Below are positions 1 through 64,000 of a stretch of DNA of 64,000 nt, piece after piece. Source of the DNA: an uncultured Acidimicrobiales bacterium. Lineage in GTDB: Bacteria > Actinomycetota > Acidimicrobiia > Acidimicrobiales > Bin134. The stretch is taken from contig OX638350.1 in assembly GCA_951813325.1 (NCBI GenBank), positions 1,413,029 to 1,477,028 of the forward strand, written 5' to 3'. How positions within the stretch are numbered: position 1 is the stretch's first letter; the number at the start of each line of letters is the position of its first letter. Both the position numbers and the translations under genes were made by a program. A model generated the notes under the pieces. That model was not told where the DNA came from and searched no databases. It saw only the letters and a program-made list of their open reading frames with translations.

Positions 1-473
1 GGGCCGCGTTTCGGCTCACTGACGACTTGGGCACCTCGGCTGGATTCGCCGCTTTGGGCTATGTCGCCGTTATGGGGGGTATGACTGCGGCGCGCTTCGC
101 GGGCGACTGGGCGAGCCTCCGTCTGGGCAGCACCAGGCTCGTCACGTTGTCGGTGGCGATGACAGGGACGGGCTTGGCGATCGCCACGCTGGTGCCGGGC
201 CGATACCTGGTCGTGGCGGGCTATGTCCTCGCGGGGCTTGGAATCGCGGCGCTGCTTCCCTCGGTCTATGACACCGCGGCCAAGCGCCCCGGCCGCCCCG
301 GAGCTGGACTCGGCGCGCTGACCGCCGGGTTGCGCATCGCCGTTCTGGTCATCCCCGTTGTGATTGGCGCCATCGCCGGAACCAGGCTCGGAGTCGGCGG
401 CGCGGTAGCCGTCGCGGCGTTACCCAGCACCATCGTATTCCTTCTATTGATCTCCAGACTCCGCAGGATCTGA
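1..473 (+). CDS. MFS transporter, C-terminal part (cut by window edge)
   Basis: The reading frame is open from base 3, so the gene begins before the window. The visible ~157 residues contain several hydrophobic segments typical of the second half of a 12-helix major facilitator: a Gly-rich first helix, a GDWASLRLG loop resembling the MFS motif-A repeat between helices 8 and 9, and closing helices ending in LLLISRLRRI with a short positive tail. It would be a cytoplasmic-membrane transporter; the substrate cannot be inferred from this half. An internal TTG at base 27 is not a likely start because coding continues upstream of it. Confidence 0.75.
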   Translation, partial: AAFRLTDDLGTSAGFAALGYVAVMGGMTAARFAGDWASLRLGSTRLVTLSVAMTGTGLAIATLVPGRYLVVAGYVLAGLGIAALLPSVYDTAAKRPGRPGAGLGALTAGLRIAVLVIPVVIGAIAGTRLGVGGAVAVAALPSTIVFLLLISRLRRI

Positions 474-773
474 TAGGACGCTGCCGAAGCTCTTGCGCGG
501 GTTCACGGCAGAGCTTGGGAGAGAGCGGCTGGCACAGCCCGATGTCGCGGTGTTTGACGATGACCAGTGCCGACAATGAGCAATGGGGTGGCAGAGAAGG
601 CTGCCCCCGATTTTTCCGACATCCCGTCAAGAACAAATTAACTCGTCGACTCGTAAGAATGAAGGGTGAGGGAATCAGGGGTTGACTGTTGCCAAGCCAG
701 TTCCCCGGTCAACCGCGGTCGTGTGCCGATCCGCCCTGATCTTGTGATGCGCTTCCCAGTAAGTTGGGGTCGC
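474..773. other. Intergenic gap, no gene recognised
   Basis: About 300 bases between the MFS fragment and the GcvT-like gene. A GTG at 666 is in frame with the downstream gene, but the 36 codons it would add look unlike the family. I considered a glycine riboswitch because of the GcvT-like gene but could not fold a convincing aptamer. Nothing else is supported. Confidence 0.4.
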
Positions 774-1958
774 ATGGTCGGGGACAGGCACTACTACGTC
801 GAGTCGTATGGCACGATCGAGCTCAGTGCCTTCCGGCTTTACCAGTCGCCGTTCGCTCATCGGTATGTCACTGATCAGACGATCTTTGGTTTGTACTGCG
901 GGCGTCTCTACCCTCTCAAGGCGAACCACGACGAGGACCCGGTTCCCTACTATTGGAAGTTGCGAAAAGGCGTCTTGTTGTACGACGTTCCCGAGCAGCC
1001 TCTCGAGCTTGTCGGCCCTGATGCTGTCAGGGTCCTGGAGAGAGTTCTCGTGTGCCAGGCGGAGACGCTCGGAGTGGGACGATGCCGATACGCCCTCGCC
1101 TGCAATGAGGACGGCACCATCGCGATGGACGGCGTGGTCATGCGGCTGGGGCCAGACCGCTACTGGTACGTCAAGGCCAACGGCGAGTTCATCAGCTGGC
1201 TCAAGGCCGCTGCTTTCGGGCTTGATGCCGAGGTATCCGATCCGCAGTCACAGGTGCTCCAGATTCAGGGACCGAAGTCGCTTGATGTGCTGAATGCGGC
1301 GATCGGCGGCGGGTTGTCAGCCGACTTCAAGTACTTCCGCGCCGGATTCTTCGACTTGGGCGGCCAGACGCTGTGGGTGTCTCGCACCGGATGGACTGGG
1401 GAAGCGGGGATCGAGATCTACAGCAACAGCGGCCCAGAGCCGACCGACCACGATGCCCTCTGGGATCACCTGTTCGCTAGCGGTGAGCAGTTCGGCATGG
1501 AGTTCAGCACGTCATCTTCGATGGGGATTCGCCGTATAGAGGCTGGCATTTTGGACAACGGCAGCGATATCGAACCCGATCTGACACCGTTCAGCGCCGG
1601 CCTCGGACACTTTGTCAACTTCGGCAAGGGAGGTTTCATCGGCCGGGACTCGTTGGAGACCGCCGACCGCAGGCAGCTTCTCCTTGGGCTGGAATGTCCC
1701 AGCACAACGCCGGAGACCTCTATGGCCGTGCACTTTGAGAGCGCACCGGCAGGGCACATAACCCTCGGCACATGGTCGCCCACGAGGGACAGGGGAGTCG
1801 GCTATGTGCGCTTCAATCAGCCGTTGCCCGGTGACGAATGGATGGGCAAAGCGGTCCAGTTGCAGGACCATGACGGCAAATTGCACGAGGCGACCGTGGA
1901 GTTGCTGCCCTTCATCGACAAGGAGAAGCGGCTTCCCCGCGCAGTTTGGAACGGGTGA
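774..1958 (+). CDS. Aminomethyltransferase (GcvT/DmdA-like) family protein
   Basis: Folate-binding aminomethyltransferase fold. Family features seen in order: an N-terminal YWKLRKGVLLYDVPEQ block, DAVRVLERVLV, the MDGVVMRLG strand, the LQIQGPKSLDVL segment, the conserved RTGWTGEAGIEIY block that contacts folate in GcvT/DmdA, then MGIRRIEAGI and the C-terminal barrel (FIGRDSL, VGYVRF). Such stand-alone proteins demethylate or cleave C1 groups onto tetrahydrofolate; the substrate here is unknown, and a DmdA-like or O-demethylase role is possible. Starts at GTG 666, ATG 747 and ATG 774 are all in frame; 774 is chosen because homology-like sequence begins only ~20 residues later. It is convergent with the following gene. 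Confidence 0.7.
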   Translation: MVGDRHYYVESYGTIELSAFRLYQSPFAHRYVTDQTIFGLYCGRLYPLKANHDEDPVPYYWKLRKGVLLYDVPEQPLELVGPDAVRVLERVLVCQAETLGVGRCRYALACNEDGTIAMDGVVMRLGPDRYWYVKANGEFISWLKAAAFGLDAEVSDPQSQVLQIQGPKSLDVLNAAIGGGLSADFKYFRAGFFDLGGQTLWVSRTGWTGEAGIEIYSNSGPEPTDHDALWDHLFASGEQFGMEFSTSSSMGIRRIEAGILDNGSDIEPDLTPFSAGLGHFVNFGKGGFIGRDSLETADRRQLLLGLECPSTTPETSMAVHFESAPAGHITLGTWSPTRDRGVGYVRFNQPLPGDEWMGKAVQLQDHDGKLHEATVELLPFIDKEKRLPRAVWNG

Positions 1959-1990
1959 GCGGCGCTTCCAGAACGAAGACAACCACTCAC

Positions 1991-3364
1991 CTACATAGCA
2001 GAGGTGTAGCCGCCGATCCGATTGGGGTCGGCGTCGAAGGATCTGACCATGGCGTGGACGCTGTAGGAGGCGACCAGGCGTCCGTCTTGGGCGAAGATGC
2101 GGCCCTGACCCTGTACTTGGCCGCGGCCGGCGTAAATTGCCGGGTTCTCGTAGAGGTGCCAGTCGGCCGCGTCGGGCTCGTCGTGGAAGGCGATGTCCAC
2201 GGCCATGGGGCCGGTTGACAAGGTGACATGGGCCAGGGCCTCGGTGATGCCTTGGTGGGGTCGCATCGACGCGCCGATGGTGAAGTGGGTGGTGGCCTGG
2301 GCCAGCAACGCGGCCTGCATGGCTGGCTCCTCAGGCCTTTCCCGGTAGCGCATCCAAACATAGAGCTCAGCCGGGCCCACATCGTCGGGGTCGAAGTTGT
2401 AGGCGCCATCCACCACTCGGATATCTCGTCCGATCACTCCGAAGTCTCGCAGTGGGCACTCCAACGGCGGGGGTACCTCGGGCATGTCGGCCGCCAACCG
2501 GTAGACGTCCTCAGCACCGCTGTCGAGCAGGACTAGGCCGACGCTGCACAGTTTGTCTTCCTGGATCATGCGGATCTCCACGGTGGAGTAGGTCCGACCT
2601 CGGCGCAGCACGGCGACGTCGACGGCCAGTGGGGCGTCGAACCGGGCTGCTCGGGTAAACACCATCGACGCCGACACCACCCGCTGATCGGGGACGGTCT
2701 TGGACGCAGCCACAATGGCCTGGCCCAACAGTTGGCCGCCTTCGATCACCTGGCGGGGTCGCCGGTGGTCGGGCAGGTCGATGAACGTGCCCAGGGGCGG
2801 GTCGGGAAACGATGGACTGGTGAACCGGCCCTCCCCGTCCGGCGCAACGTCGATGAGGCGGGCCAGATCGGCGGCCGTGCCCCAAACGGGGAAGGGATAG
2901 GCCACTACGTCCCCGTCGTCCTCCTCCACGGTCTCGAGGAGCTCGACTTGGACTCGATCGGTGTAGAAGGCGACATAGCCTTCGAGGCCCGCCACCTCGG
3001 GGAACGGCCGGCGGTAAGCCCAAACCACGTTCTCCTCGGAAGTGCCGCCAACCGTCAGCGACCAGTAGTCGGCCTCGCCCTTGAACGGGCACACCGTGTG
3101 CAAATCGGTCTCGGTGAAGTGCTCCCAAGCGACATCGCCGATGGGGAAGTAGAGCTGGTCCTGGTGGTCTGACTCCTTGACGATCAAGCAGGTATGGCTG
3201 TCGGCCACCACCACGCCCGCGTACTGCACTCGACCCCGTCCCGACCAGTGCACCAAGTCGATGGCGTAACGGGGGTGGCGGCCCCGTGCGGATGCAATCT
3301 CGCTCACAGTGAGATCGTATTGGTAGTTTCCTCGCCACCAAAGAGCGGAAGAGAGATCGACCAT
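1991..3364 (-). CDS. DUF427 - acyl-CoA thioesterase (TesB-like) fusion protein
   Basis: The 457-residue product has two parts. Residues ~45-150 look like a DUF427 domain (GVVVADSHTCLIVKES, then YFPIGDV, and a CPFKGEADYWSL motif). Residues ~190-457 look like a double-hotdog acyl-CoA thioesterase II (GGQLLGQAIVAA, then TYSTVEIRMIQ, and LAQATTHFTIGASM with a closing SYSVHAMVRS). It probably hydrolyses acyl-CoA in the cytoplasm. The neighbouring divergent CaiB-type CoA-transferase fits CoA-thioester metabolism. The start is uncertain: ATG 3364 overlaps the ATG of the divergent gene, and no good Shine-Dalgarno is visible, so an internal GTG is possible. Confidence 0.75.
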   Translation of the reverse strand: MVDLSSALWWRGNYQYDLTVSEIASARGRHPRYAIDLVHWSGRGRVQYAGVVVADSHTCLIVKESDHQDQLYFPIGDVAWEHFTETDLHTVCPFKGEADYWSLTVGGTSEENVVWAYRRPFPEVAGLEGYVAFYTDRVQVELLETVEEDDGDVVAYPFPVWGTAADLARLIDVAPDGEGRFTSPSFPDPPLGTFIDLPDHRRPRQVIEGGQLLGQAIVAASKTVPDQRVVSASMVFTRAARFDAPLAVDVAVLRRGRTYSTVEIRMIQEDKLCSVGLVLLDSGAEDVYRLAADMPEVPPPLECPLRDFGVIGRDIRVVDGAYNFDPDDVGPAELYVWMRYRERPEEPAMQAALLAQATTHFTIGASMRPHQGITEALAHVTLSTGPMAVDIAFHDEPDAADWHLYENPAIYAGRGQVQGQGRIFAQDGRLVASYSVHAMVRSFDADPNRIGGYTSAM

Positions 3365-4580
3365 GGTTCAACCGATGCAGGGCATCCGCATACTGGAAGT
3401 CGCCGATCACACCTTCGTGCCCGCGGCCTCCGCGGTGCTGGCCGACTGGGGGGCCGACGTCATCAAGATCGAGCACGCTCAGAGGGGTGATGCCGCCCGG
3501 GGCCTGGCCTCGAGTGGAGCCCTCGATCTCACCGGCCAGGTTCACGCCATCTTGGAGCACGCCAATCGGGGCAAGCGCAGTCTCGGACTGGACCTCCAGA
3601 CCGAGGAGGGGATGTCGGTGCTCCACCGGCTCATCGCCATCTCCGACGTCTTCCTCACCAACAAGCCGCCCAACGTGCGCGAGCGCCTGCACATCACCGA
3701 GCAAGAGGTACGCCCCCACAACCAGACCATCGTGTACGCCGCAGGCACCGCCTGGGGCCACAAGGGACCGGAGGCCGACCGGGGCGGCTACGACATGACC
3801 TCGTTCTGGGTGCGATCGGGGGCGGCCATGGGCACCTGGTACACCGACGACGAGCGCATGCCGTCGCAGCCGGGGCCGGCATTCGGCGACTCGATCGGAG
3901 CGATGACCATTGCCGGTGGGATCGCCACCGCGCTGTTCCACCGGGAGCGGACCGGCGAGGCCATCGCCTTGGAAGTGTCGCTGCTCGGCACCGGCTTGTG
4001 GTCAATGGGTGCCGGCGTGGCCATGTCGCACATCAACAACACGCCGTGGCGGCCAATCGATCTCAGCGGGCTCCCCCAGCCGCTTCTTGGCAACTACGTC
4101 ACCGCCGACGGGTACACCATCAACATCACCTGCCTTCAGCCCCTTCCGTACTGGCAGGAGTTCTGCCGGGTCGTTGGCCGACCAGAGCTGGTCGAAGACG
4201 ACCGATTCGCCACCTACGAGGCTTTGACGGCCAACGCCGCTCCGGCGCGAGACATCGTCAGCGAAGCGGTCAACAGCCGGACCTTGGACGAAGTGCGGGA
4301 CCTCTTCGCCGATTTCTCCGGGCAGTGGACTCCGGCGCTCGACACTCTCGAGATCATCGACGATCCCCAAGTGGGGGCCAACGGCTACGTCCAGGATGCG
4401 GTTTCGGAAGACGGGATGCCCTTCAAGCTGGTCGCGGTACCCGTCCAGTTCAACGGTGAGCCGGCCGAGCCGGGCCGGGCGCCGGGATTCAACGAGCACG
4501 GCGATGAGATCCTCACGGAGAACCTGGGGATGGATTGGGACCACGTGATCGACTTGAAGGTCAAAGGGGTGGTCGCCTGA
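3363..4580 (+). CDS. CaiB/BaiF family (class III) CoA-transferase
   Basis: 405 residues, the usual length for family III CoA-transferases. Hallmarks: the N-terminal GIRILEVADHTFVPAA block, LADWGADVIKIEH, NRGKRSLGLDLQTEEG, and the RGGYDMTSFWVRSGAAM region, where the catalytic Asp of this family normally lies. It would transfer CoA between a carboxylic acid and an acyl-CoA. A GGAAGAGAG Shine-Dalgarno-like stretch lies just upstream of ATG 3363. The start codon overlaps by two bases the start codon of the divergent thioesterase fusion. The next gene starts three bases after the stop, so the two are probably co-transcribed. Confidence 0.88.
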   Translation: MVQPMQGIRILEVADHTFVPAASAVLADWGADVIKIEHAQRGDAARGLASSGALDLTGQVHAILEHANRGKRSLGLDLQTEEGMSVLHRLIAISDVFLTNKPPNVRERLHITEQEVRPHNQTIVYAAGTAWGHKGPEADRGGYDMTSFWVRSGAAMGTWYTDDERMPSQPGPAFGDSIGAMTIAGGIATALFHRERTGEAIALEVSLLGTGLWSMGAGVAMSHINNTPWRPIDLSGLPQPLLGNYVTADGYTINITCLQPLPYWQEFCRVVGRPELVEDDRFATYEALTANAAPARDIVSEAVNSRTLDEVRDLFADFSGQWTPALDTLEIIDDPQVGANGYVQDAVSEDGMPFKLVAVPVQFNGEPAEPGRAPGFNEHGDEILTENLGMDWDHVIDLKVKGVVA

Positions 4581-4583
4581 CTA

Positions 4584-5051
4584 TTGTGGCGAGCCTTGGA
4601 ACCCGACCGGCAAACACTGTCCGACGAACGCGCCGTGATCAACCTTGTGTCGCGCTACTGCTGGGCGCTCGATGCCAAGGACTTCGAGGATCTCCACAAC
4701 GTGTTCACCCCCGACGCATTCGCGATTCTGGGCGGCACGGAGTGCCATGGCATCGACGCCATAATCATGCGTGTTTCGAGCGCGCTCACCCGGCTCGACG
4801 TCAGCCACCACCTGGTGGGGAGCCACATGGTGGAGGTCGATGGCGACCGGGCATCCCACAAGTGCTACCTCCAGGCTCAGCACATGCTCCGGGGCACGAA
4901 GGGCGGAGACCTGTGGCTGGTGGCCGGGACCTACGAGGATCAGCTCGTGCGCACCTCGGACGGCTGGCGGATCAAGCATCGCATCCTCAGCCGAGTCTGG
5001 ACCGAGGGCAACCCCAACGTGGCTGCCCCTGACCTCCGCTCGACTTCTTGA
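4584..5051 (+). CDS. NTF2-like / SnoaL-type nuclear transport factor 2 family protein
   Basis: A TTG start three bases after the CaiB stop gives 155 residues. Features of SnoaL_4-type NTF2-like folds are visible: AVINLVSRYCWALDAKD helix, VFTPDAFAILGG, the SHHLVGSHMVEVDGD strand and DGWRIKHRILSRVW at the end. Such proteins are small alpha+beta barrels used as isomerases, hydratases or dehydratases on polyketide- or steroid-like ligands. The exact reaction is unknown. Tight spacing suggests it works with the CoA-transferase. Confidence 0.75.
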   Translation: MWRALEPDRQTLSDERAVINLVSRYCWALDAKDFEDLHNVFTPDAFAILGGTECHGIDAIIMRVSSALTRLDVSHHLVGSHMVEVDGDRASHKCYLQAQHMLRGTKGGDLWLVAGTYEDQLVRTSDGWRIKHRILSRVWTEGNPNVAAPDLRSTS

Positions 5052-5127
5052 GGCCGATGGGCGACCACCAAGCCCTGCCTGCTGGCCAGCTGCTCGCCAT
5101 TCGGCCAACTCGAGGCGGGGGAGCCAA

Positions 5128-5481
5128 ATGAAAGCTGCGGTTCTGTATGAGGCCGGAGAGCCGATCCAAGTCGTCGACTTCACCTCGGGCTCTGTGGGTC
5201 CCCACTCTGTGGGTCCCCACCACATCCGGGTCAGAGCTGGAGCCAGCGGGCTGTGCCACTCCGATGTCGCCGTGCGGGCCGGGGTGCGGCTGCTGCCGGC
5301 GGTTTCGTATGGCAGCGAGACGCCGGCGGGATTGCGACGGGGGAGTGCGTGCCCACCCGACGCCTTCCACCGCGATCCCATGATCCTCGAGCCGGGCGAG
5401 TCGCTCGATGTGTGGATGAGAATCAGCTGGGAACTCGAATGGGTCATCAGGTGTCAACGACCCTGGGATTCTCGAACCTGA
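5128..5481 (+). pseudogene. Zinc-type alcohol dehydrogenase, N-terminal remnant
   Basis: ATG 5128 opens with MKAAVLYEAGEPIQVVDF and continues to SGLCHSDVAVRAG, the N-terminal GroES-like part of a medium-chain alcohol dehydrogenase including the Zn-ligand Cys of the CHSD motif. Homology then stops after ~60 residues: the GHE motif, the structural zinc lobe and the Rossmann domain are absent and the frame runs into unrelated sequence. A 15-base tandem duplication (TCTGTGGGTCCCCAC, about 5190-5219) adds five residues within the remnant. I read this as a decayed gene. Confidence 0.65.
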
Positions 5482-5525
5482 GGCCACGATTCGAATCCCG
5501 CTCAGCTTCGCTCCTTAATGATGGG

Positions 5526-6275
5526 ATGAGATTAGAGGGGAAGGTGGCGATTGTCACCGGAGCAGGCGGTGCGGGAGTCGGAGGATTGGGGGTGGTCTAT
5601 GCCCATGCCCTTGCTTGTGAAGGTGCGGCTGTGGTGGTGGCCGACATCGAGGGGGAAGCGGCCAACCGGGTGGCCGACGACATTGCCATCACCGGGGCGC
5701 GGTCCATCGGGGTCCGGTGTGATGTCACTTCTGAAGACGACATCGATGCCATGGCGCAAGCTGCCGTTGACACATTCGGCGGGGTGGACATCCTGGTCAA
5801 CAACGCCGGGCTGGCCCGAGGAAAGTGGAGTGAGGCGGTCGTGCTCTCTGCTGAAGAGTGGATGGAGATCCTGGCTGTGAACACGGTCGCCCCGGTGAGG
5901 TGCGCCGTGGCTTGCCGGGAGTCCATGCGCAGTCGCGGGGGAGGAGTTGTCGTCAACCAGTCGTCAAACGGCGCGTTGATGGACGCAGGGTCCTACACAG
6001 TGTCGAAGCTTGCCCTCAACGGCGTCACTCGGGTGCTCGCCGATGAACTCGCTGAGGACAACATCAGGGTCAACGGCATCGCTCCGGGCATGATGACCGC
6101 GAAACTCCCCGAGAAGCAGGTGCAGACCCTGCTGGCCCGCCAAACTGTGAGGCGACAAGGCCAGCCTGAAGATCTTGTTGGTGTACTGCTGTTCCTCTGC
6201 TCGGACGATTCGAGCTTCATGAACGGCCAGACCGTGGTGGTCGATGGAGGCATGGCACGCTCTCCGAAGCAGTGA
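5526..6275 (+). CDS. Short-chain dehydrogenase/reductase (SDR) family oxidoreductase
   Basis: Classical SDR of 249 residues. It has a Gly-rich nucleotide loop (TGAGGAGVGGLG, slightly longer than the usual TGxxxGIG), the VLVNNAG-type motif ILVNNAG, an NQSSNG strand with the catalytic Ser, the SYTVSK catalytic Tyr/Lys pair and the closing NGQTVVVDGG. It uses NAD(P)H to oxidise or reduce an alcohol/ketone; the substrate is unknown. ATG 5526 is chosen because MRLEGKVAIVTG is the standard SDR beginning. It lies between two alcohol-dehydrogenase remnants. Confidence 0.87.
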   Translation: MRLEGKVAIVTGAGGAGVGGLGVVYAHALACEGAAVVVADIEGEAANRVADDIAITGARSIGVRCDVTSEDDIDAMAQAAVDTFGGVDILVNNAGLARGKWSEAVVLSAEEWMEILAVNTVAPVRCAVACRESMRSRGGGVVVNQSSNGALMDAGSYTVSKLALNGVTRVLADELAEDNIRVNGIAPGMMTAKLPEKQVQTLLARQTVRRQGQPEDLVGVLLFLCSDDSSFMNGQTVVVDGGMARSPKQ

Positions 6276-6296
6276 CCGCGTCGCTGGGATCTCCGA

Positions 6297-6787
6297 TCAG
6301 CGAACTGTGATCACCAATGCGCCGATGTGGGTCTTGCGCTCGAATGCGGCTTGGGCGGCATGGATCTCCTCCAAGAGAAATCGGCCCCTCCCACCACATC
6401 GGCCACGGCATCGAATGACCCGCCGTTGGCTTCTATGGCGGCGGCGGGCCCGGCGTCGCTGTCTCTGGCCACAGCGATATCGGCCCCCAACTGGGCCACT
6501 CCCTCGAGTCTCGTCCGTCCCGCCACGGCCACAACCCGGGCACCTCGTCGCTTGGCCAACTGGATCAGCGCCGAACCCACCCCGCCGGACGCGCCGGTAA
6601 TGGCAATCGACTGTCCTTCGCTCAGCCCTACCCGCTGCAACATGTGCTCGGCTGTGGACCAAGAGCACGCGAAGCTGGCCAATTCGACATCGCTTAGCCC
6701 GGTATCGATCGGGTGCACGTTGCGAGCTGGCACCGCGCAACATTCCGCGAATCCACCGTCTCGCTCGCTGCCCAGATATCCGGCCAA
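6297..6787 (-). pseudogene. Medium-chain (quinone oxidoreductase-like) dehydrogenase, internally deleted remnant
   Basis: From TTG 6787 the minus strand reads YLGSERDGGFAECCAVP, then the Rossmann motif TGASGGVGSALIQLAKRRGA and ends abruptly at DAVADVVGGADF. The family C-terminus (LLEEIHAAQAAFERKTHIG then ALVITVR) follows directly but in another frame, ending near 6297. About 80 residues of the middle are therefore missing, plus a frameshift, and the N-terminal GroES domain is absent. Just beyond the 5' break, the opposite strand reads GVPGTDVVAGIT (6793-6828), which resembles the missing upstream motif in inverted orientation. Confidence 0.7.
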
Positions 6788-6823
6788 TTCGCGGTGTCCC
6801 TGGCACCGATGTTGTGGCCGGTA

Positions 6824-8023
6824 TCACGAGCGAGCCGCTCTTATGCGGGTGGCCGCGCCGGATCGCTCATCGGCGGCTTGTGCGGGAGACAGGCGTCGGC
6901 CCAACTCGTTGATCCGCAGTCCGTGGGTATCTATGGGGGAGACCCCGGCGTCTGCCATGCCCTCGTACCGGGCGGCCAACGCCTGCTTCTTGCGCACTTG
7001 ATGGGGCTGCATGCGGTCGAGTTCTCGGGGGCTGATCGGTTCGCCAAGCACGATCTGTGCCTCTGCTGCGGCCTCTTCGACCAGCAATTCTCCAACCTTG
7101 CTGCGCACGATGATGCCGCTGAAGCCCTCGTCCTCGCCGGTGGGCGCCCCGCCCGGCCACACGTCAGCCACCGCCACGTCGGAGGCCTCGCCCAAAGCGT
7201 CAGGGCAGAACTTGCACCGGGTTTCCACATCCCAGGTGGCCTCGTCCTGCCACATCTCCAAGTACGAAACCTCAAAGGCCCGTCCATCCCAGGTCTCCAC
7301 CCTGGTCGGACCGGGGTTCCCGCGACCCCGATAGCGGAACAGCGAGACCGCGGCCTCGGAGATGCCGAACTGCTCCAGCAATCGCTGCGACTTGGTCAAG
7401 CGAGACTGTCCGCCGCACACCATGGCCAGGCGAGCCACCACCAGCTGGTCGATTCTTGGATCGGCCGCAGCCTGCCGGTGGATCGCGCTGAGATCGCACG
7501 GCTTGGCGATGATGGCGAACGGCTCGCTTCGATCCAGGGCGGTCTCCAGCCCGGCCAGCGGCGCGGCGGGCCCGTATCTTGACCCCGTGTTGGCCAATAC
7601 CTCCTCGGGGCTCTCGCTCATCACCCATCTGTTCCGCATGGGCTGAGCGGGATCGGCGCCAACGTGAAGGACGAACGCCGCCTTTTTGGAGGCCACCAGG
7701 TGCTGGCCCAAAGCGGTGAGTACCCCTCCGGTGGCCGCAGCGAACCTCACCTCAGGGTCGGCGGCCCAGGCGTATCGCATTGTCCCGTGGTGCCCCCATA
7801 TCGGGTCTGGAGGCAGATTCGGATCTGCTCGGGCTTCGGCCACCAATCCAGGACAGGCGTCAATGATCACCCGCTCCTCTTCGGGGCGAAAATCGTCCAG
7901 TGGATTTGGGCGCAACGAGCCAGTCGGTGTCATGGCCATCTGCACCCGCCCACTCGTGACTGCCTCGCAGAGTCCGCATCCGATGCAGAGATCGTCGGCC
8001 ACGACCTGGGCCACCGTTCTCAC
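6824..8023 (-). CDS. Coenzyme F420 hydrogenase/dehydrogenase beta-subunit (FrhB) family protein
   Basis: 399 residues. The N-terminus carries a CIGCGLC cluster-binding motif. The central part has the family signature AIIAKPCDLSAIHR and VARLAMVCGG, and a second Cys group CKFCPDALGEASDVAVADVW, matching the N- and C-terminal FrhB/FdhB domains. The family transfers electrons between F420 or ferredoxin-like partners and a substrate oxidoreductase. The GTG start overlaps the preceding gene's stop as GTGA, so it was translationally coupled to the DAO-type oxidoreductase upstream. The exact partner and substrate are unknown. Confidence 0.82.
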   Translation of the reverse strand: MRTVAQVVADDLCIGCGLCEAVTSGRVQMAMTPTGSLRPNPLDDFRPEEERVIIDACPGLVAEARADPNLPPDPIWGHHGTMRYAWAADPEVRFAAATGGVLTALGQHLVASKKAAFVLHVGADPAQPMRNRWVMSESPEEVLANTGSRYGPAAPLAGLETALDRSEPFAIIAKPCDLSAIHRQAAADPRIDQLVVARLAMVCGGQSRLTKSQRLLEQFGISEAAVSLFRYRGRGNPGPTRVETWDGRAFEVSYLEMWQDEATWDVETRCKFCPDALGEASDVAVADVWPGGAPTGEDEGFSGIIVRSKVGELLVEEAAAEAQIVLGEPISPRELDRMQPHQVRKKQALAARYEGMADAGVSPIDTHGLRINELGRRLSPAQAADERSGAATRIRAARS

Positions 8024-9321
8024 TGCACCCCGATCCGATGGGCGTAGAGGTGGTCGTAGTGGGGACGGACAAGCTTGTAGACATCCCTGACCCGGCTGGG
8101 GCAGCCGATATGTCTACCGACTTTCGGGGTTGAGGTTCCAACCCCCGGGAATTGCGGAGGTTCTCGTGAAAGGAGCCGCCATCCCACCAACTCACTTCGC
8201 CGCGAGCACCCGGTGCCCAGTTCTTCGGTGGGCACATGCAGCTCCCATCCCAACTCCCCGGCGATGCCCACCTGTACCCCGGCCATCATCCAGAAATTGG
8301 GTATTCCTGACGGCCTCAGCAGGGGCTCTCCATCGGGAGTGTGGGAGATCGCGCCTCGGACGAGCTGTTTGATGCCCCGCGGCTCAAGAATCGGGATCCG
8401 CTCAAAGGCTCGGGCCAGCCAGAAGCCGACACGGTCGTAGTCGGCAGGGAAGAGGGGGCTTTCCAGCGACCAGTCGGGGCCCTCGGGCCACGCGGCCTCG
8501 GCATTGCGCTGCTCATAGATCCCGATCAGGCCCGACTGCTGTTCTTGGCGCACATAGCCGGAGATGTAGTCATCGCGCATCACCGGCAGCTCATGGTCGA
8601 GCCCAGCAAACTCGGGCACCACGTCGGTTATCAGATAGCTGTGCAAGGCGTTGGCCATAGGAACCGACAAGCCGACCAACTGCGCCACCTGATAGGCGTA
8701 GCAGCCCGCTGCATTGACCACGTGCTCGGCTCGCACAGCGCCCCTTTCGGTTACGACATCGAACAATCCGTCTGATCGGCGAATGATCTCCACCACCCGA
8801 TTGCGCCGACTGACCGGGGCTCCCTTGTTCCGAGCAACCGAAACCATGGCGTTGGCCGCCCCGGTGGGGTCCACGTGGCCGTCGTCGGGGGTCCAGATGG
8901 CCCCAATGACGTCGCTGCCCTCGTAAAACGGATGCCACTTGGCCACGAATTCTCGGTCGACCCACTCCAGGTAGTTGCCTACGTATTCGGCTACTCCCAA
9001 CTGGGCCCGCAGCCAATCCACCTCTATTGGCTCGTAAGCCACTCGTAAGCTCCCGCTTTTGTGCCATGAGGTGGAAATTCCGCTTTCGGCTTCAAGCGAG
9101 ACGTAGAGCTCACAGCCGTATTTCCGGAAGTTAGCCAGGGTGTGGCTCGACACCGAGTGGGTAGTCTGCCCGGCGGCGTGCCAAGTGGAGCCCGAGGTCA
9201 ACTCGGCTTTTTCCACCAACAAGGGGTCGGTCCAGCCCTCATGGGCCCGGTGATAGAGGAGACTGGCGCCGCAGATCCCCCCGCCGACGATCACCACTCG
9301 GGCAGTGTCGGGAACCGACAT
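8020..9321 (-). pseudogene. FAD-dependent (dimethylglycine/sarcosine dehydrogenase-like) oxidoreductase with internal deletion
   Basis: ATG 9321 gives MSVPDTARVVIVGGGICGAS, the GxGxxG FAD fold, followed by ELTSGSTWHAAGQ and HKSGSLRVA as in dimethylglycine/sarcosine dehydrogenases. At about residue 360 the FAD domain ends in MMAGVQVGIA and jumps straight to GELGWELHVPTE, a motif from the C-terminal GcvT-like folate domain of the same ~800-residue enzymes. The intervening several hundred residues are gone, and the remaining ~65 residues match nothing I recognise. The 3' end still overlaps the FrhB-like gene as GTGA, so the operon layout survives. It could be expressed as a shortened protein, but loss of function is more likely. 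Confidence 0.6.
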
Positions 9322-9372
9322 TGCCGGGAATCGTAGACCCCCATCCACTTCGAGGACTCTAAGCGAGGCCGC

Positions 9373-9498
9373 ATGCGTCATGCCCACAACGGTTTTGAGA
9401 ATCCCGAGTACTGCATCCCGGGGCTACCGGCCGACTACGTGGCCGACCGCTACGGGATTGCCTTGGCCGACATCGCCAAGCTGGGTTCGGCGGCATAA
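9373..9498 (+). pseudogene. Possible 3' remnant of an unidentified gene
   Basis: ATG 9373 to TAA 9496-9498 encodes 41 residues containing ENPEYCIPGLPADYVADRYG, which reads like the C-terminal tail of a real protein rather than random sequence. I cannot name the family, and the upstream part overlaps the divergent oxidoreductase start. Treat as a tentative fragment. Confidence 0.25.
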
Positions 9499-9598
9499 CC
9501 CAGAAGATCTCTGCCAGACGGCTTCAGCCCTCGCCCTCGTCCTCCGTGGAAACAGCGAGCAATAGGCCGGCCAACCAAGAGTCAGGCAGACTGGGGGG

Positions 9599-10756
9599 AT
9601 GCCCAGCACTGAGCTCGTCATCGATGTCGACACCCATATCACCGAGCCGGCCGACACATTTGTGTCCCGGGTCCCCGCCAAGTTCAAAGAGCGAGTGCCC
9701 CGGGTCGAGCGCACCCAGGAGGGAAAAGACCACTGGTTTGTGGGGGGCGATGTGTTCTCGTCGGTGGGCATGACCGCGGTGGCTGGGTGGCCTGAGCCCT
9801 TTCCAGATAGCCCTGCGGTGTTCGAGGAGATCCACCCCGCGGCGTATGACGCCCGCGCCCGACTGAAGCTCATGGATGAGCAGGGAATCTGGGCTCAGGT
9901 GCTCTACCCGAACGTCGGCGGCTTCGGCGCCCAGCACTTCCTCAGGCTGGAAGACCGCGAGCTGATGCTGGCCTGCGTCCAGGCCTACAACAACTTCCAG
10001 CTCGACTGGATCTCCCCCGACCCTCGGCGATTCGTGGCCGTCATCTCGACGCCCTTCTGGGACATCGATGACACCGTGTCAGAGGTCACCCGGTGCGCCG
10101 AGCTCGGCCATCGCGCCGTCCTGTTCACAGGGGAGCCGCAGCGGTTCGGGCTGCCCCTGCTCGGCGATCCCCACTGGGACCCGCTGTGGTCGGTGGCCCA
10201 GGAGGCTGGACTCCCCATCAGCTTCCACATCGGCAGCGGCGACACCACCACCGGGTTCACGCCTGAGCGGATGGCGGCTCACGGCAAGCCTTCGACTTAC
10301 GCCTACGCGTCGCTGGAGATGTTCTTGAAGAACGGAATCCAGCTCACCGACCTTTTGGGATCCGGTGTGTTGGCCCGGTACCCCGACCTCAAGTTCGTGT
10401 CGGTGGAAAGCGGCATCGGCTTCATCCCCTTCGTGCTCGAGGCGGTTGACCACTCTTTCCGCGAGTGCGGCGGACTCGAGAAGGCCCCCAACTTCGAGAT
10501 GCTGCCCAGCGAGTACTTCCGCCGCCAGGTGTATGCCTGCTACTGGTTCGAGGAGACCGCACCCCAGCGGCTGCTTGACAAGATCGGCGTCGACAACGTG
10601 CTGTTCGAGACCGACTTCCCCCACCCAACGTGCCTCTACGGCAACGTCCGCGAGCGGATCGAGGCCTCGCTGGCCGGGCATCCCGAGGAGGTCCGGCGCA
10701 AGCTGTTGTGGGAGAACGCGGCCGCCCTCTACCGCATCGAGGATCCAATGGGATAG
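9599..10756 (+). CDS. Amidohydrolase family (amidohydrolase_2) metal-dependent hydrolase
   Basis: 385 residues beginning with the family signature IDVDTHITEPADTF (the DxH metal site), with a later FHIG strand, VSVESGIGFIPFVLEAVD, and near the C-terminus the LFETDFPHP motif supplying the catalytic Asp. Related enzymes are the ACMSD/gamma-resorcylate decarboxylase-like TIM barrels common in actinobacterial aromatic and steroid catabolism; whether this one hydrolyses or decarboxylates is not decidable. ATG 9599 is the first good start. Downstream 10757-10981 holds no recognisable gene. Confidence 0.85.
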   Translation: MPSTELVIDVDTHITEPADTFVSRVPAKFKERVPRVERTQEGKDHWFVGGDVFSSVGMTAVAGWPEPFPDSPAVFEEIHPAAYDARARLKLMDEQGIWAQVLYPNVGGFGAQHFLRLEDRELMLACVQAYNNFQLDWISPDPRRFVAVISTPFWDIDDTVSEVTRCAELGHRAVLFTGEPQRFGLPLLGDPHWDPLWSVAQEAGLPISFHIGSGDTTTGFTPERMAAHGKPSTYAYASLEMFLKNGIQLTDLLGSGVLARYPDLKFVSVESGIGFIPFVLEAVDHSFRECGGLEKAPNFEMLPSEYFRRQVYACYWFEETAPQRLLDKIGVDNVLFETDFPHPTCLYGNVRERIEASLAGHPEEVRRKLLWENAAALYRIEDPMG

Positions 10757-10981
10757 AGGTGGTCGAGATCGCGGCTCGCGGCGGTGCTGTCATCGACGAT
10801 GCGGTCCGCGAGCCAAGGCGGGCCGACGGTCTCCAAGCGGGGGACTTGGCTCTTCTTCATCGTGGGGGATTGCCCATGCGACGCAAGCCGAACCCCGGTT
10901 CTATCGTTCGCGCCCCTCTGCGGGGGAGTCTGCTGCGCTGCGGGCGAGATACCGCCATGCAGCCGCTCTTTTCTGAGCCCT

Positions 10982-11620
10982 TCAGGCTATCGCCGAGTCG
11001 AAGTGATCCAGGACCAGCTTTTTGAGGTGGTGGAGACGGGCTTCTACGTCGGTCTCGTTCAGCGGGGCGCCGGTGACCGCCAAGCCGCACAGGCCGTTGG
11101 CGGCCGCATCGGTGAGCGCCATCAGGCGGTGCGACGTCTCGTGGTCCAACTGGGTGCCGAACAAGGAGGCACATGCCTCCGCCAGCCCTCGGAATTCCCG
11201 GGCGCCGTACCACTCTGTCATCTCGTCGGAGCGTTCTTCAGTCGCGTGGAAGGAGCTGAATGCCGCGCAGAAGCGGAAAGCGGATTCTTGTGCGGGGTAC
11301 GCCGCGAAGAGCGCATCCAGACATTGGCGGGCAGCATCCCGACCGCTGATTCCGGAGGAAAGCCCTGTCCGGGTGGCCTCGAGGATCGAGTCAAGCATTT
11401 GGTTGTAGACCTCGAAGGCGACTGCGCCGCACTCCGGGAAGTGGCGGTATACGGTGACTCTGCTCACTCTCGCCTGCTCAGCAATGTCTCCCATTGTCGT
11501 GGAGGCTATTCCCTGCTCGAGAAACAGCACTTGTCCTGCCTCGATGATCGCTGAGCGGCTATTGGTGTTCAGATCCCCGTGATCGGCGCGGTACTTGCTG
11601 AGCTTGCTGGAGCCTGCCAT
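10982..11620 (-). CDS. TetR family transcriptional regulator
   Basis: 212 residues from ATG 11620. The N-terminal helix-turn-helix is clear (AIIEAGQVLFLEQG, then TTMGDIAEQARVSRVTVYRH, ending FP), followed by a helical ligand-binding domain of normal size. A TTG seven codons upstream is also in frame, but the ATG fits better. It probably represses a neighbouring catabolic gene; the divergent TauD-type dioxygenase 0.3 kb away is the closest candidate target. The ligand is unknown. Confidence 0.85.
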   Translation of the reverse strand: MAGSSKLSKYRADHGDLNTNSRSAIIEAGQVLFLEQGIASTTMGDIAEQARVSRVTVYRHFPECGAVAFEVYNQMLDSILEATRTGLSSGISGRDAARQCLDALFAAYPAQESAFRFCAAFSSFHATEERSDEMTEWYGAREFRGLAEACASLFGTQLDHETSHRLMALTDAAANGLCGLAVTGAPLNETDVEARLHHLKKLVLDHFDSAIA

Positions 11621-11641
11621 TTGCGGAACTTTACATCGCAA

Positions 11642-11955
11642 GGATCACCTTGTCGCATTGGCAAGACCTGACCATCTACAGGTGATTTGCCCCATTTTCC
11701 TCCAAGCGGCCTATGGCAGCATGTTGTTATTTCAATCTCCCTTTGGATATCAGCGACAGATCAACAGACCGCGTCCCGATGCTTGAGACTTTGGAGTTGC
11801 TGGTGGGCGTCTTGGCCGCGTTCGGGTCAATGAACTCCAACCCCAGTAGGGCCCACCTTCGCTGGCTGGACTTGTACCGACGGGCTGGGCGGCCCAAAAC
11901 CCTGCCAATCGAATGCTGCGACTGCCTTTCGCCCACTGATTAGGGTTTTCCAACC
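11642..11955. other. Divergent intergenic region, relatively AT-rich
   Basis: About 310 bases between the TetR gene and the dioxygenase. The first half is AT-richer than its surroundings, as expected for promoters. I see no convincing palindrome and no protein-like reading frame. Confidence 0.35.
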
Positions 11956-12726
11956 ATGGAGGTACGGCAACTGGCAGGGGCACTGGGAGCAGAAGTGCTC
12001 GGGCTCGATCTGACCGAGGAAATTGCCGACGTCGCGTTCGCCGGGATCCGTGACGCGCTCCATGAGAACGGCGTCATCTGTATCCGCGGCCAGTCGGCGA
12101 TGACCCCTGAAGACCAGCTCGGCTTTGCCGCGAGGTGGGGGGAGATCTCCGTCCATCCCTATGTGCCGTCGATCGAGGGCTACCCGGGGATCATGAAGAT
12201 CTACGACCCGAACCCCATCACCCAGACATGGCACTCCGACTCGACCCACATGCGCCAACCCCATGCCTACACCCTGCTGCTGGCCCGGGTGTTGCCCGAG
12301 GTGGGCGGCGACACGATGTTTGCCAGCGCAACCAAAGCGTTCGAATCGCTGTCATGGGGATTCCAGGAGATGCTCCGCACGCTCTCCGCGGTGCATGAGG
12401 GCACCGACCTGGCTGCCGACGCCGGTTTGGACCACGGCGCGGTAGTCGCCGTCCACCCTGTGGTCAGAACCCATCCCGACACCGGAGCCGAGGCGCTGTT
12501 CGTCAACGACAACTACGTGACCCGAATCGACGGGTGGACCGCGGAGGAGAGCCGTCCGCTCCTGGAGTACCTCTACGGGGTGGTCGGGCGCTACGAGAAT
12601 ACCTACCGGCATCGCTGGCGCAGCGGCGACCTCGTGATCTGGGACAACCGGTCCACCCAGCACGCCGTCGTCGGCGATGTGGCCGGCGAGGAGCGGGTGC
12701 TCCACCGGGTCATGATTGCCGGCTAG
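11956..12726 (+). CDS. TauD/TfdA family Fe(II)/2-oxoglutarate-dependent dioxygenase
   Basis: 256 residues. The facial triad of this family is visible: His93 and Asp95 in TWHSDSTH, and His236 in NRSTQHAVV, with Arg247 a candidate 2-oxoglutarate anchor. The N-terminus (GALGAEVLGLDLTEEI) and the ICIRGQSAMTPEDQLGFAARW segment are characteristic of TauD/TfdA enzymes. It hydroxylates an unknown substrate, often sulfonates, aryloxyalkanoates or carnitine-like compounds. It may be regulated by the divergent TetR protein. Confidence 0.88.
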   Translation: MEVRQLAGALGAEVLGLDLTEEIADVAFAGIRDALHENGVICIRGQSAMTPEDQLGFAARWGEISVHPYVPSIEGYPGIMKIYDPNPITQTWHSDSTHMRQPHAYTLLLARVLPEVGGDTMFASATKAFESLSWGFQEMLRTLSAVHEGTDLAADAGLDHGAVVAVHPVVRTHPDTGAEALFVNDNYVTRIDGWTAEESRPLLEYLYGVVGRYENTYRHRWRSGDLVIWDNRSTQHAVVGDVAGEERVLHRVMIAG

Positions 12727-12730
12727 CTCA

Positions 12731-14314
12731 TCACGCTGTCAACCGGGCCAGCCGATCCAGATGCTCGGCAGTGGAACCTCCCCGAGCCTGGGCCGCCCAG
12801 GCTCGGCGAGTGAACGCCGCAAGATAGTGGTCGTCGTAGTAACCGTCGGCGCCGTGCAACTGATGGGCGCCGGCCAGAACGTCGAGCGAGGCCTCGTTGG
12901 CCGTCACCTTGGCCGCGGACACCAGGTAGTCGTGCTGGGGGCCGGCAGGGGCGAGGACGGCCTCCGCCGTTGTCAGCTCCATGGCCTCAACCGCGATGGC
13001 CATGTCCACGAAGCGATGGCGGGCCGCCTGAAAGTCTCCCACCTGCTTCCCGTACAACGGCCGCCGGAGAGCGTGCTGGGCAGTCAAGGCCAAGACTTGA
13101 CGGGCCTGTACCGCCTGCTCAGCGCAAGCAGGAAGAACAGGGTCATTGGGGGTCGCAGCCGGGGGAGCGGCCGCCGACAGGTCGCGGTTCAACAGTTCTG
13201 ACGCAATCATGTCTCGGTGGGTCTCGTTCGCTCCGACCGACAAGGTGGGGTGAATGGCCTCAAGGGCGTCATAGGCATACGGCGGACCATCCTCAAACAT
13301 TGGAGTCCAGTCGGTTTCACTCTGCTCCGCTCTTGATAGGGCCGTGCGGGCGATGTCATGGAGGAGTTCGGTAGACGCCACTTTCACTAGTGATGCCTCA
13401 TAGCCAATGGGCCGGCCAGCCTCCTCGAAGTCGATCAGCCTCTGGCCGAAGGCCCGGACTCGAGCCGCGGCCGCGTGCAGCCTGGCTCGCTCCGGCGGGG
13501 AAACTCCTGCTGGGAGCCGCTGCAACCACTGCTCCGTCCATCCGTAGTGGGCCAATGAGCCTCGTTCCGCGGCCACTGCGGCCATGACTTGCGACCACCC
13601 AGCGCCAACCTCGCCCAGCACGCAGTCGTCATCTAGTCGCACCCGGCGAAGGTCGATCTCGCCGAGAGTCCAGCGGTTGATTGTGGACCTCCGCTTGATC
13701 TCGACTCCGGGCGCATCCAGGGGAACCAAGAACATGGTCATCGACAGGCGGGCACTTCCCTTGGGATCAGTCACGGCCAACACCACGGCCACGTCGGCCT
13801 TGTGGGCTCCCGTAACGTGCGACTTGGTTCCCGCAAGCACCCAACCGCCAGAGTCCCTCACTCCGGTGGTGGAGATGGCCGCCAGGTCGTTGCCGGCACC
13901 GGCCTCGCTATAAGCGATGGCGCCCAAGATCTCCCCCGAGACCATTGGCGCTAGCCATTGGTTCTTCTGGGCTTGGCTTCCGAAGCGTGAGAGCACAGAC
14001 CCGCACAGTGTCACGCCGGTGTCGATGGACGGCGCACCGTGGAAGGCGGCCTCCAGGTCGTACACGTGCTTCCAGGCTCGAGATCGGCCTCGGCCGCCGT
14101 CGGCCGCCGGCAATGTGACGGCCAGCATGCCCCGGTTAGCAGCCTCCTTCTGGTGGCGTCGCTCGAAGTCCAGATCGAGGCCGGTCAGATCGGTGGGATC
14201 GACGTGCTCGGCCACGTTGTCCGACGCCATCTCGGCAGCCAAGAATTCTCTGATCTCGCGGCGCCACTCGGCCAGTTCTGGGACTAGCCGGAGTTCAGTC
14301 AGCCGCATGTCCAA
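12731..14314 (-). CDS. Acyl-CoA dehydrogenase family protein
   Basis: 527 residues. The middle shows acyl-CoA dehydrogenase motifs: IAYSEAGAGNDLAAISTTGV (FAD/substrate loop), WVLAGTKSHVTGAHKAD, and LDDDCVLGEVGAGWSQVM. The C-terminal half carries a second helical region (QALRRPLYGKQVGDFQ-like, AKVTANEASLDVLAGAHQLHGADG), as in the all-alpha domain, making the protein longer than the usual ~390 residues. It would oxidise an acyl-CoA with FAD and pass electrons to ETF. The stop is four bases from the convergent dioxygenase stop. It reads in the same direction as the Fur-type gene 18 bases upstream. Confidence 0.83.
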   Translation of the reverse strand: MDMRLTELRLVPELAEWRREIREFLAAEMASDNVAEHVDPTDLTGLDLDFERRHQKEAANRGMLAVTLPAADGGRGRSRAWKHVYDLEAAFHGAPSIDTGVTLCGSVLSRFGSQAQKNQWLAPMVSGEILGAIAYSEAGAGNDLAAISTTGVRDSGGWVLAGTKSHVTGAHKADVAVVLAVTDPKGSARLSMTMFLVPLDAPGVEIKRRSTINRWTLGEIDLRRVRLDDDCVLGEVGAGWSQVMAAVAAERGSLAHYGWTEQWLQRLPAGVSPPERARLHAAAARVRAFGQRLIDFEEAGRPIGYEASLVKVASTELLHDIARTALSRAEQSETDWTPMFEDGPPYAYDALEAIHPTLSVGANETHRDMIASELLNRDLSAAAPPAATPNDPVLPACAEQAVQARQVLALTAQHALRRPLYGKQVGDFQAARHRFVDMAIAVEAMELTTAEAVLAPAGPQHDYLVSAAKVTANEASLDVLAGAHQLHGADGYYDDHYLAAFTRRAWAAQARGGSTAEHLDRLARLTA

Positions 14315-14332
14315 CCAGGGCCGGATGCCGAA

Positions 14333-14803
14333 TCAGCAGTCGGCGCAGTGGCCGTGAAGGTCGAGGCTGTGATGGATGGGAGTGAATCCAGTTTGGGATG
14401 CAATTTCAGACAAACTCTGGTCCACCAGGAGCTCCACGTCGCTGCCGAGATGAATGTCCTCGATAGAACCGCAGCGGATGCAGATCAGATGGTGGTGATG
14501 TCCCAGTAGGGGCTCGGCCAACTCGAAATGCGCGTGGTCGCCTCCGGCGCTGAGCCGTCTGATAACGCCGCTGCGAACCAAAACATCAAGGTTGCGGTAC
14601 GCCGAACTTTGGGCGAGGTCTGGGTCGGCCGCCACGATGTCTGGCAGCGTCATCGGCTGCTTGGCCTGGGCCAGCACTTCAACCAGTTGTCTTCGGCCAG
14701 AGGTGTAGCGATGCTCCTGCCGAGTCAACCTGGCCCCGATTTGCAAGTGGACTTCCGCCAGATACTCCTTGTCATCAAGCACAGGTAGCGATTCCGCAGT
14801 CAT
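14333..14803 (-). CDS. Fur family metalloregulator, probably Zur-like
   Basis: 156 residues with the Fur winged helix (RQLVEVLAQAKQPMTLPDIV, SSAYRNLDVLVRSGVIRRL) and the metal-binding dimer domain (HAHFELAEPLLGHHHHLICI, CIRCGSIEDI). Two Cys pairs, CIRC and a C-terminal CADC, would bind structural zinc. A zinc sensor is inferred from the context: it is divergent from a ZnuA-type gene 62 bases away, with a palindrome between them. A manganese or iron role is not excluded. Its own gene may be autoregulated. Confidence 0.85.
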   Translation of the reverse strand: MTAESLPVLDDKEYLAEVHLQIGARLTRQEHRYTSGRRQLVEVLAQAKQPMTLPDIVAADPDLAQSSAYRNLDVLVRSGVIRRLSAGGDHAHFELAEPLLGHHHHLICIRCGSIEDIHLGSDVELLVDQSLSEIASQTGFTPIHHSLDLHGHCADC

Positions 14804-14832
14804 CAGCGCTCAGTATTTCATCAAAGGCTTGC

Positions 14833-14847
14833 GAATGACACTCATTC
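14833..14847. promoter_or_regulatory. Candidate Zur/Fur operator in the divergent promoter
   Basis: Perfect inverted repeat GAATGA-CAC-TCATTC in the 62-base gap between the Fur-type gene and the ZnuA-type gene. The half-site resembles AT-rich Fur-family boxes. A second near-match, TGAGAACGATTATC, overlaps the ZnuA start. The surroundings are AT-rich compared with the coding DNA. Binding is inferred, not shown. Confidence 0.5.
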
Positions 14848-14865
14848 CCAAATATTGTTACAAGA

Positions 14866-15855
14866 GTGAGAACGATTATCGGTACTAAAACGGTCATTGT
14901 CCCTGCTATATGCGTCGTGGCCGCACTGGCTTTGCTTGTCTCGGGATGCGGCAACGACGACGACGCAGGCTCTGATGGCTTGCCCACAATTATGGCGACC
15001 ACCTCCATCTGGGCCGACATAGTGGCCAACGTGGCATGCGATGGCCGGGCCGAGGTGATCACCCTCATTCCTCCAGGCGGCGACCCCCATGCCTTCCAAC
15101 CCTCATTGCAGGACCGGGGCCGAATGGAAAGCGCCGTCATGGTCGTGGCCAATGGTCTCGAACTTGAAGAAGGACTGGAAGACACCCTCGAAGCGGTAGA
15201 GGAAGCCGGAACACCCGTGTTCCATATGGCTGACCATATCGACACCATTGGATTCGCCCCAGGTATGGAATTGGAGCACGAGGGCGAAGAAGAGGAGGAA
15301 GAAGAGGACGAAGAAGAGCACCACGGAGGAGACGATCCCCACGTGTGGTTCGATCCGATCCGGGTTGCCGATGCGCTTCTTCCGCTCAGCGAGGCTCTGG
15401 CCACACAGGGAGGTCTCGACTCTGGTGCGCTAAGCGCCTGTGTAACCAAGTACCGGGGAGAGTTGATCGCACTCGACGACGAGATCGCCGGGATCTTGGC
15501 ACCTCTTCCCCAGGAAAAGCGCTTGCTGCTCACCAACCACGATGCTCTCGGCTACTTCGCCAACCGGTACGAATTTGAATTGGTTGGGACCGTTATACCC
15601 GGCGGCTCGTCTGTGGGGGAGGCCAATCCGGCAGAACTTCAGGAGCTCGTCGGTCTGATCGATCAGACTGGTGTGCCGGCGATCTTCGCCGAATCCTCAC
15701 ACAGCTCCGATGATGCCGAAGCGCTGGCCCGGCAGGCCGGTGTCGATGTCGTCGTCCTGGATACCGGATCTCTCGGTCCGTCGGGAAGCGGTTCTGACAC
15801 CTACCTTGGTTTCATGCGCTCCAACGCGCAGAAGATCGCCGACGCCCTCGGGTGA
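14866..15855 (+). CDS. znuA: Metal ABC transporter substrate-binding lipoprotein (ZnuA-like)
   Basis: GTG start; 329 residues. An N-terminal signal ending in a lipobox-like LLVSGCG suggests a membrane-anchored lipoprotein. Cluster-9 substrate-binding hallmarks: TTSIWADIVANVACD, PPGGDPHAFQPS with a metal His, PHVWFDPIRVADAL with a second His, LLTNHDALGYFANRY with a third, and a distal Asp region near SDTYLGFM. An acidic/His loop (EEEEEEEDEEEHH, about residues 141-153), typical of zinc-binding ZnuA proteins, lies before PHVWFDP. Together with the divergent Fur-family gene this supports zinc; manganese is the alternative. Confidence 0.88.
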   Translation: MRTIIGTKTVIVPAICVVAALALLVSGCGNDDDAGSDGLPTIMATTSIWADIVANVACDGRAEVITLIPPGGDPHAFQPSLQDRGRMESAVMVVANGLELEEGLEDTLEAVEEAGTPVFHMADHIDTIGFAPGMELEHEGEEEEEEEDEEEHHGGDDPHVWFDPIRVADALLPLSEALATQGGLDSGALSACVTKYRGELIALDDEIAGILAPLPQEKRLLLTNHDALGYFANRYEFELVGTVIPGGSSVGEANPAELQELVGLIDQTGVPAIFAESSHSSDDAEALARQAGVDVVVLDTGSLGPSGSGSDTYLGFMRSNAQKIADALG

Positions 15856-15891
15856 CGTTGCCCTCGAAGGCTCACCACTAGGGATCCCGCC

Positions 15892-16755
15892 ATGGAGTTT
15901 CTGACCAGTCCGATCGACTGGTGGATCGAGCCTTTCGTCGACAACATCTTCATGCGCAATGCCCTGTGGTCGGGGCTGCTGGCGGTGCTGGCCACCTCCA
16001 CGGTTGGAACATGGGTGGTACTTCGGGGGATGAGCTTCTTCGGTGAGGCCCTGGCCCATGGGGTGCTACCAGGGTTGGCCATCGCCTTCATTCTCGGGGG
16101 TGATACGACGTTGGGGGCGCTTATTGCCGCGCTAGTCATGGTTTCCGGCATCAACCTAATCCGCAACTACTCCCCACTACCCGACGACAGCTCCATCGGT
16201 TTGCTTTACGTGGGTTTCTTGGCTTTAGCGGTGGTGATCATGTCCAGCAGCTCGGGCGCTTACGCGGGCGATCTCGGCCGATTCTTGTTCGGCTCCATAA
16301 CCGGGGTAACCAACAGTGACCTCATTCGCCAGTTGATCATCGCCGGAGTCGTGTTGCTGGGAGTGGTGTTCTGCCACCGGGCGTTCCTGGTGATGACTTT
16401 CGATGAAGTCCAGGCCCGGCTGATGGGGCTCCGACCCCGCTTGGCCCACGCCGCTCTGTTGGCGCTGTTGGCCATCTCCATCGTGGCGTCGTTCCAGGCG
16501 GTGGGAAACCTGCTGGTGTTCGCCTTCTTGGTGGCCCCCCCGTCCACTGCGGCCATGTTGGTACGCCGGATTCCCGCCATCATGACCACCGCGGCCCTCC
16601 TCGGCACGGTATCGGTGGTGGTCGGTCTGCTTATCAGCTACCACCACGACACCGCGGCCGGGGCCACCATGGCCCTGGGCACGGTGATCCTGTTCTTGAT
16701 GGCACTGACAATTAGGAGCCTTGTCGGCTCCTACAAAGTCAGGCTGGCGGCTTAG
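15892..16755 (+). CDS. znuB: Metal ABC transporter permease (ZnuB-like)
   Basis: 287 residues, almost entirely hydrophobic, with about eight predicted membrane segments. Typical of ABC-3 permeases: GTWVVLRGMSFFGEALAHGV near the N-terminus, LLYVGFLALAVVIMSS, the MTFDEVQARLMGLRP loop that docks with the ATPase, and VGNLLVFAFLVAPPSTA. It lies 36 bases after znuA and is surely in the same operon. The ATP-binding subunit usually found between or beside these two genes is absent here, so it must be encoded elsewhere or be shared. Confidence 0.9.
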   Translation: MEFLTSPIDWWIEPFVDNIFMRNALWSGLLAVLATSTVGTWVVLRGMSFFGEALAHGVLPGLAIAFILGGDTTLGALIAALVMVSGINLIRNYSPLPDDSSIGLLYVGFLALAVVIMSSSSGAYAGDLGRFLFGSITGVTNSDLIRQLIIAGVVLLGVVFCHRAFLVMTFDEVQARLMGLRPRLAHAALLALLAISIVASFQAVGNLLVFAFLVAPPSTAAMLVRRIPAIMTTAALLGTVSVVVGLLISYHHDTAAGATMALGTVILFLMALTIRSLVGSYKVRLAA

Positions 16756-16821
16756 AGCCTGCGCGAAATCTGACAGCCCAACGCATGCGACCTGTGGATG
16801 GTCACTTGTCCACGCCGCCCC

Positions 16822-17994
16822 TTAGTGGGAGTGCATCAGGAAGCTGGCGAGCTTGGACTTCTTGCGGATCTCCCGCTCCGTCGCCATCAGATGGTCGACG
16901 TGGTGGTTCTCCTGATCGCACCCTTCCACTGAGTGCTCTAGCTGGATGGTGGTGTGATGGATTCCGTGGCGCTTCACCACTTCGCGGATACTGCGCAGCT
17001 GGTTGTCCGAATCGAGCACATCCACAGCTGGGTCGGCCAGCACGTGGGCAGTCATCGACAGGTAGCCAGATGAGATCGTCCTCACGTGGACATCGTGGAC
17101 GATGGTCACCCCGTCCACTTCCTCGATCTCGTGGCACAGCTTGTAGACATCCACGTTTTCAGGGGTGCCATCGATCAGCACGTGGAACACCTCTGATACG
17201 AGGTTCCAAGAGCTGAAGAGTATGAGCACGCCTATGAACATGCTGAGAATCGGGTCGACGATGTCCCAGCCCACGCTGATGATGAAGATGCCCGAGATAA
17301 CCACGGCCACCGAACCCAGTAGGTCGGCCAGAACGTGCTGGAAGGCACCCTCCACATTCAGGCTGTGTCCCGACTGTCGGTGCAGGACATAGGCCACCAA
17401 GACATTGATCGCTAGGCCGGCCGCGCCGACGCCGAGCATGAGTCCACCTTCGACATGGGTTTCTCCATCGAATCTCTGGATGGCCTCATAGAAGATCCAT
17501 CCCACGATCACCCAGAGCGACAGTGCATTGAACATGGCCGCCAGAATCTCGGTGCGGTAGAAGCCGAAAGTCCGCCGATGCGATGCCGGGCGGTCAGCCG
17601 CCCACATGGCAAACAGCGCGAGACCGATGGCCGCGCTGTCGGTGAGCATGTGCCCGGCATCGGAGATCAGCGCCAAGCTCCCTGACGCGAATCCGCCGAT
17701 CACCTCGATCACCATGAAGGTGGTGGTCAGGGTGACCGCAGTGATCAGGCTCTTGCGGCTGGCTTCCCTTAGGTCGTGGTGATGGTGGTCGTGATCATGG
17801 CCATGGTGCCCGTGGTCGTGCCCGTGGTCGTGCCCGTGGTCGTGGTGATGGTGGTCGTGATCATGGCCATGGTGCCCGTGGTCTTGTCCATGGTGCCCGT
17901 GGTCGTGGTCGCGGACATCTTCGTGATCGTGGTCGTGACCGCAATCATCATCATGGTCATGGCTGTGGCCATGACCATGATCAGTTTTGTCCAC
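16822..17994 (-). CDS. Cation diffusion facilitator (CDF) exporter with long His-rich N-terminus
   Basis: GTG start; 390 residues. Residues 1-75 are a His/Asp-rich repeat tail (runs such as HGHSHDHDDDCGHDHDHED). Then come six membrane helices with the CDF metal sites SDAGHMLTDSAAI (HxxxD) and GAFQHVLADLLGS (HxxxD), and a C-terminal cytoplasmic ferredoxin-like domain (GVTIVHDVHVRTISSGYLSM). It exports Zn2+ (possibly Cd/Co) in exchange for protons, similar to ZitB/CzcD. The start codon overlaps by one base the stop of the upstream His-rich small protein, so the two are translationally coupled. Confidence 0.9.
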   Translation of the reverse strand: MDKTDHGHGHSHDHDDDCGHDHDHEDVRDHDHGHHGQDHGHHGHDHDHHHHDHGHDHGHDHGHHGHDHDHHHHDLREASRKSLITAVTLTTTFMVIEVIGGFASGSLALISDAGHMLTDSAAIGLALFAMWAADRPASHRRTFGFYRTEILAAMFNALSLWVIVGWIFYEAIQRFDGETHVEGGLMLGVGAAGLAINVLVAYVLHRQSGHSLNVEGAFQHVLADLLGSVAVVISGIFIISVGWDIVDPILSMFIGVLILFSSWNLVSEVFHVLIDGTPENVDVYKLCHEIEEVDGVTIVHDVHVRTISSGYLSMTAHVLADPAVDVLDSDNQLRSIREVVKRHGIHHTTIQLEHSVEGCDQENHHVDHLMATEREIRKKSKLASFLMHSH

Positions 17995-18326
17995 TAGGCC
18001 GCGTTACAGCACTCGTCGGTGTGGACGTGTACCGGGATATCGCAGTGATCTTCGTGATCGGCGTGGCTGTGAACGGGCGTGTCGCAGTGATCTTCGTGGT
18101 CGGCGTGGCTGTGCTCGGCCGTGTCGCAGTGATCGGCGTGGTCGGCGTGCGTGTGGCTGGCGTCGTCGCAGTGTTCCGCGTGGTCGGCGTGGCCGTGCTC
18201 AGCCGTGTCGCAGTGATCGGCATGGTCGGCGTGGCCGTGCTCAGCCGTGTCGCAGTGATCGGCATGGTCGGCGTGCGTGTGTTCCGGGTGGTCGTAACAC
18301 GCATCAGTGTGAACATGGTCTGCCAT
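17994..18326 (-). CDS. Small His/Asp/Cys-rich tandem-repeat protein, putative metal buffer
   Basis: About 110 residues from ATG 18326, chosen because AAGGAG lies five bases upstream; an in-frame start eight codons earlier is weaker. Almost the whole protein is an imperfect 14-residue repeat of the type DHADHCDTAEHGHA, ~6 copies, ending in HVHTDECCNAA. His, Asp and Cys make up more than half of it, so binding of several Zn2+ ions is expected. No signal peptide or membrane segment is visible, so it should be cytosolic. It is co-translated with the CDF exporter. I know no named family; it may act as a metal chaperone or buffer for the exporter. Confidence 0.75.
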   Translation of the reverse strand: MADHVHTDACYDHPEHTHADHADHCDTAEHGHADHADHCDTAEHGHADHAEHCDDASHTHADHADHCDTAEHSHADHEDHCDTPVHSHADHEDHCDIPVHVHTDECCNAA

Positions 18327-18350
18327 GAGGACTCCTTGGGTAATAGACAA

Positions 18351-18549
18351 AGTGTTTCTCGGTAAACCCTAGACACAATAAATGGCTGTCATCAACCATT
18401 CTTTATCATTGGTAATAGGACTAGTAATGGGACTCATAACCAAATATTCTTTGCCTCCTATTACCCCCTATCCAACAACTCCAAAACCAACCAATTGCCT
18501 CAATTCAGCAGCTCCAACATCAATCAATAACCTCAAACCAGAAGCTCCA
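18351..18549. promoter_or_regulatory. AT-rich region with long inverted repeats upstream of the metal-resistance pair
   Basis: This stretch is much more AT-rich than the genome around it. It contains AATGG-N10-CCATT (18381-18400) and a perfect 10-base inverted repeat GGTAATAGGA (18411-18420) / TCCTATTACC (18456-18465). It probably holds the promoter and operator of the His-rich protein/CDF operon, but it also abuts an IS end, so part may be insertion-related. No gene is seen. Confidence 0.45.
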
Positions 18550-19545
18550 TGTCCTGTGTCAAGAATTTGAGACGGTTTCTTCTTCTTTTGGTTGGGTGGT
18601 GGGTGTTTGTCGGTAGCGGTCGAGTGGTCGGTGCGTGGCGATGGCCTGGTGGGGTCGGATGGCGTTGTAGATCGTCTGGTAGGAGTCGGCCTCGGCTGCG
18701 AGCTGGATGGCGTTGTCGATGTCTCGGCGGTATAGGTGCTCGTATTTGATGGCTTCGAAGAACCGCTCGATCACCCCGTTGGTCCACGGCGCCCGATGGC
18801 GGGTGCGGAGGTGTGCGATGTGGCGCTAGGAGGCGACCCAGGCTGTGAACCGGGCCGATTTGAAGCAGGGCCCGTTGTCGGTGACGAGTCGGAGCTTGCC
18901 GACCTCGCCGGTGTCGGGATCGACGAGGTCTTCGGTCCAGCCGATGCCGAGGAGGTTCTCGGTCTCGGCCAGGGCGGTATCGAGGAACCCGATGGCATCC
19001 GCGGTGGTCTTGGCGGCGGTCACGGCGCAAGCGAGGTTCACCTTGGCCCAGTAGTCCACGACACCGCCCAGGTTCCAGGTCCCGGCGCCGCTGGTCTCGA
19101 ACTCGGAGAAGTCGGCCTGCCACAGGCGGTTCCGCCTTGTGGGCGGGTCGGTGAACGCCTCCTTGCGCATCTCGGCTTGGTGGCGGACCTCGGCGGTGCA
19201 GTTCTCCGGAAGCGCCAGCCCGTTGCGGGCCAGCACCCGATACATCGTCGAGTCCGACACCGGGCCCGGCTCTGCGCTGTCGATGCCGGCACGCCCGACG
19301 GCGGCCAGCTTGGGGTGCCCCCAGCCCTCCCAGCCAGCGGCTGAGGTCTTGCCTCGGCCTCGACGGCGTCCTGGCCGGGGTCGGCCTCGGCCCCTTGGCC
19401 GTGCCGGGCGCTGACCGCCACCGATACCAACTCGCCCGAGGGATTCCAGCGACCTCGCAGAACCCGGTGACGGTCACGCCCGCTTGCCGGCGGAGGGCGT
19501 CGATCTCGTCGAAGGCCCATACAGCAAGCCCCCTTTTTGAACCTC
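18550..19545 (-). mobile_element. Truncated IS element (IS3/IS481-type), copy 1
   Basis: The right end is marked by 66 bases (18550-18615) repeated identically at 22890-22955, and similarly, inverted, at 44190-44216. The terminal motif is TGTCCTGTGTCAAGAATTTG. The element lacks the 5' orfA part present in the copy at 43.2-44.2 kb, so it is truncated on the side facing the CorA-like gene. Confidence 0.7.
18559..19545 (-). pseudogene. Transposase (rve/DDE type) pseudogene
   Basis: The minus strand reads GLAVWAFDEIDALRRQAGV, then in a second frame SDSTMYRVLARNGLALPE, the DDE signatures NRLWQADFSEFETSG and LRLVTDNGPCFKSA, and finally NGVIERFFEAIKYEHLYRRD to a C-terminal VSNS. A frameshift near 19.3 kb separates the N-terminal part, and an in-frame TAG at 18826-18828 splits the catalytic domain. 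The protein closely resembles the copy at 43.2 kb. It is inactive. Confidence 0.8.
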
Positions 19546-19613
19546 CTCGGGAATTGTGTGGCTCTTGGGGCCCCATCGGCCTGTTCGGTGTTTGGTGTGG
19601 GAGCTTTTTTTGG

Positions 19614-20207
19614 ATGCTGGTTCGTGCTCTTGAGTTTGTTCCGGGCGGGCGCGCGGTGGAGATCGAGCCGGGCGATGTGCTGCCGGAGGCGGGCTGGGTG
19701 TGGATCGATGTCACCGCGGCGCCTGGTGATGTGGGGGAGCTGTCTGCTCTGGCTGGCCAGCTGGGGCTGGATGTGATCTCGGCGCGAGATGCGGTCAAGG
19801 ATGTTGATCTGCCCAAGGTGGACGATTTCGGCTCTTTTTTGCTGGTGGTGCTTCATGCCCTTTGCGAAGATCGTGTCGGGACTTACGAGCTGGACTGCTT
19901 TTTGTCTGAGCGCCGCCTGGTCACGGTGCACGATCGGCGTTCGCCCTCTGTCGATGTGTTGTGGGAGGGCGTCCGCGACCGGGTTGGTCTCAGATTCGGG
20001 GCGGCGGCGGTTCTCCGATGTCTTCGACGCCGCGCTTCGGGCCGCCCAGCTGGCGCCCATTTGGGCCGCGGCCTCATCGAGGCGGCACGCGCACCCGCCT
20101 ATCTGGTGGGCGCGGTGTTCGAGGTGTCCACGCTCCCGCTGCGAGCATCAGCGGGCTCGGTCGCCGGGTTCCGCCGCCACAGGCCTGCTGAGCCTCCTGA
20201 CGGCTGA
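19614..20207 (+). pseudogene. CorA-like magnesium transporter, N-terminal domain only
   Basis: ATG 19614 starts MLVRALEFVPGG and continues through GWVWIDVTAAPGDVGELSAL, ISARDAVKDVDLPKVDDF and CFLSERRLVTVHDRR, the cytoplasmic alpha/beta domain of CorA proteins. After about residue 130 the sequence turns Arg/Ala-rich and loses family character. The two C-terminal membrane helices and the GMN motif are missing, so the protein is not a channel as it stands. Truncation next to the IS copy suggests gene decay; a soluble product is the alternative. Confidence 0.6.
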
Positions 20208-20224
20208 CGGACCAGTCCGACCGC

Positions 20225-20980
20225 TCAGCGGTCCACAGGGTCGGGGTCTTCGGGGTCTTTGGTGCGGATGATCATGGGGCGGTCCAGCAGGTTGGTGTAG
20301 GAGACGACGAGGTCGCCGGTCGTGTTCTCCAAAACGGCGGTTGCCGGGCGCAGGTGGACGACTTTCATTTCTTCTCCGCCGACCAAAATGGTTCTGCCTT
20401 TTTCCAGTTCGGGTCTCAGGGCGCGGCCTGCTGCGATGGACGAGGCGACGTCTCGGCCGCCGAGGCCGGCGAGGAGGCCGGCGGCGAGCGCGGCGGCCGC
20501 TGCTGCGCCGCTGGTCAAAACGATGAGGATCGTGGTCTCCACGCCGAGCTGGCCGAGGGCCACGATGACTGAGCCGGTGATGACCGCCCCGCGCGTGGAG
20601 CGCTCCGCGAGCCTGCTGGAGTGTCCAGTGGCCCGCAAAAAGCCCCGGCTCAAAGAGCCCGACACGGCAACGGCCAGCGCGTATCCGGCCAACAGGATCA
20701 GCCCGGCGGCCAGCACGTTGGGCATCCAGGCGAGGATGTCGCTGGGGATGGGGCGGAGCGTGTCTGGGCTGGTAGCGGCCATGGCGACGATCGCTCCGGT
20801 TGCGGTGGCCAGCCAGAACACGAACACGCTTGCCGGGCCGGCGACCTCGCGCAGCACCGGCCGGCGGGTGTCCCGGGCCAGCCATCGCCTCAGAAAGGAG
20901 CCGACCACCGCGCCTAGCAGCAGCCCGCCCCCAACGGCGGCCGCCGCGATCAGCCAGCGCTCATTGATCATCGGGACCAC
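20225..20980 (-). CDS. Small mechanosensitive-channel-like membrane protein
   Basis: 251 residues with about four to five hydrophobic segments: an N-terminal anchor, WMPNVLAAGLILLAGYALAV, VITGSVIVALGQLGVETTIL and an Ala/Gly-rich helix (LTSGAAAAAALAAGLLAGLG) like the pore helix of MscS-type channels. A short soluble beta-rich tail follows (LEKGRTILVGGEEMKVVHLR). This fits a minimal MscS-related conserved-TM-helix protein. Its start overlaps by 20 bases the end of the 103-residue gene in the sigma operon, so it probably belongs to the same envelope/osmotic response unit. Confidence 0.7.
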   Translation of the reverse strand: MVPMINERWLIAAAAVGGGLLLGAVVGSFLRRWLARDTRRPVLREVAGPASVFVFWLATATGAIVAMAATSPDTLRPIPSDILAWMPNVLAAGLILLAGYALAVAVSGSLSRGFLRATGHSSRLAERSTRGAVITGSVIVALGQLGVETTILIVLTSGAAAAAALAAGLLAGLGGRDVASSIAAGRALRPELEKGRTILVGGEEMKVVHLRPATAVLENTTGDLVVSYTNLLDRPMIIRTKDPEDPDPVDR

Positions 20981-21272
20981 CTTCTGTCTCCAAGTCCAGA
21001 ACTGCCTTCATAGTCTGCCAACCCAGATTGATCAGGTCGATCACGAGCCAAGCCTCTTCTCGGGCCCGCAGGCGATCCCGGATGCGCTCCTCGATGCGGT
21101 CCTCCAAACCTGGCTCAGGCCTCAGCAGGCTCTTCAGCGGCTCCGAGTCCTCCATCTCAGCTTCGACTAGCTGCCGGTCGAGGTCGCCGGGGGAGATGCC
21201 CAGCGCCTCCGCCTCGGCGTCGACGTCCAGCCAGTCGGCCACGTACGCGTCGGGCACTCTCATCTGGCTCAT
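20961..21272 (-). CDS. Small acidic protein of the sigma operon, unrecognised
   Basis: 103 residues, strongly charged and helical, for example DAEAEALGISPGDLDRQLVE and RIEERIRDRLRAREEAW. It has no membrane segment and no Cys. ATG 21270-21272 overlaps the ancestral sigma stop as ATGA, the usual position of an anti-sigma or regulatory gene. It does not show the HxxxCxxC zinc motif of ZAS anti-sigma factors, so that role is only a guess. Confidence 0.6.
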   Translation of the reverse strand: MSQMRVPDAYVADWLDVDAEAEALGISPGDLDRQLVEAEMEDSEPLKSLLRPEPGLEDRIEERIRDRLRAREEAWLVIDLINLGWQTMKAVLDLETEGGPDDQ

Positions 21273-21819
21273 GGGCCACCTCGCTCTACCTCAGCTGCCA
21301 GCGCTCGCCGCGCTCGCAGCAGGCGGATCTTCACTTGCCCCAGGGAGATCCCCAGCGTGTCGGCGATCTCCTGTTAGGGCATCTCCACACCGACCCGAAG
21401 CGCCAGAATGCTCAGGGACAGCTCGTCGAGGCTCTTGAGGCCAGCGAACGCTGCTTCGAGGTCGCTGCGGGCGATGAGCTGCCGCTCGGGGCCGCCGACA
21501 GCCTGTTCGGGGATTCTCTGCGGATCCCACGGATCCTCCCGCGAGCGGCGCAGCATGGACACGGCCGCGTTGTGGGTGATCCGCAGCAGCCAGCCTTGGA
21601 TCGGCCCCTCGCCCCGGAATGTGTCCATGTGATCCCAGGCGCGGATGATCGCCTCCTGGACAACATCCTCAGCCAGCGAGGAGTCGCGGACGATCGCCAC
21701 CGCCACCCGGTACATGGCCCCGGCGTGCTCGCGCACCAACTCATCGAACCCGCCGACAGCACCGCCAGCCGAATAGACCGGCGAAGAGCCGCTGGGCGCT
21801 GTCGGAACACGGGAGCCAC
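21269..21819 (-). pseudogene. ECF RNA polymerase sigma factor interrupted by an in-frame stop
   Basis: The minus strand encodes sigma region 2 (FDELVREHAGAMYRVAVAIV, EDVVQEAIIRAWDHMDTF, WLLRITHNAAVSMLRRSRED) and most of region 4 (LEAAFAGLKSLDELSLSILA). At 21374-21376 a TAA replaces the expected Tyr codon of the family P-Y-QEIADTLG motif. The frame then continues perfectly through QEIADTLGISLGQVKIRLLR to a TGA overlapping the next gene. As it stands the protein lacks the region 4.2 helix-turn-helix that reads the -35 box. No ATG/GTG/TTG start is obvious in frame ahead of region 2, so the 5' end is also uncertain. Confidence 0.75.
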
Positions 21820-21827
21820 TAGAAGAA

Positions 21828-21853
21828 GACGCAGTCGACACCGACAAGTTACA
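21828..21853 (-). promoter_or_regulatory. ECF-type promoter for the sigma operon
   Basis: On the minus strand: -35 TGTAAC (21853-21848), 16-base spacer, -10 CGTC (21831-21828). This AAC/CGT pattern with a 16-base spacer is the classical ECF promoter. It drives the sigma gene itself, implying autoregulation. It is almost identical to the divergent promoter. Confidence 0.65.
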
Positions 21854-21877
21854 ACAGAATTCCCCTGTAACTTGTCG
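21842..21877. repeat. Perfect 12-base inverted repeat spanning both ECF -35 boxes
   Basis: CGACAAGTTACA (21842-21853) and TGTAACTTGTCG (21866-21877) are exact inverted copies separated by 12 bases. Each arm contains one -35 element, so the symmetry arises from two back-to-back copies of the same promoter. Confidence 0.85.
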
Positions 21878-21891
21878 CCGCCGGCTGCGTC
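21866..21891 (+). promoter_or_regulatory. ECF-type promoter for the conserved TM-helix protein
   Basis: On the plus strand: -35 TGTAAC (21866-21871), 16-base spacer, -10 CGTC (21888-21891). Transcription would start near 21898, about 45 bases ahead of ATG 21942. It matches the opposite promoter in both boxes and spacer length. Confidence 0.65.
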
Positions 21892-21941
21892 TCCCCACCA
21901 GACAGGCCGCATCTCCGCTGGCCTGGCGGAAGGAGACTGCA

Positions 21942-22646
21942 ATGGGCTTCGTACTAGCCGAAATCAACTGGCGCGAGGGAGTCGAGGACGCATGGAGCGA
22001 CCTCGTCGGCTTCGCGCCCCGCCTCATTGCCGCCATCGGCGTGCTGCTGGCCGGGTGGCTCATTGCCTCGATAATCCGCCGCATCCTGCAACGGGTGCTC
22101 AACAGAGTCAGATTCCCCCTGCTCATGGAGCGATCCGGGCTGCAAGCCCCCCTCGCACGCGTCGGGCTCAAAGAACCCTCCCGGCTGCTCGCCACCATCA
22201 TCTACTGGGCCGCCATGCTGCTCGTGCTCCAGCTCGCCATCGACACCTTCGGCGAGTCGGCAATCCAAGACGCCCTCGACGACCTCGTCGGCTTCCTGCC
22301 CAGCCTGTTCATCTCAATCGTCATCGTCGTGGTGACCGGCGCAATCGCCTCCCGGGTCGCAGAACTCGTGAGAACCTCCTTGAGCGAACAGAGCTACGCC
22401 ACAAGCCTCTCCCGCATATCCGCCGGAGCGATCTGGGCAGTGGGCATCTTCGCCGCCCTGAACCAAGTCGAGATCGCCGAAGACATACTCACAGTCCTGT
22501 TCATCGCAGTAGTCGCAACCGTGGGACTCGTCATCGTCGTCATGTTCGGCATAAGCGGAATCCAAGCCGCCCGCGACCAATTCTGGCCCAACGTCTTCAA
22601 CTTCTTCACCCAACCCAAAAAAACCGACCAAGACAACACCCCCTAA
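21942..22646 (+). CDS. Conserved TM-helix (mechanosensitive channel-related) membrane protein
   Basis: 234 residues with about five hydrophobic helices. The N-terminal FAPRLIAAIGVLLAGWLIAS followed by RRILQRVLNRVRF, and its later repeat LVGFLPSLFISIVIVVVTGA, are the paired conserved TM helices found in MscS-related proteins (TM_helix repeat). The C-terminal beta domain of full MscS channels is absent. It is transcribed divergently from the sigma operon from a matching ECF promoter, so it is probably a regulon member with a role in membrane tension or osmotic stress. Confidence 0.75.
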   Translation: MGFVLAEINWREGVEDAWSDLVGFAPRLIAAIGVLLAGWLIASIIRRILQRVLNRVRFPLLMERSGLQAPLARVGLKEPSRLLATIIYWAAMLLVLQLAIDTFGESAIQDALDDLVGFLPSLFISIVIVVVTGAIASRVAELVRTSLSEQSYATSLSRISAGAIWAVGIFAALNQVEIAEDILTVLFIAVVATVGLVIVVMFGISGIQAARDQFWPNVFNFFTQPKKTDQDNTP

Positions 22647-22670
22647 CACAACCCAACCACCTCACCCCTC

Positions 22671-22707
22671 CTCACCCCTCCCCCCAACGACGCCGGGGAG
22701 GGGTGAG
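22671..22707 (+). terminator. Strong hairpin, probable terminator
   Basis: CTCACCCCTCCCC (22671-22683) pairs perfectly with GGGGAGGGGTGAG (22695-22707) across an 11-base loop, 25 bases after the TM-helix gene. There is no T-tract, so termination may be factor-assisted. A tandem copy of CTCACCCCTC (22661-22670) sits directly upstream. Confidence 0.55.
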
Positions 22708-22889
22708 GCACGCCCAAAACCAGGCACCCCCCAACGGCACCCGCCGCACTACGCTCCCCTCCGACGCCCTATCGCCACACCGGCGCCCGGCGCATGACCC
22801 CGCCAATGCCCGATCCGCCGCGGTTGGTCCCGCCCCCTTCAGGTGGCGCCTACCCCCTGTTGCTCCGCTCCGGCGGCCGCAGCCCTGGT

Positions 22890-22955
22890 GTCCTGTGTCA
22901 AGAATTTGAGACGGTTTCTTCTTCTTTTGGTTGGGTGGTGGGTGTTTGTCGGTAC
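22890..22955. repeat. Solo IS end, identical to the end of IS copy 1
   Basis: 66 bases identical to 18550-18615, including the IS terminus and the last ~20 codons of the transposase. No other part of the element is present on either side. The rest of 22708-22978 shows no gene. The pair of identical ends brackets the CorA/sigma locus. Confidence 0.8.
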
Positions 22956-22978
22956 CAGCCACCTATCCGGGCCCGCTC

Positions 22979-23389
22979 TTAGACCAACGACAAGGTGGCA
23001 GTCCCGGCTAGCACCGGGTGGGTGCCGTCGCGGGCCAGCCAGACGTCGCAGTCGACAGTTCCGTCATCGCCGACCGCGGTGACCTTGCCGCCCGCCTCCA
23101 ACTGATCGCCGGCGAACACATTGTCCAGGAATCGCACCCGAATGTGTCGTATGCGCTCGGCACCGCCGGCCCACTGGCCCAGCATGTTCATCACGTAGCC
23201 CAAGTTGTTGGGGCCTTGATTCACCGGCTGGTGGCCCATTCCCAGCTCCCTAACGGTGTCGACATCCCAGTGGATGGGGTTGGAATCGGCCAGCAGCGCG
23301 GCCATCGTCTTCATTTTCTCAGCATCTACCGCCTCAATCACCAGCCGGGGAAGCTCGTCACCCACTGATGGACTTAGGATCGAACTCAC
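22979..23389 (-). CDS. MaoC-like dehydratase family protein
   Basis: 136 residues in a single hotdog domain: ALLADSNPIHWDVDTVRELG (the D..HxD-type hydratase motif), QGPNNLGYVMNMLGQW, and FLDNVFAGDQLEAGGKVTAV. MaoC-type enzymes hydrate 2-enoyl-CoA or dehydrate 3-hydroxyacyl-CoA. The GTG start overlaps by one base the stop of the upstream hotdog gene, so the two likely form a heterodimer, as in many actinobacterial paired dehydratases. Substrate unknown. Confidence 0.78.
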   Translation of the reverse strand: MSSILSPSVGDELPRLVIEAVDAEKMKTMAALLADSNPIHWDVDTVRELGMGHQPVNQGPNNLGYVMNMLGQWAGGAERIRHIRVRFLDNVFAGDQLEAGGKVTAVGDDGTVDCDVWLARDGTHPVLAGTATLSLV

Positions 23390-23844
23390 TAGGGCCTCCT
23401 GGGAAAGATGAAGGAGTTGGAAACAACGGACGACACTTCGCCATCGGGGGCGACTACCTCGAGTTGGAAGGCCACAATGTCAAAGGTTCCCGTGCGCTCA
23501 CCTTGCTTGCGGACTGCGCTGGTGATCTCTCCCCGCACGGTGTAGGTGGCACCGATTTCCAAGGGGCGCAGCTGCTTGATGTCGCATTCCCCGAACATCG
23601 GGCCATCGTCGGCCGACGCGTAGCAAAGGGTGAACATCTCGTCGATGGAGACGCCCAAACCGGCCATGGCCGCGTAGTAGCAGAACATGGGATGGGCGAT
23701 GCCGTCGGTTCGCTGCGGTGCCCCGATGACATCGTTGGTGAGCCAAACCCGCCAGGGTTCCATGTCGTAGGTTCCGCCTGGGAACTGCCTTCCCACCAGG
23801 GATTCCAGTTCCTCGATGGTCGGAGGTTGTGTCGCCGATGTCAT
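23389..23844 (-). CDS. FAS1-like / MaoC N-terminal-type hotdog dehydratase
   Basis: 151 residues from ATG 23844. It shows ELESLVGRQFPGGTYDMEPW near the start, DDGPMFGECDIKQLRPLEIG and TYTVRGEITSAVRKQGERTG, typical of the non-catalytic FAS1-like partner of two-subunit enoyl-CoA hydratases. It is followed by the catalytic MaoC subunit with a one-base overlap and preceded, four bases away, by the F420-type oxidoreductase. This suggests one catabolic operon. Confidence 0.75.
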   Translation of the reverse strand: MTSATQPPTIEELESLVGRQFPGGTYDMEPWRVWLTNDVIGAPQRTDGIAHPMFCYYAAMAGLGVSIDEMFTLCYASADDGPMFGECDIKQLRPLEIGATYTVRGEITSAVRKQGERTGTFDIVAFQLEVVAPDGEVSSVVSNSFIFPRRP

Positions 23845-23848
23845 CTCA

Positions 23849-24931
23849 TCACCACCGGCAGGCCTCGGGGATGGCCGGATGGTCGGGAGCAGGGTACTTG
23901 CGATGCAGGGGCTGCACCACCTCCTCGCCGAAGCGCTGGATCTGCTCTCGGGTGGCCTCGAAAGAGGGCCCGGTAACCATGCGGAACTGCACGGTGAAAT
24001 ACTGCACGCCCAACTCCTCGTAATACTGCTCCAACCGCTCCCGGCATTGAGCGGGGGAGCCCACCACGATGTGCTCGCGGGCCGATTCAGTGGTGATCTT
24101 CTCCGGGGAGTCGAACTCGGGATGGTGGGCCAGGATGCCCTGCTCACAGTAGAACCGCATCTCGGGCACATAGTGGCTGCCGTACTGCTCAGCGGCCTGC
24201 TCGAAAGTGTCGGCCACCCATGCCTTTCTCATCAACACGATGAACGGCTCCTTGCCGTGTTCGATGGCTTTGGCCCGGTAGGCGCCGGCCTGCTGGTCCC
24301 AGGTCTCCTTGAGGATGGGGAAGTCGTCGCACGTCCACGACTCGGCGTAGACCCCGCATCGCTCGATTGCCGCGGGAAGCTGTCCGCCGCCCCAGAACGG
24401 GAACCGGGGCTGTTGGTAGGAGTTGGGAGACAGCAGGCCGTCGTTCACCTGGTAGAAATCCCCGTCCCAGCTGAAGCGCTCGCCCTTGGAGTGCAGGGCC
24501 TTTTCGATGATGGCCACGTTCTCCAGGTAGCGGCCCAACAGCCGCTCGGAGGGAACTCCGAACTGGCCCCAGTAGCCGGCGTGGAAGCCCCGGCCCCAGG
24601 TCATGTACAGCCGGCCCCTGGAGATGTTGTCGATGATGGCGCACTGCTCGGCCACCAGCATGGGGTGGTAGAGGGTGTTGACCAAGCAGTAGGAGCCGAT
24701 GGCTACCCGGCTGGTCTCTCGGGCCAAGATCATCAGCAGGTTCAACGGCGAGCCGAAGTACGACTCGGTGCGACCGTGGCGGTCGGGAACCTGGATGGAG
24801 TGGAACCCCGATTGCTCGGCCAGAATGCCCTCTTCGACCATGGCGTCCATGGCGTCGGCTGCGTTGTCGGGGTCGGGCAGGGGCTGGTCGTAGTGCCCGT
24901 GGTTGGTGTCGATCAAATAGCCGATGCGCAA
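23849..24931 (-). CDS. LLM class (luciferase-like, probably F420-dependent) oxidoreductase
   Basis: 360 residues in a luciferase-like TIM barrel: MRIGYLIDTNHG start, AEQSGFHSIQVPDRHG, the RVAIGSYCLVNTLYHPMLVA barrel strand, GRLYMTWGRGFHAGYWGQFG and PFWGGGQLPAAIERC. The later IVVGSPAQCRERLEQYYEEL helix is the usual C-terminal signature. Actinobacterial members use F420H2 or FMNH2; the cofactor is inferred from the organism type. It heads the operon with the two hotdog genes, implying action on a CoA-linked intermediate. Confidence 0.85.
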   Translation of the reverse strand: MRIGYLIDTNHGHYDQPLPDPDNAADAMDAMVEEGILAEQSGFHSIQVPDRHGRTESYFGSPLNLLMILARETSRVAIGSYCLVNTLYHPMLVAEQCAIIDNISRGRLYMTWGRGFHAGYWGQFGVPSERLLGRYLENVAIIEKALHSKGERFSWDGDFYQVNDGLLSPNSYQQPRFPFWGGGQLPAAIERCGVYAESWTCDDFPILKETWDQQAGAYRAKAIEHGKEPFIVLMRKAWVADTFEQAAEQYGSHYVPEMRFYCEQGILAHHPEFDSPEKITTESAREHIVVGSPAQCRERLEQYYEELGVQYFTVQFRMVTGPSFEATREQIQRFGEEVVQPLHRKYPAPDHPAIPEACRW

Positions 24932-25159
24932 TGTGGGCTCGTTTTCAGCTGGCGGGGTCGGAGCATTCGGTCACCCGTCCCACCCTATTGGCCAGTCGCC
25001 GATGATGCCGCAATGGCCCCGGCGACCCGCTGGACAGTTCCAGCACTCGGACAACGTTGAGGTGAACCCAATTTGGCCGGCGACGGCTTTGAAGCCGAGA
25101 AGCTCGTAGCCGATGCATGACGGGCCTACGCTGGCGGCCAACAGGCAAAGGAGCACACC

Positions 25160-25927
25160 GTGGCCATTCACACCGAGATCGATGACCAGGGCATCGCCGT
25201 AGTCACCATGGACAATCCGCCGGTGAACGCCCTCAACATCGCCGACACCTACCGGCTGGCCGAGATCTTCCGAGGCTACAAGCACGACTCCAGCGTGCGG
25301 GCCGCCATCCTCACCGCGGCGGGCCGTGGATTCAACGCCGGGGTCGACATCAAAGAGATGCAGGCCATGGAGGGCTTCGAGGGGGTCTTGGGCACTGGCG
25401 ATGCCTGTTATGAGGCCTTTGGGGCGGTTTACGAGTGTGCTGTGCCGGTGATCGCCGCCGTGCAGGACTTCTGCTTGGGCCTGGGCATCGGCCTGGCCGG
25501 GAACTGCGATTTGGTGGTGGCCGCCGAGGGGGTCAAGTTCTCCATGCCCGAGGTGGACAATGGCGCCCTTGGGGCCGCTACCCACACTGCTCGGCTCGTG
25601 CCGGAGAAGGTGATGCGCTGGATGATGTACAGCTGCGAGCCGATCGCGGCCGAGGATCTGCACCGCTGGGGGACCGTGCTCAGCGTGGTCCCCGGCGACC
25701 AGATCATGGACGAGGCCCGCAGGGTGGCCGGGGTGATCGCGTCCAAACCGCCCGGTGTGATCCGCAAGGCCAAGTGGTCGATCAACGGAATCGACCCGGT
25801 GGACGTCCACCGCAGCTATCGGTTCGAGCAGGGATTCACCTACGAGCTGAATCTCATGGGAGAAGGCCACAAAGCCCGGGACGCCTTCATCAAGGGTGAA
25901 CGCGAGTCGAACAAAGCTGCCCAGTAG
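25160..25927 (+). CDS. Enoyl-CoA hydratase/isomerase family protein
   Basis: 255 residues from a GTG start. Crotonase fold motifs: TMDNPPVNALN, AAILTAAGRGFNAGVDIKEM (first oxyanion-hole loop), CAVPVIAAVQDFCLGLGIGL with the second oxyanion Gly, and NCDLVVAAEGVKFSMPEVDN. The usual catalytic Glu position in the PEV segment is retained. It hydrates or isomerises an enoyl-CoA. 228 bases without a gene separate it from the divergent oxidoreductase operon. Confidence 0.88.
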   Translation: MAIHTEIDDQGIAVVTMDNPPVNALNIADTYRLAEIFRGYKHDSSVRAAILTAAGRGFNAGVDIKEMQAMEGFEGVLGTGDACYEAFGAVYECAVPVIAAVQDFCLGLGIGLAGNCDLVVAAEGVKFSMPEVDNGALGAATHTARLVPEKVMRWMMYSCEPIAAEDLHRWGTVLSVVPGDQIMDEARRVAGVIASKPPGVIRKAKWSINGIDPVDVHRSYRFEQGFTYELNLMGEGHKARDAFIKGERESNKAAQ

Positions 25928-26105
25928 CCCTTCCCCCGTTGCGCAGGCGACTGGGATCGATGTCGTCAGGTTGCCGTCCAGGGTGCAATTCAGTGCCGTC
26001 CAGTGTGCGGACCGGGCGGTTCAGCTCGCAGGTCAATGGCAGGGAACAGGTGATCTTGGGGGCCATCCGAGCAGTCCGTCGTCTGGTCGGTACGCTGAGC
26101 GGTTA

Positions 26106-27653
26106 GTGCAGCCGGGACAGTGCTTCGACACCATCGTCGTGGGCGGGGGTTCGGCCGGGTCGGTTCTGGCGGCCCGCTTGTCAGAGGATCCGGCCCGCGG
26201 CGTGCTCTTGCTGGAAGCCGGTCCCGACCATGGGGCCCGCCTGCCCCCAGAACTGGCCGATATCAGGGTCTCGTCGCATCCCGAACACGATTGGGGCGAT
26301 GAGGTGCGCTTGCCCGGTGGGAGGATCCAGCCGTATCCCCGAGGGCGGGTGCTGGGCGGCAGCTCTGCGGTGAACGGCGGTATAGCGGTGCGGGCCATGC
26401 CCGCTGACTTCGATGCCTGGGGATTCGCCGAGTGGCGGTGGGACGCCATGCTGGACAGCTATCGGCGCCTGGAGTGCGATCTCGAAGGAGAGGAGCGCTG
26501 GCACGGTCGCGCCGGGCCGCTCCCCATCGTGCGCACCCCCGAGGCTGAGCTCAACCCGGTCCAAGCGGTGTTCTACGAAGCTTGCCAAGCGGCGGGCTTC
26601 GGCTGCATCGCCGATCACAATGCACCGGATTCCCTCGGCGTGGGCCCCCTGCCCCGCAACCGCCGCGGACTGCAACGGGTGTCGGCCGCTGACGCCTACC
26701 TGACGGCCGAAGTCCGGGACCGCCCCAATCTGGAGGTGCGGGGCGACTGCCTGGCGCTGACAGTGCGCTGGAATGGCAATCGAGCCGTCGGCGTCAGCTC
26801 AGTGAGCAACGGCCGGGTGGAGACCACCTTGGCTGAAGAAGTCATCGTGGCGGCCGGGGTCGTCCAGTCGCCGATGCTGCTGTGGCGCTCCGGCATCGGT
26901 CCGGCAGCGGAGCTGGCGGGTTTGGGCATCGATGTCGTCGTCGACCGCCCCGGAGTAGGAGCCAACTTCTCTGATCACCCCGCGGTCTATTTGTTCGCGG
27001 TGCCCAAACCGCAGGTGGTGTTCCCCGAAGATGTCACCATCCAGACCCTGCTGCGGTTCACCAGCTCGTCGGGACCGGCCAACGACCTCCAATTGTTCCC
27101 CGTCGGGATGATCGACCTCTCGGCCAGCCCCGAGCGCCGGGCCGAAGCCGGCGGCAACGAGACCATCTTCGGATTCAACGCCGCCCTGCAACGGGTGGAA
27201 AGCCGGGGGTCGGTGCGGCCGGTTTCACCCGACCCGACCGATCCTCCGGCGATCACCTACCCGTTCCTGGCCCACAAGCCCGATCTCGGACGACTGGTCG
27301 AGGCGTTCGAACTCGGGCTGGAGCTGCTGTTGTCGCCTTCATACCAACAGGTGGCCCTAGGGCCGGTGTTCTTGCCCGACCAGCTCACCCGCGATGATCT
27401 GTTGGCCCATGTGTTTGCCCGCCATGTGGCCTTCTACCACGGTGCAGGTACCTGCGCCATGGGCTCAGCCGACGAACCCGCCGCGGTGGTCGGCCCCTAT
27501 GGCCAGGTGTGGGGGACCGAGGGGCTGAGAGTATGCGATGCCTCGATCATGCCCGAGACTCCGAGGGCCAATACCAATTTGAACGTCATCGCGGTGGCCG
27601 AGCGGATGGCCGAGTTGATCTCGGCGGGCCCATTCAAGCTGCGCACTGGCTAA
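26106..27653 (+). CDS. GMC family oxidoreductase (choline dehydrogenase-like)
   Basis: 515 residues from GTG 26106, chosen because the FAD motif FDTIVVGGGSAGSVLAARL begins eight residues later. GMC signatures: GRVLGGSSAVNGGIAVRAMP, the VIVAAGVVQSPMLLWRSGIG block and the C-terminal FYHGAGTCAMG with His, followed by LRVCDASIMPETPRANTNLN. FAD-dependent oxidation of an alcohol; the substrate is unknown. The end overlaps the convergent alanine dehydrogenase gene by 20 bases. Confidence 0.87.
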   Translation: MQPGQCFDTIVVGGGSAGSVLAARLSEDPARGVLLLEAGPDHGARLPPELADIRVSSHPEHDWGDEVRLPGGRIQPYPRGRVLGGSSAVNGGIAVRAMPADFDAWGFAEWRWDAMLDSYRRLECDLEGEERWHGRAGPLPIVRTPEAELNPVQAVFYEACQAAGFGCIADHNAPDSLGVGPLPRNRRGLQRVSAADAYLTAEVRDRPNLEVRGDCLALTVRWNGNRAVGVSSVSNGRVETTLAEEVIVAAGVVQSPMLLWRSGIGPAAELAGLGIDVVVDRPGVGANFSDHPAVYLFAVPKPQVVFPEDVTIQTLLRFTSSSGPANDLQLFPVGMIDLSASPERRAEAGGNETIFGFNAALQRVESRGSVRPVSPDPTDPPAITYPFLAHKPDLGRLVEAFELGLELLLSPSYQQVALGPVFLPDQLTRDDLLAHVFARHVAFYHGAGTCAMGSADEPAAVVGPYGQVWGTEGLRVCDASIMPETPRANTNLNVIAVAERMAELISAGPFKLRTG

Positions 27654-28767
27654 GGCCCAGAACCTCTTCAGGGGCAATGTGGTCGAGGCCGAGCGACTCG
27701 GCCACCGCCGGCTCGGTGACCTGTCCTTGGCAGACCGACAGACCGGCCCGCAGCCCGGCATCAGACCGCATGGCCTCCGTCGGACCCAGGTCGGCCAACT
27801 TGGCCATATAGGGCAGGGTGGCGTTCTCCAATGCGAACGTCGACGTTCGGGGGACTGCGCCCGGCATGTTGGCCACGCAGTAGTGGACCACGTCGTAGGC
27901 CAGATAGGTGGGGTCGGCGTGGGTAGTGGGACGCGATGTCGCAATACAGCCGCCCTGGTCGATGGCGACATCGACGACTGCCGAGCGAGGCCGCATCTTC
28001 TTGACCAGCTCAGCGGTGACCAAACGCGGAGCCAGGGCGCCCCTGACGAGAACCGCTCCGATCACCAAGTCTGCGCCCAAAACGGCCTCTTCAAGGGCTC
28101 CTCCACTGGAGTGAAGGGTGTGCAGGCCCGAGCCGTAGCGAGAGTTCAAGTCTTCCAGCACGGAGACGTCGCGGTCGATCACCGTCACATCGGCGCCGAG
28201 CCCGATGGCCATCTGGACGGCGTTGCGACCGACCACGCCCCCGCCAATGATGACCACCTTGGCCGGCGCCACGCCGGGGACACCGCCCAGCAGCAGGCCT
28301 CGACCTCCGGCGGAAGACTCAAGACAGTGGGCGCCCGCCTGGATCGACATCCGCCCCGCGACCTGCGACATGGGCGCCAGCAGGGGCAGGCCGCCATTCG
28401 GGCCGACCACCGATTCGTAGGCGATGGCTGTGACGCCCTGGTCGATCAATTCCGCGGTCTGAACAGCATCCGCCGCCAAGTGCAGGTAGGTGAAGAGGAC
28501 CTGGCCCTGTCTCATGCGGGCCCGCTCCTCGGCTTGAGGTTCTTTGACCTTGACGATCATCTCAGCCCGGTCGAATACTTCTTCAGCCGAATCCGCGATG
28601 GAAGCGCCGTGGGCGGTGTACTCCTGGTCGGTGAATCCTGCCCCGGCGCCGCAATCGCGCTCAACGAGAACCTGGTGGCCTCTACTGGCGAGCTCGGTGG
28701 CGCCGCCGGGCGTCAACGCCACCCTCCGCTCTTCGTTCTTGATTTCTTTCGGAACCCCGATGTTCAT
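27634..28767 (-). CDS. ald: Alanine dehydrogenase
   Basis: 377 residues, the usual size. [20 protein letters not shown] is the classical start, followed by [10 protein letters not shown] with the substrate-site Lys, [10 protein letters not shown] with the catalytic His, [20 protein letters not shown] (NAD-binding) and [20 protein letters not shown]. It interconverts L-alanine and pyruvate with NAD and ammonia. The divergent Lrp/AsnC gene is the arrangement of ald/aldR in other actinobacteria, so alanine-responsive control is expected. Confidence 0.93.
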
Positions 28768-28952
28768 CTGATGCCTCCGCCGCGATCCGATAGCTACAGT
28801 GGTATTTTATCCGCGAAAGAGGGGAAAAATCTTGAAAATGTATCGGACTTTTGCTCAATAATGAAGAGATCATTCGCAAAATGTTGATTTGCCGGATATT
28901 TTGTGTTTCACAACAAGATTGATGCTGAGGGTGACGGCAAGGAGTCAGACCA
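28768..28952. promoter_or_regulatory. ald / Lrp-type regulator divergent promoter region
   Basis: AT-rich 185-base gap. TTTTGC (28849-28854) and GCAAAA (28876-28881) form an inverted repeat, with AATGA/TCATT nested nearly symmetrically inside. This is a candidate Lrp-family operator, but imperfect. Confidence 0.4.
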
Positions 28953-29414
28953 GTGACGGAATTGGATTCGATCGATCGGTCTATTCTCAACCAGCTTCAG
29001 GGGGATGCTCGCATCTCCAATGCCGAGCTAGCCGATCGGGTCGGCCTTTCCCCTTCGGCCTGCTACCGCCGGGTCCGCCGTCTGGAGGCCGACGGGGTGA
29101 TCGCCCGCTATGTCATGATCGTTGATCCGCAGGCCATCAACCGTTCTCTCGATGTCTTTGTGGAGATCTCCTTGGTGAGCCAGAGCGAGACATCTCTGCG
29201 CCAATTCGAAAGGGAGGTGGTGGAGTGCCCCGAGGTCATGTCATGCCACCTGATGGCTGGTGATGCCGACTATCTGCTCCACCTCGCGGTTGCCGATCAG
29301 CGCGACTTCGAGAGGATCCACAACCAGTACTTGTCCCGCTTCAGCGGTGTGGGCCGCCTCCGGTCGAGTTTTGCCATCCGTTCGATATGGGAGACCACTC
29401 GCCACGAGCTTTAG
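28953..29414 (+). CDS. Lrp/AsnC family transcriptional regulator (AldR-like)
   Basis: 153 residues. The N-terminal winged helix is clear (IDRSILNQLQGDARISNAEL, ADRVGLSPSACYRRVRRLEA), followed by the RAM ligand-binding domain with VVECPEVMSCHLMAGDADYL. The Arg/Tyr-rich recognition helix is standard for Lrp proteins. Because it is divergent from ald, it is probably the alanine-sensing activator. It ends nine bases before the next gene, which may be co-transcribed. Confidence 0.9.
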   Translation: MTELDSIDRSILNQLQGDARISNAELADRVGLSPSACYRRVRRLEADGVIARYVMIVDPQAINRSLDVFVEISLVSQSETSLRQFEREVVECPEVMSCHLMAGDADYLLHLAVADQRDFERIHNQYLSRFSGVGRLRSSFAIRSIWETTRHEL

Positions 29415-29423
29415 TGTCTGCCT

Positions 29424-30428
29424 ATGACCGCGCCCGCGCAACACGCCTACGACAGCTACGAAGCCCTGGTGGAGGACTATTTCGAGAGGGGATGGACCGA
29501 TGGGCTGCCTATCATGCCCCCCACCCCTGACAAGGTGGCCATGTTCTTGGAACATGCCGGGCTCTCCGGAGGTGAGGTGTTGGGCACGGTTCCCACCCGG
29601 GAGGTGATCTGCACCGCGGAGCAGGCTGCGGCGAACGCGGTCATGGCCGGCTGCCGCCCCGAGTACTTCCCTGTGGTGGTGGCCGCGGTGCGGGCTCACC
29701 TGCACCCCAAGGGCAACTGCCACTCCACCACGGGCACGCTTTCGGGCGCAGCCCAAGCGGTTGTCATCAATGGGCCCATCCGCAACGAGCTGGACGTGGC
29801 GTCGGGCGCGGGCTGCTTCGGGCCGGGGTTCCGGGCCAACGCCACCATCGGCCGGGCGCTGCGGCTGGTGATCCGCAATGTCTGCCGGGGCATCCCCGGT
29901 TTCTTGGACCGAGCGAGCTACTCCACGCCGGCCCGCTACTCTTTTTGCTTCGGGGAGAATGAGGAGGCCTCCGATTGGGCGCCGCTCCACGTCCAGCGGG
30001 GACTGGATCCCGAGCAGAGCGCGGTGACCGTCCACTCTCTGATGAAGATGGTCGAGGCGACCGATTTCACCAGCCGAAACGCCGAGGGGGTATGCGAATC
30101 CCTGGTGGCCAACATCCGGGCCAACGGCATCGCCGGGGACTCTTGGCTGGGGGAAGACGGCAACGTCGTGATCGTGATCGGCCACGAGCATCATCGCTTC
30201 TTCACCGAGGAGGGGTGGTCGAAGTCCGACATCCAGCAGTACCTTTGGCCCCGGCTCAACGCCCCGGCAACGGGCGCCGCTGATCGAATGGCTCGGATCG
30301 GCAAGCCTGAGGGCATCTTGATTGTGGCTGCCGGAGGAGCAGGCATGGGAGCGAGCTGGCTCCTGTTGCCCCATCTGGCCCTGGCCATCACGGAGCCCAT
30401 TCGCCGGCCGCGGCCGGACGCCTGCTGA
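29424..30428 (+). CDS. Conserved protein upstream of the UGSC selenoprotein, function unknown
   Basis: 334 residues, soluble, no signal peptide. Noteworthy segments: YFERGWTDGLPIMPPTPDKV, EQAAANAVMAGCRPEYFPVV, STTGTLSGAAQAVVINGPIR, a Gly/Cys-rich DVASGAGCFGPGFRANATIG, and a C-terminal GILIVAAGGAGMGASW. Two conserved-looking Cys (MAGC and GAGCFG) could be redox-active or metal ligands. It stands 17 bases upstream of the UGA-containing UGSC gene in the same direction, so the two probably form one enzyme. I do not recognise an established function. Confidence 0.7.
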   Translation: MTAPAQHAYDSYEALVEDYFERGWTDGLPIMPPTPDKVAMFLEHAGLSGGEVLGTVPTREVICTAEQAAANAVMAGCRPEYFPVVVAAVRAHLHPKGNCHSTTGTLSGAAQAVVINGPIRNELDVASGAGCFGPGFRANATIGRALRLVIRNVCRGIPGFLDRASYSTPARYSFCFGENEEASDWAPLHVQRGLDPEQSAVTVHSLMKMVEATDFTSRNAEGVCESLVANIRANGIAGDSWLGEDGNVVIVIGHEHHRFFTEEGWSKSDIQQYLWPRLNAPATGAADRMARIGKPEGILIVAAGGAGMGASWLLLPHLALAITEPIRRPRPDAC

Positions 30429-30445
30429 TCCGCTAGCCTGAAGCC

Positions 30446-30994
30446 ATGACAGCCCTCATCGGCCTCGATCCCACTTCCGGCCCATTTGATCGCGCTGGCG
30501 ATCACGATTTCGCCCCTCGCCCAGCCAGCTTGGATGGCGCGGTGGTCGGGTTGGTGGCCAACGGCCTGGGCGACGGGGAGATCTTCCTGGATGCCCTGTA
30601 TGACGAGCTGGCTAAGCTGAGCGACCTGCAAGCCCCGCTGAAGGTGGTCAAGAGCTCGGTGTCGATCCCGCCTGAACCGGGCGATTGGAGCCGGTTGACC
30701 GAGGAGGCCACCGTTGCCATAACCGGGTTCGGCGGTTGAGGCAGCTGCAGTGCCCGCAGTTTGCGGGACGCAGTGGAGCTGGAGTGGGCCGGCGTTCCCA
30801 GCATTGCCATCGTGCACGAGGAGATGAGGGGTTCTGCCCAGGCCATCGCTCGAGTGAGCGGCTGCTCCGACTACGGGTTTCTCACCGTCAACTATCCCTG
30901 GGTTCCCATCGCCATCTGGTCGAAAGAGGAATGCCTAGAGCTGGCCGAGATCATGGCCCCCAAGGTCTTGGCCGCGCTGACCGGCCAAGCCTGA
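30446..30994 (+). CDS. UGSC-type selenoprotein (in-frame UGA read as selenocysteine)
   Basis: ATG 30446 leads to 97 residues ending TVAITGFGG, then TGA (30737-30739), then in the same frame GSCSARSLRDAVELEWAGVP and a normal C-terminus to 30994, giving 182 residues with Sec at 98. U-G-S-C is the signature of the known UGSC selenoprotein family, in which Sec and the nearby Cys probably form a redox pair. The downstream part is clearly coding (PSIAIVHEEMRG, ILTVNYPWVP-like GFLTVNYPWVP). A SECIS-like hairpin follows the UGA. An ordinary nonsense mutation is the alternative, but the exact motif argues against it. Confidence 0.8.
30737..30770 (+). promoter_or_regulatory. Putative bacterial SECIS element
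   Basis: Starting 13 bases after the UGA, CCCGC (30753-30757) pairs with GCGGG (30763-30767) around an apical AGTTT loop with a G in its second position. The distance and loop fit the window in which SelB-binding bacterial SECIS hairpins are found. Flanking bases allow weak extension of the stem. Confidence 0.6.
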
Positions 30995-32314
30995 CGATTG
31001 CCTCGCTGAATCGGAGTCGGCTGACGAGATAGCCAGGGCGCCGAAGACGCCGACCCCGGCGACCGCCGCGCCCAGCCAAAAGGCGTTGGCGAAAGCCGAC
31101 CCAGTGGCCTGTTCGCCGACGGCCAGCACCAGCACTTGGATGCCGGCGGCCGTGCCCAGACTGGTGAGCGTTTGGAACATGCCGGTGGCCGCGCCCAAGC
31201 TGGACATCGGAACGGCGCCGACTACGGAGATTTGGTAAGCTGGCCCGGCCACTCCCAGCCCCCCGCCGGCCAGCGCCAGGCCCAACACCACCAACGCGAC
31301 GGCGTCCACCAATGACCCTGCCGCGAAGGCCACCATGGCCAGCACCACGAGCACACTGCCCAAACTGGCTGTCCAGCGCTCTCCTCGCGTATCGGTCAAC
31401 TGCCCGCCCACCGGAGAGCTGATGCTGTAGGAGACCAACCGGACCACCAGGAATACGGTGGCCACCGTCAGCGTGTATCCGTAACGCTCCTGCAACAACT
31501 GGGGCGCGAGTATGAAGCCGCCCATATAGGCCGCGTTGGCTGTAGCTGAGGCCACCACCGGACCGGCGTAGTTGCGGCGACCGAACCACTCCAGCGGGAT
31601 CATCGGGTGGGATTTTCGTCGCTCGATGCCGACAAATGCGCCAACGGCCAACGGGACAAGGGCCATGAGCCCCAGTGCCGCCGGGTGGTCGAAGCCCAAG
31701 GAGGCTCCTCGGTCCAAAGCCACCATCAAGAGCACCACCGTGGACACCAGGGTAAGCGCTCCTGCGATATCCACCGGCTTGGGCTCGCCTCGTTCGGTGG
31801 GGCGCACCACCAGCACCGAAACCAGCAGGCCAACCACGGTTATCGGCGTGTACACCGCAAAGATCGCTCGCCAGCCCAGCGCATCCACCAAGGCGCCGCC
31901 GGTGACCAAGCCGACAGCCGGCCCGCCAACGGCGGCGAATTGGAACCAGCCCATGGCCCGGGCCCGCTGGTTCACCGGGAATGCCGCCATGAGGATCGCC
32001 ATTCCGTTGGGAATCATCATGGCTCCGCCTAGACCCACCAATGCCCGAAACACGATGAAGCTGAGGGGGTTCCAGGCCAGTCCGCACACTGCGGTGGCAA
32101 CGGTGAAAACCGCCAATCCGATGATCAGCATCCGCCGGTGGCCCCACAGGTCGCCCAGGGTTCCGAACACCGTGGTGCCCGCGGCCAAACCGAGGAACGG
32201 GGCGGTGACCGCCCACGACAGGGTGGCGTTGGAGGTGTCCAGCCCCTCGGCGATATCAGATAGCGAAGCCCCGATGATGGTCATGGTGGAACCGAAGACC
32301 ACCTGCCCGATCAC
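30935..32314 (-). CDS. MFS transporter (DHA2-like drug/metabolite efflux)
   Basis: At least 459 residues with about 14 hydrophobic segments. Motif A GTLGDLWGHRRML follows helix 2, and LVGLGGAMMIPNGMAIL and VGGPAVGLVTGGALVDALGW are typical of DHA2-type proton antiporters. The GTG at 32314 lies inside the first helix. The frame is open upstream to a CTG (32383-32381) overlapping the cupin stop as CTGA, giving SSPTIHRQPHDPVYAWRLLV ahead of helix 1, so the true start is probably there. The C-terminal tail overlaps the convergent selenoprotein gene by 60 bases. Confidence 0.85.
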   Translation of the reverse strand: MIGQVVFGSTMTIIGASLSDIAEGLDTSNATLSWAVTAPFLGLAAGTTVFGTLGDLWGHRRMLIIGLAVFTVATAVCGLAWNPLSFIVFRALVGLGGAMMIPNGMAILMAAFPVNQRARAMGWFQFAAVGGPAVGLVTGGALVDALGWRAIFAVYTPITVVGLLVSVLVVRPTERGEPKPVDIAGALTLVSTVVLLMVALDRGASLGFDHPAALGLMALVPLAVGAFVGIERRKSHPMIPLEWFGRRNYAGPVVASATANAAYMGGFILAPQLLQERYGYTLTVATVFLVVRLVSYSISSPVGGQLTDTRGERWTASLGSVLVVLAMVAFAAGSLVDAVALVVLGLALAGGGLGVAGPAYQISVVGAVPMSSLGAATGMFQTLTSLGTAAGIQVLVLAVGEQATGSAFANAFWLGAAVAGVGVFGALAISSADSDSARQSSGLAGQRGQDLGGHDLGQL

Positions 32315-32379
32315 CAGGGTTACCAGCAGCCGCCAGGCATAGACCGGATCGTGCGGCTGTCGGTGGATGGTTGGGGAGC

Positions 32380-32700
32380 TCAGTCCTTCAGCTCGATCAA
32401 GATCTCGTAGTAAGGCTCGGCGCCGGTGTTCACCGCAGTCTCGATACCGCCGCGGGAGATGAACATCGGCTGGCCGGGGATCACGTCGCCCTCCACCGAG
32501 CCTGAGTACTCCCCGGCAGTGTCCGGCTCGAACTCTCCGGTGATCTTGTCGCCCGACACCTGAACCAGCACGTAGTCGTGGTCGTGGCGGTGAAGATCGG
32601 ATCGCTGGCCGGGATCGAGGCGCATCTCCCAGATCTTCACCCGGTCGTTTTCTATCAGCAGCTTGGTGGCTACGTCACCCAATACTCGCTCTGTGCTCAT
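32380..32700 (-). CDS. Cupin-domain protein
   Basis: 106 residues from ATG 32700. A single cupin: WEMRLDPGQRSDLHRHDHDY carries the first motif with three His (HRHDHD), and PMFISRGGIETAVNTGAEPY the second. The second motif lacks the usual H..N ending, so metal binding may be incomplete. Small cupins bind or isomerise small ligands; the function is unknown. The stop overlaps the likely CTG start of the efflux gene, implying one operon. Confidence 0.75.
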   Translation of the reverse strand: MSTERVLGDVATKLLIENDRVKIWEMRLDPGQRSDLHRHDHDYVLVQVSGDKITGEFEPDTAGEYSGSVEGDVIPGQPMFISRGGIETAVNTGAEPYYEILIELKD

Positions 32701-32732
32701 GCCCCGCAGCATAGGCGTGGTAAGCCATCGGG

Positions 32733-34091
32733 ATGGCTGAAGAGCTCAAGCACGATTTGCCGGATGGGATGACCGACTGGATCGCCGAGGCGGGACGCGG
32801 TCGGATAACCCGCCTGAAGCGCCACATCGCCCGGCGGGAGGCATGGGTGGTGGATGTGACCCGCCCAGATGGATCGGTGGGAGAGTACTTCTTGCGCCTC
32901 GACCGCGAAGGAGACGGCAGCGGAACCCATTCGGTGAAGAGCGAGGCCAGAGTGCAGACCGCGCTGGCCGACACCGGCTTGAAAGTGCCCGCCATCTGCG
33001 CGTGGAACGAGGATCTCCAGGCTGCACTGCACCAGCGGATGCCGGGCCGGGCCGACCTGGACAACGCAGATCCCGAGGAACAGGCCTCGGTGCTCGAGGA
33101 CTTCATTCAGCAACTGGCCCTGCTCCACTCGCTGGCCCCCGATTCGCTGGGACTCGACCACATGCCCATTCCCAGCACCTCGGCGGAGTGCGCGTTGGGC
33201 GAGGTGGAGTTCGTCGAGCGGTTTCTCGACGCCGTGGTGGTCGATCCGCTGTATACGTTCTCGCTTCAGTGGATCCGCAACCATGTGCCCGAGCGGCTGG
33301 ACCGGGTGAGCTTGTTGCAGGGCGACACCGGGCCGGCCAATTTCATGTTCGACCAGGGCCAGGTGAGCGCCATCGTGGACTGGGAGTGGGCTCACTTCGG
33401 CGATCCCATGGAGGACTTCGGCAACATCTGCGCCCGAGAGTTCTACTGTCCGTCGACACCAGACGAAGGTCTCGGCCCGATCTTTCGACGATACGAGGAG
33501 CTGTCCGGGATTCCGGTGCATCTCGACTCCGTGCGCTACTACCGGGTGCAGCAGTTTGTGCGGTCTATCGTGTCGTTGGCCCGGATAACCGTGATCAACG
33601 ACCCCCAGATGCCCAACGGGATGAACTGGGCCTACCGCTATATCTGCGAGCGGGCCACCTGCGAAGCGCTGGCCGACGCCATGGGAATCGAGTTGGAGCG
33701 GCCCGAATTGCCCGAGATGGAGATGGCCAGCTCTCTCGAAGGGGTCGTTGTCAGCAACTTGCGCGATGAGGTGCTGCCTGCCGTGGCCGGTGACTTCCCC
33801 CGCCACCGCTTGGAGCATGCCACCCTGCTGGTGGAGTGCCTCGATCGGCAAAGGCAGATCGGTCCTCAAATGGCGGCGGTCGAATTGGACGAGATCGCCG
33901 CGCTCACCGGCCGCCGGGCCGACACGCTCGAGAGGGGAATGCTGGATCTGGACCAAGCCATCCGAGGCTGGGGGGCAGAAGACGAGGCCGAGGCCCTCCG
34001 GTACCTGGCCCGACGGGCCTGGCGCCTGGAGTACCTGTGGAAGCCGGTAGTGGACTTGTTCCCCGGCCGCACCTTCTCGAAGATCGACTAG
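32733..34091 (+). CDS. Phosphotransferase family (APH-like) protein
   Basis: 452 residues. The kinase core is visible: LLQGDTGPANFMF (Brenner motif, HGD-type with Gln in place of His), followed by SAIVDWEWAHFGDPMEDFGN, the DxD metal site. It resembles ACAD10/APH-type phosphotransferases found in actinobacterial lipid and xenobiotic gene clusters, which may phosphorylate hydroxyacyl-CoA or small alcohols. About 110 C-terminal residues beyond the kinase are helical and not recognised. The substrate is unknown. Confidence 0.78.
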   Translation: MAEELKHDLPDGMTDWIAEAGRGRITRLKRHIARREAWVVDVTRPDGSVGEYFLRLDREGDGSGTHSVKSEARVQTALADTGLKVPAICAWNEDLQAALHQRMPGRADLDNADPEEQASVLEDFIQQLALLHSLAPDSLGLDHMPIPSTSAECALGEVEFVERFLDAVVVDPLYTFSLQWIRNHVPERLDRVSLLQGDTGPANFMFDQGQVSAIVDWEWAHFGDPMEDFGNICAREFYCPSTPDEGLGPIFRRYEELSGIPVHLDSVRYYRVQQFVRSIVSLARITVINDPQMPNGMNWAYRYICERATCEALADAMGIELERPELPEMEMASSLEGVVVSNLRDEVLPAVAGDFPRHRLEHATLLVECLDRQRQIGPQMAAVELDEIAALTGRRADTLERGMLDLDQAIRGWGAEDEAEALRYLARRAWRLEYLWKPVVDLFPGRTFSKID

Positions 34092-34108
34092 CAGCCGGCC
34101 TGAGCGGT

Positions 34109-34900
34109 CTAGCGCCGGGCCATCATCTCGATCATTCTCTCCAGGTAGCCGTTGGGGTCGGCTCGCTTGGCTTGGGCGGTCTCTCGCAGGGCCGGAGCGG
34201 CGAATCCCTCGAAATCGTCGTTGCCCAGCTTGGCGATCAGCGCCCTGGCCACATCCACCGGGGCCATGAGCGCGTCGGGGGGTTGGGGGAACGGGTCGTC
34301 GTTGCCCGGCTTCGGGGTTGAGAACTCGGTCGCAGTGGCTCCCGGGGTGAACAGATGAGCTCGAACCCTGGTTCCGGCCAGGTCGAAGTAGAGGCCTTCG
34401 GTGAACAGGTTGAGGGCGGCTTTGGCCGCGCCGTAGGCCCCGGTTCGAAAAGCCATCGACTGCGTGCCCATAGACGACACGTTGACGATCGCTCCCGAGT
34501 CCCGCTCCAGCATGGAGGGCAAAAGGGCCAAGGTGAGCCGGGCCGAACCGGTGAAGTTCACCGCCATCGTCTCGTCCAATTCGTCGGGCGTGAGCCGCTT
34601 CATCGACCGTCGCCGCGAGGCGCCGGCGTTGTTCACCAGCACATCTATGGGGCCCATCTCGGCCCAGGCTTGCTCGGCGAACGGCGCCACGCTCGCCAAA
34701 TCGGCCAAGTCCAGCGTCCAGCACCAGCCGTCTCCCCCGGCATCTCGCACGTCAGCCAGAACCTGTCGGAGGCGGTCACCCCGACGGGCGGCCAGGCCCA
34801 CCAGAGCCCCGCCCCGGGCCATCTCCACCGCCAGGGCGGCCCCGATGCCCGAGGAGGCGCCGGTGATCAGCACGCGTTGGCCTTGTGGATCCCAGCTCAT
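34109..34900 (-). CDS. SDR family oxidoreductase
   Basis: 263 residues from ATG 34900. Typical SDR: QRVLITGASSGIGAALAVEM, DVLVNNAGASRRRSMKRL, a NVSSMGTQSM strand and the TGAYGAAKAALNLF catalytic Tyr/Lys. The C-terminus lacks the VDGG motif, as in classical dhs-type reductases that act on lipids. The start overlaps the previous SDR stop by four bases (ATGA), so these two genes are translationally coupled. Confidence 0.87.
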   Translation of the reverse strand: MSWDPQGQRVLITGASSGIGAALAVEMARGGALVGLAARRGDRLRQVLADVRDAGGDGWCWTLDLADLASVAPFAEQAWAEMGPIDVLVNNAGASRRRSMKRLTPDELDETMAVNFTGSARLTLALLPSMLERDSGAIVNVSSMGTQSMAFRTGAYGAAKAALNLFTEGLYFDLAGTRVRAHLFTPGATATEFSTPKPGNDDPFPQPPDALMAPVDVARALIAKLGNDDFEGFAAPALRETAQAKRADPNGYLERMIEMMARR

Positions 34901-35643
34901 CCTGCCGTCATACCGCCGTCGATGCTCAGTACAGAGCCATGTATTCGGTGGCCATCGTCGGAGGCGATGTAGGCCACCAAAGAGGCGATGTCGTTGGCTT
35001 GCGCCATTCCCCGCATTCCCATATATCGCCCCATAAGCTCCATATCGGGGTCGTCGGGTATGGTGAACGCGGCCGTCAGATTGGTTTCCACCCCGCCGGG
35101 GGCAATGGCGTTGATCCGTATGCCGGTCCTCATGGTCTCCATGGCCATGGCCTTGGTCATCAACACCACCGCTCCCTTGCTGGCACAGTAGGGCACGGTG
35201 TAGGCCTGTCCCATCAATCCGGCATTGGAGGCGATGTTCACGATGCATCCGTCCGAGGGTTCCAAGTGGGGGAGGGCGGCCTGCGACATCCAGAACATCC
35301 CCTCAACATTCACGCCCATGATCAAGTCCCAAACTTCCTGATCCACGTCGCCCACCCGATGGCCCCGGGCGATACCGGCGACGTTGCACAGCACATTGAG
35401 GCGACCGTGGTCGGCCACCGTGGAGTTCACCAGCTCGTGGCAGGCCTCCCGAGAGCGCACATCGGAGACAACCGGGTGGAACACGGCGCCATCCACGGTC
35501 ATTCCCGCGGTTTCCTCCAGCCCGGCCGCGTTGATGTCGCTGCCGACCACCACTGCCCCTTCGCCGGCCAATCGCGCCGCGGTGGCCTGGCCGATGCCCG
35601 ACCCGGCGCCAGTGACCAGCGCCACCCTTCCCGAAAATCTCAT
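34897..35643 (-). CDS. SDR family oxidoreductase
   Basis: 248 residues with MRFSGRVALVTGAGSGIGQA, LNVLCNVAGIARGHRVGDVD, VNIASNAGLMGQAYTVPYCA (catalytic Ser region) and PYCASKGAVVLM with the Tyr/Lys pair. The end GSVLSIDGGMTAG matches 3-oxoacyl-ACP-reductase-like SDRs. Note CNVAG in place of the usual NNAG. It is the first of two coupled SDR genes, preceded by an SMP-30-type gene in the same direction. Confidence 0.88.
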   Translation of the reverse strand: MRFSGRVALVTGAGSGIGQATAARLAGEGAVVVGSDINAAGLEETAGMTVDGAVFHPVVSDVRSREACHELVNSTVADHGRLNVLCNVAGIARGHRVGDVDQEVWDLIMGVNVEGMFWMSQAALPHLEPSDGCIVNIASNAGLMGQAYTVPYCASKGAVVLMTKAMAMETMRTGIRINAIAPGGVETNLTAAFTIPDDPDMELMGRYMGMRGMAQANDIASLVAYIASDDGHRIHGSVLSIDGGMTAG

Positions 35644-35676
35644 GGTCTTTCTCCTTGTTGATCGACTTGCGGCAAA

Positions 35677-36528
35677 TCAGGGCAGCCCGGTGCCGGGAAC
35701 CTCAACCCGCACGGTCTCTATCCGGGCTTGTCCCCGACCTTGCACCTCATCGGGATGGGAGCCCGGTGCGGTGACCAGGAATAGCGTACGGCGGTCGTCT
35801 CCTCCCAGCATGACCGCAAAGCAGTTGAGCTCCGTCTCCACTCGGTGGGTGACCTCGCCCCCCTCCAGCACTCTCAGTGCCGCCCGCCCCACCGCATCGG
35901 CGTACCAGATACCCCCCTCGGCATCGTAGCAGCAGCCATCGGGCACGGTGCCGGGCACCGCGGCCCACAGCCGCCGGTTTGCCAGCCGGCCGTCGAGTCC
36001 GATGTCGAAAGCGGTGAACTGGGTGCCAAAGCTCTCGCCCACGATGTAGGTGGCGCCATCGGGGGTGATCACCGCGCCGTTGGGGAACAGCAGGTCGCCG
36101 GCCGCAGCCTCTGGCGTGCCGTCGGGCTGCACCAGTGCGAGGGTGGCGGGGGCGAGGCCTTCTCCGCCGTGCAGGTCGAACCCGAAGTTGCCCACATAGG
36201 CCCGGCCCTCGGCGTCCACCGTCATGTCGTTGCAGAAAGAGGTGGCAATCCCAGAGAGGTCGGCGTGCTCGTGGAGCGCGTTGCCGTCGAAGCGCAACAC
36301 CCGGCGATCTCGCATCGACACCACCAGCAGGTCGCCGTCGGGCATCCACCCCAACCCCGACGGCTGGCCGGGCACTTCAACGATCACCTCGACGGTTCCG
36401 TCGGCCGAGGCGGCGTTCACGGAGTACTGGTAGAAGTCCGAGAACCAGAGGCGGCCGTCGCGCCACCGGGGCCCCTCGCCGAAATCCACTCCTTGGATGA
36501 ACGGCTCGGGACGGGGAAGCATCTCCAT
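35677..36528 (-). CDS. SMP-30/gluconolactonase family protein
   Basis: 283 residues from ATG 36528 (a second ATG two codons on is equally possible). A six-bladed beta-propeller: GVDFGEGPRWRDGRLWFSDF with the metal Glu, SGLGWMPDGDLLVVSMRDR, SFCNDMTVDAEGRAYVGNFG with the metal Asn, and GCCYDAEGGIWYADAVG with the metal Asp. It hydrolyses a lactone, cytoplasmic or exported unknown; no signal peptide is seen. It lies 33 bases upstream of the SDR pair, so an oxidise-then-hydrolyse pathway is plausible. Confidence 0.85.
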   Translation of the reverse strand: MEMLPRPEPFIQGVDFGEGPRWRDGRLWFSDFYQYSVNAASADGTVEVIVEVPGQPSGLGWMPDGDLLVVSMRDRRVLRFDGNALHEHADLSGIATSFCNDMTVDAEGRAYVGNFGFDLHGGEGLAPATLALVQPDGTPEAAAGDLLFPNGAVITPDGATYIVGESFGTQFTAFDIGLDGRLANRRLWAAVPGTVPDGCCYDAEGGIWYADAVGRAALRVLEGGEVTHRVETELNCFAVMLGGDDRRTLFLVTAPGSHPDEVQGRGQARIETVRVEVPGTGLP

Positions 36529-36724
36529 GCCGGGGGACAATAGCGACTGTGAGCCAGTTTGCCGTTGCAGGCCTCGCCGATCCCGCCTTCGGGTCGAACC
36601 CCTACCCGGTGCTGGCCGATGGTCGCCGAGGGGGCGCATGATGTCTCCAGCCGCCGTTTTGGCCCGCTGTTGGCCGCCATTGCGTCGCCAGGTTCAGCAC
36701 AACTGCCGGTATGGTGGGCCAGCC

Positions 36725-37621
36725 ATGCTCTATCGGGCCAAGAATCGAGTCATCAACTCAGTGAGCAGCATGTTTGCCCACGCCGAGGTGCCTTTGAAGC
36801 GCACCGGCGACTTTCCGGGAGATCCAGGGCTTTGTGGCCCGGAGTCGGTCAGCTGGCGGGTGGTCGGCGATGTCAGCGTATTCGTCGGAGGCATTCGGGC
36901 CCTTTTGATGCAGGCCGCCCACCCAGAGGTGGTCGCCGGTGTGGACGACCACAGCCGCTATCGAGACGATCCTCTGGGACGGCTCAGCCGAACATCTTTC
37001 TATGTGACATCGGCTACCTACGGCGCTATGCCCGAGGTGGCCGAGGCCCTCCACAAGGTCAACTCGGCCCACCAGCGGGTGAGCGGGACATCGCACCGGG
37101 GACGGCCCTACCGCGCGTCGAACCCGGAGTTGGCCGCTTGGGTTCACAACACCCTCACCGATTCCTTCTTGGAGGCCTACCAGCGATTCGGGGGGCGCTT
37201 GACCGTTGCCGAAGCCGACCGATTCGTAGTCGAGCAGACGAAGGTGGGGGAGATGCTGGGGGCATCGCCCCTTCCGGCGACGGCGGCCGATCTGAGGGAC
37301 TGGATCGCCGGGCACCCTGCGCTGGCCGCCAGTCCGGGCATGCGCGACGCCGTCAGATTTCTTCAGAAGCCCCCGATCCCCGTGGCACAGCGCGCGGGCT
37401 ACCATGTGTTGATGAACGGGGCCATCACCTCGATTCCCCGTCGGTTGACCACAATGCTCGGCCTGAGCGCCGCGCCCGGCGCCCGAGTGGCTGCAACCGC
37501 GATGATTCTCGGGCTTCGCCGGGTGATGATGAACAGCCCGGCGTGGCAGGCAGCGTTGGAGCGGTGCGATGTGGCCTACGATCCCCGGCTATTCCGCGAC
37601 ACGCGAGAAGAGGCAGCTTAG
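36725..37621 (+). CDS. MpaB-type (DUF2236) oxygenase family protein
   Basis: 298 residues from ATG 36725. Family features: WRVVGDVSVFVGGIRALLMQ and AAHPEVVAGVDDHSRYRDDP with the conserved HP and HS/R, GRLSRTSFYVTSATYG, and ELAAWVHNTLTDSFLEAYQR with the second conserved His. MpaB/DUF2236 proteins are haem-dependent or haem-like oxygenases, for example latex-clearing-type enzymes, frequent in Actinobacteria. The substrate is unknown. It starts well after the divergent SMP-30 gene. Confidence 0.82.
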   Translation: MLYRAKNRVINSVSSMFAHAEVPLKRTGDFPGDPGLCGPESVSWRVVGDVSVFVGGIRALLMQAAHPEVVAGVDDHSRYRDDPLGRLSRTSFYVTSATYGAMPEVAEALHKVNSAHQRVSGTSHRGRPYRASNPELAAWVHNTLTDSFLEAYQRFGGRLTVAEADRFVVEQTKVGEMLGASPLPATAADLRDWIAGHPALAASPGMRDAVRFLQKPPIPVAQRAGYHVLMNGAITSIPRRLTTMLGLSAAPGARVAATAMILGLRRVMMNSPAWQAALERCDVAYDPRLFRDTREEAA

Positions 37622-37748
37622 TGGGCGACCAGTCCTGCCAGGTTGTCGCGCATGTACCCCAGATCCATGCGCCCAGGTTAGGGCGGCTTCGGCAGGGCAA
37701 GTATGGTGGCCCGGCGAAGACCACCTGAACACTGGAGGAGATGACGGA

Positions 37749-38546
37749 ATGGGACGGCTGGACGGCAAAGTGGCGATCATCACCGGAGCAGCGCGAGGAC
37801 AGGGAGAAGCCGAGGCCCGGCTGTTCGCATCTGAGGGGGCCCAAGTCGTATTGGGAGACGTCCTCGACGACATGGGCGGGCAAGTGGCCGCCAGCATCGG
37901 CCCAAGCGCCCGCTATGTGCACCTCGACGTGTCCCAAGAGGCCGACTGGGCCGCGGCGGTGGGTGTGGCCGCCGGCATGGGGTCGCTACAGGTTTTGGTG
38001 AACAACGCGGCCATTCTCAGGCCGGCCGCCATAGAGGGCACTACCCTCGAGGACTACATGGCGGTCATCAACGTCAACCAGGTGGGCACATTCCTGGGAA
38101 TGAAGGCCGTGCTCGAGCCCATGAAGATGGCCGGTGGGGGCTCCATCGTGAACATCAGCTCCATCGACGGCCAGCAGTCCAAGAACGGGCTCATCAGCTA
38201 CACCGCCTCGAAGTTCGCCATTCGGGGCATGACCAAGACCGCGGCCATCGAGTGGGGCCGGTTCGACATCCGGGTGAACTCCATCCACCCCGGCGGGGTG
38301 AATACGCCTATGGGCAACCCGAGGAATGACCCTCGGGCGGAGAAGGAGCCCTACGTCTATCAGGCCATTCCCCGAGTCGGCGAGCCCATCGAGATCGCCT
38401 ATGCCGCTCTGTTCCTGGCCAGCGACGAGGCATCGTACGTCACCGGCGCCGAGCTGAACGTAGACGGCGGCTGGCGAGCTGGGACGATCACCCCTGGCCT
38501 GCCCGGCACCGATCATGTGGTCGACTACGGCTACGACTCCGACTGA
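37749..38546 (+). CDS. SDR family oxidoreductase
   Basis: 265 residues from ATG 37749: MGRLDGKVAIITGAARGQGE, LQVLVNNAAILRPAAIEGTT, VNISSIDGQQSKNGLISYTA (catalytic Ser and Tyr), SKFAIRGM with Lys, and ELNVDGGWRAG. This resembles 3-alpha/beta- or 20-beta-hydroxysteroid-dehydrogenase-like SDRs (TGAARGQGE motif), so a steroid or terpenoid alcohol is a reasonable guess. A GGAGG-like site precedes the start. It overlaps the downstream thioesterase frame. Confidence 0.88.
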   Translation: MGRLDGKVAIITGAARGQGEAEARLFASEGAQVVLGDVLDDMGGQVAASIGPSARYVHLDVSQEADWAAAVGVAAGMGSLQVLVNNAAILRPAAIEGTTLEDYMAVINVNQVGTFLGMKAVLEPMKMAGGGSIVNISSIDGQQSKNGLISYTASKFAIRGMTKTAAIEWGRFDIRVNSIHPGGVNTPMGNPRNDPRAEKEPYVYQAIPRVGEPIEIAYAALFLASDEASYVTGAELNVDGGWRAGTITPGLPGTDHVVDYGYDSD

Positions 38547-39240
38547 TGCCCTTCAGTTTGCTGCGCCTGTTTTGAGCGAACAGCCTCTCTGGGATGCTCC
38601 CAGCGCTGCCCCTGGCCCTGACTACGGCGCCGGCGCCGAGCGGCTGGCCATGGCCGGCGCCGCCCGCCGGGTGCTGAGCGCGGCGAGGGTTACCGCAGCC
38701 GGCGACGACAGTGTTTCCGAGGCCGCCGGGTTGCTGGAACAAGCGGCACGACTGCTGGAGGCCCAACAGATGCAGGGCCTCCACCGCCAGGGGGTGATGG
38801 GCGAGCTGGAATCCGGCTTCGAGTCCCGCGACCCCATGCAGTTCTTCCCCTACAGTCCGATCATCGGACGGCTGAATCCGGCCGCGCCCCCTGCTGAGTT
38901 CTGGGTTGAGGGCGTCGAGGTCCACGGGCGGATGAACCTGTCTCCCGTCTACGCCGGCCCGCCCGGGCTGGTCCACGGCGGGATTATCGCCATGGTGTTC
39001 GACGAGCTGCTGGGTGTGGTCAACGTGGTCAACGGCCAAGGCGGCTATACCGGCACCCTGACGGTTACCTACCAGCGGCCTACGCCATTGCTCACAGACA
39101 TCACCATGCGGGCCTGGTCGTCAGGCGGCGAGGGAAAGAAGCTGTATGCATCAGGCGAGATGGCGCACGGCGATGTGGTGACCGCTTCCGCTGAGGGGAT
39201 CTTCGTGCGGGCCAACCGCCAGCTCGTCGACGACTTGTAG
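38515..39240 (+). CDS. PaaI-type hotdog thioesterase family protein
   Basis: Up to 241 residues; TTG 38572 (LSEQPLWD) is an alternative start that would avoid the overlap with the SDR gene. The C-terminal half is a hotdog domain with YAGPPGLVHGGIIAMVFDEL (HGG with following Asp/Glu) and VTYQRPTPLLTDITMRAW, typical of acyl-CoA thioesterases. The N-terminal ~100 residues are Ala-rich and helical, as in several actinobacterial members. It likely hydrolyses an acyl-CoA made in the same operon. Confidence 0.8.
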   Translation: MWSTTATTPTDALQFAAPVLSEQPLWDAPSAAPGPDYGAGAERLAMAGAARRVLSAARVTAAGDDSVSEAAGLLEQAARLLEAQQMQGLHRQGVMGELESGFESRDPMQFFPYSPIIGRLNPAAPPAEFWVEGVEVHGRMNLSPVYAGPPGLVHGGIIAMVFDELLGVVNVVNGQGGYTGTLTVTYQRPTPLLTDITMRAWSSGGEGKKLYASGEMAHGDVVTASAEGIFVRANRQLVDDL

Positions 39241-39273
39241 GACTGGAAAAGCACATCTACGACAGAAGAACCA

Positions 39274-39533
39274 ATGATCGACACCCGCTACGAGACCAGC
39301 GCCGCGGCTCACCAGCTGCTCGACACCATGAAGCGCCTCGACCAGGAGTTCCTCTCCGGCCCCAAAGCGCTGGCCGACGACCAAGCGGTGCTAGAGGGCT
39401 ACCGAGCGAGGTGCACACCGATGCCGAGGTAGCCCGGAGCTTCCGGGCCGCCACCACCTGGGTGAAGGAGCAGGCGGCGCTGGTCCCCATTCCCCCGAGC
39501 GGGCCCCCGATCCCATACGCGCCGAGGTAGTGA
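39274..39533 (+). pseudogene. Remnant of a DUF1214/1254-like gene beside the sulfotransferase
   Basis: ATG 39274 gives MIDTRYETSAAAHQLLDTMK and LDQEFLSGPKALADDQAVLE with GY, a start resembling conserved proteins that often accompany this sulfotransferase type. After ~45 residues the frame breaks; a second frame continues EVARSFRAATTWVKEQAALV to a TAG near 39530. Most of the ~350-residue protein is missing. The family name is recalled from memory and tentative. Confidence 0.45.
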
Positions 39534-39549
39534 AGCTGGCCGATCTCGG

Positions 39550-40836
39550 CTAGTGCTCTAGTTCCACCGCGAAGCGGTCCGTGTAGAAGCTGAGCGCTTG
39601 GCGGCGCTCTTGCGAGGACATGTCGAAGTCGGACAGATCGTAGATCACCCGGCCGTGCCTTCCCCGGGGATGGTCGGCCATGTAAGCCGTCATCGCCGCT
39701 TCGACGTCGGAGCTGAACGCCTGGTCGGCCAGCTTGTAGATGCGCTCGACCATGGCCACGTCGTCGGCCATGAACTCATGGAAGAGCACATCGATGGACT
39801 GCTCGGGCGGCACCAGGTCGCGGTCATCGGCACAGGATTGGAGCATGTCCTGGATGAGCTGCGCCCACCACTGGCCGATGCCGCTGACATCCACCGGATA
39901 GTTGGCGCTCAAGCGGGCCGAGTAACAGATCATGGTGGCGAAAGAAGCGGTGATCGACACCGGGTCGCGGTGGGTGAACACCACGGTGGCGTCGCCGAAA
40001 ACGTTCATCAGCGGGCCGATCTGCTCCAGATGCTGGGGCGATTTGAGCACCCAGCGCTCCCGAGGCCCGCGCTGGTGGGTGAGGACTTTCAGGATGCGCT
40101 TGAGGTACCGGTAGTGCGGTGTCTGGTCGTGGTCTTTGTAGTAGGAGCGCCAGGAGGGCAATACGCCCATGCAGTCGAACAGCATGGTGGAGAAGTCGAT
40201 GGCCAGAAGGTGGATCTCCTCGTGCACGTGGTCCCAGGTCATCTCGTGCATTCGGGCATGGTGGGGCATGGCTGTGCCTTGGATCGCCAGCCCGTTCTTG
40301 GCCCGCTCGATGCGTCCTTCGGCGGTGCCGGCCTCCTCGGGCGGGGGTACCGGCTCCAAGGCCTCCCACCAAGGAAGTGAGCGCAGAGCGGGGTCGGCAG
40401 AGATCAGATTGTGCAAGTGGGTGGTGCCCGTGCGGGGCATCCCGGCGATCACAATGGGCCGGTCGATGGGCACATCCAGGGCATCAGGGTGATCCTTGAT
40501 GTACTGCTCGATGCGCAGCCGGTTGGCGGCAAACGCAGCGAGCTGGCTGAAGGAGCTCACCCGGCCCATGGGGGAGTGGTCGGCCTCGGTGTCGAGGGCG
40601 TGGCACAGCACCTCGAGCGGGGCCCGGAACTCGTCGGGGCCGAAGTCGCCGAGCCCGGTCTGGGCGGCGGCCGCGCCCAGAATCGCCTCTGGGGTCAACT
40701 CGATCTCATCGGCCATGGGCGCGGTCTGCTCCATCAGCTGGACGATCTCGGGGGCCAGCACCGGATCGACGAGATCCTCGATGCGAATGGGGGCAGGGCG
40801 GTCGCTCACTCCCGGCAGGATAGCGGTGCCGCTCAA
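39550..40836 (-). CDS. Sulfotransferase family protein
   Basis: 428 residues. The PAPS-binding P-loop AGMPRTGTTHLHNL lies at residues 131-144, and the 3'-phosphate motif is likely RWVLKSPQHLEQIGPLMNVF with FTHRDPVSITASFATMI. The C-terminus YDLSDFDMSSQERRQALSFY is typical of the actinobacterial STF2-like group. It would sulfate an alcohol or glycolipid from PAPS; the acceptor is unknown. It is convergent with the broken gene before it. Confidence 0.87.
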   Translation of the reverse strand: MSGTAILPGVSDRPAPIRIEDLVDPVLAPEIVQLMEQTAPMADEIELTPEAILGAAAAQTGLGDFGPDEFRAPLEVLCHALDTEADHSPMGRVSSFSQLAAFAANRLRIEQYIKDHPDALDVPIDRPIVIAGMPRTGTTHLHNLISADPALRSLPWWEALEPVPPPEEAGTAEGRIERAKNGLAIQGTAMPHHARMHEMTWDHVHEEIHLLAIDFSTMLFDCMGVLPSWRSYYKDHDQTPHYRYLKRILKVLTHQRGPRERWVLKSPQHLEQIGPLMNVFGDATVVFTHRDPVSITASFATMICYSARLSANYPVDVSGIGQWWAQLIQDMLQSCADDRDLVPPEQSIDVLFHEFMADDVAMVERIYKLADQAFSSDVEAAMTAYMADHPRGRHGRVIYDLSDFDMSSQERRQALSFYTDRFAVELEH

Positions 40837-41019
40837 AGCCAGTGGCAGCCGAAGCCGCTCCCCCCACTGCCCGGTGACTTCGGCGATCAGGCGATGGTCC
40901 TCGTCGGCATGGACAACGGTGAGCTTCGCCGATTCAGCGGTGGCCGCGAATCAGCGTGTCGGCCACCGAGGTCCCCGTGCTCTCGCGGGTATCGCTCATG
41001 CCATCGTTACACTGCTGCC

Positions 41020-41745
41020 ATGCCCCAGCATGTGCCCGAGATCGAGTGGACCGAGGATGCGCTCGAGCTGCGCCAGTTCGTCTTCGACTATTGGGGGGAG
41101 AACGGGCGAGCCCCCAATCTGGCCGCAATGCATGCCGGGACCGGCATCGAGCGGCGCCGCTTGATGGAGGCGCTCAAGCTCTTGCAGTTGGGGATCGTGC
41201 TGGTGATCGACGAGACCTCGCCGAACTGCGACATCTTGAAGGCCCCGCCGTTCTCGGCGTTTCCCAGCCAAGTGGAGCTGTTCATCGACGGGGAGTTCCA
41301 CAGCTATGTCGGCTGTGCCCACGAGGGGATCGGTGTGTCGTGGACCCCGTACTTCCGGGGCAGAGAAGTGGAGCTGCGGACCTACGACGCCCACACCCTG
41401 GAGCCCATCACCCTGGTTTCGAAGGACTTCAAACTGGTCTCAGCCCAGCCCGCTGAGCCCCTGATTCTGTGCACCGAGGTGATCTGGGACTGGGTCAGCA
41501 CCGACATGAAGCACATGTGCGACCACACGAACTTCGTGCTGAACCGTGAAAACGGCGCGGCCTACGAGGCGTCCATCGGCCGCCGGGGCATCTACTTCAC
41601 CGTCGAGCAAGTGGCCGAGTACATAGCCTTCGTGCTGGACATCCGCATCTACGACTACCACTGGCCGGCCATGACCATGGATCCCCCCATGATCGTCGAG
41701 CGCCTCCGCGAGCTCGATGTCGATCTGAGCCCTTGGGGGCTATAG
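41020..41745 (+). CDS. Unrecognised protein, possibly alkylmercury-lyase (MerB)-like
   Basis: 241 residues from ATG 41020. The N-terminal ~70 residues look like a helical winged-helix region (ELRQFVFDYWGENGRAPNLA then GIERRRLMEALKLLQLGIVL). The middle PPFSAFPSQVELFIDGEFHS and YVGCAHEGIGVSWTPYFRGR resembles the core of MerB-type proteins, with one Cys. A second Cys pair, LCTEVIWDW and KHMCDHTNF, follows. Actual organomercurial lyase activity is doubtful without the paired Cys motif, and no mer genes surround it. Function unknown. Confidence 0.5.
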   Translation: MPQHVPEIEWTEDALELRQFVFDYWGENGRAPNLAAMHAGTGIERRRLMEALKLLQLGIVLVIDETSPNCDILKAPPFSAFPSQVELFIDGEFHSYVGCAHEGIGVSWTPYFRGREVELRTYDAHTLEPITLVSKDFKLVSAQPAEPLILCTEVIWDWVSTDMKHMCDHTNFVLNRENGAAYEASIGRRGIYFTVEQVAEYIAFVLDIRIYDYHWPAMTMDPPMIVERLRELDVDLSPWGL

Positions 41746-41889
41746 CGGATCTTGGGCGGCATGGCGCGCGGGCGATCATGGCCGCATTGGCGCAGGTGAC
41801 TGCATCCGCCGGGCAGGTGGTGGCTTGCGACGGAGTCGGCGTGGTGGCGGTCCACCCCGGCCCGACCGCGGGGACACCGCAGCGGTGCG

Positions 41890-42366
41890 CTATGTCTGCT
41901 GGGGATCGAGGAAGCGCGAGAAGTAGACGCGCTGGTAGCCGGCATCGCAGGCGCGATGCGTCTCGCGGAAGCCCTTCCGGGGGTAGTACTGGATGTTCTC
42001 GGCCATCTTTGCGTTTGTGTAGAGGCGGATCTCGCTCAGGCCGGCTCGCTGAGCCTGTAGATCGGCAAAGCCGAGGAGGGCAGCCCCGACTCCGGCGCCC
42101 TGCGCTGGGGGAACGACAGCAACGTTGTCGATGTAGAGGTGGTCTTTTGCTGGCCACAACACGATGAGTCCGACGATCTGGTCATCCAGGGTGGCAACGT
42201 GGACAACCCCGTTTCTGATCAGGGTCGTGTAGTCATCGAGCATTGGTGCTGGCGGCTTGCCGATTCGCTCGACATAGGGGGCGTAGGCCGCGTCGACGCA
42301 GGCGCGCACCCCGGGCTCGTCTCCCCTTGAAGCGGAGCGGATCTCGACAGCGTGGGTGCTTGTCAC
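41890..42366 (-). CDS. GNAT family N-acetyltransferase
   Basis: 158 residues from GTG 42366, chosen because the fold begins at VEIRSASRGDEPGVRACVDA. Acetyl-CoA motif A is DHLYIDNVAVVPPAQGAGVG followed by AALLGFADLQAQRAG (Q-x-x-G-x-G/A pyrophosphate loop). The final IRLYTNAKMAENIQYYPRKG strand is typical of GNATs. Substrate unknown, possibly an amino acid, antibiotic or protein terminus. Confidence 0.85.
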   Translation of the reverse strand: MTSTHAVEIRSASRGDEPGVRACVDAAYAPYVERIGKPPAPMLDDYTTLIRNGVVHVATLDDQIVGLIVLWPAKDHLYIDNVAVVPPAQGAGVGAALLGFADLQAQRAGLSEIRLYTNAKMAENIQYYPRKGFRETHRACDAGYQRVYFSRFLDPQQT

Positions 42367-42563
42367 GCTCCCCAAAGTTACCGCGGGGCTGCGCCGTCTC
42401 AACCAGCGGCCAACCAGGGTTGACCGCAGCGATCCAAGGATGCACTGATCGTGCCCGCTTGGCTGTCCAACGAGCCACCGTGGCCTCCTGAGAGCGGAAG
42501 GCCCGCCCAATGGAAGTCTCGGCGGGCGGGCCGTTGTGCGCATGGGTGAGCGCCGGTGGCGCC

Positions 42564-42740
42564 CTACTCGGCCAGTTCCTCACTTGGGAAGTGTTCGGCC
42601 GTGAAACCGTCGACGGTCGTCGTTCCTTGGTTCCAGGCCGGAAGCAGCTCATCGAGAGGGGCGAACCCGCCGATCAGCTCACCTGAGGACGCATCCTCGA
42701 TGAGACTGACTGTTGGTACTGGGTCGTTCGCTTGAGATCA
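42564..42740 (-). pseudogene. C-terminal remnant of an unidentified protein
   Basis: The minus strand between a stop near 42740 and TAG at 42566-42564 reads VPTVSLIEDASSGELIGGFA and PLDELLPAWNQGTTTVDGFT, ending HFPSEELAE. The acidic, well-formed composition suggests a real C-terminus, but no start is present and no family is recognised. Confidence 0.35.
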
Positions 42741-42849
42741 TGCAGTCATCGGCTCCGCCATCGCCCCGCCTGGGCCGTGAGTTAGCCCGGCGGTCTGGCC
42801 CCGCTAGCGGCCGACGGTCTTGTCGGCATCGGCGTTGGATCCCATGTTG

Positions 42850-42931
42850 GTTTGAGCAGGGTCGAGGGTCACGTGGCACTGATCGCAGTGGTTTGAGCAG
42901 GGTCGAGGGTCACGTGGCACTGATCGCAGTG
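42850..42931. repeat. Perfect 41-base tandem duplication
   Basis: Two identical 41-base units (42850-42890 and 42891-42931) beginning GTTTGAGCAGGGTCGAGGGT. The duplication falls in the 3' end of a minus-strand fragment and, not being a multiple of three, shifts its frame. Confidence 0.9.
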
Positions 42932-43150
42932 ACCGTTGTCATAGTCCTCGCATGGCGCCGTGTCGCGGGTTGAACCCGGGAGGCTGGCCTCAAACCACAC
43001 CACGTCGGTCTCACCGGAGCCGGAGAACTTGCATGTGGACTTGAACTCAGCCGTGGCATGCGTTGGGCCATCGAGAGCGTCGTTGTACCGGGTCACCTGC
43101 CGAATGCGGCGCGACGAAACCACCCGAGAACAACCCCAATCGATCACCGC
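42869..43150 (-). pseudogene. Cys-rich protein fragment cut by IS copy 2
   Basis: The minus strand encodes ATAEFKSTCKFSGSGETDVV, WFEASLPGSTRDTAPCEDYD and NGHCDQCHVTLDPAQ. The Cys spacing (CEDYDNGHCDQC) suggests a zinc or disulfide site. No start codon is found before the left end of the IS near 43.16 kb, so its 5' end was probably lost with the insertion. Unknown family. Confidence 0.35.
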
Positions 43151-43169
43151 TTGACAAGGGAGCGTCCGA

Positions 43170-44216
43170 CAGACCCTTTTTGGGTCAGGTTGTGGTTTGG
43201 TGTTGATCTGATGGAGGGTCTTGGTGGGCTGTCTGCCCGGGAAGTCTGTGGAGGACGAGCTCAGGGTCGTGCTCGCTGTGTTGCGGGGTGGGGTCACGAT
43301 CGCGGAGGCGGTGCGCCGGGAGGCGACGTCGGCGGTGTCGGTGTCGAAGTGGCGTGACCAGTTTCTCGCCGGCGGACGGCGAGCCCTCGAGGCCGGGGCT
43401 GGGCACGGGCCGTTGGCTCGCGAGCAGCAGCTGGCCGCGGAGGTCGAGCAGCTCAACACGGCGTTGGGCGAGGCGCGCATGGAGCTGCGGGTGTGGGAAA
43501 AGGGGGGCTCGCTGTATGGGCCTTCGGCGAGTTCGACGCCCTCCGCGAGGAGGCGCGGGTAACGGTCGCCCGGTTCTGCGAGATCGCGGGGATCCCCCGG
43601 GCGAGCTGGTATCGGCGGCGATCCGCCTCGTCGGGCTCAAAGGGGCCACAGCCCACACCGGCCCAAGGCGCCGTCGAGGCCGACGCCGAGACGCTGGCGG
43701 CTGGCGGGGAGGGCTGGGGGAACCGCAACCTGGCCGCCCTCAAGCGGGTGGGCATCAACAGCACAGAGCCGGCCCCGGTGTCGGACTCGACGATGTACCG
43801 GGTGCTGGCCCGCAACGGGCTCGGGCTGTCGGCGAACCATACCGGCGAGGTCCGCCACCAAGCCGGTGTGCGCAAACAGGCCTTCATCGACCCGCCGACG
43901 CGCCGGAACCGGCTGTGGCAGGCCGACTTCTCCGAGTTCGACACCAACGGCGCCGGGACCTGGGCGGTGTCGTGGACCATTTGGGCCAAGGCCAGCCTCG
44001 CTTGCACCGTGACCGTCGCCAAGACCACCGCGGACGCCATCGGATTCCTCGCGACGCCCTGGCAGAGGTCGAAAACCTCCTCGGCATCGGCTGGGCCGAA
44101 GACCTCGCCGATCCCGACACCGGCGAGATCGGCAAGCTCCGCCTCGTCACCGACAACGGGCCCTGCTTCAAACCAGCCCGAAAAACAAGAAATCCGTCTC
44201 AAATTCTTCACACCGG
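43170..44216 (+). mobile_element. Degenerate IS element (IS3/IS481-type), copy 2
   Basis: Contains the orfA helix-turn-helix part and orfB catalytic part of the same family as the element at 18.5 kb, in the opposite orientation. The right end (44190-44216) is a variant of that IS terminus in inverted form (CCGTCTCAAATTCTT...). The left boundary is approximate, near the CCCTTTTTGGGTCAGG tract. Confidence 0.65.
43221..44216 (+). pseudogene. Transposase pseudogene (orfA + orfB, frameshifted and truncated)
   Basis: OrfA-like start: SVEDELRVVLAVLRGGVTIA and AVSVSKWRDQFLAGGRRALE, then the leucine-zipper-like LAREQQLAAEVEQLNTALGE. OrfB-like GLAVWAFGEFDALREEARVT follows in another frame, with PRASWYRRR, SDSTMYRVLARNGLGLS and the first catalytic Asp in RLWQADFSEFDTNGAG. 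Further frameshifts precede LRLVTDNGPCFK, after which the sequence jumps to the IS end: the last third with the catalytic Glu is deleted. A programmed orfA/orfB frameshift could explain only the first break. Confidence 0.75.
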
Positions 44217-45004
44217 ACAGTCGTTGGTGTCGGCTCGTGGTGCTCATGCTGTGGTGGGCTGTTGGCTGGCCCTCTTTCGGGCTTGGCTGGTTGTGTTCGT
44301 CTCCTGGGGCTCAGGTTGGCCTGCTCTGTCGTGTCGGGTTCGGTTGGGCCTGTGTTGTGCTCTGCCGGGCGCATCTCAGTTCGCCGGTTCGCTGCGGCCT
44401 GCTGGCGCGGTCGAGCCGGGCGGGCCGGATCGAAGCTGGCCGGGCCTCAGATGCTGTTGCCGCCGCTTCCAGCGGTCGCCGGGGACCGCTGCGAGACGCC
44501 GCCCACAAGCGGGCACGCTGGTCGGGCACCGGGCCGCTGGGCGCGGCCTCGGACTGTGAGGCGGTAGTCGGACCCTTGGGGGCTGCTGGGCGGCGTTGGG
44601 GGGCTGGGAGTGGCCCTTGGGGGCTGCTGGGCGGCTCCGCGACCGGTTTGGAGGGGTTTGCGACCGTTTCCGACCGGCGGTCCCTGTGACTATGGAAGTC
44701 ATGACCGCAGAGTCCTACCTCCGGGCGATACCAACGCTGTGGGCGGCGCGGGCGGTTTGGCTTGGGGTCTGGGGGCTGGGCCTGGCGTTCGCCGCGGCGC
44801 TGTTGTGGTGGCAACAGACCGGCGTCGAGGCCTGGGCCGCGCTCTGCAGGCTGGGTGCGCTCCTAGCGCTGTCGAGTTGGCGCCCCAGCTCCCAATAGAG
44901 CCGTGCTGGTGGGCGTGTCGGGGCTGGCCGCTCCCACAGCCTGCCGTGGCGCTGGTCGGGGCGGTGCTGGCGGGCTTGTGGGGGTGCTGTTGTAGCCTTG
45001 TGGG
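44217..45004. other. Gene-poor G/T-rich stretch
   Basis: About 790 bases rich in G and T on the plus strand with no convincing protein. Near 44639-44677 are repeated GCGACCG-type octamers, like those at 51287-51358. A possible 67-codon frame from ATG 44698 (MEVMTAESYLRAIPTLWAAR..., with one hydrophobic segment) is too weak to call. Confidence 0.4.
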
Positions 45005-45970
45005 GTGGCTTTGGCCAGCGATCATCGTCTGCCAACTCTCGGCGACGCCCGGCGGGCTGCGGACGCGCTGCGGGAGGCTTTGGATCCCGGTGTGGTGTTG
45101 TTGTTCGGCTCGGTGGCCTGTGGTCGCCAACAGGCCGGGTCGGACTTGGACTTTGTGTTGGTGTTCGACGATCTCGGGGACTATGCGCAGCGCCGCGAGC
45201 TTGCGGTCCGGGCTGCAGAAGCCGTCGCGCGGGCCACTGGGATTGCCTCAGACGTGCGGGTTACCGACCGCCCGGAGTGGGAGGTCCGCACCAAGCGGTG
45301 CCGGTCCACGTTCGAGGCCCATATCGCCGCCCACGCCGTTACGCTGGCTTCTCGGCCCCCGTCATCGCCAATAGACTGGCAAAAGGAGATCGGCATGGCC
45401 CCGAGTGACGAGAAGCAGTCTGCCGACAGCCTCGACAACACCACTCACGCGCTCAACAGCCTTATTCCTCTCCTGGTGCCGTCTGGCCACGAGAGCGACG
45501 CGTTGTCGGCCGGCGATTTCGAATACGCCGAGGACTTGGAGCGCAGCCGGATGCTCAACGTCTGCGCCTATTCCCAGGTCGTGATGGAGACCTCCCTCAA
45601 AGCCCTGATCCACGCTCTGAAAGGACCCCATCCCGCCAATATCCACAGCATCGGCGGCCTCATCGACGCCGCTGGCTCTCAGCTCTCTGCATACGACGCT
45701 GCGCAGGTCAAAGCCTGTTTGGGCCAGATCAGTCCGCAGGACGCTTCGGTGTGGCGCGAGACCAGCACCTATCCCGCCGACGCGCGCATCAAAGGAGACC
45801 CGCAAGCCGCCACTCCCGAATTCGCCGCCGACATGGCCGAAGCAGCCGCCCAGACGGCCCGCACCTGCATTTCCCTAATCACTCGGGAACTCGGCTACCA
45901 GCCCCTCGAAGCCCAACAAGCACTAGCCAGATGCCACCACATCGACCAAGAACTCCCAGCCCGGCCGTGA
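45005..45970 (+). CDS. Fused MNT nucleotidyltransferase - HEPN-like protein
   Basis: 321 residues from a GTG start. Residues ~30-115 form a minimal nucleotidyltransferase: VVLLFGSVACGRQQAGSDLD then FVLV gives the GS...DxD catalytic motif. Residues ~145-315 are helical (YAEDLERSRMLNVCAYSQVV, METSLKALIHALKGPHPANI), resembling HEPN domains that pair with MNT in toxin-antitoxin and antibiotic-modification systems. An R-x4-H-x-Y RNase motif is not obvious, so the HEPN half may be non-catalytic. It might be a defence or stress module or a nucleotide-modifying enzyme. It lies just outside the genomic island. Confidence 0.68.
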   Translation: MALASDHRLPTLGDARRAADALREALDPGVVLLFGSVACGRQQAGSDLDFVLVFDDLGDYAQRRELAVRAAEAVARATGIASDVRVTDRPEWEVRTKRCRSTFEAHIAAHAVTLASRPPSSPIDWQKEIGMAPSDEKQSADSLDNTTHALNSLIPLLVPSGHESDALSAGDFEYAEDLERSRMLNVCAYSQVVMETSLKALIHALKGPHPANIHSIGGLIDAAGSQLSAYDAAQVKACLGQISPQDASVWRETSTYPADARIKGDPQAATPEFAADMAEAAAQTARTCISLITRELGYQPLEAQQALARCHHIDQELPARP

Positions 45971-46021
45971 CTCAACAAAAACAGCCTCTACCAAACCCGG
46001 CGTGACTCAAGCCAGCCCCCA

Positions 46022-46159
46022 CATCCGCGTCATCGACACCCAAACCGGCGAGCTCCTCCGACACCTCCAACTCGACCCAACCCGCGACTACCAACCCCGA
46101 AACCAACCCTGAAAAACCCGCCCCCGCGCAGGTTCAAAGTTTCCGATGTCTCGCGACAT
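46022..46159 (+). repeat. Right-end remnant of the IS481-like element
   Basis: About 138 bases ~88% identical to 56658-56796, covering the last ~30 transposase codons (VIDTQTGELLRHLQLDPTRD) and the IS terminus. Its end (46139-46159) is the exact inverted complement of the left terminus at 55535-55555, so this copy keeps the canonical end while the intact copy has a mutated one. Confidence 0.8.
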
Positions 46160-46186
46160 CACACAGCGCCCACGGCAGGATTCGAA
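46156..46186. other. attR-like direct repeat (tRNA-Arg 3' end)
   Basis: 31 bases identical to 56793-56823. They include GCGCCCACGGCAGGATTCGA, the last part of the tRNA-Arg T-arm and acceptor stem. Here the rest of the tRNA is missing, as expected at the far end of an element integrated into a tRNA 3' end. Confidence 0.7.
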
Positions 46187-46669
46187 TGCTTGCTAAATAC
46201 CCTGGTAGAGACACTTTAGAACTACGAAATCTGTTTGCATCCCCCAGTTTATCCCCCAGTCGTGTCGGGGTGTTCGGGGGGCGATGCTGAGGATTCTTGG
46301 ATGTGCGGCGGGCTGTGCGGAAAGAGTGGCGACGGCTGTACGCAGCCATGTGGCCGGTCGCTTGTATCGGTCGGCGAGTCAGCCCGACTCACCAGCTACA
46401 AGTCAGCCGTTTCTGCGTCCCAACCGCCAGACAGTGATCAGCCCCGGAATGGCAACCGCAACTATGAAGGAAAGCGGTGTGTACCGGCTCATCAGGGACG
46501 CCCCCCCACCACCTGATCGAGGACCTAGACAATGGCCGTCCTTCGGGATTGAGCAGGCTGTGCAAAACCCGGGGAGGTTCATGCCGTCCTCGGCAGGTGT
46601 TCAGGACGTGCTGCACCTCGGCAGTTAACGCCCAGCCGCTCTCGACGAGGGAGCGGGCAGTCATACTGC

Positions 46670-46850
46670 TTAGATGGCCATCCCGTTCGTGGCGTTTTGT
46701 GTCCAGATGTCCGCAGTCCGATCGTAGCTGCGCATGACCTGGACGCTCTTGTGTCGGGTGTGGCGTATGATGTCTGCCTTGTCGATACTCCGGTTCTTCG
46801 CCTAGGTGATGAACCCGGCTCGGAACGAGTGCGCTTAGTGGTCACCCTAT
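46670..46850 (-). pseudogene. Tyrosine recombinase C-terminal remnant
   Basis: The minus strand encodes HSFRAGFIT-stop-AKNRSID then KADIIRHTRHKSVQVMRSYD and RTADIWTQNATNGMAI to a TAA at 46670-46672. HxxR, the H-x-x-H region and the Tyr nucleophile (SYDR) of phage-type integrases are recognisable. A TAG interrupts it, another stop sits just before HSFR, and the N-terminal two-thirds are absent. The rest of 46187-46919 shows no gene. Confidence 0.65.
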
Positions 46851-46919
46851 CCGTCGACTCGCTCAATGTCAGCCGCCCCTTTGCTTCAGTCTTGACCTAT
46901 GTCCAGAATTAGCGGTTCC

Positions 46920-49640
46920 TCAGCGGTGAGCGTTTGCGTCGAGACCAGCGACCGGAGTGAGGCCTCGACGACGGGACAGGATTTCCACGTCCTTCGGATT
47001 GGTGCTCCGGTGGAGGCCCTTGAGAACAGCCTGTTGGGTCTCGGGCGTCCAGAAGATCCGCAGCCGTTCACGTGCTCGGGTTACCGCCGTGTAGAAGATG
47101 CTGTGTGAGATATCATCTTCGTTGGCGTCGGTGATCACGACCTTGACGGAGTCGTACTCGAGTCCTTGTGCCTTGTGGATTGACACTGCGTAGGCCACTT
47201 GGAACGGCACCGTTGTGTTTATGGAGTCATCGTCGTTGTCGCTGACGTCATAGTCGTAGACATCGAACCGCACGGTGTTATTCCCCATCCATTCGAGTTC
47301 AGTGTCGCGCACATCGAATTCGCTTATGTTTCTGTCGAGCTCAACGTCGAACTGGACACGGCCGCGCTCCAGCGTGATGCTGACGATTCGGCCCTTGAGG
47401 TTGTTGTAGATCACAGGTCGAAACCGTCCAGTGTCATTGAAGAGAATTGGATCGCCCACCTTGTACGTCGAGGCGCGCCATGTGGTCGCTTCGCCCTGGT
47501 TGCTGGCCTGCAGGAACCGGTTGATGTTGTTGATGCCGTAAAGGCCGTCGTAGTTCAGACAGAGGATGATTTCGTCATCGCTCCGCGCTTCGAACAGCGA
47601 CTCGTCGAGCTGTGATGAGTAGCCGTTGCGTGCGATGACCTCGGCGACGTCATCTGCGACTTTCCTGACCTTGTTCCAGAAGCCGAGCAGCTTCTTGCTC
47701 TTGGTGCGGAATGGCGTGGTGAGTTCGAAGACTGAGGTGGGTGGGACAAAAGAACGCACCAGCCCGAACCAGTTTCCGAACTGGATCGACTCAATTTGGT
47801 AGACGTCGCCCACGAGCACCAACAGCTTGAACGATGTCGCTTCTAGAACCTTAAGCAAGTCGGCGTTGCTGACCGTACTGCACTCGTCGATGACGAGAAG
47901 GTCGAACTCCGCATCGGTAGCTGCTTGTCGGATATGGCTGCTGACCGTACGAAACGTCGAATTCTGCGCATTGACCTTGCGCTTGAGATTGTCGACGGCC
48001 GGATTCGTGTGAGCGAGGAAGAGCTTCGAGCTGCTGTTGAAGTAGTTTGCGATGTGGTCGACCATGGTCGACTTGCCAGTGCCAGCGGCACCGTAGATCA
48101 GAGCAACGCAGGAATTGCTGAACAGGCGTTTGAGCGCATCCTTTTTGACCTCATCGTCCAAAGCGTGGGGTGTCTGCTCGAGCCAGCCTTCAATCGCGTT
48201 GGTGTAACCGTCGATCCCATCCGACGCGAAGTCCTGGAGCTTCTCAACGATCGCGACGGTGCCGTCCTCGTACTCCCGCACGAAGACGTGGTCCTTGTCT
48301 TCTGCGAGCTGGCGGCCAGTGTGTTTGTAGTAGAGACCGCTGTTGTGCGCGCCAATCAGATTGGCGACATCGCCGAACTCTTTTAGATCAGTCACCGGCG
48401 TGTATAGGATTCCGTGGCGCTCGACGTTGTTTTTTACTCGTCTAGCGAGGACTTCGTGTTCCCTATCCGTCATGTCAATGCTCTCGACGAGATCCCAGAA
48501 TCGCGGGTTGTGACCTATCAGCGAGGTGCAGAATGGCATGGTGTCGAACGGGATGCACCCGTACTCCGCGTTCATTCTTGATAGGGGTGGACAAGGTTGC
48601 GGGGAATACTGCGGTTTCAGAATCTGATTGTGCATTCGCAGCATGAGGTACCTAATGATGTTGTGCCCTGGTGCTGCGGCTTGCACCAGGCGACGGGCTT
48701 CATCCAACACGGGAAATATCTGCGGTCTTCCGACGCTAGCCGTTCCGCTTGCCTTAAACATCCTGTATTCGTCGTCAGGCAGGTCGATGACATCGAGCAG
48801 ATCACTGGACCGCGAGGTCAGATACCTCATTACGTAGTGGTATTCAGGGGAATTAGTCTGCACCTGGGTAGTGATGCCTACGAGGCGTGCGAAGTTGTCA
48901 AACTCACACGGTCGGATCGAGACGTCCCACTTGCGAATGATCGTAACCGGCATGGTTTCGCCGAGTACATCGATCGAGTCATTCTCAAGCGCCAGCATCG
49001 CGGAGTAGTTGTCGGTCATGTCGATGTCGGTGAAGGCGATGATACGGTCGGACTTGTTCACCTTGTTGACGGCTCGGTAAAAGGTGACCTCGTAGTAGAT
49101 GCGACCACCAGTGAAGAACGGCCGCGTCTTGTGGATGTAATACCGCGCGGGCCGGTCGCTGCCCGGTGTCGACCGCAGTACGGCATCGATCCTGTCACCG
49201 ATCTTCTCGTGATACTCCTTGAGTGATGGATCGAGATCGATTGGATATGACTCAAGATTCGCCAACACGGCAGTGTTGCAGTGATCTGCCAGAGCACGTC
49301 GTGTTCGAAGAAGGTACTCGTAATACTTGAGCATCAGCCGTTCGGACGTATCACCGTCAAGCGTGTAATGCGAGGCGCTCTTCTGGATCAGCTTGTGGAA
49401 TTTTCCGAGAAAGTTGAACTTGGCGTCGCCTCTCACGAAGGCGAGCGCCGGCGCCACGGCCTCATACTTGAACTCGGCACTGGATATGCCCGTGTGGAGT
49501 CGCACGACAACGCCTTCGACCAGATTCCGGAGTTGGGCGAGTACGTTCTGAGAGAGCAGGGCGCGATTGTCGGCGAGCGAGTCGATGTTCTCACAGATCG
49601 CAGCGTTCGCGCTTTGAATCTGCTCGCCGACCGTGGTCAT
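46920..49640 (-). CDS. Large SF1 (RecD/UvrD-like) helicase with unrecognised N-terminal half
   Basis: 906 residues from ATG 49640 (six codons more from an upstream start). Residues ~515-900 are a superfamily 1 helicase: IYGAAGTGKSTMVDHIA (Walker A), FDLLVIDECSTVSNADLL (Walker B, DECS), LVLVGDVYQIESIQFG (motif III), FQVAYAVSIHKAQGLEYDSV (motif V) and FYTAVTRARERLRIFW (motif VI). Residues 1-510 match nothing I know; they include GRIYYEVTFYRAVNKVNKSD and many aromatic residues. GC content and codon use are visibly lower than neighbours, indicating transfer. Stand-alone helicases like this occur in phage-defence islands; that role is inference. Confidence 0.8.
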   Translation of the reverse strand: MTTVGEQIQSANAAICENIDSLADNRALLSQNVLAQLRNLVEGVVVRLHTGISSAEFKYEAVAPALAFVRGDAKFNFLGKFHKLIQKSASHYTLDGDTSERLMLKYYEYLLRTRRALADHCNTAVLANLESYPIDLDPSLKEYHEKIGDRIDAVLRSTPGSDRPARYYIHKTRPFFTGGRIYYEVTFYRAVNKVNKSDRIIAFTDIDMTDNYSAMLALENDSIDVLGETMPVTIIRKWDVSIRPCEFDNFARLVGITTQVQTNSPEYHYVMRYLTSRSSDLLDVIDLPDDEYRMFKASGTASVGRPQIFPVLDEARRLVQAAAPGHNIIRYLMLRMHNQILKPQYSPQPCPPLSRMNAEYGCIPFDTMPFCTSLIGHNPRFWDLVESIDMTDREHEVLARRVKNNVERHGILYTPVTDLKEFGDVANLIGAHNSGLYYKHTGRQLAEDKDHVFVREYEDGTVAIVEKLQDFASDGIDGYTNAIEGWLEQTPHALDDEVKKDALKRLFSNSCVALIYGAAGTGKSTMVDHIANYFNSSSKLFLAHTNPAVDNLKRKVNAQNSTFRTVSSHIRQAATDAEFDLLVIDECSTVSNADLLKVLEATSFKLLVLVGDVYQIESIQFGNWFGLVRSFVPPTSVFELTTPFRTKSKKLLGFWNKVRKVADDVAEVIARNGYSSQLDESLFEARSDDEIILCLNYDGLYGINNINRFLQASNQGEATTWRASTYKVGDPILFNDTGRFRPVIYNNLKGRIVSITLERGRVQFDVELDRNISEFDVRDTELEWMGNNTVRFDVYDYDVSDNDDDSINTTVPFQVAYAVSIHKAQGLEYDSVKVVITDANEDDISHSIFYTAVTRARERLRIFWTPETQQAVLKGLHRSTNPKDVEILSRRRGLTPVAGLDANAHR

Positions 49641-50023
49641 GAGCGTCGCCTTCCCCACGCGTCCGTTCTGGAGTGCACGAGTCTGCTGGTATCAAAGCCA
49701 AGCCAAGCCGGCCTTCGCCGAAGAGGATGTTCCGCAGCGTCACGACGTCGGGACTCGGCTTCCTTCAAGACTGTACGTGGCAACTGCCGTTGCTCGGGCA
49801 CGACCAATCAGCCAATCGGCGCGCGCGCGTGGCGTGGTGGGAGGCCCGCCGGAACCTGCATTCTGCAGCCAACATGTTCGTTGCCATGCCGTAAGGGCTC
49901 GGTCTCATACACGCCTGGCCAAGTATGGTTCGGCACACGCGGTTGCGCAACGACCACTGACTTCCCTGACTGGACCCCGTTTATTGGTCCGGGTGATCTG
50001 TGCCCTGTTTTTTGGTCCTGGTT
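49641..50023. other. Gap between helicase and HEPN locus, no gene seen
   Basis: About 380 bases containing the helicase promoter side and decayed sequence. Reading frames here are compositionally poor. Nothing recognisable. Confidence 0.35.
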
Positions 50024-50149
50024 TGTGGGAGTCAGGCGGGGCTGAAGCTGGACCTGGAGAAGCTGTTGGGCTGCGATGTGGACGTGATCTCGCTGGGCGG
50101 TCTCAAAGACAAACACAGCGGCATCCTCGCCGACGCCATCTCGCTGTGA
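50024..50149 (+). pseudogene. MNT-type nucleotidyltransferase antitoxin, C-terminal remnant
   Basis: In frame with a stop at 50147-50149 the plus strand reads KLDLEKLLGCDVDVISLGGL and KDKHSGILADAISL, the usual C-terminus of the MNT partner of HEPN toxins. The GSxxRG..SDxD catalytic region that should precede it is missing. The stop overlaps the HEPN start as GTGA, so the ancestral pair was translationally coupled. Confidence 0.6.
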
Positions 50150-50514
50150 ACAGGCGCGACCGCGACCTGTTGGAGCACATCGTTTTGGCCGCGCAGCGCC
50201 TCAACAGGATCGCCGGGGCCGGCCGGGACCAATTCGAAGCCAGCTGGGTGGTGAGAGCCGCCGCGGAGCGCCAACTGGAGATCATCGGAGAGGCCACCGG
50301 CAAGCTTTCAGAGGAGTTCGCCCACCAGCACCCGCATCTGCCGCTGGCCAAAGCGCTGGCAATGCGCAACTTCATCGCGCACGACTACGACGACATAGAC
50401 CGGGACCTGGTGTGGGAAGCCGTCTGCGCAAGCGCTCCAGACCTGGCCCGCGCAGTGGCCGACCTCGCCGACGACACCCAACAGAGCAGAAACCGGCCAG
50501 GCATCGAGCTGTAG
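50146..50514 (+). CDS. HEPN (DUF86/HepT-like) RNase toxin
   Basis: 122 residues from a GTG overlapping the MNT stop. The HepT motif R-x4-H-x-Y is present as Arg74, His79 and Tyr81 in LAMRNFIAHDYDDID, and the preceding VVRAAAERQLEIIGEATGKL is the characteristic helix. HepT toxins cleave RNA and are inactivated by the MNT partner through AMPylation of the Tyr. The partner here is truncated, so control of this toxin is unclear; it may be inactive, silenced or rescued in trans. Confidence 0.82.
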   Translation: MNRRDRDLLEHIVLAAQRLNRIAGAGRDQFEASWVVRAAAERQLEIIGEATGKLSEEFAHQHPHLPLAKALAMRNFIAHDYDDIDRDLVWEAVCASAPDLARAVADLADDTQQSRNRPGIEL

Positions 50515-50548
50515 GGGCACTACCACCCCCGCCCGCCGCAGCCGGCCG

Positions 50549-50851
50549 CTAAGAAAGGCGACGCGGCGGCCTGGACCGGATGGCGTCGAGTCGGCGTACC
50601 GTGATGCGGGCGGCGTCCGCGACCGCGGCGCGACCACAGCCCGCCTCGAGCGCTTTCTCGATCAGCTCGGCCCGAAAAACCCGGGCGTCGTCGAGCTGGT
50701 CCCGGAGCTGAACAACGGCCTTAGCGTTGGCGTCCAGCGCCCGCAGCTCCGGCCACGCCTCCAGCCGTTTCTCCCGCGCCCGGCGCTCCACCTCCGCCAC
50801 CGCGGCCCGCAGCTCAGAATCCGACAACGACCGCGCAAACTCTGCTCCCAC
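50549..50851 (-). CDS. Small putative DNA-binding/coiled-coil protein, unknown
   Basis: 100 residues. The N-terminal half is a charged helix (ELRAAVAEVERRAREKRLEA), and the C-terminal half contains LEAGCGRAAVADAARITVRR, which could form a helix-turn-helix. It is convergent with the HEPN gene. Proteins of this size beside toxin genes are often regulators, but I do not recognise the family. Confidence 0.45.
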   Translation of the reverse strand: MGAEFARSLSDSELRAAVAEVERRAREKRLEAWPELRALDANAKAVVQLRDQLDDARVFRAELIEKALEAGCGRAAVADAARITVRRLDAIRSRPPRRLS

Positions 50852-51507
50852 AAGAAGAGAGCATAGCTATTCGCTGCATGTGAGTACGGTGTATAGCGAG
50901 GACTTTAGTGCAAACGTGTGGAACTGATTCGGCTCGCTGTTCGCTGTGGGTTGAGGGCTTGGGTGGTCGCTTGTGGTTGGCTCGTGGGGGTTCAGCTCTG
51001 TACTGGTTTTCGGTGCTTGCTCGCGTTGGGTGTCATGTTGCGATTGGTTCGGCTCTGTGTGGTCGTTGTTGGCTGTTGGTCGGTTCTGGTTGGCGGCTGG
51101 TGTCGCCAGCCTGGGTTCTTATGCCGCTTCCCGGTGGGCGTCGCCGGCAGCTGGGTGGACCGCGGGCTTTGAGCACTGTGGGTTCGGGGTTCCTGCGGAG
51201 GGGCATCGGGCTGATGCGCACTGTTGTCGGCTGTTTGGGTTCGGGTGCGGCGGGTGTTGGCTGTGTTTTGGCGGGTTCTTGGGGTTGCGACCGGTCGTTT
51301 CGGGTTGCGGAGTGGGTTGCGACCGGTGCTTCAGGGAGTCGCGACCGGTTGCGACCGGCGGGGTGTTGCATGATGGCGGGCATGGGTGCGGCTTTTGGCG
51401 ATCGAGGGGCAGCGGCGGGGTGTGGCGGTGCTGGTGGTGTTGGCGGGCCGGGGATGCCGGTGGCGTTGGGTGTATGGTTCTCGGATTAGCTCTGGTATAT
51501 TTCTCGT
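50852..51507. other. Long G/T-rich stretch with GCGACCGG repeats, no clear gene
   Basis: About 650 bases upstream of the AbiE pair. Frames are Gly/Trp/Cys-rich and unlike real proteins. Four exact GCGACCGG octamers occur at 51287, 51319, 51341 and 51351. A similar cluster lies at 44639-44677. The last 30 bases are AT-richer (TGGTATATTTCTCGT) and may be the AbiE promoter. Confidence 0.5.
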
Positions 51508-52359
51508 ATGGGCTCTGTCGAGATTCTGGGTGGTCTGGGACCGGTGTTTTCGACGCGGGAGTTCGAGTTGGCGGCTGGGGTGCGCCCGTCTTCGGCGTCG
51601 CGGGCGCTGGGGGAGTTGGCGGTCGGGGGCAGGGTGGAGAAGGTCCGCCGGGGGACGTGGCGCAACTTCTGTGTGGTGTGGCCGTCCGCGGACGAGTTGC
51701 TGGTCGGCGCCGGTGCTGTGTCGCACCATTGGACGCCGCAGTGGGAGGCGGAGCTGGAGGCTGCCTACGGCGGCGCGGTTCGCCGTATCTCGGGTCTGAC
51801 CGCTTTGGGGATGGCGGGGGCGGCGTTGATCTGCCGGCCGGAGGTCAGCGTGGCTGGCGAGATCGCGTTCGACACTGATGCGTTCGGATTCGCGTCGTGG
51901 CGGGAGGGCCGGGAGTCTCTCTTGGTGGGCGCGGTGCAGTTGACGGAGCACACGTGGGTGTCGACGCCCGCTCGGGCGGTGTTGGAGTGTGCGCAGTGGC
52001 CGCACCGCGCCCACCGCTGGGAGGAGTATGTGGGCCGGATGCTTGCCTACCACTTCGAGGTGTGCGCGCCGGGTGAGGTCGCCGAGGTCGCCGAAGCGTT
52101 GGGCTGGCGCGCCGGCCTGCGCCGGATCTCGTCTCTGGCGCAGGAACTGGCCGAGACCCCAGAAGGGCACACCCTGGGGTTCGACGTCGATCTCCGGTGG
52201 GCCGAGCTGGGCTCCGCTGCTCGCCGGGGGGACGACTGGATACACCTCGCGCCGCTGCACCGCACCGGCAGCCCGGCCCGCGTCGCCCACCAAGACACGG
52301 CCCGCATGGTCAACTGGGCGGCCGCCCCCGACGCCGTGGCCGCCGCGGTGGCGACATGA
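51508..52359 (+). CDS. abiEi: AbiEi-like antitoxin (type IV toxin-antitoxin)
   Basis: 283 residues. The N-terminal winged helix TREFELAAGVRPSSASRALG followed by VGGRVEKVRRGTWRNF matches the AbiEi antitoxin DNA-binding domain, and the C-terminal ~180 residues match its larger alpha/beta domain (GMAGAALICRPEVSVAGEIA, HTWVSTPARAVLECAQWPHR). AbiEi represses its own promoter and neutralises the nucleotidyltransferase toxin. Its TGA overlaps ATG 52356 of the toxin reading frame. Confidence 0.78.
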   Translation: MGSVEILGGLGPVFSTREFELAAGVRPSSASRALGELAVGGRVEKVRRGTWRNFCVVWPSADELLVGAGAVSHHWTPQWEAELEAAYGGAVRRISGLTALGMAGAALICRPEVSVAGEIAFDTDAFGFASWREGRESLLVGAVQLTEHTWVSTPARAVLECAQWPHRAHRWEEYVGRMLAYHFEVCAPGEVAEVAEALGWRAGLRRISSLAQELAETPEGHTLGFDVDLRWAELGSAARRGDDWIHLAPLHRTGSPARVAHQDTARMVNWAAAPDAVAAAVAT

Positions 52360-53198
52360 GCCCCCCTACGAGCCGGCACAGCCGGTAGGAGCCGGCCGAT
52401 CTGGTCCAGCATCAAATCATCTCCGCAATCGCCGCCCGCCAACAAAGGGTCCCGCGGGTGGTGTTCAAAGGCGGGACCCTGCTGCGGGTCTGCTACCGCC
52501 ACGACTGGCGGTTCTCAGAGGACCTGGACTTCGACTGGATCTACGCCGACGACAGCAAACAAGCCATACACGACTTCTTCGACCTAGCCCTCTACAAAGC
52601 GTCGAGGGCCTACGGGACCGCTTTCGACACAAAATGGGGCGCCAACAAACTCAACATCTACTGGGAATTGCCCAAAGCCACTACCGGCGTCATCTACACC
52701 GACGTCAAACCCCGCCACCACACCGCAGCGCCACCAACCGCTGTGCCATGGACCATCTTGGACCGATACCCCCAGATCGACACCGCCAATCCCATCCTGG
52801 GATACTCGCCGGCTTCGATTCTGGCAGCAAAGCTCGATTGCATCGCAGACCCGCGCCGCCTCGCCCCACGTGACTACTACGACCTGCACCGCCTCCTCCA
52901 AGACCCCTCCATAGATACCGGCGCGGCCCTCGACGAGTTCACCGCACGCCACCAAGCTGCACACCCCCCAGCAGCGGATCGCGACTGGCTCGACATCCTC
53001 TTCGACAACGCATACCAACACGAAACCGAACTGGCCGAAAAATGGGGCGAATTATCCCGCACAGGCATGATCCAAGACCCCCACCAGGACTTCGCTGCCA
53101 TCCTCGACACCATCGCCGACGCCGCACAACACGCCCTCAACGACCATGCAGCCACCATCGCCGGCCCCGAGTCTCACCGCCCCGGCCTCGACCTCTGA
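52356..53198 (+). pseudogene. abiEii: AbiEii-like nucleotidyltransferase toxin with premature amber stop
   Basis: ATG 52356 overlaps the antitoxin stop as ATGA and is in frame with the toxin, but codon 11 is TAG (52386-52388). Coding-quality sequence resumes at once (DLVQHQIISAIAARQQRVPR) and runs into FKGGTLLRVCYRHDWRFSED then LDFDW, the GGT and DLD/E motifs of AbiEii. The remainder (SPASILAAKLDCIADPRRLA, PRDYYDLHRL) is intact to 53198. A restart at GTG 52455 or 52458 would give 246-247 residues lacking the first helix. Function is doubtful. Confidence 0.75.
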
Positions 53199-53336
53199 AC
53201 CCCCGGTCGGGGGCCCAGAGCATGGAAGACGGCACTGAACGGCCCTGATATGGCCAGAGGGTTCGGCGGTCCTTGGGTTTGGGCTGTAGGCGCTCACCGA
53301 AATCCTCGTGCCTGTCTAGTCTTGGGATGGCTGGCG

Positions 53337-53849
53337 TCAGCTCAGGATTGAACTGCGTCCGAATGCGTCGATCGTCTGTCTGACGAATTGGGGAGTGGGT
53401 GCATTCCTCACGCGGTAGACCGGCTGTCCCGCGCGGCGCCCCTCGATCTCGATGTCCGCAGACTCCACCGGCGCTTGGGCATGACCGCTGAAATAGACTT
53501 CGAGAACACCTCTCCACTTGGGTTTCGTGGGGAGGCATATTGTCTGAATCTCAAGATTGGTTCGGTTGGTCTCCTTAGTGATGATCGGATCCCGATAGTA
53601 GGAAACGCCATAGCCTCCCGTTGCCGTTCGATCTGTGAACCTCGTCCTGATGTGGCTGGGACCGACCAGGTGAGAAAGCTCCTCGTGGATCTCAGCAAAG
53701 GCGCGCAGCGACTCTAGGGATGCGTTGTCTACGGCTTGTCGCGACAGAGCCCTTCTATCGTCGCTGGCTTCGCTGTAGTCGCCCCGAATGTTGTCACAGA
53801 GTGTGTCGAGCGCCATCTGTCGTTCCCGCTGCGTCAAGCCGGCCTCCAC
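53337..53849 (-). CDS. Hypothetical island protein
   Basis: 170 residues, soluble and charged, with no recognised motif. Segments: LTQRERQMALDTLCDNIRGD, EIHEELSHLVGPSHIRTRFT and KWRGVLEVYFSGHAQAPVES. Its codon use is less GC-biased than housekeeping genes around it. It lies between the AbiE pair and the integrase. Possibly a structural or defence accessory gene; unknown. Confidence 0.55.
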   Translation of the reverse strand: MEAGLTQRERQMALDTLCDNIRGDYSEASDDRRALSRQAVDNASLESLRAFAEIHEELSHLVGPSHIRTRFTDRTATGGYGVSYYRDPIITKETNRTNLEIQTICLPTKPKWRGVLEVYFSGHAQAPVESADIEIEGRRAGQPVYRVRNAPTPQFVRQTIDAFGRSSILS

Positions 53850-54191
53850 TGCAATCGTCTGTCCCTCGGTCGTGTCTTCCGATCCCGCTGGCGATCATCG
53901 GAAACCGCGTCGAGTGATGGGGGTTCTTTCAGGGGAGTGGGAAGGCTAGCAGGGGCTGGCGGTTGCGGCGAACACCAGGTTTCAGCGTGATCCCGTCATG
54001 TGGAGGGTCTCTGGGGCAGCCCCAATGCCCCACCACTAGCAGGGGCGCCTCCCGCCAATGCGGCTGCCTCCAGTCGGCAGCCCCGAAACCCACCCTGCGA
54101 AGTACCACCAGGCCCCCTCCCGCAATTGCCCGAGTCCCGGCCGCGTGGTCCGCCGGCGCCCCTCCTGCCGCCACCAGGGCAGCCCGCCCGT

Positions 54192-55344
54192 CTATGGCCG
54201 CTGCAGGTAGTCGGCCCACCGGTCCATGAGGTTGCGGCGTTTGGTGTAGGCGTCGCCTCGGATGTAGGCCTGTTGGGTTGAGTCGCCGAGGCTGTGGGCG
54301 AGTGCGGCTTCGGCGACTGCCCAGGGGGTGTCGGTCTGCTCCAGCGCCCAGGTGCGGAAGCTGGCCCGGAATCCGTGGACGGTGGCCCGGTCGGCCAGGC
54401 CTGTGTCGCGCAGGATTTTCGTGAGCGTCATGTTCGACAGGGGACAGCCCGCTCTGAAGGGGGGAGGGGAACACCAGATCGGAGCCGTCGTGGTTGTCTT
54501 TGGCCTCGTCCAGCACTTCGAGGGCGGCGTCGCTGAGGGGCACTCGGTGCTCGGTTGCGGCTTTCATCTTGTCGGCGGGGATGCGCCACTCGCGCTCGTC
54601 GAAGTCGATCTCGTCCCACACAGCGTTGCGGGCTTCGCCGGAGCGGGCCGCGGTCAACACTGCGAACCGCAGGCACAGCTTGGCCGACGCTGACGCTCCG
54701 GTGCGGTCCACCACGGCGAGCGCGTCGGCGACCTCGGTGTAGGGCAGGGAGCGGAAGTGGGCCTTCACGCGGGGCATGGGCGGCAGTGCGCCGTCGATGA
54801 CCTCGCCGGCCACGTTCACGGTCACATAGCCATGCGCCTGGCACCAGCGCAACACGGTGCGGATCCTCTGGCGGACCTTGCGGGCCGTCTCGGTGCGCGT
54901 CGTCCAGATCGGCTCCACACACCCCAAAACGTCGGACTGGGTGATGCGATCCACGGCCATGTCGCCGATGGCCGGAAAAGCGTGGTTCTCCAGCGACGCC
55001 CACCACAACGCCGCGGTCCGCTCGTTGCGCCACCGGGCCCTGTTCGCCTCCCACACGATCCTCGCCGCCTCTCTGAACACTGGCACGTCGCAGCGGCGCC
55101 TGTCGGCGAGCGGATCGCGCCCGTCGGCGGCGGCCGCGCGGTGCTCGTGCGCTTTGCGGCGGGCGTCGGCCAGGCCCACCGCGGGCCAGCCGCCCAAGCC
55201 GATCTCGCGGCGGCGCCCGTCCACCGTCAGGCGCAGAACCCAGCACCTCGACCCCGATTTATACACCCGCAAAAATAATCCGCGCCCGTCGTGGTGCTTT
55301 CCCACACCGGCATTTTTGACTTCCACAGCGGTCAAAAGCGACAT
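54192..55344 (-). pseudogene. Tyrosine-type site-specific integrase (P4-like), frameshifted
   Basis: ATG 55344 opens MSLLTAVEVKNAGVGKHHDG, the N-terminal DUF4102-type arm domain of P4-like integrases, followed by the core-binding domain (WWASLENHAFPAIGDMAVDR) and catalytic Arg region (LCLRFAVLTAARSGEARNAV). The frame breaks near 54440-54450, after DLVFPSPLQSG. The other frame continues NMTLTKILRDTGLADRATVH and HGFRASFRTWALEQTD (HxxR) to TQQAYIRGDAYTKRR (Tyr). A one-base change separates the two halves. It is the likely integrase of the tRNA-Arg island; 53850-54191 shows no gene. Confidence 0.78.
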
Positions 55345-55534
55345 TCCCATCCCCCAATCCATCCCCCACTTTTCGGGGGATAGCCCGGTAATTGCTGAGG
55401 ACAGCCTACCACCCCAAACTGACAGAAACGGTCGCTAAGCTGGGAAAACAGGGACCAACTGGAAACATCGAACCACTACTGAGAATACCCGGAAGCGCCC
55501 CCGGCAGTGTGGTGGTTCAGGACATCGGAAACCC

Positions 55535-56796
55535 ATGTCGCGAGACATCGGAAACTCTGGTGGTTTGCCGTGCGGGTGATTGTAGGGGGTGTCGAAGGCT
55601 CGAGCGATCATCATGTCCGTCGTTTTGGAGGGCCGGTCCCAGACCGAGACAGCCAGGCTCTATGAGGTGTCCAAGGGCTGGGTCTCCAAGCTGGTGGCCC
55701 GCTACAAAGCCGAGGGCGAAGCGGCGTTCGAGGCCCGGTCGCGCCGCCCCCGCACCACCCCTGCGGCGATCCCCGCCGAGACAGTCGAGCTGGTCGTGAA
55801 CCTGCGCTCAGAGCTCGCCGAACTGGGGCTCGACGCGGGGCCCCACACCATCTGCTGGCACCTCGCCCAGCGCCACCAGATCACCGTGTCGCCGTCCACT
55901 GTGCGCCGCCGCCTGGCCGAGCGGGGCCTCGTCGAGCCCAACCCCAAAAAACGGCCGAAGTCGTCCTATGTCCGGTTCGAGGCCGATCTGCCCAACCAGA
56001 TGTGGCAGTCCGACTTCTGCCACTGGAACCTCGCCGACGGCTCCACAGCCGAGGTCATCACCTGGCTCGACGACCATTCCCGCTACGCCCTCTCGGTCAC
56101 CGCGCACCGCCGCATAACCGGCCCCATAGTCGTCGACACCTTCGACCAAACCTGCTGTGAGCACGGCTTTCCCGCGTCGGTGCTCACCGACAACGCCATG
56201 GTCTACACCACCCGCTTCTCCGGCGGCCGCGGCGGGCGCAACGCGCTGGAGACCCGCCTCGCGGCCCTGGACATCGAACAGAAGAACTCCTCCCCCAACC
56301 ACCCCACCACCTGCGGAAAGGTCGAGAGGTTCCAACAAACCCTCAAGAAATGGCTCAGAGCCCGAACCCCCGCCAACAACCTCAACTCCCTCCAGGGCCT
56401 CATCGACGAATTCGCCGACACCTACAACCACCACCGCCCCCACCGATCCCTCGGCCGGACCACACCAGCCGCCGCCTACCAGCGCATCCCCAAAGCCGAA
56501 CCCGCCCGACACGGCGACAGAACCCACTTCAGAGTCCGACACGACCGCATCGACAAATCAGGAACCGTCACCCTGCGCCACAACGGCAAACTCCACCACA
56601 TCGGCATCGGACGCAAACACAAACGAACCCCAGTGCTCCTGCTCATCGCCGGCACCCACATCAGAGTCATCGACACCCAAACCGGTGAACTCCTACGCCA
56701 ACTCCAACTCGACCCAACCCGCGACTACCAACCCCGAAACAAAACCTGAAAACCCGCCCCCGCGCAGGTTCACAAGTTTCCTATGTCTTGACACAT
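55535..56796 (+). mobile_element. IS481-like insertion sequence (~1.26 kb)
   Basis: Left terminus ATGTCGCGAGACATCGGAAA (55535-) and right terminus near 56776-56796 are imperfect inverted repeats, the right one mutated relative to the copy at 46139-46159. A shorter repeat of GACATCGGAAAC (55521-55532) just outside the left end suggests nested or repeated insertion. The element ends eight bases before the tRNA-Arg gene. Confidence 0.75.
55589..56749 (+). CDS. IS481 family transposase
   Basis: 386 residues from GTG 55589. N-terminal helix-turn-helix (SQTETARLYEVSKGWVSKLV) and a second one (SPSTVRRRLAERGLVEPNPK), then the DDE integrase core: NQMWQSDFCHWNLADG (first Asp), SVLTDNAMVYTTRFSGGRGG (second Asp) and KVERFQQTLKKWLRA (Glu). 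A C-terminal beta domain (KSGTVTLRHNGKLHHIGIGR) completes the IS481 layout. No frameshift is visible, so it may be active. Confidence 0.9.
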   Translation: MSKARAIIMSVVLEGRSQTETARLYEVSKGWVSKLVARYKAEGEAAFEARSRRPRTTPAAIPAETVELVVNLRSELAELGLDAGPHTICWHLAQRHQITVSPSTVRRRLAERGLVEPNPKKRPKSSYVRFEADLPNQMWQSDFCHWNLADGSTAEVITWLDDHSRYALSVTAHRRITGPIVVDTFDQTCCEHGFPASVLTDNAMVYTTRFSGGRGGRNALETRLAALDIEQKNSSPNHPTTCGKVERFQQTLKKWLRARTPANNLNSLQGLIDEFADTYNHHRPHRSLGRTTPAAAYQRIPKAEPARHGDRTHFRVRHDRIDKSGTVTLRHNGKLHHIGIGRKHKRTPVLLLIAGTHIRVIDTQTGELLRQLQLDPTRDYQPRNKT

Positions 56797-56823
56797 CACA
56801 CAGCGCCCACGGCAGGATTCGAA
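56793..56823. other. attL-like direct repeat inside the tRNA-Arg gene
   Basis: 31 bases identical to 46156-46186; the last 20 belong to the tRNA T-arm and acceptor stem, the first 11 to the flank shared by both IS copies. Confidence 0.7.
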
Positions 56824-56876
56824 CCTGCGACCCCTTGCTCCGGAGGCAAGTGCTCTATCCCCTGAGCTACGTGGGC
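56804..56876 (-). tRNA. tRNA-Arg (anticodon CCG)
   Basis: 73 bases on the minus strand. The 7-bp acceptor stem GCCCACG/CGTGGGC, D-arm GCTC...GAGC, anticodon stem CTTGC/GCAAG with loop CTCCGGA (anticodon CCG, bases 56843-56841), and T-arm GCAGG-TTCGAAT-CCTGC all pair. The discriminator is G; CCA is not encoded. It reads CGG codons. It is divergent from argS. Confidence 0.93.
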
Positions 56877-56926
56877 AGTAACTGGGTGAGTATACCCAGC
56901 GGGTCGGGTCTACCATGTCTCAGTTC

Positions 56927-58549
56927 ATGGCCGACATCCGAATCTCCCTGGCTGATGCGCTGCGCGCTGCGCTGATTGCCGCGGGCATAGACCTGCCCGC
57001 CGGGTTCCAGGCTGGACTGGAGCGACCCGCAAGGCGCGAGCATGGGGACTGGTCGTCCAACGCCGCGCTCGCGGTGGCCAAGGGAGCGGGTCGCAATCCT
57101 CGGGAGCTGGCCTCGGAGCTGGCCGCCCGGCTGGAGGAGCACCGGTCTGAGCACGTGGCCGAGGTGAGCGTGGCCGGCCCCGGGTTCATCAACTTCAGGC
57201 TGGCTCCGAGCTGGCTGCACGGCGTGGTGGCCGACGCAGTGGCCGCCGGTGTGCAGGGCTACGGCCGCCAGAGCCTGGGCGGGGGCCGAACGGTGATCGT
57301 GGAGTTTGTGAGCGCCAACCCCACCGGTCCGGTTCATGCCGGTCACGGCAGGGGAGCGGCCTACGGCGACGCGGTGGCCCGATTGCTGGCGTGGTGCGGC
57401 TACGACGTGCACCGGGAGTTCTACATCAACGACCGGGGCACGCAGATGGATCTGTACGCCGCTTCTCTGGCCGCGGTCAGCGTCGGCCAGCCCGTGCCCG
57501 AAGGCGGCTACAACGGCCAGTACATCGTCGACTGGTCTGCGGAGATGCCGGGGGAGGCCGACCCCCGGCAATGGGGTCGGGAGCGGGCGCTGGCCGACCA
57601 GCGGGAAGTGCTGGGCTCAATGGCGGTGGAGTTCGACACTTGGTTCAGCGAGCAGGCCCTGGTGGACTCGGGCGCCATCGACGACACGTTGGCTGCGCTC
57701 GATGCCGTTGGAGCTTCCTACGAATCCAACGGGGCTCTATGGCTGCACTCGAGCGACCACGGCGACGACAAAGACCGGGTGCTCGTCAAGTCCGACGGGG
57801 AGTACACCTATCTGCTGCCCGACATCGCCTACCACCGCGACAAGCTTGACCGGGTTGGGCCACAGGGTTTGCTGATCAACGTGTGGGGGGCCGACCACCA
57901 CGGGTATGTCGCCCGGATGAAGGCGGCCATGGCCGCGCTGGGCTGCGACCCGGACCGCCTGGAAGTGGTGGTTACCCAGCTGGTGCGCCTGGAGCGCGAC
58001 GGCGAGGAGGTGCGGCTCTCCAAGCGCACCGGCGACCTCATTGAGCTGCGCGACGTGGTTGACGAGGTGGGCGCCGACGCCACCCGGTTCACCTACCTGC
58101 TCCAGTCGATGGACACCGCCCCGACCTTCGACTTGGCCATGGCCGCGGCCCAGGTGATGGACAACCCGGTGTTCTACGTGCAGATGGCCCACGCCAGGGT
58201 GTGCTCCATCGCGGCGCGCGCCCGAGCCGACGGGGTGGTGCGCCCGAGCATCCAACAGGTAGACCTGGGTTTGCTGGTCCACGAGCGAGAACTGGAGATC
58301 ATGCGCCAGCTCTCCATGTTGGGCGAGGTGATCGCCGCCGCAGCCAGCGAGCGGGCCCCGCACCGAGTTACCGCCTGGCTGCGGGACTTTGCCGCTGCGG
58401 TCCACGGCTTCTACCACGACTGCTATGTGGTGGGCTCCGGCATCCCCCCCGACCTCACCCAGGCCCGGCTGGTGCTGATCGACGCCGCCCGGGTGGGTCT
58501 GGCCGTCGGCCTCGGCACCCTGGGCGTGAGCGCGCCCGAGGCGATGTAG
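56927..58549 (+). CDS. argS: Arginyl-tRNA synthetase
   Basis: About 540 residues. ATG 56927 (MADIRISLADALRAALIAAG) is preferred; an ATG four codons earlier is also possible. Class I signature: SANPTGPVHAGHGRGAAYGD (HAGH for HIGH), then the ArgRS core VWGADHHGYVARMKAAMAAL, and VRLSKRTGDLIELRDVVDEV at the position of KMSKS. N-terminal Add-1 tRNA-binding domain and C-terminal DALR anticodon domain (AAAASERAPHRVTAWLRDFA) are present. Charges tRNA-Arg; it neighbours a tRNA-Arg gene. lysA starts ten bases after its stop. Confidence 0.93.
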   Translation: MADIRISLADALRAALIAAGIDLPAGFQAGLERPARREHGDWSSNAALAVAKGAGRNPRELASELAARLEEHRSEHVAEVSVAGPGFINFRLAPSWLHGVVADAVAAGVQGYGRQSLGGGRTVIVEFVSANPTGPVHAGHGRGAAYGDAVARLLAWCGYDVHREFYINDRGTQMDLYAASLAAVSVGQPVPEGGYNGQYIVDWSAEMPGEADPRQWGRERALADQREVLGSMAVEFDTWFSEQALVDSGAIDDTLAALDAVGASYESNGALWLHSSDHGDDKDRVLVKSDGEYTYLLPDIAYHRDKLDRVGPQGLLINVWGADHHGYVARMKAAMAALGCDPDRLEVVVTQLVRLERDGEEVRLSKRTGDLIELRDVVDEVGADATRFTYLLQSMDTAPTFDLAMAAAQVMDNPVFYVQMAHARVCSIAARARADGVVRPSIQQVDLGLLVHERELEIMRQLSMLGEVIAAAASERAPHRVTAWLRDFAAAVHGFYHDCYVVGSGIPPDLTQARLVLIDAARVGLAVGLGTLGVSAPEAM

Positions 58550-58558
58550 GGGGCCGGC

Positions 58559-59827
58559 ATGTCGGCTTTGCCCCTTCGACTCCTATCCGACAATGCCACG
58601 GTCGGCGACGACGGCCGGCTGTCCATCGCCGGGTGCGATGCCCTGGAGCTGGCCCGGGAGTTCGGCACCCCGCTGTTCGCTTACGACGAAGACCACATAC
58701 GGGATCGGTGCCGCCAGGCCCGAGACGCCTTCGCCGGTTCGGTGGCCTACGCATCCAAGGCCTTCTTGTGCCTGGCCATGGCCCGCCTGGTTCATGAGGA
58801 AGGGCTCCACCTGGATGTGGCCACCGGCGGGGAGCTGTTCGCGGCCCAAGCCGCCGGCGTGCCCGGCGACCGGCTGGTGATGCACGGCAACAACAAGTCG
58901 GCCGCCGAGTTGGCCGCGGCCGCCGACTCCGGGGTGGGCCGAATCGTGGTGGACTCCTTCGACGAGCTCGACCGCCTCGACGCGCTCCACGCCGCCACCG
59001 GTTCACGGCCCAGGGTCCTGCTGCGGATCACGCCGGGTGTGGAGGCCCACACCCACGAGTACGTCACCACCGGGGTGGACGACACCAAGTTCGGCTTCAC
59101 CGCCTCCACCGGGCTGGCCCACGCCGCCATTGGCCGGGCAGCCCAGGCCGGCTCGGTGGAGCTGGTGGGCCTGCACGCCCACATCGGCAGCCAAGTGTTC
59201 GAGCTGCGCTCCTTTCAGCGGGCGGTGGAGGTGATCGCCGGTTTTGCCCGACCCTACGGCCTGCCCGAGCTGTCGCTGGGCGGCGGGCTGGGCGTGGCCT
59301 ATGTGGAGGGGGAGTCGGCCCCCACCATCGCCGAGTGGGCCGCGGCCATCGCCGAGTCCTGTGCGTCGGTCGGCTTCGCCGCCCCGGTGAGCGTGGAGCC
59401 CGGCCGAGCCCTGGTGGCCGCCGCCGCGGTCACGCTCTACCAAGTGGGCACGATCAAGGAGCTGCCCGGCGTCCGCACCTACGTGTCGGTGGACGGCGGC
59501 ATGAGCGACAACCCCCGCCCGGTGCTGTACGGCAGCGGCTATGAGACGTTCCTGCCCCGGGCCGCCGACCGCGATCGCGACAAGGCAGTGCGGGTGGTGG
59601 GCAAGCACTGCGAGTCGGGCGACCTGCTGGTGCGAGACGGGCGGGTGCCCAGCGACATCGCGGTGGGCGACATCTTGGCCACCCCGGTGACCGGCGCCTA
59701 CGGCCACTCCATGGGCTCCAACTACAACAAAGTCCCCCGCCCCGCCGTGGTGTTCGCCCGCAGCGGCGACGCCCGCCTCGTCGTCCGCCGCGAGACCTAC
59801 GAAGACCTCCTCCGCAACGACGTCTAG
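58559..59827 (+). CDS. lysA: Diaminopimelate decarboxylase
   Basis: 422 residues. A fold-III PLP enzyme: SVAYASKAFLCLAMA with the PLP-binding Lys67, RVLLRITPGVEAHTHEYVTT, LHAHIGSQVFEL, SLGGGLGVAY, SVEPGRALVAAAAVTLYQVG and the dimer-interface Cys motif KHCESGDLLVRDG. It converts meso-diaminopimelate to L-lysine, the last step of lysine synthesis. argS-lysA adjacency is common in high-GC Gram-positives. Part of its 3' end recurs at 61463-61530. Confidence 0.93.
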   Translation: MSALPLRLLSDNATVGDDGRLSIAGCDALELAREFGTPLFAYDEDHIRDRCRQARDAFAGSVAYASKAFLCLAMARLVHEEGLHLDVATGGELFAAQAAGVPGDRLVMHGNNKSAAELAAAADSGVGRIVVDSFDELDRLDALHAATGSRPRVLLRITPGVEAHTHEYVTTGVDDTKFGFTASTGLAHAAIGRAAQAGSVELVGLHAHIGSQVFELRSFQRAVEVIAGFARPYGLPELSLGGGLGVAYVEGESAPTIAEWAAAIAESCASVGFAAPVSVEPGRALVAAAAVTLYQVGTIKELPGVRTYVSVDGGMSDNPRPVLYGSGYETFLPRAADRDRDKAVRVVGKHCESGDLLVRDGRVPSDIAVGDILATPVTGAYGHSMGSNYNKVPRPAVVFARSGDARLVVRRETYEDLLRNDV

Positions 59828-60020
59828 GGCACTTGCCCAACCCCCTCCGCGGCTAACTGGATGACAGGGGAACCTGTCACTGGGTCGAACTAGGGTTCCC
59901 GCTGGTCGCCGCGCCGCACCAAGCCGCTCAAGCATCCACCACAGAGCGAGGCACGGCATGGAATCATTCCCAAGGAGAGCCAACCGCAGGTTGCCGTTCG
60001 CGGTCTGCGAAGGAGGAGTT

Positions 60021-61103
60021 GTGCCTGCTGCCAGTGCCGACGGCCAAGCTTGGTCGGTGTACCGGGGTGACGCGCTGGACGCCTACCCCGATTGGCCCTC
60101 CCCTTCGGCTGTCATCTCAGACGGCGCCTACAGCGTAGGGGGTTTTCCCGGTGATCCTCGGACCCCGGAAGACTTGGCCGATTGGTATGCCCCCCATGTG
60201 GAAGCGTGGTCGAAGCACGCTCTGCCCTCAGCCACGCTGTGGTTCTGGAATACCGAAATCGGCTGGGCGACCGTGCATCCCGTCTTGGCCGAACACGGCT
60301 GGGAGTACGTCCAGACCATTGTGTGGGACAAGGGCATCGGCCATATCGCGGGCAATGTGAACGGCGACACCATCCGGCGTTTCCCGGTGGTTTCCGAGGT
60401 GTGCGCGTTCTACCGACGCCGCTTGGAGTTCCCAACTCCCGACGGCGTGATGCCAGCTCGAAAATGGCTGCGATATGAATGGCAGCGAGCGAAGTTGCCT
60501 CTGTACAAGGCGAATGAGGCATGCGGGGTGGCCAACGCCGCTACCCGCAAGTACCTCACCCAAGACTGGCTCTGGTACTTCCCTCCCCCCAAGATGATGG
60601 AGCGGCTGGTGCGCTACGCCAACGCGCACGGTGCTGCGCCTGGTGCCCCCTACTATTCGCTGGACAGCGTCTCACCGGTCACCGCCGAGGAATGGGCCGG
60701 ACTGCGAGACCGGTGGCACCACACTCATGGCCTCACCAACGTGTGGTCGGCACCGCCGCTCAACGGCCAGGAGCGGTACAAGGGCAACGGTGTTCGCTCG
60801 GCGCCGCGGGTCTACAAACCGGGCCGCAATGCCGCGGTCCACCTCAATCAGAAGCCGCTGGAGTTCATGAGCCGAATCATCAACGCGGCCACAGAGCCAG
60901 GGGACTCGGTGTGGGAGCCCTTCGGCGGATTGTGCAGCGCGGTGGTGGCCGCCGTCGAGGCCGGCCGTCGGGGCTTTGCTGCGGAGACGGTAGAACACTT
61001 TGCCGATCTGGCCATTGAACGCATTGAATCTGCTGATCCCGGCCTGCGCTCCAAGGCTGATGAGCAACCAACCGACGCAAGAGGGAGCGGTTCCCGTCCC
61101 TGA
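60021..61103 (+). CDS. Site-specific DNA methyltransferase
   Basis: GTG 60021 is preferred because AGGAGGAG lies directly upstream; an in-frame ATG at 59958 adds residues unlike the family. About 360 residues. The catalytic motif IV is AVISDGAYSVGGFPGDP (a DGxY variant of DPPY), and the AdoMet motif I is at the C-terminal side, SVWEPFGGLCSAVVAAVEAG, preceded by HLNQKPLEFMSRIINAATEP. This order fits a beta-type N6-adenine or N4-cytosine methyltransferase of a type II system. A truncated restriction gene follows, so it may now act alone. Confidence 0.82.
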   Translation: MPAASADGQAWSVYRGDALDAYPDWPSPSAVISDGAYSVGGFPGDPRTPEDLADWYAPHVEAWSKHALPSATLWFWNTEIGWATVHPVLAEHGWEYVQTIVWDKGIGHIAGNVNGDTIRRFPVVSEVCAFYRRRLEFPTPDGVMPARKWLRYEWQRAKLPLYKANEACGVANAATRKYLTQDWLWYFPPPKMMERLVRYANAHGAAPGAPYYSLDSVSPVTAEEWAGLRDRWHHTHGLTNVWSAPPLNGQERYKGNGVRSAPRVYKPGRNAAVHLNQKPLEFMSRIINAATEPGDSVWEPFGGLCSAVVAAVEAGRRGFAAETVEHFADLAIERIESADPGLRSKADEQPTDARGSGSRP

Positions 61104-61383
61104 GCCGCCGTCGCTAGACCCGGATGACCCCCGAACCAAGCGGCGAGACCGCGTCCAAGACGCCTTGCTGGCTCTTCCCGGCTATTTCAATTCGACCACC
61201 AACATTGAGGGATTGGCTGCCACTGACCTGTTTTCCCTGAACACCGTGCTCGGAGCGGCGATCGAGGAGCAGGTGGTGCAGATGCCCAATCGGATACGCG
61301 ACGGCTGGGATCCGAACGGGATGGGCGATCTGCTCGGCGATGGCATCGCGGACTGCTTGGGCACCGTGGCCGGCCTCAGTTGA
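61060..61383 (+). pseudogene. Type II restriction endonuclease, truncated N-terminal remnant
   Basis: ATG 61060, overlapping the methyltransferase end by 44 bases, gives TKRRDRVQDALLALPGYFNS and TTNIEGLAATDLFSLNTVLG then AAIEEQVVQMPNRIRDGWDP, the start of restriction endonucleases that pair with this methyltransferase type. After ~85 residues the frame loses its character and stops at 61383, without any PD-(D/E)xK site. The enzyme is therefore lost. Family identity is recalled from memory. Confidence 0.55.
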
Positions 61384-61462
61384 AGTGGAGGCATCCCATC
61401 TGGCTCTACTGGGCGTAGAGCGCTGTGTCAGCCTGTTCACCATGACGGGCGATCTGGGTAAA

Positions 61463-61530
61463 GGGGACGGCGCGCCCGCCTAGTCGTCGGACGCGAAACC
61501 TACAACGACCTCCTTCGCAACCATGTCTGA
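61463..61530 (+). pseudogene. Repeated 3' end of lysA
   Basis: In one frame this reads ARLVVGRETYNDLLRNHV and stop, against ARLVVRRETYEDLLRNDV at the end of lysA (59771-59827); the DNA is ~80% identical over ~57 bases. It places a second lysA terminus after the restriction-modification genes. The remainder of 61384-61683 shows no gene. Confidence 0.7.
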
Positions 61531-61683
61531 GGCTTGGTCCATTGGGATGAGCTGCACGTCGGCGATACCCTCGCTGGTGAGAGCCTCTCTTGCGCTTCGT
61601 GCCCGCAACCTCAAATCCAGCCCTTTGCAGCATTGACCGCAACTTCTCGGCTTTTGCTGATCGATAGCGAATTGGTTGAGGCA

Positions 61684-64000
61684 TCAAGTTGTCTCGTGCT
61701 GGGCGATCTGGATGATGGACGTAGAGCCGTTCTGGATGAGGTAGCCGCGGCCGGGGAGTGATGGGAGGGTGGGGCGGGTGGGGAGTTGGATGGTGAACAG
61801 GTCGCCGTCGAGGGGGGTGGGCTGGAGCAGGACTCCGGTGCGGGAGAAGCGGATCTCGGCGGTCCAGTGGCCGTAGGCGGTGCGGAGGCGGTCGGCTCGA
61901 CCGGCGGCCACGATGTGCAGGCCGGGGCGGCTGTTGGCGGCGAGCGACTTCAGGGCGCCGTCGGGGTCGCCCACCGTCTCGCTGTCGTCGATCAGCACCA
62001 GGGCTGGGGGATCGGCTGAGTGCGCTGCGGTGAGCAGCTCGCCGATATCGGCGACAAGATCGACATCGGGGCAGTCGGCCAATGGCGATCCTTCGGGGGC
62101 TAGTGCGATCACCTGCCCTCCGCTTGTAGCTGCCGCCGCTCCCAGCAGGGCCAGGGCCGCGGATCGACCCGACCGGGCTGGGCCCAGTATGAGGGCGTGC
62201 TCGCCGGTATAGAGGGTGAGCCCGGCGGGGGACAGGGTGTCGTCGCTCAAGCCCAGGGGCAGGTACCACGGGGAACCGCTCAGTCGGGCCGGGTCCAAGC
62301 GGGCCGCGTCGACCACGGCGGGCAAGCTCTCCACCAGCGGCGGGCCTGCGTCGAGAGGGTGAGCAGCGGCCGCCTTGGACACCGCGGCCGCCAGCCCGCC
62401 GTCGGGCACCGCCACTTGAATCTCAAGGCCCGATGGGACGGCGAACCCTCGGCCGGGGGGCAGAGTCGCCGGATCGTCTACCGCCACACCCCACTGGTGG
62501 TACAGGGCGGGGTCGCCGAGGCGGAACACGAAGGTCTGGGGAGTGGCCGCCTGGATGGCCCGGCTCACCTTGGAAAGCTGGTCGGCAGCCGCGGCCACAA
62601 ACAGGCCAACCGCGGGACCCTCGGCCCACACCCGCTCTAGCGAGGCCAGCAAAGCGTGGTCGGCCACGTTGTCCAGGCTCTTGACCAAGCCGCCCCAGTT
62701 GCCGATCAAAGCCACCACCACCGGGGGGTTCGAATCCGGCGAAGCCCGACCTTGGCCCAGCCGCCGGTCGAGCTCGTCTTCCAGCCGCCGGATGAGCCGG
62801 TGGATGCGGTCGCGCTCGTCGGGGCCCACCACCGCGCCGCAGTGGGGAAGGTCTTCCAGCGGGGTCAGCTGCCCCGAGCCTGAGTCCATGGCGTAGAGGT
62901 GGCACTCTTCGGGCGGGTAGCGGCTGGCCAGGGCAATGGCCAGCGACTCCAACGCGGTGGTGGTTCCGCTGCCCGGGATGCCCGCAAACAGCACATTGCC
63001 CTGTTCAGGATCCCACCTCAAGGGGTACTGGCACTGCCGGTTGGGCTCGTCGGCCAGGGCGAACGCCACCCCGGCGTCGCTCACCGCAACCTCGGCGGCC
63101 AGCGAGTCGAGCGCGACCGTGGGCGGCAGGGGGTCGGGCCAAGGCCGGCGGAGAGGAGAGCCGCCCCAGCAGTCCCAGGCGGCGTTTGCCGCGGCGGCCA
63201 GCCGGGCCAGGTCGTTGGGTGTCCCAATATCGCAAACGGCCTCCGGCTCCGGCGCCGGGATGCCGTCGGGGGCGGGAACAACTCGAGGGCCCCGCCGGCC
63301 GGCGGTGACCCCGGTGACCAGGGCGCATTGGAATTCCACCAGCTCACCGGGGCCAAGACGGGCGAATGCCCGACCAGGCCGGTGCCGTCCGATAGCCGCG
63401 GCCTCGGGGCTGTCGAGCACGTCGACCGAGTCGGCGGCGTCCAGCACTCGCAGGGCGATGCGCAGCGCGGTGTTGGTGCGGATGTTGGCGCTCACTGCCC
63501 CCGCGGGGCGCTGGGTGGCCAACACCAGGTGCATGCCCAGGCTGCGGCCTCGCTGGGCCACGCTCACCAGGGCGTCCATGAATCCGGGGAGCTCGGCGGC
63601 CAGGGCCGCGAACTCGTCGATGATCACCACCAGCCGGGCCAGCGGCGGCCGGAGCTCCCCCCGTGCCTCCCGGGCAAGCGTCCTGTAGTGGACCAGGTCG
63701 GTGGTCCCCCAGTCCCTCAGCAATTGCTCGCGGTGGCGGAGCTCGGCTTCCAGGCAGCGCAATGCCCGCTCAGCCAGCCGGTCGTCGAGATCGGTTACCA
63801 GCCCCACCACATGGGGCAGGGAAGCGCAGGCGTCGAACGCGCTGCCGCCCTTGTAGTCGACCAGCACGAAGTTGACCCGTTCGGGGGAGTAGGTGGCAGC
63901 CATAGAGGCCACCAGCGTGCGCAACAGCTCGCTCTTGCCCGAACCGGTGGTGCCGCCCACCAGGGCATGGGGGCCGTCGACGGCCAGATCGGCCATCAGC
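61684..64000 (-). CDS. FtsK/SpoIIIE-type (EccC-like) ATPase, incomplete at window edge
   Basis: 772 C-terminal-side residues visible; the gene continues past 64000. Module 1: HALVGGTTGSGKSELLRTLV (Walker A) with LVVIIDEFAAL (Walker B), and ATQRPAGAVSANIRTNTALR. Module 2: LFAGIPGSGTTTALESLAIA, a degenerate P-loop, with VVVALIGNW. Module 3: ALILGPARSGRSAALALLGA with ALVLIDDSE. Three linked FtsK/SpoIIIE domains are characteristic of EccC of type VII secretion systems; modules 2 and 3 are usually weak or non-hydrolytic. The substrates would be WXG100-like proteins; no ESX partners are in this window. It stops ~300 bases from the lysA remnant. Confidence 0.82.
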   Translation of the reverse strand, partial: LMADLAVDGPHALVGGTTGSGKSELLRTLVASMAATYSPERVNFVLVDYKGGSAFDACASLPHVVGLVTDLDDRLAERALRCLEAELRHREQLLRDWGTTDLVHYRTLAREARGELRPPLARLVVIIDEFAALAAELPGFMDALVSVAQRGRSLGMHLVLATQRPAGAVSANIRTNTALRIALRVLDAADSVDVLDSPEAAAIGRHRPGRAFARLGPGELVEFQCALVTGVTAGRRGPRVVPAPDGIPAPEPEAVCDIGTPNDLARLAAAANAAWDCWGGSPLRRPWPDPLPPTVALDSLAAEVAVSDAGVAFALADEPNRQCQYPLRWDPEQGNVLFAGIPGSGTTTALESLAIALASRYPPEECHLYAMDSGSGQLTPLEDLPHCGAVVGPDERDRIHRLIRRLEDELDRRLGQGRASPDSNPPVVVALIGNWGGLVKSLDNVADHALLASLERVWAEGPAVGLFVAAAADQLSKVSRAIQAATPQTFVFRLGDPALYHQWGVAVDDPATLPPGRGFAVPSGLEIQVAVPDGGLAAAVSKAAAAHPLDAGPPLVESLPAVVDAARLDPARLSGSPWYLPLGLSDDTLSPAGLTLYTGEHALILGPARSGRSAALALLGAAAATSGGQVIALAPEGSPLADCPDVDLVADIGELLTAAHSADPPALVLIDDSETVGDPDGALKSLAANSRPGLHIVAAGRADRLRTAYGHWTAEIRFSRTGVLLQPTPLDGDLFTIQLPTRPTLPSLPGRGYLIQNGSTSIIQIAQHETT

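Follow-up and report, generated by a model that had tools for sequence, protein, structure and literature searches.

The gene at positions 30446–30994 (forward strand) of a 64,000-nucleotide stretch of DNA (hereafter the window), which covers positions 1413029–1477028 of a genome assembled as one contig of 3.59 Mb, adds a new member to the known but uncharacterised UGSC family. The selenocysteine (Sec) machinery of the genome, conservation of a SECIS hairpin, the existence of Cys homologues and purifying selection together make its product almost certainly a true selenoprotein. Very probably it forms an obligate two-protein module with a 334-residue protein encoded just upstream, and we tentatively put forward this pair as a new class of two-subunit Sec-dependent reductases, distant from GrdB and PrdB, with an unrelated substrate subunit, found in many phyla and expanded, in some Chloroflexota, into over 100 paralogous Sec genes, which would make theirs the largest selenoproteomes known. 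UGSC proteins rank among the most abundant selenoproteins of aquatic metagenomes and have been without assigned function since their first description; with the partner and the kinship with GrdB/PrdB, what was an 'unknown thioredoxin-like protein' becomes a two-subunit enzyme open to testing, and the conserved partner, this kinship and the extreme amplification make the system worth following.

The in-frame UGA and its SECIS hairpin

The reading frame is broken solely by the TGA at 30737–30739 (forward strand), at the U of a U-G-S-C motif, and continues for 84 codons to a final TGA at 30992–30994, exactly as the first-pass annotation had described. Read through, it encodes 182 amino acids with Sec at residue 98 and Cys at residue 101, which fits the U-x-x-C criterion of Pfam family PF24696. 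This whole-protein model matched with an E-value of 1e-38 and 133.7 bits against a cut-off of 25, in an alignment spanning the UGA. The equivalog model NF041046 ('UGSC family (seleno)protein') scored 87.2 bits, short of its cut-off of 125 bits, and the window protein is thus regarded as a UGSC-domain relative outside this NCBIfam equivalog. With the family as described (PF24696; NF041046; PMC2398784) it shares the position of the UGA, the second Cys, the occurrence of Sec and Cys forms, and a distribution in aquatic bacteria. Of 119 relatives, 117 likewise have Sec or Cys in place of the U and a Cys three residues on, and the closest relatives, judged by the UGSC locus, were Acidimicrobiia MAGs, the marine group Sva0996 among them.

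The first-pass annotation had pointed to a lack of Sec machinery, or to relatives with a sense codon for another residue at position 98, as evidence that would count against Sec; neither was borne out. The genome of the window encodes a tRNA-Sec (67.5 bits, called tRNA-SeC by ARAGORN), a SelB scoring 275 bits, above the NCBIfam cut-off, a full-length SelA reading frame adjoining selB (recognised by reading its sequence, with no family score), and a SelD (L035, G000:C1:2952029–2952973) that is itself a selenoprotein with an in-frame UGA in a G-U-A-G motif. Among the 119 homologue matches, the codon at the Sec site was UGA in 110 and Cys in 7; the single Gln and single Met cases were partner-fused copies that had lost the second Cys as well. 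Cys-form genes were L087 and L115 (Sphingomonadales), L111, L133, L136, L137 and L117. In the 13 reference genomes followed up, SelB was above cut-off in all 12 with UGA-type UGSC genes and was not found in the one with the Cys form only, a Sphingomonas MAG (G405), which suggests that Sec was lost there while the module was retained. The tRNA-Sec model scores weakly on tRNA-Ser, and hits of about 40–50 bits were left out of the count; the top hits in G405 and in a Chloroflexota MAG discussed below were tRNA-Ser according to ARAGORN.

All six UGSC genes in the genome of the window carry UGA at the same place. The codon is retained in three close relatives, with 86–94% amino-acid identity 3′ of it, and comparison with these three gave a dN/dS of about 0.06–0.10 for the codons after the UGA, similar to the part before it; to judge from these rates, the codons 3′ of the UGA are under purifying selection. 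A genuine stop codon or a sequencing error, followed by a decayed frame or a separate reading frame, is an exceedingly improbable explanation: nothing speaks for it beyond the UGA itself, and against it stand the conservation of UGA at this position in five paralogues and in some 100 homologues, the low downstream dN/dS, the covariation of the SECIS described below and the Sec machinery. The same observations on paralogues and homologues, dN/dS and covariation rule out read-through or a pseudogene. General reassignment of UGA is ruled out as well, since the UGSC gene and the partner gene of the window both stop at TGA. The view that Sec use in this kind of organism would be notable holds as to its reality, but such use is less surprising than had been supposed, UGSC proteins being among the commonest selenoproteins of ocean (GOS) metagenomes, with 255 Sec and 21 Cys forms (PMC2398784).

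A hairpin, CCCGC-AGTTT-GCGGG, had been noticed starting 13 bases after the UGA, and both its position and its interpretation were upheld. The apical hairpin (30753–30767, forward strand) folds as a CCCGCA/UGCGGG stem (30753–30758 with 30762–30767, six of six pairs formed) closed by a GUU loop (30759–30761); counted from the U of the UGA, these are stem positions 17–22 with 26–31 and loop positions 23–25. Minimum free energy prediction extends the element by a lower stem to 30744–30774 (forward strand). Folding of 30737–30775, as the first-pass annotation had suggested, gave −18.1 kcal/mol (z −2.2), and the segment 30725–30800 a z of −4.0. In a set of 104 distinct Sec genes drawn from many phyla, each of the six stem pairs forms in 91–98%, a value that drops to 39% or less when the pairing is slid by one base, and 5.68 of 6 pairs are formed on average as compared to 3.85 under a synonymous-codon null. 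Compensatory variation was evident at pairs 18–30 (GC, GU or CG), 19–29 (UA, GU or CG) and 21–27 (C-G in 70 genes, G-C in 32). The loop nucleotides G23 and U24, which correspond to the loop positions needed in E. coli fdhF as the SelB contacts (PMC8659212), were found in 95% of the 104 genes, versus 13.6% (maximum 22%) in 200 synonymous resamplings. Where Sec genes have a Ser codon at +7, it is AGT in 85 of 85 cases, whereas at other places in these genes AGT accounts for 7% of Ser codons; Cys forms have TCG or TGC/TGT at this place, none of their four Ser codons being AGT. This nucleotide conservation identifies the hairpin as a genuine SECIS of the bacterial type, and the sequences of the Cys homologues are without it. 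No Rfam model matched the hairpin. Two of the six UGSC copies in the genome of the window (L010 and L014) have CCG in the loop in place of GU, and recoding of their UGA may rely on this variant loop or on a variant recognition.

The partner family and the two-gene module

The partner gene (29424–30428, forward strand), a reading frame of 334 codons, ends 17 bases 5′ of the UGSC start, as had been reported. It is preceded at a distance of 9 bases by a gene for an Lrp/AsnC-family regulator (28953–29414, forward strand; PF01037/PF13412), from which an alanine dehydrogenase gene (27634–28767, reverse strand; PF01262/PF05222) diverges. The order regulator-partner-UGSC is common to loci L037, L038 and L039, where the dehydrogenase is also retained, and is absent in L040. 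In this lineage the transcription unit probably begins with the regulator gene, the arrangement with the divergent alanine dehydrogenase being retained in the closest relatives only.

The selenoenzyme operon suggested for the two genes is not a local peculiarity: it is a conserved module, with six copies in the genome of the window and occurrences across many phyla. Six members of the partner family are encoded in the genome, one beside each of the six UGSC genes. When searched from UGSC outward in 396 genomes of the phylum, a same-strand partner lay no more than 1 kb away in 33 of 33 fetched genes. From the partner outward, in a public genome collection, UGSC adjoined in 81 of 92 cases, and 5 of the 11 partners without it lay no more than 400 bases from where the available sequence ends. 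The gene order was partner-UGSC in 78 and UGSC-partner in 36 of 114 pairs, and seven single-chain fusions were found. This near-obligate pairing and the fusions are the basis for reading the pair as a two-subunit enzyme. In the literature (PMC2398784), UGSC is a single protein, likely thioredoxin-like, whereas here it appears as half of a two-gene module and with a different predicted fold. The GOS study mentions UGSC fused to a domain termed 'Unknown_1' (PMC2398784), which, as far as that description goes, may be the same family as the partner.

Neighbourhood comparison found no third conserved gene of the module and no adjacent electron donor, and none of the viral contigs encodes the partner. 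A Nitrospinae genome (bin107) with 15 partner and 8 UGSC matches contains four partner genes in tandem (G406:C15:58898–63073).

Predicted fold, kinship with GrdB and PrdB, and possible chemistry

The structural model of the UGSC protein (mean pLDDT 91.7) has the order b-a-b-a-b-Sec-a-b-a-b-a, with Sec after the third strand. Its top Foldseek matches were flavodiiron proteins with flavodoxin-type domains, the matches being generic (best Z 9.7, Foldseek TM about 0.4), and no thioredoxin chain was among the structural matches listed. The strand-helix order of the model is flavodoxin/Rossmann-like, which differs from the thioredoxin fold suggested in earlier work. Among solved structures, none related by sequence to UGSC, to the partner or to a GrdB was found.

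Profiles of actinobacterial GrdB (15 sequences) and PrdB-like proteins (12 sequences), read through the UGA, were compared with a profile of 80 UGSC proteins. The profile–profile probability was 93% over 88 columns, with Sec aligned on Sec, and 82% when the UGSC motif was masked; reversed or shuffled controls reached at most 1.6% and 56 unrelated families at most 4.3%. None of the 80 UGSC proteins matched PF07355, the Pfam GRDB model, which stops directly ahead of the Sec codon. The seed reading frames had apparently been cut at UGA, leaving the C-terminal part of the family out of view, and a search with this model is blind to similarity past Sec. These comparisons make remote homology between UGSC and the Sec domain of GrdB/PrdB likely, UGSC probably being a distant relative of their catalytic domain and not a GrdB or PrdB by membership. 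The likeness to GrdB (PF07355) and PrdB comprises Sec placed after a strand (with x-x-Cys following in most), a similar helix, a GIP-strand and a PHP-type stretch. The differences are an N-terminal region that does not align, the lack of GrdA, GrdC or GrdD neighbours, and a partner unrelated to GrdE. With a profile probability of 0.1% against GrdE, the partner was rejected as a GrdE-like pyruvoyl subunit, and there is no support for a pyruvoyl group that would activate the substrate.

Two further observations concern the GrdB/PrdB group itself. The genome of the window encodes a PrdB-like marine selenoprotein of the GRDB superfamily (L146, G000:C1:1802700–1803900), with the motif U-P-L-C and split by UGA, next to an amidohydrolase gene; unlike UGSC, it stands alone, without a partner-family gene. 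Glycine reductase-like clusters were present in actinobacterial genomes (L177, L179–L188), two of them in the same class, and their GrdB motif was U-G-T-G/S and not U-G-T-C, the second Cys being missing.

The partner is larger and better conserved than UGSC, with invariant Asp26, Arg144 and Glu178, and 90 members gave no convincing sequence match in Pfam, NCBIfam or the PDB. Its predicted structure (pLDDT 93.5) matched known folds weakly: likeness was seen to class I fumarase, cyanuric acid hydrolase and YjgF in the PDB, with no Foldseek match at E ≤ 0.001 and a best Z of 6.0. Genes around the modules are catabolic, encoding amidohydrolases, transporters and acyl-CoA enzymes.

Combined, these features point to the following mechanism. 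SelB with Sec-tRNA-Sec would bind the hairpin 14–28 bases 3′ of the UGA, and selenocysteine would be inserted at residue 98 of a predicted flavodoxin/Rossmann-like alpha/beta protein, at the N-terminal end of a helix, with Cys101, three residues further on, as the resolving cysteine. This protein and the one encoded upstream would constitute the two-subunit enzyme suggested by pairing and fusions, in which the Sec selenolate would attack a small substrate that the partner holds or activates and cleave a bond reductively, as in glycine and D-proline reductase; by analogy with GrdB/PrdB, to which the homology is remote, a selenosulfide formed with Cys101 would then be returned to the reduced state by a donor of the thioredoxin type. 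A single chemistry acting on many substrates is suggested by the large number of diverged paralogues within individual genomes. In this explanation as a whole, that of a selenoprotein in a two-subunit Sec-dependent reductase, we have moderate confidence; the reductive bond cleavage taken by itself is proposed tentatively.

Two other functions were weighed. UGSC could be a thiol-disulfide or peroxide oxidoreductase, in which a Sec-x-x-Cys selenosulfide cycle reduces peroxides or the disulfides of proteins or small molecules, a role consistent with the UxxC motif, the conserved second Cys and the likely thioredoxin-like fold expected in the GOS paper (PMC2398784). The confident model, however, shows a flavodoxin/Rossmann-type order, the profiles link UGSC to GrdB/PrdB, the near-obligate partner is of an unclassified family, and more than 100 diverged copies in one genome would ill suit a generic redox helper, so that this role appears rather unlikely. 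Somewhat less likely still, the pair could be a Sec-dependent lyase, isomerase or electrophile or metal detoxification enzyme, in which Sec acts, for example, as nucleophile or metal ligand with no net reduction and the partner is the principal catalytic subunit. The size, conservation and invariant residues of the partner, the likeness of its predicted structure to the folds of class I fumarase and cyanuric acid hydrolase, and the catabolic context are in keeping with such an activity, but these fold matches are weak, and the Sec-Cys pair is kept nearly always, as is usual for redox cycling.

Amplification in a Chloroflexota genome

The module is extremely amplified in a 5.0-Mb Chloroflexota MAG (JACPQD01, NC_groundwater_644_Ag; G397, loci L205–L244). 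Matches in the whole MAG numbered 132 for UGSC and at least 150 for the partner. In the 0.79 Mb examined, there were 125 UGSC domains, of which 118 had UGA at the site, all 118 being distinct, and a partner lay close by for 122 of the 125, many of these pairs forming tandem arrays on contigs as long as 359 kb. Compared with its closest paralogue, a gene showed a median identity of 70%, and only two exceeded 90%, a divergence that argues against strain mixtures. Some of the UGSC subfamilies in this MAG are without the GU loop.

SelB is present in JACPQD01; a tRNA-Sec was not found in it, nor were SelA and SelD in the 0.79 Mb examined, so the count of at least 118 needs confirmation. General UGA reassignment was ruled out here also, TGA being an ordinary stop that ends 245 of 695 long reading frames. 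Published bacterial maxima are 57 selenoproteins in Olavius algarvensis Delta 1 and 63 in a Methylomirabilota MAG (PMC13188914), likewise counts of UGA genes in metagenome-derived genomes; the at least 118 distinct UGA genes of a single family in JACPQD01 are about twice the latter (PMC13188914). Should the count be confirmed, some bacteria exceed the supposed upper bound of selenium use about twofold, and a large gene family in such genomes relies on UGA recoding, with standard gene callers halving such genes. The six modules in the genome of the window and the more than 100 in this one point to a widespread selenium-dependent enzyme.

A minority of UGSC domains are without Sec: about 7 of the 125 in JACPQD01 and, with the second Cys also absent, those at L055:3069–4718 and L142:1498–3144. 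Some of the Sec-less copies are fused to the partner, and these domains are possibly catalytically dead or regulatory copies.
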